Source of the DNA: Candidatus Poribacteria bacterium
Lineage (GTDB): Bacteria; Poribacteria; WGA-4E; WGA-3G
Reading direction: 5' to 3'
DNA: 33,824 nt
Assembly: GCA_021295715.1 (NCBI GenBank)
Contig: JAGWBV010000027.1
Coordinates: 1-33,824, forward strand
Below are positions 1-33,824 of the stretch, piece by piece. How positions within the stretch are numbered: the stretch's first letter is position 1; the number at the start of each line of letters is the position of its first letter. The notes below the pieces were generated by a model. It was given only the letters and a program-made list of their open reading frames with translations, searched no databases and was not told the DNA's origin. The position numbers and the translations under genes are program-made.

Positions 1-127
1 CCTCGATTGTATCGGGCGCGCCGAGGCGCATGGTGATGCCCGTGACATCATAGCCAGCGTCTACCATCATAGCAGCAGTGACGGAACTGTCTACGCCACC
101 GCTCATTGCGACGAGAATCTTTCTCAT
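1..127 (-). CDS. mnmA: tRNA-specific 2-thiouridylase MnmA, N-terminal part (cut by the window edge)
   Basis: The first 127 bases, read on the minus strand, encode about 42 residues beginning [20 protein letters not shown] and continuing through [11 protein letters not shown]. The SGGVDSS PP-loop next to the start, followed by a GY-V-GITMRL strand, is the hallmark of MnmA/TrmU. That enzyme adenylates and thiolates U34 of tRNA-Glu, tRNA-Gln and tRNA-Lys. The rest of the gene, including the catalytic cysteines, lies outside the window, so intactness cannot be judged. The start is only 5 bp from the stop of the secreted-protein gene at 133-732, so the two are probably cotranscribed. Another PP-loop ATPase is the main alternative. 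Confidence 0.82.
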
Positions 128-132
128 TTTCT

Positions 133-732
133 CTACCGATTGCTCTTTAATTTACCCCATGTCGTTGTGAGCTTGTCCGTTGCGTCCACAGCAGCCGCTT
201 CGGTACCAGGCGTTAGGAATACCCAGTACATAGGAGCCAAGTTCGCAGGGGCATCGTTGTTCCCACCGAGAGATATGTCGCCTGCGGAAAACTCCTTGTT
301 CCGAAGGACGAAAATATCGGTATCCTCTTCATTGGTTTGGACTAAATAATCAGGTTGCTCTTCCCATCCTTCACCGTCTGAAGCCCATTTCGGCGGACTC
401 CCCCATCTTTGATCAGCAGCCAGCCAAACAACCACAGAAACGTCAACTGTAAATGTGATGAAATCAGCACCCTTAGAGCCTTCATCGTCCATTGCCGTCA
501 TGATAAACGTCGCGCCTTCGAGCTCTTTTGACATATCCTTGACGAAATAATCCCTATCAATGAGATAGACGCTACCTATCTCAAGACCTTCCTCACCCAC
601 AACGTAATCACCGACAACGCTCCTCGATTCGAGGTCAACGACTTCTATATCCTGTGCTTGAGCTTTAGGCAGATAAAAAGATGCCAAGATAAAACACGAG
701 AAAATTAAACACGCCAATTTTTTGATATACAT
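133..732 (-). CDS. Small secreted protein with conserved KLTTTWG C-terminal tail
   Basis: A 199-aa protein if started at the ATG at 732, which has an AAGGAG-type site 10 bp upstream; a start 36 bp further upstream (768) is open but less likely. Residues 1-26 form a signal peptide: MYIKK, a hydrophobic stretch, then an AQA cleavage site. The mature part has a Trp/Asp-rich beta-type region (DRDYFVKD, then [21 protein letters not shown], then [11 protein letters not shown]). It resembles, from memory, beta-sandwich modules in secreted carbohydrate-associated proteins of Poribacteria and planctomycetes; this was not checked. It ends [18 protein letters not shown], a tail also present in the LamG protein at 20077-20901 and in a remnant at 21001-21144. 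Function unknown. A strong promoter lies at 791-819, and mnmA follows at once. Confidence 0.8.
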
Positions 733-790
733 GAATACATTTCTCCTTTTTTCAGAAATTTGGTGCAAAGCACGATACCAATTTTACTTA

Positions 791-819
791 ATTATACCAC
801 ATAAAAGCCCCTTTGTCAG
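791..819 (-). promoter_or_regulatory. Sigma70-type promoter for the secreted-protein/mnmA unit
   Basis: On the minus strand a -35 CTGACA (814-819) and a perfect -10 TATAAT (791-796) are separated by exactly 17 bp. They lie about 60 bp upstream of the start at 732. No transcription data; inferred from consensus and position. Confidence 0.65.
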
Positions 820-845
820 GGAAATCGATATTCTACCAGAGGCAT

Positions 846-1157
846 TCAAACTTTCGGCAGAGGTAGAAAACCTCGCCTACTGAGAGTCGGATAATTGATG
901 TTAGCGAGGTAGATAACAGACTTGAAACCCGGACTGTGGTTGTCTTTGGCGGCGGGAGGTTCTTCAACAGGTCCCAGTGCACTGCTGAGTCGGTAGATGT
1001 CATCGTCGTGAAGGGACTGTCGGCGAAAGAGAAGAAGTGCATGCTTCTGGACAGCCAATAAGATGGCTTCCGCCATATCCTCATCGATCTGCGTTAGGTC
1101 TACGCTCAGGACTTCAGAACCGAAGTTTTCTGATAAGGGTCTGGTTTGAAAGTCCAT
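846..1157 (-). pseudogene. Truncated TauD/TfdA-type 2-oxoglutarate/Fe(II) dioxygenase (N-terminal fragment)
   Basis: A 103-aa frame matches only the N-terminus of the TauD/TfdA family: FGSEVLSVDLTQIDEDMAEA, then KHALLLFRRQSL, then RLSSALGPVEEP. Family members usually run to about 270-300 residues and carry an HxD...H iron site. Here the frame stops soon after YLANINYP, before any iron ligand, so the product should be inactive. The sequence beyond 846 does not resume the family in another frame that I could find. This points to loss of the 3' two thirds by deletion or rearrangement, not a single frameshift. The gene begins 39 bp after the enolase-superfamily gene and was probably its operon partner. 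Confidence 0.6.
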
Positions 1158-1196
1158 GAGAGTCTATACTTATTATGATTAGGATAGGATAAAGAA

Positions 1197-2363
1197 TCAA
1201 CCGATCTGCCAATCCTCTTTTCCGGCGTAGCGATCATCGTACACATCTTCATTGAGCTCCAACCCAAGTCCGGGGGTATCTGGGACGGTGAACGTTCCAC
1301 CGGTGAAGGCATAGTTAGAGGTATCAATTACATCGCTCGTGAGGGTTGCGACTTCGCCGTAGAGGAAATGGGGAATCGTTTTGCCGAATTGGAGACTGAG
1401 GTAGAAACCGAGCAGAGAACCCCAGTTATGGGGTGCGCACCGGACACCGTGTGCGGCAGCCATATCAGCAAGTCGCCGCCAGCCAGTAACACCGAGTCCT
1501 TTCATATCGTGCTGAATGACATCAATAACACCCGCTTCAAAGAACGGATCATAGAATTCAAGGGGGTCCCGCGTTCGGGTTTCGCCATCGGCGATGAAGG
1601 TTTTCAATCCCTTTTCTTGGATGAAGGCTTTGAGGTTTCGGTACAATTCAACTTCTTCCTCAAACATCTCTTCTATCCAAAAGACATCACAATTACTTGT
1701 CTCGTTCAGAAAAGTGATGACTTCATCGTAGGTGTAGCCGTTGTTTGCATCGACGAGAATATTGAAACCGTCGCCTGCTGTGCTACGGGCAAGTTGAACG
1801 AGTTCTATGTCTCGTTGCAGTCCCGCCTTGCGTTCCATGAGATAACTACCGCGTCCGATTTTCATTTTGCATGCGGTAAACCCGTTGGCGAGACTGCTTT
1901 TAACATCATTCTCGATTCGTTGAAGCCCTTCGGCTTTTGTCTCATACAGGAGATCGTTGAAATAGATGGTGCTATCGTATGCGGGCAATCCGTTTGAAAA
2001 AACATCGCCACCAATGAGCTGATAGGCTGGTTTCTCAAGAATTTTGCCGATTGTATCCCAGAGGGCATTTTCAAGCCCGCGAAATTCCTCAACAACCCCG
2101 TCTTCAGGGTTTAAGAGGTCAAACGGGTTTTGATTGAGAACACCTTCCGCATTTTCAGCGGTTGTTGTTCCCCAACTGCCAGTTCCCCAACCGAGTGTGC
2201 CATCGTTGGTATGGATGCGAATAATACGTTCGTTCCATTTCCCATCCGGGTCAGGTTGCTGAATCTCCGTTGCGCGGGAGTTACAACCAATCGCAGGTTG
2301 ATCGATTTCGACCGTAACCTGTTCAACTTTGGTAATCTTGATACCCGTCGGATAATTTGGCAT
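1197..2363 (-). CDS. Mandelate racemase/muconate lactonizing-type enzyme (enolase superfamily)
   Basis: A 388-aa, full-length enolase-superfamily protein. Such enzymes abstract the alpha proton of a carboxylate substrate, commonly an aldonic or uronic acid in this subgroup. Visible catalytic features are the KMK motif (K166, K168), metal ligands D205 (ILVDANNGY), E231 (WIEEM) and E261 (ADGE), the later IQHDMKG segment (D286) and a candidate base H312 (APHNW). The KxK plus downstream His arrangement fits the mandelate racemase or sugar-acid dehydratase subgroups. The substrate cannot be told. The ATG at 2363 is preceded by two tandem copies of the repeated CCGCAAGGAATAATTAAA cassette. A truncated TauD-like gene follows by 39 bp, suggesting a small catabolic operon now partly decayed. 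Confidence 0.88.
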   Translation of the reverse strand: MPNYPTGIKITKVEQVTVEIDQPAIGCNSRATEIQQPDPDGKWNERIIRIHTNDGTLGWGTGSWGTTTAENAEGVLNQNPFDLLNPEDGVVEEFRGLENALWDTIGKILEKPAYQLIGGDVFSNGLPAYDSTIYFNDLLYETKAEGLQRIENDVKSSLANGFTACKMKIGRGSYLMERKAGLQRDIELVQLARSTAGDGFNILVDANNGYTYDEVITFLNETSNCDVFWIEEMFEEEVELYRNLKAFIQEKGLKTFIADGETRTRDPLEFYDPFFEAGVIDVIQHDMKGLGVTGWRRLADMAAAHGVRCAPHNWGSLLGFYLSLQFGKTIPHFLYGEVATLTSDVIDTSNYAFTGGTFTVPDTPGLGLELNEDVYDDRYAGKEDWQIG

Positions 2364-2480
2364 ACTTTAATTATTCCTTGCGGTTTTTTAATTATTCCTT
2401 GCGGTTAAACGACGTGAGTTAGCACATTAACGTTCCTTCCTCAAATCCGCTCTCCATTTCATTACGAGCTACTGTTTCGA
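2364..2480 (-). repeat. Repeated RBS-bearing leader, copy A (doubled cassette)
   Basis: Read on the minus strand, the element ends in two tandem copies (2366-2383 and about 2386-2404) of CCGCAAGGAATAATTAAA, directly before the ATG at 2363. Upstream is a leader body containing the family's GTAATGAAATGGAG block (2448-2466) but lacking the TTTTTGCTTGGG segment. The AAGGA is the probable ribosome-binding site. Confidence 0.75.
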
Positions 2481-2498
2481 AAGTTATCTTAAGACAGC

Positions 2499-2532
2499 AG
2501 CCTGCAACAATACGCAGAAACACGCAGGCGAA
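2499..2532 (+). repeat. Inverted fragment of the leader repeat
   Basis: AGCCTGCAACAATACGCAGAAA followed by CACGCAGGCGA matches the reverse complement of the plus-strand sequence in leader copy B (about 12645-12693). It has one mismatch and an internal deletion of about 14 bp. It lies in opposite orientation beside leader copy A, so this gap holds pieces of the family in both orientations. No gene is seen in 2481-2597. Confidence 0.6.
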
Positions 2533-2597
2533 TAGCAGAGAAAACACGCAACAAACAAAGGCCCCTTATTTAACGCCTTGCGAATAATTAAAAGTAC

Positions 2598-3788
2598 CTA
2601 CTCAAGTGCAAGAAGCAGTTCATTGAGCGCGTCTTTCACCATATCGTTGGTCTCGGTCTCCCTGAAGTGAACGTCAAGTTTATGGGGCAGATTATCGTAT
2701 TGATCAGCCTCCTGAATCTGCTTTACCAAAGCAGGCTTCTTAAGCAGTTGAACGATACGAAGTCTGTCTTCATGATCAACGACCTCAGGATTGGCTAATA
2801 ACACAATTAAACGTCCAGCTAATCCATCAGCAAGTCCATTTTCAGCGTAATGGTTCAACGTATCAATAGCGGCTTGCTTCGTGTTGAGGCTTGAGCCGTC
2901 TGTGAGGATTGCGACGAGACCGTCAACAGCACCTGCGTCAGGATATTTCTGCAATGCTTTAGCAATGTCCAAACGCACGGTGTCATCGGAATCGTCAAGC
3001 GCAGCAATCAGCTTGTCAGTCGGGTGTTCTTCGAGGAACATCATAGACTTTGCGGCGGCTCGCCGTACGACAGGGTTACTATCGTTTAAGCCCTCAACGA
3101 TTTTTGCTTCGGCACCCATGTTTCCGAGGAGATAGAGTGCGGTGTTAATTTCCATCTTCACCCCTTCATCAGGGGTCGCGTTGTGGAGTGCCTCTAACCC
3201 AGCGGCAGCGGACGTGTCGCCTATACTGCCTACAATACGGACGAGCTGAATCTTCACATCAGATGGCGTGTTGTTGTCGCCAGCAGCCTTCAGGAGGTCG
3301 TTAATAGCGGGGCTGCCGATTTCCTGTAAGATTTGAACGAAGTCACCATGGACATTGCTATAGCGATTTTTAACGAGATCCTCCAAAAGGAAAGGCACAG
3401 CTGGTGCACCTTTATCAACGAGTACCTGCATAGCATCCTTCTGTACCCTATGACGTTCGCCGAGGATCTGCAGGATTTTCTTCATCTCAAATTCGCCCAA
3501 TTCACCGACACGACGCTCACGTTCAGTTTTGTATCTGGCTTCCACATTATGTGTTCTTGCCGCGCCCGTTGAAATAGCGTTGCTATAAGCAAGAACCAAG
3601 AGTGCACGAGGTTCAACTTTGTTATCCTCTTCCTGTTCAGCACGTTCAAGGTGTTGGGCTGCCTCCAGCGAGAGCCCTGCATTTAACAGCTTACTTCTTC
3701 CGACCTCAAGTTGCGTGATGACCTGTTCCTGCTGACAGCCGAAACTCACGACTCCTATAAGTAGTAATATCAGCAAAAGTTTTTTCAT
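2598..3788 (-). CDS. HEAT-repeat lipoprotein (paralogue 1)
   Basis: A 396-aa protein. The start at 3788 is chosen because it gives a textbook lipoprotein signal (MKKLLLILLLIGVVSFGC, lipobox Cys18) with GGAGG/AAGGGAA sites just upstream; the frame is open further but that extension has no support. After the signal comes a short segment (LEVGRSKLLNAG, then HLERAEQEEDNKVEPRALLVLAY). Then follow HEAT/PBS-lyase-like helical repeats with typical phrases such as NPVVRRAAAKSMMFL and DDTVRLDIAKAL. It is probably an inner-leaflet outer-membrane or periplasmic scaffold; no catalytic motif is seen. It is closely related along its whole length to the next gene upstream (4113-5309), indicating tandem duplication. 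It has its own promoter at 4037-4065. Confidence 0.85.
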   Translation of the reverse strand: MKKLLLILLLIGVVSFGCQQEQVITQLEVGRSKLLNAGLSLEAAQHLERAEQEEDNKVEPRALLVLAYSNAISTGAARTHNVEARYKTERERRVGELGEFEMKKILQILGERHRVQKDAMQVLVDKGAPAVPFLLEDLVKNRYSNVHGDFVQILQEIGSPAINDLLKAAGDNNTPSDVKIQLVRIVGSIGDTSAAAGLEALHNATPDEGVKMEINTALYLLGNMGAEAKIVEGLNDSNPVVRRAAAKSMMFLEEHPTDKLIAALDDSDDTVRLDIAKALQKYPDAGAVDGLVAILTDGSSLNTKQAAIDTLNHYAENGLADGLAGRLIVLLANPEVVDHEDRLRIVQLLKKPALVKQIQEADQYDNLPHKLDVHFRETETNDMVKDALNELLLALE

Positions 3789-4112
3789 GTTCCCTTTTTC
3801 TTTTCCTCCTGGAATCTCAATTAGACTTACCCCTTCGTGTCGCTTGCTTGCTCCATAAAGAGAATGGGCAACTTGCAAGCAAAAACGTGTCGATCCAACA
3901 CTTTCTGGCGCAAACCTATAGAGGCTTGCGGGACAATATAACTTGGCAGGAAAAACCGTAGGCTCTGCATATCGCGACGCATTTGACACCTGCCAAATAG
4001 GGATTACACATCTGGGCAAGTACTGACGTAAAGAATATTCTAAAATAAATACATTTTTATGTCAACAATTTAAGTACAAACAACAAAAACAGACAAGAGC
4101 CCAATTGCAAGC
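3789..4112. other. Intergenic region between the two HEAT lipoprotein genes
   Basis: No convincing gene lies here. It holds a promoter (4037-4065) and, if transcription starts there, a 5' untranslated leader of about 240 nt before the start at 3788. Within the leader, TTGCTTGC and GCAAGCAA (3851-3884) could pair as an 8-bp stem. I recognise no known riboswitch class. Confidence 0.5.
4037..4065 (-). promoter_or_regulatory. Sigma70-type promoter for HEAT lipoprotein 1
   Basis: Minus strand: perfect -35 TTGACA (4060-4065), 17-bp spacer, -10 TAGAAT (4037-4042). It shows that the two lipoprotein paralogues need not depend on one transcript. Confidence 0.68.
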
Positions 4113-5309
4113 CTACCGAAGTGCATCAAGGAGTTGTTTAAGGGATGTCCTAACGAGTTCGCTCTGTTCCTTCGCCTTGTGATATTCATAGAGTTTGAAC
4201 TCAAGATTGTCATACAATTCCGTTAACTCAATCTGCTTACGAAACGGCTCTCTCCTCAATAACTGGACAAGATGAAGCCGATTGTCTGGGTCGCTAACGG
4301 TGCCGCCAATAAGCAGCATTGTAATACGCTTTGCCAAGCCTCTCGCGAGTTTATTTTGTCCATAAATGTCGAGCGTATTAATCGCCGCCTGCTTCGGATC
4401 TTTGCTCAACTCACCGGTAAGAATATTTACGAGTTCATCGACAGCATCCGCATCGCGATGCACTGCGAGTGCTTTCACAAGCGATGCAACGACTTCAGAG
4501 TCGGTATCTTTTAACCCAGCAATGAGTGTTTTCGGTGATACATCGCTGATATTTACCATAGCTTTTGCAGCGGCGCGTCGGACAGCAACATCATCATGAT
4601 TTAAGCCAGAGATGATGTCCGCTTTATAGGATTCCTCACCCAACTGATAGAGCGTCGTATTAATTTCCATCGCCAAATCAGCGTCACTCGCTCCACTTTG
4701 AGCCGTTTTTAATGCGTCTATAGCTTTCGCGTCTCCGATCCCAGCAAGGACCTGAACGAGTTTAACCTTGATCGTAGGTGGCGTCGTTTCATCAGCAAGT
4801 TTTGCTAAAACCAAATCAAGGCCATCAGGCCCCATCTGAATCAGCATCTCTGCAAAATTTGTATGAAGTGACGGATATCTTCCTTTGATGAGGCTATCGA
4901 GAATGATTACCGACGCTTCAGATCCCTTGTCCACAAGTGCCTGTAAGCCATCTTTCTGGACCCGCGACGGTTTGCTGAGAATTTGTAAGATTTGCTTTAT
5001 TTCAGCCTCTGTGAGTTCTTGTATCCGCTGTTTCCGTTGATTTTTGAACTTGGCTTCAACGCCGTGGCTGCTCGCACTGCGCGTGGAAAGCCCATGAGAG
5101 TAGGCAATAACGAGTAAAGCGCGTGGTTCCAGTTTATTAACTTCTTCCTGTTCTGCTTTTTCGAGATGCTCAACGGCTTCCAAGGCGTTACCGCTGTCAA
5201 TCAATTTACTTCTACCTACGGATAGATTGCTCGGACCTTTCTGCTTTGTATCACAACCGACCCCTGCAAACAATAGGATAACCAGTGGAATGATCACAAC
5301 CCTTTTCAT
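4113..5309 (-). CDS. HEAT-repeat lipoprotein (paralogue 2)
   Basis: A 398-aa protein started at the ATG at 5309 (GGAGGAG upstream), giving MKRVVIIPLVILLFAGVGC with lipobox Cys19. The architecture equals the downstream paralogue: a shared N-terminal block (LSVGRSKLIDSG, HLEKAEQEEVNKLEPRALLVIAYSHG) and then HEAT-like helical repeats (DDVAVRRAAAKAMVNI, DSEVVASLVKALAVH). The C-terminal segments also align (RLHLVQLLRREPFRKQI against RLRIVQLLKKPALVKQI). The divergence shows the duplication is not recent. It is presumably anchored to a membrane as a protein-interaction scaffold; the partner is unknown. A strong promoter lies at 5426-5454. Confidence 0.85.
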   Translation of the reverse strand: MKRVVIIPLVILLFAGVGCDTKQKGPSNLSVGRSKLIDSGNALEAVEHLEKAEQEEVNKLEPRALLVIAYSHGLSTRSASSHGVEAKFKNQRKQRIQELTEAEIKQILQILSKPSRVQKDGLQALVDKGSEASVIILDSLIKGRYPSLHTNFAEMLIQMGPDGLDLVLAKLADETTPPTIKVKLVQVLAGIGDAKAIDALKTAQSGASDADLAMEINTTLYQLGEESYKADIISGLNHDDVAVRRAAAKAMVNISDVSPKTLIAGLKDTDSEVVASLVKALAVHRDADAVDELVNILTGELSKDPKQAAINTLDIYGQNKLARGLAKRITMLLIGGTVSDPDNRLHLVQLLRREPFRKQIELTELYDNLEFKLYEYHKAKEQSELVRTSLKQLLDALR

Positions 5310-5425
5310 TGTTTTCTCTTCTCCTCCCGACTTTTGTAGTAGATAAGAGGGCGTTCTTTTTAGCATGAGTGCCTAATCTAACATGCGCTACGGCGCGTTG
5401 CGACCCTAATAATATTTCACCTATA

Positions 5426-5454
5426 ACAATATCACAAAATTAGAAAAAAGTCAA
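5426..5454 (-). promoter_or_regulatory. Sigma70-type promoter for HEAT lipoprotein 2
   Basis: Minus strand: -35 TTGACT (5449-5454), 17-bp spacer, -10 TATTGT (5426-5431), about 115 bp before the start at 5309. Confidence 0.62.
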
Positions 5455-5471
5455 GTGCATATATGGTCTCC

Positions 5472-5548
5472 GGTTAACAGTTATCAGCGATCAATTGTCC
5501 AAATCAGGATTCAAGGATTCGGAGGATGAGAACTGGTCAGCAGTCAGT
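5472..5548. repeat. Heptamer repeat, two short runs
   Basis: GGTTAAC, AGTTATC, AGCGATC, AATTGTC (5472-5499) and GGTCAGC, AGTCAGT (5535-5548) follow the same 7-bp period and consensus as the other heptamer runs in the window. Confidence 0.55.
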
Positions 5549-5652
5549 TCTCACCAACGGTTAGAAAGCATTGTAAACACAATTCGCTCTCATAGGGAAG
5601 AAATCTTGAGTAGGAAATCTCCACCACTGGAGAGTGGAATCCGCCTAATAAC

Positions 5653-5681
5653 TTGACATCTTCATAGGCTTTGATTATACT
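5653..5681 (+). promoter_or_regulatory. Sigma70-type promoter for the M14 peptidase gene
   Basis: TTGACA (5653-5658), 17-bp spacer, TATACT (5676-5681). Initiation near 5688 would exclude the most upstream in-frame start at 5671 and favour 5764. Confidence 0.72.
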
Positions 5682-5763
5682 TAAACGACTCAATCCGTTG
5701 AGGATAGCGTGTTTAGAAGAAAAGCAAACGAACCCGCACATGTCTATAAAAAGGGAACCGCTC

Positions 5764-8505
5764 ATGAAAAACTCTGGATTCTTTTCCGCCAATTTCTTAC
5801 CTCCGTTTTATCAAGAATCGGGGTTACAAGCCCCGCCCACAATGGATTCCCAGAAAACTGATACCATACCTCTGTGGCGCATACACAGTGTATTGGTAAT
5901 AATAATATGCGTTGCGCTGCTACAGAAACCCGTCCATGCGCAACTGATGTCGCCTGAAGAGGCACTCGGATTCCAAGTCGGTTCCGATTATCAGGTCGCA
6001 GGATGGCAAACAGTTTCCGATTATATGCGACATGTGGCAGCGAATTCAGATCGGGTCCTGTTGGAAAAACTCGGAAAAACGACAGAGAACAACGATCTTC
6101 TGATGCTGTTGATTTCCGCACCAGAGAACTTAGAGAATTTGGCACACCATCAGCAAATTCAAAGGCGGCTCGCGCTGCCCAGTGTCCCCATAAATGAAGA
6201 CAGCGCGGCAGAATTGGCCGCGCTTGCGGCAGAAGGTAAAGCGGTGGTGCTGATTAATTGTAATTTGCATTCCACAGAGATCGCCTCTTCACAGATGTCG
6301 ATGGAACTGGCGCACCAATTCGCAACCACCGAGGCACCACAAATCAAAGAGATTCTTGAGAATGTGATAATTCTGCTCATCCCCTCGGCGAATCCGGACG
6401 GTTTGAACATCGTAGTGGATTGGTATAATCACACCGTCGGCACCCCTTATGAAGGATCGGAAATCCCGTGGTTGTATCACAAATATACGGGGCACGATAA
6501 CAATCGCGATTGGTTTATGTTGACACAGATAGAGACGCAGATATTGACGCAGGTGCTTTATGAGGAGTGGTTCCCAGAGGTTGTCTACGATGTGCATGAG
6601 ATGAGTTATCGCGGACCGCGGTTCGTGATACCACCGTATTTTGAGCCGGTCAACCCGAACATTCCACCACTGTTACAACGGACGCTTTCGCTTATCGGTG
6701 CCCAACTCGCTTTCGATTTGACGAGCGACGGGTTTACGGGTGTACTTTCGAGTGCTGTTTACGACACATGGTGGCACGGCGGGTTTCGGACGGTGCCGTA
6801 TCGCCACAACATGGTAGGTATTTTGACGGAAGCGGCGCGCGTGGAGATAGCGACCCCAATTTTCCAACCCCATCACACTTTAAAAGGCTACCGACGCGGG
6901 CTTGATAAATATACACTCCGCACAAACTTTCCTGAACCGTGGCCCGGAGGTTGGTGGCGACTGCGAAACATCGTAGAATATGAGAAAGCCGCGGCATTGT
7001 CAATTCTCTCCTTCGCCGCGGAGCATCGGGTAACGCTGAAAACAAACTTTTACAAGATGGGACTCAACGCCATAGCAAAAGGGAAAGATGAACCGCCACG
7101 TGCGTTCCTGATCCCAGCCCAACAACGCGACATCCACACAACGCTCAAAATGTTGGATATTTTACGACGCGGCGGGGTGGAGATTCATCAAGCAAACGCG
7201 CCGTTTATCGCTGACGGCGTAGAATATCCCACCGACACCTATGTTGTTTCAATGTCCCAACCGTTTCGAGCACACGCGAAGGATCTACTCGAGGTGCAAC
7301 GCTATCCGGAACGCCGTCTTTCGCCAGAATCACCGCCCGAACGTCCTTACGATATAGCGGGTTGGACACTGCCCTTACAGATGGGAGTGAGAACAATCGC
7401 TGTGGTGCATCCCTTTGAGGCAGATTTAACGAAACTTTCAACACTATCACAAGTGGAAGGCACGTTAGAGGGTGCCTCTGAACCGACCGGTTATCTATTT
7501 GAGAATCGAACGAACATTGAAGGGATTGTTCTCAATCGTCTGTTTAAAGCGAGACTGGCAGATAGCAGTCCGAGATACACACTCTATTCAGCACAACGGG
7601 ACATAGAACTCGCTGGTAAAACATTTCCACGCGGATCTATCCTGATTAGAACGGCAAAACCGCCACTACAAGAGATCGAGGAGATACGAGCCCTCGCATC
7701 GGAATTCGGTATCCATATCCACGCCGATGCGTCTATCGACGAAAACACGGTCAGCCAAAAATTCTTAAGAGTAAACGCCCCGCGCCTCGGTTTGTATAAA
7801 CCGTGGACAGCAAACATGGATGAAGGTTGGACGCGCTGGGTTTTGGACACACACGAGTTCGATTACAGCAACCTTACGAATGCGGAAATGCGGGCCGGGG
7901 ATTTGGCGGCGCGCTATGATGCTATCATTTTGCCGGATTTCGGTGCTTCCGGTATCCTTAACGGGCATTCAACAGGGAAACTGCCGCCGGAGTATGTCGG
8001 TGGAATCGGCACGGAAGGATTGGCGAATTTACGAGCGTTCGTGGAGGATGGCGGCACGCTTATCTGCTTGAATCGTGCGTCAGAACTCCCTTTAAAATAC
8101 TTCGGGCTTGGTGAGAAAGGCATTGTGAACGTGGTCGAGAAAGAGAATCAACCGAAAGAAAATGCGTTTTTCTGTCCCGGCTCATTGCTACGGGTTCGCA
8201 TAGACACGAAGCATCCTATTGGACATGGGATGGACGCAGAGATGGCTATCTTCTTTAAATCGGGACCGGTCTTTGAAGCAGGACGCGGTGGCGGAAACGT
8301 TGTAGCGACATATCCTGAGTTCAATCCTTTAATGAGCGGTTGGCTCGAAGGCGAGAAACGGATTCGTCAGAAAGCAGCACTTCTGGAAGTCCCTTTGGGC
8401 GATGGGCACGTGATTCTTTTCGGTTTCAAACCCCAACACCGAGGACAATCTCAGGGGACCTTTAAACTGCTTTTCAATGCGATTTTTTACAGCGCACAAA
8501 ACTGA
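5764..8505 (+). CDS. Secreted M14-family zinc carboxypeptidase
   Basis: A 913-aa protein from the ATG at 5764, which follows AAGGGAA by 8 bp. A later ATG at 5842 would give a more compact signal peptide and is a real alternative. A hydrophobic export segment (residues 37-60, VLVIIICVALL...VHA-Q) precedes the peptidase domain. Zinc ligands are visible as HSTE (H169, E172) and DVHE (H278), with the substrate-binding NNRD (R248) and the likely catalytic Glu in ILTEAA (E356). This is the M14 carboxypeptidase set. A long C-terminal half follows; its last 200 residues (YDAIILPDFG, then LRAFVEDGGTLICL, then a final strand near GHVILFGF) look like a class-I glutamine amidotransferase-type fold without its cysteine. 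It is probably a periplasmic or secreted peptide-degrading enzyme. Confidence 0.87.
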   Translation: MKNSGFFSANFLPPFYQESGLQAPPTMDSQKTDTIPLWRIHSVLVIIICVALLQKPVHAQLMSPEEALGFQVGSDYQVAGWQTVSDYMRHVAANSDRVLLEKLGKTTENNDLLMLLISAPENLENLAHHQQIQRRLALPSVPINEDSAAELAALAAEGKAVVLINCNLHSTEIASSQMSMELAHQFATTEAPQIKEILENVIILLIPSANPDGLNIVVDWYNHTVGTPYEGSEIPWLYHKYTGHDNNRDWFMLTQIETQILTQVLYEEWFPEVVYDVHEMSYRGPRFVIPPYFEPVNPNIPPLLQRTLSLIGAQLAFDLTSDGFTGVLSSAVYDTWWHGGFRTVPYRHNMVGILTEAARVEIATPIFQPHHTLKGYRRGLDKYTLRTNFPEPWPGGWWRLRNIVEYEKAAALSILSFAAEHRVTLKTNFYKMGLNAIAKGKDEPPRAFLIPAQQRDIHTTLKMLDILRRGGVEIHQANAPFIADGVEYPTDTYVVSMSQPFRAHAKDLLEVQRYPERRLSPESPPERPYDIAGWTLPLQMGVRTIAVVHPFEADLTKLSTLSQVEGTLEGASEPTGYLFENRTNIEGIVLNRLFKARLADSSPRYTLYSAQRDIELAGKTFPRGSILIRTAKPPLQEIEEIRALASEFGIHIHADASIDENTVSQKFLRVNAPRLGLYKPWTANMDEGWTRWVLDTHEFDYSNLTNAEMRAGDLAARYDAIILPDFGASGILNGHSTGKLPPEYVGGIGTEGLANLRAFVEDGGTLICLNRASELPLKYFGLGEKGIVNVVEKENQPKENAFFCPGSLLRVRIDTKHPIGHGMDAEMAIFFKSGPVFEAGRGGGNVVATYPEFNPLMSGWLEGEKRIRQKAALLEVPLGDGHVILFGFKPQHRGQSQGTFKLLFNAIFYSAQN

Positions 8506-8531
8506 AAGGCAGATAGGAGTGAATTTTCCCC

Positions 8532-8560
8532 TTGTTAAAAAAGATCAAATGGATTAAAAT
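8532..8560 (+). promoter_or_regulatory. Possible promoter for the Uma2 gene
   Basis: TTGTTA (8532-8537), 17-bp spacer, TAAAAT (8555-8560) in an AT-rich gap, 68 bp before the start at 8629. The weaker consensus makes it tentative. Confidence 0.4.
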
Positions 8561-8628
8561 TAATTTGATATAAACATCAAGCAATATCAACCATGTTGCT
8601 TTCATACAAGCAAAACAAGGAAGGCAAA

Positions 8629-9219
8629 ATGGCAGAAACACAACGGAATCAACCAAAACCAAAATTGCTATCCGCTCAACACACTCTCTTAACAGCCGAA
8701 GACCTGTGGAAACAGTCGGATGATGGATATCGGTATGAATTGGTGAAAGGAGTAATGCGTAGAATGCCACCAGCCGGGTTTGAACACGGGATCCGATCGG
8801 CTAAAATTGGAAGACATCTCGATGCTCACGTTGAACGACATAAATTAGGCTATGTTTGTGGTGCCGAAACAGGATTTAAGATCGCCCAAAATCCAGATAC
8901 TGTGCGTGCACCAGATGCAGCGTTTGTGCGTCAAGCCACAATTGATGAACGGGGTATTTCAAAGGGATACTGGGAAGGTGCCCCCGATCTTGCGGTTGAA
9001 GTCATCTCTCCAGGCGATACCTACACTGAAGTCGCAGAAAAGGTGGATGAATGGTTAAATGCCGGGTGTGCAATGGTGTGGGTTGTGAATCCACGTCGAG
9101 AAACCGTAGAAGTGTACCGATCTCCTAAGAATATGACCGTTTTGCGTGGAGATGACATGCTTGAGGGGGGCGATGTGATTGAAGGGTTTCAGTGTCGCGT
9201 TCGGGATCTATTTGTGTGA
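8629..9219 (+). CDS. Uma2-family (DUF820) putative restriction endonuclease-fold protein
   Basis: A 196-aa protein from the ATG at 8629, preceded by AAGGAAGG; the frame's earlier ATG at 8593 lacks a site. It matches the Uma2/DUF820 family throughout: YELVKGVMRRMPPAGFEHG near the N-terminus, then TVRAPDAAFV, APDLAVEVISPGD, EKVDEWLNAG and VWVVNP. The PD-(D/E)xK-like residues are D96, E124 and K138. The family is common in cyanobacteria and Poribacteria, often in many copies; its biological role is unsettled and nuclease activity is predicted from fold only. It lies alone between the M14 gene and a convergent regulator gene. Length is normal for the family. Confidence 0.9.
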   Translation: MAETQRNQPKPKLLSAQHTLLTAEDLWKQSDDGYRYELVKGVMRRMPPAGFEHGIRSAKIGRHLDAHVERHKLGYVCGAETGFKIAQNPDTVRAPDAAFVRQATIDERGISKGYWEGAPDLAVEVISPGDTYTEVAEKVDEWLNAGCAMVWVVNPRRETVEVYRSPKNMTVLRGDDMLEGGDVIEGFQCRVRDLFV

Positions 9220-9281
9220 AATAGGATCGCTTATTTCGTGGCAGATTTGGATTTTAGAGTAGGTTCGTAGGAGGGCAAGTG

Positions 9282-10736
9282 CTACGTCTGACTGAGGTCA
9301 TCCTTCGAGTCGCTAGTTTCTTGTCTGTAAGTGTCGAGCTTCCGGTGGAGTGTTCGGACCCCGATGTCAAGAATCTTCGCCGCTTCCGTTTTATTGCCCC
9401 CGACTTCTGTGAGGGTCTTTTGGATAGCCGCCCGTTCAATTTCTGCCATTGTCATACCGACCCTGCCGATGATCTCCTCATCGTCCAGCACAGGTAGATA
9501 CTCGCTCTGCCCGTGTGAACTGTCTGGTGAAACAAGCGGTACTTTTGAAGGTTGGCTTGCAAGCGTCGCCAAGATTCCGTTCTGTGCCCGATTCTCAAGC
9601 ACTTTGGCTATCGTTGACAGGATTTCCAACGCTTTTTTGAGAACGTCCGCCGCGTCGTCTGTTTCGCTAATTTGCATCCAACTGGTATCTTCATCTGGAA
9701 TCAGAAACGGCATCTTATCGCTCGCGGTAGCGGTTGGCTCAAGAAGACGGATCGCAGAGAGAATTAGCCCCAAGATCGTCTTGTAAATCGCTAAGTTTTC
9801 TGCTGCGATTGCACTACTGGAAGTATCAACAACCTGTAAGGAACTCCCCGGCACATTGAGAAGTTCAGTTTCTTCATTGGGAGCGTCAATCACCTGCGTA
9901 GGTACGAGTTGCGTCCCAGAGGCTTGCACGGGAAGTAAAGCACCCTGCTCAGATTCCGAATCCAAGGGAAAATCTTTAAGTTGCAGTTCTTCAGTGGTGG
10001 AGAGAATAATAGCGGTTTCTACGGCATTCCTAAGTTCACGAACGTTGCCGTGCCAGTCAGCATTTCGGAGATAATTGAGTGCTTCTTGGGTTATGCCGGT
10101 AATGGGTTTACTGTGTTCTGTGCTTAATTCAGATATGAAAGCGGAGACGAAAAGCGGGATATCCTCGCGCCGATCGCGCAAGGGTGGAATCTGGATACGA
10201 AAGAGGTTCAATCGGTAGTAGAGGTCTTGCCTAAATTTCTTTTGCCTCACCGATGTCGCAAGGTCAATATTCGTGGCAGCGATAATTCGGACATCGACTT
10301 TAATATTTTTCTCGCCACCGAGCCTTGTGAATTCTTGTGTCTCAAGGATCCGTAGGAATTTCACCTGCACTTCAGGCGACATCTCGCCTACTTCATCCAA
10401 AAACAGCGTACCACCGTCCGCTTGTTCAAACACACCCCGTCGCTGGCTCGTTGCCCCCGTAAAAGCGCCTCGCTCATGACCGAAGAGTTCACTTTGGAGG
10501 AGGTCTTGGTAAAACGCGCCGCAGTTGACGGCTTTGAAGGGTCGGGTTTTACGGGGACCACTTGCGTGGATCGCCTGTGCGATGACATCTTTGCCAACAC
10601 CTGTTTCGCCTGTGATCAGAACAGTTGCTTTCGTCGGCGCGACCTGCGCGACTTGACGCAAAACCATCTGCATCGGTGCGGACTCGCCGATAATGCGTCT
10701 TGAATTATCGTTGGTAACAGGTGCCGGGAGATTCAT
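9282..10736 (-). CDS. Sigma54-dependent transcriptional activator (AAA+, Fis-type HTH), no receiver domain
   Basis: A 484-aa bacterial enhancer-binding protein. The AAA+ domain starts almost at the N-terminus: Walker A GETGVGKD (43-50), the sigma54-contact loop GAFTGA (90-95), Walker [11 protein letters not shown] (110-119) and the sensor segment [15 protein letters not shown] Fis-type helix-turn-helix lies near residues 430-475 ([22 protein letters not shown]). The usual N-terminal receiver or ligand-sensing domain is absent. Instead about 160 residues separate AAA+ and HTH, including a hydrophobic helix-like stretch ([17 protein letters not shown]). It should hydrolyse ATP to open sigma54-RNAP promoters. 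The target genes are not evident here. AGAAGGGA precedes the ATG. Confidence 0.92.
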
Positions 10737-10875
10737 TTTTTTTGGTGTCCCTTCTACAACATTCGCCGGTGAAGACGTTCTAATGAATCAAAATCTTCAT
10801 AGTTGAGTTGGTTCGGAGGCTTATGTTTTTGTCGACCTGTGCAGGAGGTAACAACCAATATGCGCATAAATCGAG

Positions 10876-11625
10876 TTAAGACTGCTGATTATGTGCAATT
10901 TCAATTAACTGCTGAGGGTCCTGTTTGACCTTTTCAAACACATCGAACCCATTACGACAGGCGGCTTCACACAACCGTCTCAGGACGACCCCTTTCAGTG
11001 CCCAATTTGTGGTGCGGAGGCTCTTCTGCAAAGCACTTCCAGTCTCAACAACATGGAGATCTGGTAAGTCCTCATTAACAAAGCGTTTGTGACTTCGCGC
11101 AAGCAAGAAAATCAGCGTTGTCGCCCGCTCTACTTCAAAAACGCGTTGTAGGGATAGAATGTCATCGGGTCTCAATAGTGAAAAAACGAGATCGTAACGC
11201 TCGATTAAATCTACCGTCCGTTCAGGGATACCCCTTTCGCCAAATTCTAAAACCTCAAGCTCATGAAGTGGCGCCGTATCAAAAGGCACGATAATATCTT
11301 CCTCGTTAACCGGACTTTCTTTGCCATCAACGCGGCAGAAATACCACGGAAAATACAGATCAAGCGTTGTCTCACCGTATTGCGCGTGTTCCCGAATTTG
11401 TTTTAATCCTGCCCGTAATTGCGTATTCAAAGGTCCCGTAAACATCTCTCCAGCGGGCGCGCTGTAGTCTCTATCTTCATGATACCATCCCTCATCGTTG
11501 TAACCACAGAGGTCTTTGATGCGCCGCGCAAGATGCTCAGGCGAATTGCAATCTTCACCTCGCAGGAGATTATCGGGTTTATATTTTTGCCCTGTTGTGT
11601 AAGGACTTAAGACCAATACTTTCAT
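10876..11625 (-). CDS. Unknown 249-aa protein, possibly DUF6884/YaaA-like
   Basis: I do not recognise this family with confidence. The protein begins with a beta strand (MKVLVLSPYT) and carries YSAPAGEMFTGPLNTQLRAG and then DIIVPFDTAPLHELEVLEFG. These are loosely reminiscent of the PA-(R/G)-E-(L/M)-(Y/F)-TGPL segment and PYD strand of DUF6884/YaaA-like proteins. No signal peptide or membrane segment is seen, so it is probably cytoplasmic. The C-terminal half is helical and ends QQLIEIAHNQQS. The gene starts 16 bp after the secF stop, so it is likely in the secDF transcript, though it need not be functionally linked to export. Confidence 0.7.
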   Translation of the reverse strand: MKVLVLSPYTTGQKYKPDNLLRGEDCNSPEHLARRIKDLCGYNDEGWYHEDRDYSAPAGEMFTGPLNTQLRAGLKQIREHAQYGETTLDLYFPWYFCRVDGKESPVNEEDIIVPFDTAPLHELEVLEFGERGIPERTVDLIERYDLVFSLLRPDDILSLQRVFEVERATTLIFLLARSHKRFVNEDLPDLHVVETGSALQKSLRTTNWALKGVVLRRLCEAACRNGFDVFEKVKQDPQQLIEIAHNQQS

Positions 11626-11641
11626 CTGTGAATAGTTTTCA

Positions 11642-12562
11642 TTAAGCCTGCTGCGGTCGTCCGCGATTCCAGAGATACAGGATCGGACTCGCGATGAATA
11701 CTGAAGAGTATGTACCTACCAATACACCGACGATGAGTGCCAAGGCGAACGTGTTAATTTCCTCGCCAGAACCAGTGATGACAAAAATAACCAGAACAAC
11801 AAACAACGTTGTCAAAGAGGTGATAACGGTTCGACTCAGCGACTGATTGATACTTCTGTTTAAAACTGAAACGTAGTCAGTGCCGCGCAAGGACTGTGTA
11901 TTTTCCCGAATGCGGTCGAATACGACGATTGTATCGTTGAGCGAATAGCCGATAATCGTGAGGAATGCGGCAACAGTTGGTAGATTAATTTCTTTTGAAA
12001 GAACGGCAAAGACACCCAAGGTAATAAGGATATCGTGGACAAGCGCGGCGATTGCGCCGATGGCAAAACGGAACTCAAATCGCCAAGAGATATACACTAA
12101 TAAGATAGCAATCGCGCCAAGCACCGACCAGAGTGCCGCTAATTTAAGGTCGCGACCAACACTGGGGAGGACTTCAGAGATATTGACACCGCCGGGGAGT
12201 GCCTGCCAACCGTCTCCACCCTCAAGTAAGGCATCTGTGAGAATTCTTCCGACACTTGTGCCCTGTCGCTGAAATTCAGGACGATGCCCCATAGAAACGA
12301 ACGCCTCATTTTTGCTGGCATCTATCTGGATTGTGGCACGTTCATAGCCGACTTCAGTGAGTTTGGCTTGCAACTCGGCTTGAGTGACCGCCCCGTTGAA
12401 TTTGGCTTGAATCTTAACGCCGCCGCGGAAATCAATTCCGAAATTGAGTCCCTGATGAATCACGAGGAACATCAAACCGATAAAGATGATTATCGCTGAG
12501 AAAACGAAACCGGCCCGGTGTTTGCTGATAAAATCGAAGTTTGTATCTTTAAGTAATTCCAT
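11642..12562 (-). CDS. secF: Protein translocase subunit SecF
   Basis: A 306-aa inner-membrane protein, close to the usual SecF length. After the first membrane helix (AGFVFSAIIIFIGLMFLVIH) comes the SecF signature LNFGIDFRGGVKI. A periplasmic domain of about 100 residues follows, then five more helices including the conserved GYSLNDTIVVFDRIREN segment and a glycine-rich last helix. With SecD it uses the proton gradient to pull proteins out of the SecYEG channel. It lies downstream of secD, but 226 bp apart, and the gap carries leader repeat copy B with a doubled ribosome-binding cassette against the ATG at 12562. That spacing is unusual for a normally tight secDF pair. Confidence 0.96.
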   Translation of the reverse strand: MELLKDTNFDFISKHRAGFVFSAIIIFIGLMFLVIHQGLNFGIDFRGGVKIQAKFNGAVTQAELQAKLTEVGYERATIQIDASKNEAFVSMGHRPEFQRQGTSVGRILTDALLEGGDGWQALPGGVNISEVLPSVGRDLKLAALWSVLGAIAILLVYISWRFEFRFAIGAIAALVHDILITLGVFAVLSKEINLPTVAAFLTIIGYSLNDTIVVFDRIRENTQSLRGTDYVSVLNRSINQSLSRTVITSLTTLFVVLVIFVITGSGEEINTFALALIVGVLVGTYSSVFIASPILYLWNRGRPQQA

Positions 12563-12711
12563 ATTTTAATTATACCTTGCGGATTTTTAATTATTCCTTG
12601 CGGAGTAATGAGGTGGATTCAGACTTTGACGTTCTTCGTGTTCGAGTCGCCTGCGTGTTTTTGCTTGGGTATTTCTGCGTATTGTTACAGGCTACGGCTC
12701 CGGTTCTAAGA
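12563..12711 (-). repeat. Repeated RBS-bearing leader, copy B (doubled cassette)
   Basis: Two tandem cassettes, at 12563-12582 (minus strand CCGCAAGGTATAATTAAAAT) and 12584-12603, sit directly against the secF ATG. The leader body retains TTTTTGCTTGGG on the plus strand (12657-12670), which is inverted relative to the other copies, together with the conserved CAGGCTACGG end (12688-12697). No gene is seen in 12604-12788. Confidence 0.75.
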
Positions 12712-12788
12712 AGTACCTACAGAACGAGCGAAAACCTGCGCGTAAGCGAAGCGGAGCACAGGGCGAAAACCCGATTGCTAAAAAACCA

Positions 12789-14735
12789 TTAAATGCTGAG
12801 TTTTTGAACGTCTCTATTTCCAATCGTCAAACCGTATATCTCACGTGTGACAATAATCGCCGTGAACATACTCGCGAGGATACCGATACCAAGCGTTACC
12901 GCAAACCCTTTAATCGGACCCGTCCCGAAATGATAGAGAACGAGTGCGGTAAAGAAAGTCGTAAGATTGGCATCTAAAATCGTTATAAACGCGCGTTGAT
13001 AGCCATTCGTGATAGCCGACCAGACGGTTTTGCCGGTCCGCAATTCTTCCCGAATCCGCTCGAAGATTAACACATTCGCATCAACAGACATACCGATCGT
13101 CAGGACAAGTCCGGCAATCCCCGGTAGTGTCAACGCCGCACCAAAACCGGCCAATGCGCCAAGGATGATGAACATATTAAAGACCAGCGCAATAATAGCA
13201 ACAATTCCAGATAAACGGTAGTAAATCATCATGAAAATGAGAACCCCGCCTAACCCGATGAGTGCAGCAAGGACCCCGTCGTTGATGGACTCCTGCCCAA
13301 GCGTCGGGCCGACGGTGCGTTCCTCGGCGATCTGGACCCCCACCGGAAACGCGCCTGCTTTCAGGATATTGGAAAGGTAACTCGCCTCCTCATAGGTGAA
13401 ATTCCCTTGGATAATGGCGTTTCCGATAATCTGATCCTGGATGACAGGGGCAGATTGCACCCTACCGTCAAGAAGAATCGCCAAATGTTCTCCAATATGG
13501 TCGCCTGTGACCTGCGCGAACTTGCGTCTGCCGATACTATCAAAACTCATCGAAACGACGATGTCAAAACTGGTTCTGCCTGTAGAAGGTCCAGCATCGT
13601 TGATGCGGTCACCACTCAGGAGAACAGGGCTTTTAATCACGTACCAATTGCCGGTTTCGTAGTGATAGCGGACTTCACTATCATCCGGGATACTATCAGG
13701 TATCGGTGTATCCGAAGTTCCGCTCCACAAACTTCCACCCGTCGGTGACTTCTCAACAAGTTTAAACTCAAGCCTGCCCATGGTCTTAACGATTTGTAAC
13801 GGCTTCGAGGAGTCTTTGGCACCTGGAAGTTCAACAATGATTCTTGGATGATTCGCCTCTCGTCGGATAGAGGGTTCTGAAACACCGAATGCATCAACGC
13901 GGTTTCGTAAGACAATAAGCACCTGCTCGATCGCCTGCTCACTATAATTCTGAATACCTCGTTCACTGAGTGTTAGCTGATACGTGGTTTGCGTCTCTGT
14001 TTCGGCACCGATCTGTGCGTCTTCAAAAAATTCGATTTCGTTGAGGAGACGTTGTGCTTTCTCCAGATATTTTGTTTTTTCATCAGCATCTGTCCGGAGT
14101 CTGGATGGGATTCCGACGAATACGTTCAGTGTGTCTTGTCCTTCTATCTGTTTAACCTCTCGGCATAAAATATCATCTGTGCGAAGCCGTTCCGGAATCG
14201 AGAGGGTGTGTTCGCGGAGCAGCTCTGCTTTGGAGGTCTCCAAATCCACCTCAAGAACGAGGTGGACACCCCCCTTGAGGTCCAATCCTAACTTCAATCG
14301 GTTATTGGGTATGAGTCTCCGAAGGACCGTAGGAAGGCTGCCGTATAGGTGTAAATTGTCAAGTGTTGCGCGCGGGTTCTGACGTGCCTCCTCCGAGATA
14401 AGCCGCACATAAAATTCGCGTGCTTCAGTGGTATCAAATTCATAATCACGCGTCTCTTCAAGTTCAAGTTTCCTTAAGTGAACTCGGAAGACATCCTGAA
14501 GTTCAAAGGTTGCGTCCTGGAAATTGATTCCTTCGGGGTAGTCAACATCTGCGAGATTTACCTTCAAAGCGTTGTCTTCAGTGACTTCAAAGAGTGGGAG
14601 TTTCTCCTGCATCCAGAGCGGTAGGTTCCCGTACAAGGGATTGTAGAAGTTATCCGGGGTAGGAATGAGGTATAGTACGGAAAACAGAAAGACCCCGAGG
14701 ATTAAAACTATTTTCCAGATACTGAATCTGTACAT
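12789..14735 (-). CDS. secD: Protein translocase subunit SecD
   Basis: A 648-aa inner-membrane protein, slightly longer than E. coli SecD. Features in order are an N-terminal membrane helix (IWKIVLILGVFLFSVLYLI), a periplasmic region, the LGLDLKGGVHLVLEVD signature at 149-164, and the P1 domain with LRNRVDAFGVSEPSIRREA. Five C-terminal helices follow, with LTIGMSVDANVLIFERIREE. It partners SecF in proton-driven late steps of Sec export. The ATG at 14735 is preceded by leader repeat copy C. The tRNA-Arg gene lies 240 bp upstream on the same strand. Confidence 0.97.
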   Translation of the reverse strand: MYRFSIWKIVLILGVFLFSVLYLIPTPDNFYNPLYGNLPLWMQEKLPLFEVTEDNALKVNLADVDYPEGINFQDATFELQDVFRVHLRKLELEETRDYEFDTTEAREFYVRLISEEARQNPRATLDNLHLYGSLPTVLRRLIPNNRLKLGLDLKGGVHLVLEVDLETSKAELLREHTLSIPERLRTDDILCREVKQIEGQDTLNVFVGIPSRLRTDADEKTKYLEKAQRLLNEIEFFEDAQIGAETETQTTYQLTLSERGIQNYSEQAIEQVLIVLRNRVDAFGVSEPSIRREANHPRIIVELPGAKDSSKPLQIVKTMGRLEFKLVEKSPTGGSLWSGTSDTPIPDSIPDDSEVRYHYETGNWYVIKSPVLLSGDRINDAGPSTGRTSFDIVVSMSFDSIGRRKFAQVTGDHIGEHLAILLDGRVQSAPVIQDQIIGNAIIQGNFTYEEASYLSNILKAGAFPVGVQIAEERTVGPTLGQESINDGVLAALIGLGGVLIFMMIYYRLSGIVAIIALVFNMFIILGALAGFGAALTLPGIAGLVLTIGMSVDANVLIFERIREELRTGKTVWSAITNGYQRAFITILDANLTTFFTALVLYHFGTGPIKGFAVTLGIGILASMFTAIIVTREIYGLTIGNRDVQKLSI

Positions 14736-14855
14736 TTTTTAATTTTTCCTTGCGGTTCGTTGAAGTGGATTGGAAATTGTGATGTTATTTCCCGTAGATC
14801 TAAGGGAAATACCCAAGCAAAACCCCTCCACTGCGTTAGGGCTACGGTTTCGTTA
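14736..14855 (-). repeat. Repeated RBS-bearing leader, copy C
   Basis: A single cassette CCGCAAGGAAAAATTAAAAA (14736-14755) abuts the secD ATG. Upstream, on the minus strand, are TCCAATCCACTTC, the GGGTTTTGCTTGGGTATTTC block and CGTAGCCC, in the family order. Confidence 0.78.
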
Positions 14856-14975
14856 AATGTGTGTATGAGGCAAGAGAACCTCACTCCCACACAAATGAGG
14901 CGACCAGACGTTACGACTTCATCAAAAACCTACGTGTAATAGCATGGAGGGAAGTCGGGACCGCATCATTAAAAA

Positions 14976-15048
14976 CGCGCCTGGGAGGAATCGAACCCCC
15001 GACACGAGGCTTAGGAAGCCCCTGCTCTATCCCCTGAGCTACAGGCGC
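14976..15048 (-). tRNA. tRNA-Arg (anticodon CCT)
   Basis: The minus strand folds into a complete cloverleaf of 73 nt: acceptor GCGCCTG pairing with CAGGCGC, D arm GCTC/GAGC, and anticodon stem GGGGC/GCCTC with loop TTCCTAA. The anticodon is therefore CCT, reading AGG. The T arm is GGGGG-TTCGATT-CCTCC. The 3' CCA is not encoded; a short T run follows. The gene begins 11 nt after the apt stop, suggesting it is cut from the apt transcript. Confidence 0.96.
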
Positions 15049-15059
15049 ACGCGTCCACC

Positions 15060-15575
15060 CTAATATTTAATAAGCGAAAAAACATCGTGGTCCGGAAACT
15101 TTTCCTTACCGTTGAGGTAAGTCAACTCGATCAAAACAGCAATACCGACGATATGACCTTCCAGTTTCTCAATGAGATTGATCGATGCAGCAAGCGTTCC
15201 ACCAGTCGCCAAGAGATCATCACAGATCAGAACTCTGCTGTCCTTTGGAAATGCGTCTCGATGAATTTCAAGTGTATCCTGCCCGTATTCAAGATCATAA
15301 GTCGCTTCGTGTGTCTCATGAGGTAACTTGCCTTTTTTTCGGATAGGGACAAAACCGACCCCAAACCGATAAGCGAGTGCAGTACCGAAAATGAAACCGC
15401 GTGCCTCAGTTCCAGCAACAACATCAATCTTTTCAGATTTATAACGGAGCGCGAACTCATCAAGCACTCTATGAAATGCATTTGCATTTCCTATAAGTGG
15501 GGTGATGTCTTTAAAGAGAATATCTGGTTTCGGGAAATCAGGTATCTCTCGAATAAGTTGTGAAAAATCGTGCAT
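15060..15575 (-). CDS. apt: Adenine phosphoribosyltransferase
   Basis: A 171-aa protein of standard Apt length. It converts adenine and PRPP to AMP in the cytoplasm (purine salvage). It begins IREIPDFPKPDILFKDITPL, the Apt N-terminal signature, has the VVAGTEARGFIFG and GFVPIRKKGKLP segments, and carries the PRPP-binding motif VLICDDLLATGGT. Its ATG overlaps the stop of the upstream alcohol dehydrogenase by one base (TAATG), so translational coupling is likely. It is followed after 11 bp by tRNA-Arg. Confidence 0.96.
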   Translation of the reverse strand: MHDFSQLIREIPDFPKPDILFKDITPLIGNANAFHRVLDEFALRYKSEKIDVVAGTEARGFIFGTALAYRFGVGFVPIRKKGKLPHETHEATYDLEYGQDTLEIHRDAFPKDSRVLICDDLLATGGTLAASINLIEKLEGHIVGIAVLIELTYLNGKEKFPDHDVFSLIKY

Positions 15576-16633
15576 TACGTGTTTCTCTCCTCCTGATGTG
15601 GATGAATCATTATCTTCATCCCCTGTCGGGATTCCATTGCCTGAAACGCCTTGTCGATTTCAATAAGCGGAAAATGGTGTGTGATGAGGGGTTTCACACG
15701 GACGAACCCCTTTTCAAGAAGCCGAACTGCCAACTCATGGTGGCGCGGCACACAACCGTGTGAACCTGTGACAAAACATTCCTTATAGTGAATAACGTTA
15801 GAGAGGACGCTCATCGGACGCATGGTCTTCGGTAAACCACCAAACAGATTGACGTATCCCCGATGGGCTACCATTTCAACTGCTTGTTCATGCGCTTCAA
15901 CAGACGCGCACGTGGTAACGACGATATCGGGTCCCTCGCCTCCCGTTTCTTCCTTGCATCTCTCAATCACGTCTTCCTCTTCAGAGGCGATATAAGTATC
16001 TGCTTCATAGAACTTTGCAATTTCCATTCGGAGCTTGCTGCGCTGGACACCAATCACCTTCGTCGCACCCATCACCCGAGCAAGGTCAATCATCATACAT
16101 CCAATCGGTCCAAGACCGATGATGACAACGGTTTTCCCAAGAGACATGTTAACGAGTTCAAGTCCGTTGATAGCACACGCGAGCGGTTCAGCAAGCGCGG
16201 CTTCATCAAAATCGAGCGTCGTATCGAACGGTGTAACAGGTCCCTCCTCCAAAACGAGACGCGGAAGTTTCATATATTGTGCGAAAGCACCGGGGATTTG
16301 GTAGCCAATGGCGTAGTTGATGTCGCAGTTGTTTCCGAGTCCGTCTCGGCACCAATGACATTGCCCACAGGGAACATCAGCACCGATTGAAACGCGATCG
16401 CCTTCTTTGACACGCGTCACATTTTTGCCTGTTTTAACGATGACACCGGAATTTTCATGTCCAATGATGGTGGGGGGTTTGACTCTTGGGTTCCCATGAT
16501 GGAGAATACGAACATCAGAGCCACAGATACTGACGGCTTCAACGCGCATCAAAGCAGCATCATCGTCAATTTCGGGTTCAGGTACCTCTTGCACACTTAA
16601 GTTATCAAGACTTTCAAGTACAGCTGCTTTCAT
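15575..16633 (-). CDS. Zinc-dependent MDR alcohol/polyol dehydrogenase
   Basis: A 352-aa medium-chain dehydrogenase of the threonine/sorbitol dehydrogenase type. Catalytic zinc residues C37 and H59-E60 (SICGSD, GHEN) and four structural-zinc cysteines (C89, C92, C95, C103) are all present. The NAD(P)-binding GLGPIG lies at 173-178. The likely role is oxidation of a secondary alcohol of a sugar, polyol or amino alcohol; the substrate cannot be assigned. It is preceded by leader repeat copy D directly against the ATG at 16633 and overlaps apt by one base. Its neighbour upstream is a second dehydrogenase of the same superfamily, more distantly related, so this is not a recent duplication. Confidence 0.9.
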   Translation of the reverse strand: MKAAVLESLDNLSVQEVPEPEIDDDAALMRVEAVSICGSDVRILHHGNPRVKPPTIIGHENSGVIVKTGKNVTRVKEGDRVSIGADVPCGQCHWCRDGLGNNCDINYAIGYQIPGAFAQYMKLPRLVLEEGPVTPFDTTLDFDEAALAEPLACAINGLELVNMSLGKTVVIIGLGPIGCMMIDLARVMGATKVIGVQRSKLRMEIAKFYEADTYIASEEEDVIERCKEETGGEGPDIVVTTCASVEAHEQAVEMVAHRGYVNLFGGLPKTMRPMSVLSNVIHYKECFVTGSHGCVPRHHELAVRLLEKGFVRVKPLITHHFPLIEIDKAFQAMESRQGMKIMIHPHQEERNT

Positions 16634-16754
16634 TTTTTAATTATTCCTTGCGGTTAAATGACAGGCGTTAAAATTATGAAGTTCTTTCTTAAATCTGAAG
16701 AAACGCCCAAGCAAAAACCCTTCCATTTCATTACAGGCTACGGGTTTTGGTTAT
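16634..16754 (-). repeat. Repeated RBS-bearing leader, copy D
   Basis: The cassette CCGCAAGGAATAATTAAAA (16634-16653) runs into the ATG at 16633. Upstream on the minus strand are CTTCAGATTTAAG, TTTTTGCTTGGGCG, TGAAATGGAAGGG and CGTAGCCTGTAA, the full family order. The element is the whole intercistronic gap between two dehydrogenase genes. Confidence 0.8.
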
Positions 16755-16767
16755 AGAGAAATAGCGT

Positions 16768-16790
16768 TGCGGTTTTTTAATTTTTCCTTA
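16768..16790 (-). repeat. Stray cassette copy overlapping a stop codon
   Basis: Minus strand TAAGGAAAAATTAAAAAACC resembles the leader's ribosome-binding cassette but is not followed by a start codon. Its first bases are the TAA stop of the GatD-like gene (16788-16790). It is probably a degenerate or displaced copy at the far end of leader D. Confidence 0.5.
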
Positions 16791-17834
16791 TGGATGAATC
16801 AAGACTTTTGCGTAAAATTCACTTTTGTTTCGCATCTTATGTAACATGTCAGTACTCTCAACCAGTGGAACTTTGTGCGTTATTAGCGGCGTAAGCGTTA
16901 GCATACCAGAGGCAATCGCTTGGAGAACAGCACGCCAATCATCGTCATTACCTGCGGCACTGTAATCGGAGTTCCAAGTTCCGAAGACAGACACCTCACG
17001 CCGCATTAATTGCGAGATAAGAGAGGCCGACAGCGTCACATCTGCAGCAGGATTCCCGAGCAAAACGACACGCCCGCCGCGTCCAACACTCCCCAGGGCA
17101 TTCCGATAGGTAGCAGGAACCCCCGCCGCCTCAACACAAACATGTGCCCCCTTTTCATCAGTCAGGGCATTCACGACCTCAATTGGCTTTTCAGTCGCGC
17201 TATTGAAGATCTTGTCGAAACCGAGTCGCTTCGCCAGTTCCAATTTCTCCGCAACAATATCAAAGAGCAATACCTCTGCCGCGCCCATTATTCTCGCCCA
17301 TTGTGCGACCATTAATCCGATCGGTCCGGCACCGAAGATAGCCACTACCTTTCCAGCGAGAGAGGTTTCAACACGACGGAGGGCGTGCAATGCGACTGCG
17401 GCTGGTTCTGTCATTGAGGCTTCTTCCAGTGTCACGCCTTGCAGTACAGGTATTAAATTCGCCTTCGGTGCAACGACAAATTCAGCGAAGGCACCATCAC
17501 TCCGCGAACCGAGATAGTCATAATCATGACACTGGACATATTTTCCCTGTTCACACGCCGGACATGTCCCACACCAGAGCAACGGAAAGACGACAACTGG
17601 ATCCCCTGGCGCGAAATCTTCAACCCCAGGACCACACATATCCACAACACCCGCGAATTCGTGCCCACAAACTGTTGGAAAACTATAGGTGCCTTTGACA
17701 AAGATTCTCGGAATATCAGAACCACAGACCCCACAGAACCCAATTCGGACGCGTACCTCGCCTTCCGCAAGATGCGGCACTGGAATTTGTTCCAATCGTA
17801 AATCTCCAATTCCATGAAGGACAAGTGCTTCCAT
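16788..17834 (-). CDS. GatD-like zinc-dependent sugar-alcohol (phosphate) dehydrogenase
   Basis: A 348-aa medium-chain dehydrogenase. It resembles galactitol-1-phosphate 5-dehydrogenase (GatD) in several distinctive places: GVCGSDIPRIFVKGTY, GSRSDGAFAEFVV near residue 109, and VFGTWNSDY with a following DDDW. Catalytic zinc residues C37, H58 and E59 and structural cysteines C88, C91, C94 and C102 are intact. The nucleotide-binding GAGPIG is at 168-173. The expected reaction is NAD-linked oxidation of a hexitol phosphate or related polyol to a ketose (phosphate); the precise substrate is inferred only from similarity recalled for GatD. The next gene upstream is rpe, consistent with a sugar-phosphate route. 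Leader repeat copy E precedes the ATG. Confidence 0.9.
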   Translation of the reverse strand: MEALVLHGIGDLRLEQIPVPHLAEGEVRVRIGFCGVCGSDIPRIFVKGTYSFPTVCGHEFAGVVDMCGPGVEDFAPGDPVVVFPLLWCGTCPACEQGKYVQCHDYDYLGSRSDGAFAEFVVAPKANLIPVLQGVTLEEASMTEPAAVALHALRRVETSLAGKVVAIFGAGPIGLMVAQWARIMGAAEVLLFDIVAEKLELAKRLGFDKIFNSATEKPIEVVNALTDEKGAHVCVEAAGVPATYRNALGSVGRGGRVVLLGNPAADVTLSASLISQLMRREVSVFGTWNSDYSAAGNDDDWRAVLQAIASGMLTLTPLITHKVPLVESTDMLHKMRNKSEFYAKVLIHP

Positions 17835-17998
17835 ACTTTTAATTTTACCTTGCGGTTCGGTCAGGTGGATTGGAACTTGGAAGTCTTTCTCCGTATATCT
17901 GAAGAAACACCCCGCTGACGCTCACTGCGAGGCAACACGCGCATTCAGTGTTGATTCGCAAAAACCCCTTCATTTTATTACGGGCTATATGCTTTGGA
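17835..17998 (-). repeat. Repeated RBS-bearing leader, copy E (with insertion)
   Basis: The cassette CCGCAAGGTAAAATTAAAAG (17836-17855) precedes the ATG at 17834. Upstream are TCCAATCCACCTGA and GGTGTTTCTTCAGATA. A non-family insertion of about 47 bp (17913-17959) comes next, then GGGGTTTTTGCG and the end block. It fills the gap between rpe and the GatD-like gene. Confidence 0.77.
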
Positions 17999-18009
17999 GG
18001 CGAGGTTTA

Positions 18010-18735
18010 TTAGCCCGACCCGCCTTCCCGTTCTGCAAGTCCAAGTGCAATCGCTTTCTGTGCCTGCTGAACGTTCTCAAGCCGTGAACCCGATTTTTGA
18101 AAAACGCTACTGGTCCCGCCAACCAAGATATCTGCACCTGCAGATACCATTTTGGGGATATTCTCAAAACTCACATTACCATCAACTTCAATAGGTAAAT
18201 CGATACCGCGTTCGTTCAAAAAAGCGCGACATTCCGCGATCTTTCGGAGGGTCGCCGGTACTAACTTCTGTCCTGCAAACCCAGGATTCACCGTCATAAT
18301 TAGCACAAAATCGAGCCGTTCCAGAACATACGTCAATGCAGAAAGCGGTGTTGCTGGGTTGAGAGCAGCACCCGCCTTGATCCCGTGTGCTTGAATCAGA
18401 GACAATGTTCTATCAAGATGCATTGCTGACTCAACATGGACGGCTATCTGCTGAACACCAATTTCAGCGACCGCATCGACAAAGAAATCGTTGTTCTCTA
18501 CCATGAGGTGAATGTCAAAAGCACAGTCTGTCTTTGGGCGTAATTGCTGAATAAGGGCAAGTCCGATCGGCATATTCGGGACAAAATGCGCGTCCATCAA
18601 GTCAAAATGGAGCAGATTAACGCCAGCGGTTTCTAATTCCCGAATATCTGTTTCTAAGTTGCATAAATCCGCACACATCACAGATGGCGCGATGTGGATG
18701 GACGGTTCCGAAGAAACCATATTTGAAGTAGACAA
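18010..18735 (-). CDS. rpe: Ribulose-phosphate 3-epimerase family protein (TTG start)
   Basis: A 241-aa TIM-barrel epimerase, slightly longer than usual. Family motifs are IAPSVMCADLCNLETDI, the metal-binding LLHFDLMDAHFVPN (H43, D45) and DIHLMVEN (H76), MTVNPGFAGQK, and IEVDGN. It interconverts ribulose-5-phosphate and xylulose-5-phosphate; the DA instead of the usual DG after M47 and the MPIG segment leave room for a related activity such as allulose-6-phosphate epimerase. The start is TTG at 18733-18735, supported by TAGGAG 7 bp upstream; an in-frame ATG 15 bp later is too far from that site. A near-consensus promoter lies at 18792-18820. Confidence 0.9.
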   Translation of the reverse strand: MSTSNMVSSEPSIHIAPSVMCADLCNLETDIRELETAGVNLLHFDLMDAHFVPNMPIGLALIQQLRPKTDCAFDIHLMVENNDFFVDAVAEIGVQQIAVHVESAMHLDRTLSLIQAHGIKAGAALNPATPLSALTYVLERLDFVLIMTVNPGFAGQKLVPATLRKIAECRAFLNERGIDLPIEVDGNVSFENIPKMVSAGADILVGGTSSVFQKSGSRLENVQQAQKAIALGLAEREGGSG

Positions 18736-18791
18736 ATTGGCACTCCTATAGCGTCAAAATTCCCCTGCTTATTCTAAACAAAACCATTAAT

Positions 18792-18820
18792 AGTATAGCA
18801 CAAAATGATGAATTTGTCAA
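18792..18820 (-). promoter_or_regulatory. Strong sigma70-type promoter for rpe
   Basis: Minus strand: perfect -35 TTGACA (18815-18820), 17-bp spacer, -10 TATACT (18792-18797), about 55 bp before the TTG start. It is the best promoter match in the window and could drive rpe and the dehydrogenases below it. Confidence 0.75.
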
Positions 18821-18841
18821 ATTTCGGCATGGCGTGCGAGG

Positions 18842-19918
18842 TCAGGAATTTTTCAAAACCCCGCAAAGTTGTGAATCCAAATCTGAGGGTGGGTCAAAAG
18901 GGATATTAATCGGTTGGTGAGAAATAGCACTCGCATATATGCCCAAAACCGCATTGAACTGGTGCAACGCGAGTTTCAGATTGGTTGCGACCGGACGGGT
19001 ATCATCTTCAATCCAGTCAAACATCGCCTGCGTCAGGCGCGCTTGTGCGAGGTCGTTTTTTGCACGCCAAGAATCGGGGGTTTGCACGCCGTTCTCAGTC
19101 AACCGGGGGGTGACGATTTCCCATCCACTGAATTCCTCAAAGAGGACGTGCCCGTTCTCACAGTATGCGGCAACGCGACAGTGCTTGTAGACCGTATCGT
19201 CGTCTATGACGCGTGGAGAAGTAGCACCGGTGTTCCATAACCCATAGACCCCGTTTTCAAATAAGACTTGACACGACGATGTATCGGGAGCAGGATAATC
19301 GCTATCAAGCGATTCAGCACCGCTCGCAGTGCCAAAGACCCTGACAACGGGCGAATCGTTGTTTAAGGACATCGCCCAATCAATGATATGCGTGCCTTGG
19401 GCGGTGAGGTTCATCCCACACGAAAAATCTAAAAAGCGAATCTCGCCCAATTCACCGCTCTCCACCGCCCTTCGGCAATTGGTGAAATCGGGATGCCACC
19501 GGTACTGTTTACCAACTCCAAATTTTGTAGCCGTCTGCGCCTCTAACTCGCATAGAAAACGCCAGTCTTCGACCCCGCAGGCAATCGGTTTTTCAACGAG
19601 GCACGCCGGAACGCCCAATTCTGATACCATCGGCATCAACTCACGCCACTGGTCGGGCATTGCGACGAGGTGAACCAAATCAGGCTGCTCTGCGCGGAGC
19701 ATCTGTTCGGCATCTGCATAGCCGGTGATACCGAAAGTCTTCGCAAATTTCTCACGTCGGGCGACATCTGAACGGTTTGCGCACGCGACCAACTCGCCGC
19801 TCGAAACATGTTCATAGGCATTCGCATGACCATAAGCCCTGCCACCGCAGCCAATGATCGCACTTCTTTTAATTTTTCCTTGCGGAGGAACAACGTCCAT
19901 TCCAACTTTCACGCGCAT
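18842..19918 (-). CDS. Gfo/Idh/MocA-family oxidoreductase
   Basis: A 358-aa NAD(P)-dependent oxidoreductase. The Rossmann motif AIIGCGGRAYGHA (20-32), the EKP catalytic motif (109-111) and the barrel residues THIIDW (H177, D180) are as expected of the family. Such enzymes act on sugars, inositols or sugar acids, or reshape glycan sugars; the substrate is not evident. The start is odd. The repeat-family ribosome-binding cassette lies inside the frame and is read as PPQGKIK (residues 11-17), and no ATG follows it in frame. Translation must begin upstream at the ATG at 19918 or 19900, so residues 1-17 are probably leader-derived. The fold itself begins around residue 18. Confidence 0.9.
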   Translation of the reverse strand: MRVKVGMDVVPPQGKIKRSAIIGCGGRAYGHANAYEHVSSGELVACANRSDVARREKFAKTFGITGYADAEQMLRAEQPDLVHLVAMPDQWRELMPMVSELGVPACLVEKPIACGVEDWRFLCELEAQTATKFGVGKQYRWHPDFTNCRRAVESGELGEIRFLDFSCGMNLTAQGTHIIDWAMSLNNDSPVVRVFGTASGAESLDSDYPAPDTSSCQVLFENGVYGLWNTGATSPRVIDDDTVYKHCRVAAYCENGHVLFEEFSGWEIVTPRLTENGVQTPDSWRAKNDLAQARLTQAMFDWIEDDTRPVATNLKLALHQFNAVLGIYASAISHQPINIPFDPPSDLDSQLCGVLKNS

Positions 19919-19985
19919 CCCCTAAATCTGAAAAAACACCCGAGCAAAAACCCTACGCCGTTATTGCAGGCTACGTTTTGGGTTG
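19864..19985 (-). repeat. Repeated RBS-bearing leader, copy F (overlaps coding sequence)
   Basis: The cassette CCGCAAGGAAAAATTAAAAG (about 19866-19885) lacks an adjacent start codon. Upstream on the minus strand are TTCAGATTTAGGGG, TTTTTGCTCGGGTG and CAAAACGTAGCCTGCAA, the family order. The Gfo/Idh reading frame runs through its 3' half. A second partial body (GGGAAACACCCAAGCAAAAC, plus strand 19993-20012) follows. Confidence 0.76.
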
Positions 19986-20041
19986 TAGCAGGAGGGAAAC
20001 ACCCAAGCAAAACACTTTGATTCCCGATTTCGCCCCTCCTA

Positions 20042-20062
20042 CCGACAACCGATAACACTCAA
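20042..20062 (+). repeat. Heptamer repeat, short run
   Basis: CCGACAA, CCGATAA, CACTCAA: three 7-bp units of the window-wide heptamer family, 15 bp beyond the LamG stop. Confidence 0.5.
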
Positions 20063-20076
20063 CCTCGTCAGTGATA

Positions 20077-20901
20077 CTAATGCTCCGACTTTACGCGTGC
20101 CCATACCGTGGTCAAACGGCCCTCTGGTGATACAGGCGTAAACCCAAAGAGTTTACCAAGCCCCTCGTTCATGATGTCATTGACATCGGCTTCACTTAAC
20201 GCGGTATTGAAAACACCCACGTCATCCATGAGACCCCATGCGGGTCGTTGATCCGCCATGCCACCAATCTGGAGTGATTGCCCGGTCAATCCAAAAACAC
20301 CACCCGTATTGGCTTGTGCATCCACTTTACCGTCTATATAGGCTATCATCTTCTTTCCATCGTAGGTGAAAGCGATGTGGTGCCATTTATCGTCATTGAC
20401 GACTGTTGGGCCGGCGACCCATGCCGGTGCAAGTTGATCACTGCCGATCTCAACTTTACCGTGCCCGCCACCGCGTCCGGGTCCGAAGATGTTCAGTAAG
20501 CAATTATATTGGAAATTAATGATGGCATGGTCGTCGTTACAGCAACCACCCAACACGACTTTCTCTTTTTTCTTGAGTTTCACCCACGTCGTAGCGGTAT
20601 ATTCTTCAGCACAACTGTCCAAACTCTTTGACGTCTCGACCATTGCAATCTGAAACTCGTCATCACCGGAGAGACTCAATGCCTTATCAAATTTTCCGTC
20701 ATCTACCAATTCGGCACCTTTAAGCAATTCAGCATCATTGCCGTTCTCAGTAGAATCGGGAGACATATCTTTGTTATTGACCTCATCAAAGAGCCACACG
20801 CCAACGATGTTTTTGGTATCAATTGCCGCATCGCTCACAGGGGCAAATATCACTGCGATAGCTATTAAAAAAACTACCGCCAAAACAGACAATTTTCGCA
20901 C
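20077..20901 (-). CDS. Secreted LamG (concanavalin-like) domain protein
   Basis: A 274-aa protein. The start is placed at GTG 20901 because GGAGG lies 8 bp upstream and it gives a compact signal peptide (MRKLSVLAVVFLIAIAV...SDA, cleavage near 25). Upstream ATGs at 20931 and 20916 are in frame, but the first would fall at or near the predicted transcript start. The mature protein is one laminin-G/concanavalin-like beta-sandwich: VGVWLFDE, KALSLSGDDEF, YTATTWVKLKK, KWHHIAFTYDGKKMIAYIDG, LQIGG, MDDVGVFNTALSEADVND. It likely binds carbohydrate or protein outside the cytoplasm. It ends SPEGRLTTVWARVKSEH, the tail also seen at 133-732 and 21001-21144. Its promoter is at 20933-20962. Confidence 0.88.
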   Translation of the reverse strand: MRKLSVLAVVFLIAIAVIFAPVSDAAIDTKNIVGVWLFDEVNNKDMSPDSTENGNDAELLKGAELVDDGKFDKALSLSGDDEFQIAMVETSKSLDSCAEEYTATTWVKLKKKEKVVLGGCCNDDHAIINFQYNCLLNIFGPGRGGGHGKVEIGSDQLAPAWVAGPTVVNDDKWHHIAFTYDGKKMIAYIDGKVDAQANTGGVFGLTGQSLQIGGMADQRPAWGLMDDVGVFNTALSEADVNDIMNEGLGKLFGFTPVSPEGRLTTVWARVKSEH

Positions 20902-20932
20902 AATATTTTCCTCCATTGTCGAAATATCCATT

Positions 20933-20962
20933 ATCTTACCTTAACGACATCAAAGATGTCAA
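20933..20962 (-). promoter_or_regulatory. Sigma70-type promoter for the LamG gene
   Basis: Minus strand: perfect TTGACA (20957-20962), 18-bp spacer, TAAGAT (20933-20938). Initiation near 20926 leaves a short leader that carries the GGAGG before GTG 20901. Confidence 0.62.
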
Positions 20963-21000
20963 GAGAAAAAAGATGTGCAGCTTCGCACTGAATCTGCTAA

Positions 21001-21144
21001 AATAGAGAAGAGGTTGCTGTCTACAACACAGCACTCGACGAAGATGAACTCGACGAAGTGATGGAGAGTCTCACGAAACAATTCCAAGCCGTGGACGCAG
21101 CAGGGAAACTAACTGTGACATGGGGACACCTTAAAGAGAGATAG
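21001..21144 (+). pseudogene. C-terminal remnant of a LamG-type secreted protein
   Basis: An open stretch with no start and no export signal, read as EEVAVYNTALDEDELDEVM and later VDAAGKLTVTWGHLKER before TAG. It aligns with the last strand and tail of the LamG protein on the opposite strand (DDVGVFNTALSEADVNDIM, then EGRLTTVWARVKSEH). The frame is closed by TAA at 20998-21000. It is therefore the surviving 3' end of another member of the family, probably left by a deletion next to the LamG promoter. Confidence 0.7.
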
Positions 21145-21302
21145 CGTTTTTAGTAGTTTGTAGTTAACAGTTAGGCACATTAGGGCAGGTCTGTCTAAAG
21201 ACCTCGCCAGTAAGGTAGGCATTTCCCTGTAAATTAAATAAAGACCTATGTAAACACACAAGCTTAACTTTTCGTTTGCATTCAAGATTCCAGCTTAAAT
21301 AG

Positions 21303-21379
21303 TCATCGGTTATCGGTTAAGAGGTTTTCTTCCAACAACACCCTCTTGTAACCGACACCTGGCAACTGATAACCGACAC
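21303..21379. repeat. Heptamer foldback pair upstream of the SprA-like gene
   Basis: Left arm TCATCGG, TTATCGG (21303-21316); right arm CCGACAC, CTGGCAA, CTGATAA, CCGACAC (21352-21379). The arms are near reverse complements and could pair around a 35-bp centre. The rest of 21145-21409 holds no gene that I can support. Confidence 0.6.
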
Positions 21380-21409
21380 CTCTAAAAATACGATAAATCA
21401 GGGATATAC

Positions 21410-24400
21410 GTGCAGATACATTTTTTGTCGAAATTGGTAAACCAGTTAACCTTAAAAAAGCAAAACCTGTTGTTAAAAACTGGGATCATTTTTATAATTG
21501 CCCTCTGTTCAACGTCGGAAGTTGTCGTCAGTCGTATTGCCGAAGAAGAGACTGAACCCAAAAAGCAAACCCAAACAACTCCCGCAACATCTGACACTCG
21601 CGCTACCGCTCCTGATTCCGACACACGCGAAACACCACCCGAAAATCAACGCTATACTGGATTTGGACTATTCAACCGCGACCGCTTCGACCCTGATAGC
21701 GAATCAAAGCACTTCATTTGGCAAAGTGGCGATCAGCAATCAGCAGTCAGCAGTCAGCAAGGCTGGTGGGAGACACACACGACGCAAGAGGATACCACAG
21801 AATCTACCGAAGACCAAGAACCGATAACCGATAGCGATCGCCTCATACAACCCTACCTCGACAGTCTCCGACGCTGGCGGTATCCTCCTCGTTTAACCGA
21901 TCTCAATAAACTCTATGACTGGAAACCAAGACCGAAGCGCGATGAAAAAGGCATTGCTCTCCCGATGGATTCCAATCTTAGGATAACAGGCTTACAATCT
22001 GTAACCGTAGAGGCGAACAAAACCCACTATTTCGGTGAAGGCGATCTGAACCGATATGGCGGTTATGGTTATGGCGGCGGATACGGTGGATACTCATCAG
22101 GACTTGACTTAGGACTCACTTCGTCTTATGGTTACGAAGATTTCGGCTACAGCAGCGGCGGCTTTGGCGGTGGATACGGTTCAGGATATGGAAGTAGTTA
22201 CAGCAGTTATGGCTCAAGTTACGGTTCCAGCTACGGCGGATATAGCGGCGGATACGGCAGTGGCGGTGCCCCACGCGCAAGCGGGTTCAACTTACGTCAA
22301 ATACAGCAATTTGGGCTACACGGTCGCGTGGGACAACGGACGCATATCGCTGTGGACTACAGTGCTGGTGGTAGTGGTTTCGGGGGCGGTGGATATGGCG
22401 GCGGCTATGGCGGCGGATACGGTGGGGGATACGGCGGTGGATATGGTATCGGTGGCACAAAAGAACAGAAGATTAAAGTCTGGTACGAAGGCACACCGGA
22501 AAGTATTATAAAAACCATCTCCTTCGGCGACATCACACTCAGTTTGCCGAACACCCGCTTTCTGAACATCAACCGGAATTTGTTCGGACTTGAAGGCGTT
22601 TTTGAATGGAAAAACACGCGTCTTACGGCATTCGGTTCTCGCAGTAAGGGGATACGCGAGGTGCGGACTTTTCGTGGACAGTCGCGGCGCGCTGGCGGCG
22701 GATACGGTTATGGACCGCGCGGGATTCAGATACCGGACACGAACTACGTTAAAAATCGGTTCTACCACATCCAAAAAGGTGAAGATGGCGAACTACACGA
22801 CGCATATCTCCCCATCAAATCAGGGAGCGAGCAAATTTTCATTGACGATGGCGTCGTAGGAAACAACCAAGGCGGTCAACGAACGAGTCGAGGCTACTTC
22901 AATCCCCAATTCTCCGGTCAGGACTATAATATTGACTACGAAACCGGTGAAATTGAATTCCTATCTCCGATTTCTGCAAATTATACCATCGTCGTCTCGT
23001 ATGAATATTTAGGCGGAGACGGCGGCCTCGTCGGTAAATCTGAAGTCTTTGTTGATGAAAATGGAGATGGAACCCTTGACGAAGAGGGTGAAGAAATCGG
23101 CTACGTCGTGCTAAAAGAGAAGGGGTTTCGCGGCACAGAGGCAACACACGTCTATAGCCTTGGCAACCGCAACATCAATCCACGAGATTTCACACTCCTA
23201 ATCCTCCGACAAGGACAAAGCGAAACCTTCCAGACAAGCGCAGGCACTGTTCCCTATATCGCAACTTTTGGGTTGGATCAAAACAGTGACGGTATTGTAG
23301 ATGCCCAGTTTATAGACTATGACAGAGGCTTACTCCGTTTCCCAACGACAAATCCGTTTCAAATCGTAGACCCAGCCCATCCATATTACGAGTATCGCGA
23401 TTCACTCAACAACACCGCCATCTATCTCGAAAGTGTCCGAACAGATGCTCAAGTCTACACCATCATCGCGGATTACGCGTATCAATCAGAAACGTATAAC
23501 GTAGGCTTGTTTGTGATTCCAAACAGCGAGACGGTCCGATTGAACGGACAGCTTCTGACTCGTGATACTGACTATATGATGCTTTATGAGGTCGGCACGA
23601 TCCGATTCTTCAGGCAATTGGACGAGTTCGATGAGATCGTTGTGGAATTTGAAAAAACACCTTTTGGCGGTTCATCACAGCAAACCGTAGCCGGTGTCTG
23701 GTTAGAGTATACACATAAACAGAAACCCAAGTCTGACAGAGAACAGAGCCTTGAGGACAGATTCAATCGGTTAGGGGGTCTCCAAAGAATGGATTCAGAT
23801 ATGCTTGGTGAAGGAACGGATGCCTTCGGTTCGGGTTTGTCAGGTGGACTTCAACGCAGGGGTGGGGGTTTCGGTAGCAGTTCTCGCCTCGGCAGAAGCG
23901 GTTTCGGGGGTGGATTCGGAGGCGGTTATGGCGGCGGCTATGGCGGCGGTTACAGCAGCTTAGGAGGTCGATCACGAAGTTCCTACGGTAATTATGGCGG
24001 CGCGATGAACTATTTCAACCCCGTTTTTCAAAAAGGATTTTCGCTCTCAACGGGTTATATTCTGAACACCGGACAAAGACCCGCGGAAATACCAGATGTG
24101 AATAGCGTTCCAAACCGCTTGCAAGCGTTCAATGTGAATACGAGTTTTGGACGGGAGTTTAACGTTGCGGGTGTTTTAAATCTGTTGCCCTTTATTAACG
24201 TGAGAAACCTGCCACTCTCAGTTGACTTCAGCGGAGAAGCGGCTTACTCACACAACAACCCGAATAGTATCGGCGTCGCGCTCATTGATAGCATGGAAGG
24301 GGCAAAGGAATCAACAACCGTCCCGACGTTAAAATACAATTGGAAACCGAGCAGCGTCCCATACGTATCGGAGAATGCGTCAATACCCGCTGGAGATCCC

Positions 24401-27400
24401 GATTACCGTGTTATACCGACCGACGAGAATAGAGCTATCTTCAACGTTGTGCTGAAAGACAAAAACGAAACGGAAGCCATAGGCAACTATATGCGGAACC
24501 GCGATGTGCCAGCCTCGTCAATCCAACCGCTCTCTCTCTCGACCGAAGAACGCCTCATTATGGAACTCGGCTACAATTTCACAGACGTTATCGCCGAGTG
24601 GGGCGGTTTTTCAAACGGTCTCTCCGCATCCGGCGTAGATTATTCGGAACGTAGCTTCGTTGAAATCTGGATGCGCGTCCAAGGCGACGACAATGTAACA
24701 CTACACCTGAACCTCGGAGTGGTGAACGAAGATACAGATGCCGATGAACGATTGGATAGCGAAGATATCCCAGAAACGCTAACAGATACGAATGGAGACG
24801 GAAGCATTGATGCATTGGATTTAGACCTCGAGAATCTTTCAGAAATTGATCGCTATCGTGGGAACGGTGCGCTTGATACAGGGGAAGATATCGGATGGGG
24901 ACTCAGCGGTCCGCTTGAAAGAACATCTATCGGTGTAGGCAACCAGATTCTGGACAGCGAAGATCTCAATGGAGACGGTGTCCTTGACAGTATAGATGCG
25001 TATTTTGAGGTGGCGATACCACTGAATGAGATTCCGAAAGAATGGGTCAAAAGCAAAAATGCGAACGGTTGGATGTTCCTCAGTATTCCACTCTCTAAAT
25101 TTAAGCCAGCAGGTTCCCGTCTGCCGAGTCTCGTTTTTGTGCAACACTTCCGATTCTGGTTAAGCAAAAACGCTCCGGGTAACGTAGAAGGTTTATTACA
25201 ATGGGCGGATATCGAAATCGTTGGCAACAAATGGAAGCAGGGGATTATCACTCGGTCAAGTTCGCAGCCTGCTATCGACCCCACCACGGGCGAATCCATA
25301 ACGAACAATCCAGCATTCGGCGCCACCGGAGAAACCTTGTCAACGAGTACAATTGTGGAAGACACATTGGAAAAATTTATCGTTGGCACGAGGGATAACT
25401 TCAGTTATGACGCGTATCAAAGTGCATATCTGGATATCGAAGATAATGAACTTTTCAAAAAATTACATCCATTCACAGCCACTTCACTCGGTTTTCAAAC
25501 ACAACAACAACGTGAACAGACACTCAGCCTTGATTATTATCTCTTTCCCGGCTCTTACGGTGTCACCTCAAAGCAATTGAAAGGCTTAACACAAAGCGAA
25601 GGGCAAGATTTCAGCAAACACGATACACTCCGCTTTTGGCTTTATGGTGACAAAAGCGATACAACCTTCGTTTTACAACTCGCGCCAACCGTCCGAACCG
25701 GCTATCGCAGTTCCTTCTATAGTTCAGACCCGTTTGTCAATCAGACAGAACAGGAATCAGACATTAACGTTTTCGAGAATCTAACAGACTACTATGAATA
25801 TACAGTCCCGATTGACTTTGAGGGTTGGAAGTTAATTGAAATTGATTTACGGGACCGCCACAGAAATGACTATCCCGATGTTGATAGCGATCCACAGGAT
25901 AGCAGTCAGCAAGAAACTGTCCCTTCACCAGAAACCCTCCTAACTGACAGCCAACAGCCGGCAGCCGATAGCCAACAGCCCGATGGACAGCCTGATGGTT
26001 TCACAATTCGAGGGAAGAACAGCACGCGGCTTTCTATCAAAAATATCGGTGGTATCCTCTTGGGTATACGTAACGACACTGGACGTGAAATCAGCGGAGA
26101 AATCTGGATAAATGAGATTCACCTCGGCGATCCGCTCGTGCGTGCCGGATGGGCGCGTCGGGGCAATATGGCGATGTCCCTCGGTAGAATCGTTAAATTA
26201 CGCGGCGGTTACGCAAGCCAAGACAAAGATTTTGAAAGTAGCGCGGGGGAAGTCGGTAGACAACGACTCTCTTCACGCGGATATAGCACAACAAACAACG
26301 ACTTCAATATAGATGCAGATGTCACGCTATTCCCATGGCTGCCCATCCGATACGGAATCCGACACCAAGACACGGAAACCGAGAGCCAGCGCGGCAGCTA
26401 CAGCAGCTTCCAGAGCGGGAAAAGTGAAATCCGTACCCGAGATATTTCTGTGCAGTTCATTCAAAACCCGTATCCGAATCTCGGCTTTGCTTACAACTAC
26501 CAAGACTTTTGGAACGAACGTCAAGGCACACAAATTAGCCACCTTTATACGGGTAGTTTTCGGTATGAACTCGGTTCAAAACTTGGGGTCAACGCGCAGT
26601 ATCGGCACGAAGACATACTCGCCAAACCCGAAACCGCAACGGAAACATCTTCGACCTCAACATCCTACTATAGTTACGGCTACGGTAGAAATCGAGATGA
26701 AAAAACGGATAGCGGCACCATAACATTTAATATCAGTCCGACGAGTATCTTCAGCCTGAACCCGAGCTACGATGTTCGCCGGACGCTTGAAAGGCGGGAA
26801 GATCCAAACACCAGCACCACACTTACGGGTAATATAACGACTTCGGGGTTGGAAACTCCTCCGACAACCGCCGAATCCGAAGAAGAAACACCAGCCGAAG
26901 ATGTTAAATGGTCAATTGCTCAGCGAGAACACCGGTTGTCGCTGACACCACGCTTAAACCGGGATCTGATCGGTATGCGTCCCACTGTAACAAGCCGTAT
27001 GAGTTTTCGTGAGAACTGGTTCCGTGAACAGAAAAACGCTTCACTCAATGGCAACATCAGTTTCGGCGTGAACCTCCGCGTTCAAAAATGGTTCGGATGG
27101 TTCCTCAAAGAAGGGAAGGGAGGAACGGAAGAAGGCGAGGATGGAGTGCCCAACCTTCCAAACTCCCAACCTTCCACGCCAGAAGCGGATGGAGGAACGG
27201 AAGAAGGGGAGGACGGGGTGCCCAACCTTCCAAACTCCCAACCTTCCACGCCAGAAGGGACTGATGACTACAGTGAACAACTCAGGGAAAATGGTATCGA
27301 CGAAACGCAGATCCAAGAATTAGAAGAGAATTCTTCGACTTGGATTGAACGGGATAAAGGAGCAGTCAGGCATCAGCAGTCAGCAGTCAGTAAGAATAGC

Positions 27401-28267
27401 AGTCAGCCAACGGTTTCGGACAGCCAACACAAGGACGGTATCCTGCAGCGAATTTTGAAAAGTTTCACTGTTAACACCAATGCAAACTTCACCGCTACTG
27501 AATCGTATCGGCAACTTGCCTCTGGACTCTCAATGTTAGAAATCTATTCGCTCGCGGACGATGCAAAGGAACGGACGAACTCCCGGCGCAGCAATCGTTA
27601 CACCGTCCGGAGCTCGGTAGACCCATGGAATTGGGCATCCTTGGGAACAAACGTCAGCACTTCCGACAGCTTCCGAAAAAGCTCAGGTACAACCTACGTA
27701 CAGAACACCAATGCCTATGAAGCCGACGTAAAACTGAAAGCGCGGGAGACCTCCAGTTTCCAACTCCGCTATAGTTATACAACGCGAAATAACGGGACGC
27801 TGGACAATATACTCGGTGACAGTAAAGCCCATATCCCTTCACTGAGTTGGATACAGACATGGGGCAAAGAGACCCGGACAGCATTGGGTGTCCGAACTAC
27901 GATTCGGGACCAACTCCGGAGCGGTATTAGAAGCAACGCGCTCATCGTTACGCCAAACCTGAGTATCGAATACAGATACCATACAGAAAATGGGATATGG
28001 ATCCCGTTTTTCGGTAGAATCCCTCTGAAACACGATCTCGATCTCACCAATACCCTCTCTTGGGCTATCCGAAGAGAGCAATACGGGGCGAACCTTGAAG
28101 AGCGTTCAGAAAGGTATGAGACGACCTTGCGCGTCGGCTACAAAGTTAGTACCCATATTACAGCGAATTTCCATCTCGGCCTTAGCTACAACCACGATAG
28201 GGTTGAAGAAGGTAGAGACTTCCTCTCCATTGCGACCGCCCTCACCGTCCGCGGCGAAATCCAATAG
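21410..28267 (+). CDS. SprA-like giant outer-membrane/cell-surface protein with Gly/Tyr-rich insertions
   Basis: A 2285-aa protein starting at GTG 21410 (CAGGG upstream). An N-terminal signal-like segment (KKQNLLLKTGIIFIIALCS) is followed by a low-complexity acidic stretch and a long beta-rich body. Features recalled from SprA, the type IX secretion translocon, appear in order: DYNIDYETGEIEFLSP (about 505) and a similar DYMMLYEVGTIRFF (about 723); LIDSMEGAKES (about 960, SprA: DDFEGA); LHLNLGVVNEDTDADERLD (about 1098, SprA: NLGNISEDI); INEIHLGDP (about 1566, SprA: NELRL); and a C-terminal run of alternating strands. Calcium-binding-type DxNxDG loops occur near 1130 and 1187. Gly/Tyr-rich blocks and in-frame repeats interrupt it. 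No PorV, plug or other T9SS gene is nearby, so the role is inferred; another large beta-barrel protein is the alternative. Confidence 0.78.
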   Translation: MQIHFLSKLVNQLTLKKQNLLLKTGIIFIIALCSTSEVVVSRIAEEETEPKKQTQTTPATSDTRATAPDSDTRETPPENQRYTGFGLFNRDRFDPDSESKHFIWQSGDQQSAVSSQQGWWETHTTQEDTTESTEDQEPITDSDRLIQPYLDSLRRWRYPPRLTDLNKLYDWKPRPKRDEKGIALPMDSNLRITGLQSVTVEANKTHYFGEGDLNRYGGYGYGGGYGGYSSGLDLGLTSSYGYEDFGYSSGGFGGGYGSGYGSSYSSYGSSYGSSYGGYSGGYGSGGAPRASGFNLRQIQQFGLHGRVGQRTHIAVDYSAGGSGFGGGGYGGGYGGGYGGGYGGGYGIGGTKEQKIKVWYEGTPESIIKTISFGDITLSLPNTRFLNINRNLFGLEGVFEWKNTRLTAFGSRSKGIREVRTFRGQSRRAGGGYGYGPRGIQIPDTNYVKNRFYHIQKGEDGELHDAYLPIKSGSEQIFIDDGVVGNNQGGQRTSRGYFNPQFSGQDYNIDYETGEIEFLSPISANYTIVVSYEYLGGDGGLVGKSEVFVDENGDGTLDEEGEEIGYVVLKEKGFRGTEATHVYSLGNRNINPRDFTLLILRQGQSETFQTSAGTVPYIATFGLDQNSDGIVDAQFIDYDRGLLRFPTTNPFQIVDPAHPYYEYRDSLNNTAIYLESVRTDAQVYTIIADYAYQSETYNVGLFVIPNSETVRLNGQLLTRDTDYMMLYEVGTIRFFRQLDEFDEIVVEFEKTPFGGSSQQTVAGVWLEYTHKQKPKSDREQSLEDRFNRLGGLQRMDSDMLGEGTDAFGSGLSGGLQRRGGGFGSSSRLGRSGFGGGFGGGYGGGYGGGYSSLGGRSRSSYGNYGGAMNYFNPVFQKGFSLSTGYILNTGQRPAEIPDVNSVPNRLQAFNVNTSFGREFNVAGVLNLLPFINVRNLPLSVDFSGEAAYSHNNPNSIGVALIDSMEGAKESTTVPTLKYNWKPSSVPYVSENASIPAGDPDYRVIPTDENRAIFNVVLKDKNETEAIGNYMRNRDVPASSIQPLSLSTEERLIMELGYNFTDVIAEWGGFSNGLSASGVDYSERSFVEIWMRVQGDDNVTLHLNLGVVNEDTDADERLDSEDIPETLTDTNGDGSIDALDLDLENLSEIDRYRGNGALDTGEDIGWGLSGPLERTSIGVGNQILDSEDLNGDGVLDSIDAYFEVAIPLNEIPKEWVKSKNANGWMFLSIPLSKFKPAGSRLPSLVFVQHFRFWLSKNAPGNVEGLLQWADIEIVGNKWKQGIITRSSSQPAIDPTTGESITNNPAFGATGETLSTSTIVEDTLEKFIVGTRDNFSYDAYQSAYLDIEDNELFKKLHPFTATSLGFQTQQQREQTLSLDYYLFPGSYGVTSKQLKGLTQSEGQDFSKHDTLRFWLYGDKSDTTFVLQLAPTVRTGYRSSFYSSDPFVNQTEQESDINVFENLTDYYEYTVPIDFEGWKLIEIDLRDRHRNDYPDVDSDPQDSSQQETVPSPETLLTDSQQPAADSQQPDGQPDGFTIRGKNSTRLSIKNIGGILLGIRNDTGREISGEIWINEIHLGDPLVRAGWARRGNMAMSLGRIVKLRGGYASQDKDFESSAGEVGRQRLSSRGYSTTNNDFNIDADVTLFPWLPIRYGIRHQDTETESQRGSYSSFQSGKSEIRTRDISVQFIQNPYPNLGFAYNYQDFWNERQGTQISHLYTGSFRYELGSKLGVNAQYRHEDILAKPETATETSSTSTSYYSYGYGRNRDEKTDSGTITFNISPTSIFSLNPSYDVRRTLERREDPNTSTTLTGNITTSGLETPPTTAESEEETPAEDVKWSIAQREHRLSLTPRLNRDLIGMRPTVTSRMSFRENWFREQKNASLNGNISFGVNLRVQKWFGWFLKEGKGGTEEGEDGVPNLPNSQPSTPEADGGTEEGEDGVPNLPNSQPSTPEGTDDYSEQLRENGIDETQIQELEENSSTWIERDKGAVRHQQSAVSKNSSQPTVSDSQHKDGILQRILKSFTVNTNANFTATESYRQLASGLSMLEIYSLADDAKERTNSRRSNRYTVRSSVDPWNWASLGTNVSTSDSFRKSSGTTYVQNTNAYEADVKLKARETSSFQLRYSYTTRNNGTLDNILGDSKAHIPSLSWIQTWGKETRTALGVRTTIRDQLRSGIRSNALIVTPNLSIEYRYHTENGIWIPFFGRIPLKHDLDLTNTLSWAIRREQYGANLEERSERYETTLRVGYKVSTHITANFHLGLSYNHDRVEEGRDFLSIATALTVRGEIQ
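21730..21757 (+). repeat. In-frame heptamer repeat, SprA-like gene site 1
   Basis: CGATCAG, CAATCAG, CAGTCAG, CAGTCAG: four 7-bp units read as part of DQQSAVSSQQ near residue 110. It is the same family as the intergenic runs, on the opposite strand sense. Confidence 0.65.
22057..22455 (+). repeat. Gly/Tyr-rich coding repeats, block 1
   Basis: Residues about 216-349 of the SprA-like protein are dominated by GGYG, GSSYGSSY and (GGGY)n units. Between 22390 and 22452 five 12-bp units encode GYGG with varied synonymous codons (TAT/TAC, GGA/GGC/GGT), so the amino-acid pattern is conserved more than the DNA. Confidence 0.75.
23901..23960 (+). repeat. Gly/Tyr/Phe-rich coding repeats, block 2
   Basis: A second block encodes FGGGFGGGYGGGYGGGYSSL at about residues 831-850 of the SprA-like protein, 1.5 kb after block 1 and with the same unit design. 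Confidence 0.72.
25944..25978 (+). repeat. In-frame heptamer repeat, SprA-like gene site 2
   Basis: CTGACAG, CCAACAG, CCGGCAG, CCGATAG, CCAACAG: five units read as TDSQQPAADSQQP, in a hydrophilic linker before the INEIHLGDP segment. Confidence 0.65.
27119..27262 (+). repeat. 72-bp tandem duplication in the SprA-like gene
   Basis: Two 72-bp units (27119-27190 and 27191-27262) each encode GGTEEGEDGVPNLPNSQPST plus four more residues. They differ at only a few bases, so the duplication is recent. Each unit contains CCAACCTTCCAAACTCCCAA, itself an imperfect direct repeat of CCAACCTTCCA. Confidence 0.8.
27362..27405 (+). repeat. In-frame heptamer repeat, SprA-like gene site 3
   Basis: GCAGTCA, GGCATCA, GCAGTCA, GCAGTCA (27362-27389), a short break, then GCAGTCA (27399-27405). 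It is read as SVRHQQSAVSKNSSQ-type polar sequence about 100 bp after the 72-bp duplication. Confidence 0.6.
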
Positions 28268-28317
28268 AAAACTTGACAACGAATTCGCCCGCCCATCCAA
28301 ACAAACTTAGAAAAAAA

Positions 28318-28346
28318 TTGGAAAGAAAAGCGATTTATGATATAGT
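28318..28346 (+). promoter_or_regulatory. Sigma70-type promoter for the GH2 gene
   Basis: TTGGAA (28318-28323), 17-bp spacer, TATAGT (28341-28346). A small palindrome GGATTTTTTGAAAAAAATCC (28359-28378) lies at the start of the predicted transcript. Confidence 0.6.
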
Positions 28347-28447
28347 AGCCATCAGTACGGATTTTTTGAAAAAAATCCTTTCAGTTGTTAGCGGTCAGTA
28401 GACTTTGTTAACAGTAACGGTAGTTTTCAACTCTCACATCTTCTTTG

Positions 28448-28475
28448 CCGATTGCTGATTGCTGACTGCCGATTG
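28448..28475 (+). repeat. Heptamer repeat before the GH2 gene
   Basis: CCGATTG, CTGATTG, CTGACTG, CCGATTG: a clean four-unit run ending 20 bp before the ATG at 28496. A weaker opposite-sense run (GTTAGCGGTCAGTAG, 28386-28400) lies upstream. Confidence 0.65.
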
Positions 28476-28495
28476 CCAGTAAAAAAAGGAAAAAC

Positions 28496-30190
28496 ATGAC
28501 AGGAAACCACAATACAGATATACCCCGCCCAGAGTACCCGCGTCCAGATTTTCAACGCGGAACATCCGAAGGTATCGACTGGATCTGTCTAAATGGGACA
28601 TGGGAATTCGCTTTTGACCCTGACGATACCGGCGAACAAAATCAATGGTTTGATCCGAAGCCAACCGCTGAGTCCCCATGGACATTGCAAATACAGGTCC
28701 CTTACCCCTGGGAAAGCCTTGCGGCATGGGGCGACGAAGAACAAGCAGATAACGCAACCTATTTAAGTAAAAACGCCTATATCACCCCTGAAGAAGTCAC
28801 CTGTGGTGGTTTAGAACGTGGTGGAAATTATCGGGACCAACCGAGGCATACAATCGGGTGGTATCGCAAACCGGTCTCTATCCCTGAGAATTGGGGAAAT
28901 AAACGCGTTATTCTGAAATTCGGTGCCGTTGATTGGGAAACGACCGTCTGGGTGAACGGTAAAATGGTCGGTAAGCATGAAAACGGGTACCTGCCGTTCG
29001 AATTTGACATCACAGACGCACTTACACCCGGGGAACCCGCACGTATCGTCGTTCGGGCTTACGACGCACAGGACCACGGCGAGCAACTCGCGGGCAAGCA
29101 GATAGGTTGGTATGAACGCACCAGTGGTATCTGGCAATCTGTCTACTTAGAACCGAGAAACGAAACATACATCGCGCAGTGCCACATAACACCTGACATT
29201 GACAACGCCTCCGCCACGTTTGCTGTTAAGATAAATGGAAACTTAAAAAATACAGAACGCAAGTTGCGTTGGAATTGCGACGAACTGGGGGGGACAGTTG
29301 AAGTCTCTGGAGAGAATGATACGCAATGGACCATCAATATCCCGCCAGACCAACTCCACCTCTGGGACGTAGACACGCCACACCTCTATCATGTAACGCT
29401 TGAATTGCTGGAGGAAAGTGCTTCTAAAACCGAACAAGATCCAAACACTGCGCAACCTAACCAGAAACCTGCCCGTAATGTAATGGAGGGCAGCCCAGGG
29501 GACCATAATTTAAAAATTGATAGGATTTTTACCTACTTCGGTATGCGCAAGGTTTCCATTGCGAAAGCACCGGGTGGAGATTACCAGTATATCTACCTCA
29601 ACAACCGCCCTATCTATCTGCTGGGTGCGCTCAATCAGTCGTTTAATCCGGAAGGCGTGTATACATTCTTGACAGATGAAGCGATTCGCAGAGATGTCGA
29701 ACGCGCAAAAGAATTCGGATTCAACTTCCTCCGTCTCCACATCAAGGTAGATGAACCGCGTCTCTACTATTGGGCTGACAAGTTGGGTTTGCTTTTTATG
29801 TGCGACATCCCGAATTTCGGCGATTATACGGAGAAAGCGAAGGCACGATTTGTGCAAACGCTTCGCGGAAACATTGCGCGTGACTACAATCACCCTTCGA
29901 TCATTTCATGGTGTAATTTCAACGAAACTTGGGGACTCGGCGGCAGAGAGTATAAAGAGATGCACGAACGGCAAGAATGGGTGCGCGAGATGTATCACCT
30001 CGCCAAATCTCTTGATACCACCCGCCTGTTTGTACGACCATGTAGAGACAGACATCAACTCGTGGCATTTCTACATCAACGATTACGAACAAGCGAAAGA
30101 ACATATCGCCAACGTTGTGGAAGAAACATATCCGGGTTCAACGTTCAATTATGCCGGTGGCAATGTCCAGAGCGATGCGCCGTTGATTAA
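28496..30190 (+). CDS. GH2 5' open frame: sugar-binding, Ig-like and partial TIM-barrel domains
   Basis: A 564-aa open frame of the broken GH2 gene. Residues about 30-215 are the jelly-roll sugar-binding domain (ICLNGTWEFAFDP, IGWYRKPVSIP, DWETTVWVNGKMVGKHENGYLPFEFDIT, GIWQSVYLE). About 215-350 is the Ig-like domain. From about 350 the barrel begins (FGMRKVSI, NNRPIYLLGALNQSFNPEG, FGFNFLRLHIKV) and reaches the acid/base E477 in WCNFNETWG. The last 50 residues (VRPCRDRHQ onward) are out-of-frame and foreign to the family. AAAGGAAAAAC precedes the ATG. No signal peptide is seen. Confidence 0.75.
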   Translation: MTGNHNTDIPRPEYPRPDFQRGTSEGIDWICLNGTWEFAFDPDDTGEQNQWFDPKPTAESPWTLQIQVPYPWESLAAWGDEEQADNATYLSKNAYITPEEVTCGGLERGGNYRDQPRHTIGWYRKPVSIPENWGNKRVILKFGAVDWETTVWVNGKMVGKHENGYLPFEFDITDALTPGEPARIVVRAYDAQDHGEQLAGKQIGWYERTSGIWQSVYLEPRNETYIAQCHITPDIDNASATFAVKINGNLKNTERKLRWNCDELGGTVEVSGENDTQWTINIPPDQLHLWDVDTPHLYHVTLELLEESASKTEQDPNTAQPNQKPARNVMEGSPGDHNLKIDRIFTYFGMRKVSIAKAPGGDYQYIYLNNRPIYLLGALNQSFNPEGVYTFLTDEAIRRDVERAKEFGFNFLRLHIKVDEPRLYYWADKLGLLFMCDIPNFGDYTEKAKARFVQTLRGNIARDYNHPSIISWCNFNETWGLGGREYKEMHERQEWVREMYHLAKSLDTTRLFVRPCRDRHQLVAFLHQRLRTSERTYRQRCGRNISGFNVQLCRWQCPERCAVD

Positions 30191-30288
30191 TAGCGAATAC
30201 GGGGGTATCTCAGCAGGGGCGGGGGACAAGGACATCTCATGGTGTTTCAAATACCTTACCAACGAACTCCGTCTCCATCCGAAAATTT

Positions 30289-31281
30289 GTGGTTACACAC
30301 AACGGTTTTATGAAATACGACCGGTCGGTGAAGGCATTCGGATACGACTATCTCGATATTAACGCCTTAGATTTTATCGCTATTGATTATCCACCTGGGA
30401 CAACAGTTACACCGGGTGAGAAGATAAAGGCTGACATCTACGCGAGCCATTTCTCGCACAAAACCATCACAGACACGACACTCCACTGGCAATTGGATAC
30501 AATGTCAGCGACGGGAGACATTACACGTGGATGCGTTTCAGGAAGCGTTGATATTCCATTTCCGCAGTATCAAGTGCAAAATGTGCACCGACTTGAACTC
30601 ACCATGCCTGATGTCCACGCCGCGGTCGGCACACTCCACGTCTGGGTAACAGATAGCACCGGTTCTGTTGTCGCCCGCAATTTCATCAACTTTGAGCATG
30701 TGGGAGAGGATTGTATCCCCGAAGTCCCTGTAGGAGGGGTTTCTAACCCCGAATTTCGAAACGATTCAGGGGTAGTGAGTATAAACTATGTCCCTGGAGA
30801 CGTGTCCAAATCGTCCTGGGATGAACCCATAAATGAAGAACACCTGTTTTCCGCAGAGGGAAGTGGTTACGTTGAATATGAGATTTCGTTGATAGAAGGA
30901 ATCGGTACAACAAATCCCGCGGAGATGGAATTGATTTTTGAAGCCTCCAGCGCAAACGGTGGTGCGCGTCAAACGGAACCTAAAAAATATCCATCTGACG
31001 TGACGATCTCTGTCAACGGCGTTGAAATCGAGACGATCCGCATACCCGACTGTCCTGCGGATGCGCGCGGTGTGCTTTCTTACATCCATGGGCAACCCGG
31101 CACCTACGGTTACCTTTATAGAGTTAAGGTAGATCCGTCCGTTGTTTTTGAGAACGAGGCAGATACATTAACAGTCCGATATGAAGTGAAAGCAGATGCT
31201 GCGGCAAAAGGGGGGTTTGCCCTCTACGGTGCACGCATAGGTAGATACCCGACGGGTCCCCATCTGCGCATTCATCGTTAA
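30289..31281 (+). CDS. GH2 3' open frame: C-terminal beta domains
   Basis: A 330-aa open frame that continues the GH2 protein after the second break (HNGFMKYDRSVKAFGYDY onward). It comprises beta-sandwich domains typical of GH2 C-termini (IDYPPGTTVTPGEKIKADIYASHFS, LHVWVTDSTGSVVARNFINFEH) and a last jelly-roll-like part ending FALYGARIGRYPTG. Its apparent ATG or other start is internal to the original gene and has no ribosome-binding site, so independent translation is unlikely. Confidence 0.65.
   Translation: MVTHNGFMKYDRSVKAFGYDYLDINALDFIAIDYPPGTTVTPGEKIKADIYASHFSHKTITDTTLHWQLDTMSATGDITRGCVSGSVDIPFPQYQVQNVHRLELTMPDVHAAVGTLHVWVTDSTGSVVARNFINFEHVGEDCIPEVPVGGVSNPEFRNDSGVVSINYVPGDVSKSSWDEPINEEHLFSAEGSGYVEYEISLIEGIGTTNPAEMELIFEASSANGGARQTEPKKYPSDVTISVNGVEIETIRIPDCPADARGVLSYIHGQPGTYGYLYRVKVDPSVVFENEADTLTVRYEVKADAAAKGGFALYGARIGRYPTGPHLRIHR
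30736..30750 (+). repeat. Small palindrome GGGGTTTCTAACCCC inside the GH2 3' part
   Basis: A 6-bp-arm palindrome with flanking GTAGGA, read in frame as VGGVSNP between two beta domains. It looks like an intergenic REP-type unit captured in a linker. Confidence 0.45.
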
Positions 31282-31283
31282 TT

Positions 31284-31434
31284 GGCTATCGGTTATCAGT
31301 TATCAGTTATCGGTTAAAGAAGCTCTTGATAACGATAACCTAACACTGAGAAAGGGAGAAGGGGTTGAAAGTTTATTGGAAGACGCTCACGTCACAGGAG
31401 ACGTAACCGACAACCGACAACTGACAACTGACAA
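31284..31434. repeat. Heptamer foldback pair before the 2-hydroxyacid dehydrogenase gene
   Basis: Left arm GGCTATC, GGTTATC, AGTTATC, AGTTATC, GGTTAAA (31284-31318); right arm CCGACAA, CCGACAA, CTGACAA, CTGACAA (31407-31434). The right arm ends 5 bp before the ATG at 31440, where a ribosome-binding site would be expected. Confidence 0.7.
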
Positions 31435-31439
31435 CTATT

Positions 31440-32549
31440 ATGGCAAGTCCTGAATTTGTATTCACACGTCACCCCAATTTAGAAATTTCTTGGCCCTACG
31501 TCCACGAACAGATGGTGCGTCGATTAGAAGAATTAGGTGTCACACTCGTCCTGAACACAGAGAGCCGAGACCCTATTCACGAACAGGTCGACTTAAGCGA
31601 AACCATCGGCATATCCCATTTTGGTGGAAACCTGACTGAAGCCTGTATCGCGGCAGCCCCGAAACTGAAAGTTTTCGGAGCAATGACCGACAATTCTGGA
31701 CACGGTATCCCATATCAGGCACTTCAAGCACGGGGGATCCCTGTGATTGAATCGACACGCGCGTGGTCGCAATCTGTCGCAGAATGCGCTTTCGGTCTTG
31801 CGCTGTCTTCGCTGCGTCGGACTGCACAATGGCATCTGCGGATGGCACAGGGCGAAAAACTGTGGGATTGGGAAAACCCGATGTGGGGTTCGCTCAACGC
31901 ACGTGAAAGCGGGGCTCCGTTGGATAAACTCCCGGCTGCACATCAGTTCTGTGACGACCCCGATTTCGTCAATGGCGATCTCGGAACGAAACGGATAGGT
32001 GTTATCGGACTCGGGCAAATTGGCGGCAAAATCGCAAAATGGTGCAGTTTCTTCGGTGCGACGGTGATGGGCTTCGATCCGTATGTATCGGACGAACTTC
32101 TCCAAGAATGGAACGTGCAACGCGCCGATATGGACACACTCGCTGATAGCTCGGATATCGTTTTCGTAGCAGTCCCACCGACACCTTCAGCCAAACATCT
32201 GCTGAATCGAGAACGGATCTATCACTTAAAGAAAGGGAGTTTGGTTGTCGTGATTACACGCGCCTTTGCTGTTGATATGGACGCACTACGAGAACGCCTC
32301 GTGAAAGACGAACTCGCTGGTGCCTTCGACGTTTATGACATCGAACCGGTTCCCGTTGACGATGAACTTCGTAATCGGGACAACGTTGTTCACACGCCGC
32401 ATATCGCAGGAAGAACGATAGATTCCAACTTACGCGTGGCAGACATGACCGTGGACGATTTTGTGCGGGTCCTCAAAGGTGAAACACCCATCGGCGCGTT
32501 GACACCGAAAGCAGTTGAGGTCCGGACTTCACCCACCCCAACCCAATAG
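31440..32549 (+). CDS. D-isomer-specific 2-hydroxyacid dehydrogenase
   Basis: A 369-aa NAD-dependent dehydrogenase of the D-2-hydroxyacid family. The nucleotide-binding motif GLGQIGGKI is at 190-198. The catalytic set is R274 (ITRAFAVD), E302 (DVYDIEPVP) and H321 (TPHIAG). It reduces or oxidises a 2-keto/2-hydroxy acid; the substrate is unknown. A segment at about 140-178 (LWDWENPMWGSLNARESG...) is longer than in glyoxylate or phosphoglycerate dehydrogenases. The start at 31440 has no ribosome-binding site and directly follows a heptamer repeat. ATG at residue 25 is another option, but it would cut into the N-terminal fold. Confidence 0.9.
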   Translation: MASPEFVFTRHPNLEISWPYVHEQMVRRLEELGVTLVLNTESRDPIHEQVDLSETIGISHFGGNLTEACIAAAPKLKVFGAMTDNSGHGIPYQALQARGIPVIESTRAWSQSVAECAFGLALSSLRRTAQWHLRMAQGEKLWDWENPMWGSLNARESGAPLDKLPAAHQFCDDPDFVNGDLGTKRIGVIGLGQIGGKIAKWCSFFGATVMGFDPYVSDELLQEWNVQRADMDTLADSSDIVFVAVPPTPSAKHLLNRERIYHLKKGSLVVVITRAFAVDMDALRERLVKDELAGAFDVYDIEPVPVDDELRNRDNVVHTPHIAGRTIDSNLRVADMTVDDFVRVLKGETPIGALTPKAVEVRTSPTPTQ

Positions 32550-32554
32550 AAGAG

Positions 32555-32641
32555 CCATCGGCTATCGGTCTTCGGCTATCGGTAGAGAGATTCTCGCGAC
32601 GACCACAAGCGTATCTCCTACCGATTGCTGATTGCCGACGG
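32555..32641. repeat. Heptamer foldback pair before hisC
   Basis: Left arm CCATCGG, CTATCGG, TCTTCGG, CTATCGG (32555-32582); right arm CCGATTG, CTGATTG, CCGACGG (32621-32641). The same design occurs before the previous two plus-strand genes. Confidence 0.65.
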
Positions 32642-32661
32642 TTTCCGACAGCCATCAAAAA

Positions 32662-33774
32662 ATGTCAACCAAAACTCACTCTCAAAACCTCGTTCGTTCA
32701 GACATCGCGGATATGGCACCCTATACGCCAATAGTTCCTTTCGATGTCCTGAGTAAACGCCTTGGCATTCCTGCTGAAGACATCATAAAACTTGATGCAA
32801 ACGAGAATCCTTATGGTCCCGCGCCTTCCGTCTATCGCGCCCTCGCCGATGAAAAGCATTATCACATCTATCCAGATCCGGACAGCACTGCCCTCCGTCA
32901 AGCACTCAGCCAGTACACAGGCATTGATGCGACGCATATCATCGCCGGGCAGGGTGCAGATGAACTGATTGATCTCATCGTTCGGCTGTTCGTCAGCCCT
33001 GGAGACGCGGTCATCAACTGTCCGCCAACATTCGGAATGTATCGTTTCGACACGGAACTTAACGGGGGCGAAATTATTGATGTCGAACGAAACGCAGACT
33101 TTTTTTTAGACATTGAAACAATAACTGAAATTGCCTCCAGCGGAAACCGAAACACTAAAATCCTTTTCATTACAAGCCCAAACAATCCCGATGGCAGTGT
33201 TCTGAGTGATGCGTGTCTCCAGCAGCTGCTTCAGTTGCCACTCATTGTTGTATTAGATGAAGCCTATATCGAATTCGCCGGCGGCGGTTCCCGTGCAGAC
33301 TGGGTTCTACAACATGAAAACCTGGTGGTGCTGCGGACGTTCAGTAAGTGGGCAGGACTTGCGGGATTACGGGTAGGCTACGGTGTTTTTCCCGAATGGA
33401 TAATTTCGCACCTGTTGAAGATTAAGCAACCCTACAACGTAAACGTCGCTGGGTCGGCCGCAGCAGTGGCTTCGCTGTCAGATCTCGGTTACCTACAGGA
33501 AAACATCAGGAAAATCGTAGAGGAACGCGAACGCCTCTATTCTGCCTTGCGAAATTTTGATTTCTTAGAGCCGTATCCGAGTGAGGCGAATTTCATCCTG
33601 TCACGGGTGATTGGAAGAGACGCGGCAGGATTGAAAGCGGCGTTAGCTGAACGAGGCATTCTCATCCGATATTTTAACACACCCCGCTTACAAGACCACG
33701 TCCGGATTAGCGTCGGTAAACCGTCCCAGACATCCGTCCTCTTGGATGCATTAGAAGTTGCCGGTTCCCAGTAA
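32662..33774 (+). CDS. hisC: Histidinol-phosphate aminotransferase
   Basis: A 370-aa PLP-dependent aminotransferase of the HisC type, catalysing the glutamate-dependent step of histidine synthesis. From the ATG at 32662, motifs are LDANENPYGP (44-53), the IYPDPDSTALRQAL segment, TSPNNPDGS (171-179), LDEAYIEF (198-205) and the PLP-lysine motif TFSKWAGLAGLRVGYG with K229. It ends with RISVGKPSQ, where HisC substrate-binding Arg is expected. An upstream in-frame TTG (32632) would start inside a heptamer repeat and is rejected. No clear ribosome-binding site is visible before the ATG. No other his genes are in the window, so a related aminotransferase role cannot be excluded. Confidence 0.9.
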   Translation: MSTKTHSQNLVRSDIADMAPYTPIVPFDVLSKRLGIPAEDIIKLDANENPYGPAPSVYRALADEKHYHIYPDPDSTALRQALSQYTGIDATHIIAGQGADELIDLIVRLFVSPGDAVINCPPTFGMYRFDTELNGGEIIDVERNADFFLDIETITEIASSGNRNTKILFITSPNNPDGSVLSDACLQQLLQLPLIVVLDEAYIEFAGGGSRADWVLQHENLVVLRTFSKWAGLAGLRVGYGVFPEWIISHLLKIKQPYNVNVAGSAAAVASLSDLGYLQENIRKIVEERERLYSALRNFDFLEPYPSEANFILSRVIGRDAAGLKAALAERGILIRYFNTPRLQDHVRISVGKPSQTSVLLDALEVAGSQ

Positions 33775-33824
33775 TCAAACGCCCACCAAAAACCGAATAT
33801 CCCTGAAACCCGTAAAACGCAGAC

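Follow-up and report, generated by a model that had tools for sequence, protein, structure and literature searches.

The SprA-like gene

The window, i.e. the whole 33,824-nucleotide stretch of Candidatus Poribacteria DNA that was analysed, contains an intact open reading frame of 2285 codons that opens with a GTG start. A preliminary description, made from the letters alone, had suggested that it encodes a protein of the SprA type, the outer-membrane channel of type IX secretion, on the basis of four sequence landmarks. The features of the gene are listed here.

21410..28267, + strand: sprA-like gene, 2285 aa, predicted outer-membrane translocon protein (TIGR04189 match, Foldseek match, presence in 40/40 Poribacteria genomes)
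21410..21535, + strand: N-terminal signal-peptide-like segment (KKQNLLLKTGIIFIIALCSTSEVVVS), read from the translation
22010..22495, + strand: Gly/Tyr/Ser-rich blocks 1 and 2, residues 201-300 and 305-362 (two or more such blocks in each of 51 orthologues)
22463..22678, + strand: match to TIGR04189 positions 164-234 (genome profile search)
22916..23716, + strand: match to TIGR04189 positions 378-673, containing DYNIDYETGEIEF at 22922-22960 (profile search and motif scan)
23822..24028, + strand: Gly/Tyr/Ser-rich block 3, residues 805-873, between two SprA-matching stretches (profile search and block scan)
24170..24445, + strand: match to TIGR04189 positions 722-815, containing DSMEGA at 24287-24304 (profile search and motif scan)
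24710-24757, + strand: landmark NLGVVNEDTDADERLD (motif scan)
24938..26359, + strand: match to TIGR04189 positions 1083-1503, containing INEIHLGD at 26108-26131 and overlapped by a sub-threshold Pfam SprA_N match (profile search and motif scan)
26156..28255, + strand: about 24 long predicted β-strands of a C-terminal outer-membrane barrel, closing on a conserved last strand (AlphaFold model of the C-terminal half; conserved C-terminus)

All four landmarks are present and are mostly retained in the 51 orthologues, where looser versions of DYNIDYETGEIEF, DSMEGA, NLGVVNEDTDADERLD and INEIHLGD were found in 50, 34, 44 and 48 sequences, respectively. The NCBIfam model TIGR04189 (SprA/Sov) matched the protein in five stretches with an E-value of 1.3e-42 and 145.4 bits, which is significant though under the equivalog cut-off of 200 bits, and Pfam SprA_N gave a sub-threshold 21.6 bits against 27. 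The four stretches returned by the genome profile search are collinear and follow the order seen in SprA. Judged at the level of sequence, the similarity to SprA exceeds what is expected by chance. SprA was not found in a direct sequence search of the PDB using the protein and alignments of both halves, so the case for homology is built on the curated profile and the fold. The sub-cut-off scores probably explain why automatic annotation has missed SprA in Poribacteria.

AlphaFold models were made of two halves of the protein, residues 145-1145 and 1140-2285, using 32-sequence alignments. The mean pLDDT was low in both cases (39.9 and 52.6, respectively), but many strands of the C-terminal half reached 70-90 despite the low mean for that model. 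Compared to a 36-strand barrel, the models provide the roughly 24 long strands of the C-terminal half and low-confidence strands in the N-terminal half, the two halves having been modelled separately. In Foldseek searches against the PDB, SprA chains (8GL8, 8GL6, 6H3I, 6H3J) came top for both halves, with best matches to 8GL8 for the C-terminal half (E=2.2e-8) and to 8GL6 for the N-terminal half (E=7.7e-11). The nearest non-SprA entry for the N-terminal half reached only E=0.08, whereas other barrels also matched the C-terminal half. TM-scores were low because the AlphaFold models are poor. The first rank of SprA for both predicted halves is independent, model-based support for SprA homology along the chain, and together with the profile match it upholds the assignment to the SprA type. 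The assignment thus withstood both refutation tests of the preliminary description, on the profile match and on the predicted structure.

Conservation across Poribacteria

When the sequence collection was scanned with the SprA-like protein, 57 loci came back, every one of them from a metagenome assembly of Candidatus Poribacteria; the full-length copies were 54-90% identical to the protein of the window. Each of the 40 Poribacteria genomes searched (10 genera) has the gene, at essentially one place per genome, with a best-stretch score of about 61-78 bits on the 2319-position TIGR04189 model. Weak extra matches to the profile at G001:C16:95673-95774, G025:C1:15382-15489, G028:C341:18287-18412 and G037:C205:3371-3475 fall in other proteins, most of them 1100-1300 aa long, and cover only a short motif (profile positions ~604-650). 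Identity across the phylum is 51-95% per half, with hundreds of invariant residues, and most full-length orthologues have a hydrophobic N-terminus.

The preliminary description had noted long Gly/Tyr-rich blocks as untypical of SprA, and these are real. Three of them, of about 60-100 residues each, distinguish the Poribacterial protein from SprA/Sov of Bacteroidota, and they lie at corresponding places in distant members of the family. Block 3, being flanked by SprA-matching stretches, behaves like a lineage-wide loop insertion. The blocks are a trait of the whole phylum rather than a mark of decay. Otherwise the protein resembles SprA/Sov (TIGR04189; 6H3I, 6H3J, 8GL6, 8GL8) in length, in the order of the matching stretches, in its many β-strands, in its fold match and in occupying essentially a single gene place; it differs in scoring below the curated cut-off and in its host phylum, Poribacteria.

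The window held no recognisable type IX gene besides sprA, in line with the preliminary description, which saw none adjacent. The gene neighbourhood of sprA was considered as type IX context and set aside: it is shared chiefly by members of the same genus and has no relation to type IX secretion. Beside sprA, at 28496-31281 of the window, lies a glycoside hydrolase family 2 gene broken up among three reading frames. Its relatives have a single frame, one example being that of 944 aa at L004 17017-19851; the split gene is either decayed or a product of assembly errors. At two other loci (L009 16680-19982, L044 16677-18673) an AAA ATPase-like gene lies 47 bases after sprA, and the last ~40 sprA codons recur further downstream of it, as if a mobile cassette had landed at the sprA 3' end and had restored it. 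Locus L025 has the same kind of AAA ATPase-like gene, and a second copy of the sprA end was not detected there.

Cargo, shuttles and proteases elsewhere in the genomes

Sorting domains of the TIGR04183 family exceeded the cut-off in 40/40 Poribacteria genomes, with 27-82 per genome and 35 in the genome of the window. Among complete cargo reading frames that were read, this C-terminal domain (CTD) was at the extreme C-terminus in 15/15 and a signal-peptide-like N-terminus was seen in 14/15. The domain comprises about 85 aa of the FlgD-Ig/Por_Secre_tail type, with the typical pattern NPFNPETWIPY...VASG(I/V)YFY...LILK. The FlgD-Ig fold occurs also in flagellar FlgD; the Poribacterial FlgD-Ig domain is the last domain of predicted secreted proteins. 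Ten cargo bodies were scanned and gave LRR, WD40, LDL-receptor, cohesin/dockerin, Spondin_N and FG-GAP domains, which include eukaryote-like classes described earlier for Poribacteria. An M14 peptidase at 5671-8505, examined as a possible cargo protein, gave no CTD match.

The PorV family was likewise over the cut-off in every one of the 40 genomes (11-24 per genome, 16 in the genome of the window), and C25 peptidase domains were present in all of them, at one to five each. The genome of the window encodes three PorU-like C25 proteases, all much longer than PorU, with intact His and Cys residues and a CTD at the end. On the PorU model NF033707 these score 364-403 bits (best 402.7) against a cut-off of 420. 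One of them aligned with PorU in the PDB (6ZA2) at E=4.4e-37 over both protease and CTD, and the GHG histidine and the SC(Y/L)NG-type cysteine line up. We take these two residues to be catalytic, as in gingipains and PorU. Nearly all PorU-like copies read have the GHG histidine and the later cysteine motif, one copy at L137 being without GHG.

In the genome of the window (L125, contig C34), a C25-CTD gene is followed 105 bases on by a PorV-family gene. The same porU-porV pair is found at L126, L127, L136, L137, L139 and L140, in families f1, f2, f4, f5 and f6, although not at every C25 locus; the two genes adjoin in Porphyromonas gingivalis too. Compared to PorU and PorV of Bacteroidota (NF033707, NF033709, NF052325; 6ZA2), the Poribacterial proteins share the C25 His/Cys dyad, a CTD of their own and the PorV-family gene directly after. 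They differ in that the PorU-like copies are mostly ~1700-2200 aa, compared to 1156 aa for the 6ZA2 chain, and usually number two or three per genome, and in that the PorV family is expanded to about 16.

A second PorV has a CTD-bearing protein of ~990 aa encoded directly upstream at 7/7 loci from three families. This 990-aa protein (L101 9891-12866 and its orthologues) has the sorting domain, no other known domain and very strong conservation. Neighbours of 947-1050 aa beside one PorV paralogue were considered as CTD proteins and had no CTD.

Overall, the type IX parts are dispersed in the genome, away from sprA, and the isolation from a type IX system implied by the preliminary description does not hold. 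The same description had raised the option of a surface protein that keeps only the barrel. We considered that the SprA-like protein may be such a surface or structural barrel whose export function has been lost, as could be argued from the extra Gly/Tyr blocks, from a sprA gene standing alone in the window and from a GldL/GldM motor that was not found (see below). Against this, the protein is conserved over its full length throughout the phylum, and it co-occurs universally with PorV-family, PorU-like and CTD proteins. The presence of these genes in the window's genome and throughout the 40 genomes searched makes a barrel-only protein unlikely, and we regard loss of export as highly improbable.

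Motor and ring components

The GldK domain also occurs in widespread sulfatase-modifying enzymes, which would make a search for it uninformative. For GldL (TIGR03513), GldM (TIGR03517 and PF12081) and the ring protein GldN (TIGR03523), nothing credible was found in the 40 Poribacteria genomes, in searches run without a type IX-positive control; high divergence may account for this. The two GldM models and the one GldN model gave no credible match even at E<=1. Matches to GldL at E<=5 lay outside the N-terminal membrane region and were equally frequent in control genomes (10/14). A genome-wide search for type IX parts, as had been suggested, thus recovered PorV, PorU-like proteins and CTD cargo, but not GldL, GldM or GldN. 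The proposal of a 'reduced or divergent' export system stands as to divergence, and as to reduction only for the motor and ring. In this respect the detected set differs from systems with the GldKLMN/PorKLMN motor and ring.

A complete type IX system may be present whose GldKLMN proteins have diverged too far for the profiles. SprA itself gives low best-stretch scores on a long model, and shorter motor proteins that are equally diverged could escape detection, all the more as no positive-control genome accompanied the motor profiles. However, the PorV and PorU-like proteins were easily detected, GldM and GldN failed even at a permissive threshold, and the GldL noise was no rarer in the controls. 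We consider such hidden divergence possible, at somewhat worse than even odds.

The sole MotA/ExbB-family protein found in the genome of the window is the ExbB of an ExbBD operon, which encodes an outer-membrane lipoprotein of ~1100 aa, ExbB with a CarboxypepD_reg domain, and ExbD proteins. This gene order recurs in five genomes read, from four families (L162 6874-12668, L163 4477-10245, L164 4181-9802, L165 3640-9163, L166 7227-12960). The lipoprotein was considered as an equivalent of SprE and did not resemble any family or any solved structure. An ExbB/ExbD-type proton motor could drive export in place of GldLM, and this operon is the candidate, both for its unique ExbB and for its recurrent order. 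On the other hand, these genomes also carry TonB-dependent receptors, which ExbBD may simply energise; nothing in its position ties the operon to sprA, and its large lipoprotein resembles nothing known. A link between the operon and export is speculation, and we regard this substitution as unlikely.

Discussion

The most probable reading, at roughly 0.87, is that the 2285-aa protein serves as the outer-membrane translocon, of the SprA type, in a Poribacterial type IX-like secretion system. It draws on the homology of the SprA, PorV, PorU and CTD proteins, their universal co-occurrence, the porU-porV pair, the His and Cys residues of the protease, and the signal peptide and CTD of the cargo. 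Taken together, this indicates that a genuine type IX-like system for translocation and processing exists outside Bacteroidota, its energiser being either different or undetected.

Transport, shuttle docking, CTD cleavage and anchoring would proceed by analogy with Flavobacterium johnsoniae. Sec would carry signal-peptide cargo across the inner membrane, as in that organism. The ~85-aa CTD would then enter the SprA barrel from the periplasm and bind a PorV-family shuttle at the lateral opening, through which the shuttle-cargo complex would exit to the cell surface. There, a PorU-like C25 protease may remove or transfer the sorting domain, leaving the cargo surface-bound or released. In F. johnsoniae, loops of PorV bind the CTD of the cargo within the SprA pore and energy from GldLM pulls the PorV-cargo complex out, and type IX transport requires this motor (PMC10994853). 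Since loading is energy-free in the model system, another energiser could serve the translocon part. We therefore put forward, tentatively and at slightly under even odds, that the Poribacterial translocation and processing system never had the GldLM motor or has replaced it, with energy coming from elsewhere, possibly from an ExbBD-type complex.

The type IX system is usually described as specific to Bacteroidota. A 2024 review assigns it to the Fibrobacteres-Bacteroidetes-Chlorobi superphylum, with Poribacteria unmentioned (PMC11205867), and a 2026 paper presents its Flavobacterium as the first T9SS record in putative sponge symbionts (PMC13052501). A 2014 single-cell study of Poribacteria reported TIGR04183 domains on eukaryote-like proteins, did not find structural secretion genes, and stated that the secretion pathway 'remains to be revealed' (PMC3909097). 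Beyond that remark, we found no account of type IX genes of Poribacteria in open-licence papers. The present data likely supply the pathway for these tagged proteins, namely a channel, shuttles and sortase-like proteases, all of them encoded in each genome examined.

The undetected motor lets one ask which part of type IX transport needs GldLM. If the motor was indeed never present or has been replaced, type IX secretion would consist of a portable translocon module and an exchangeable energiser. The proposed pathway would give sponge symbionts a means of presenting LRR, WD40, cohesin and LDL-receptor-type proteins to the host.
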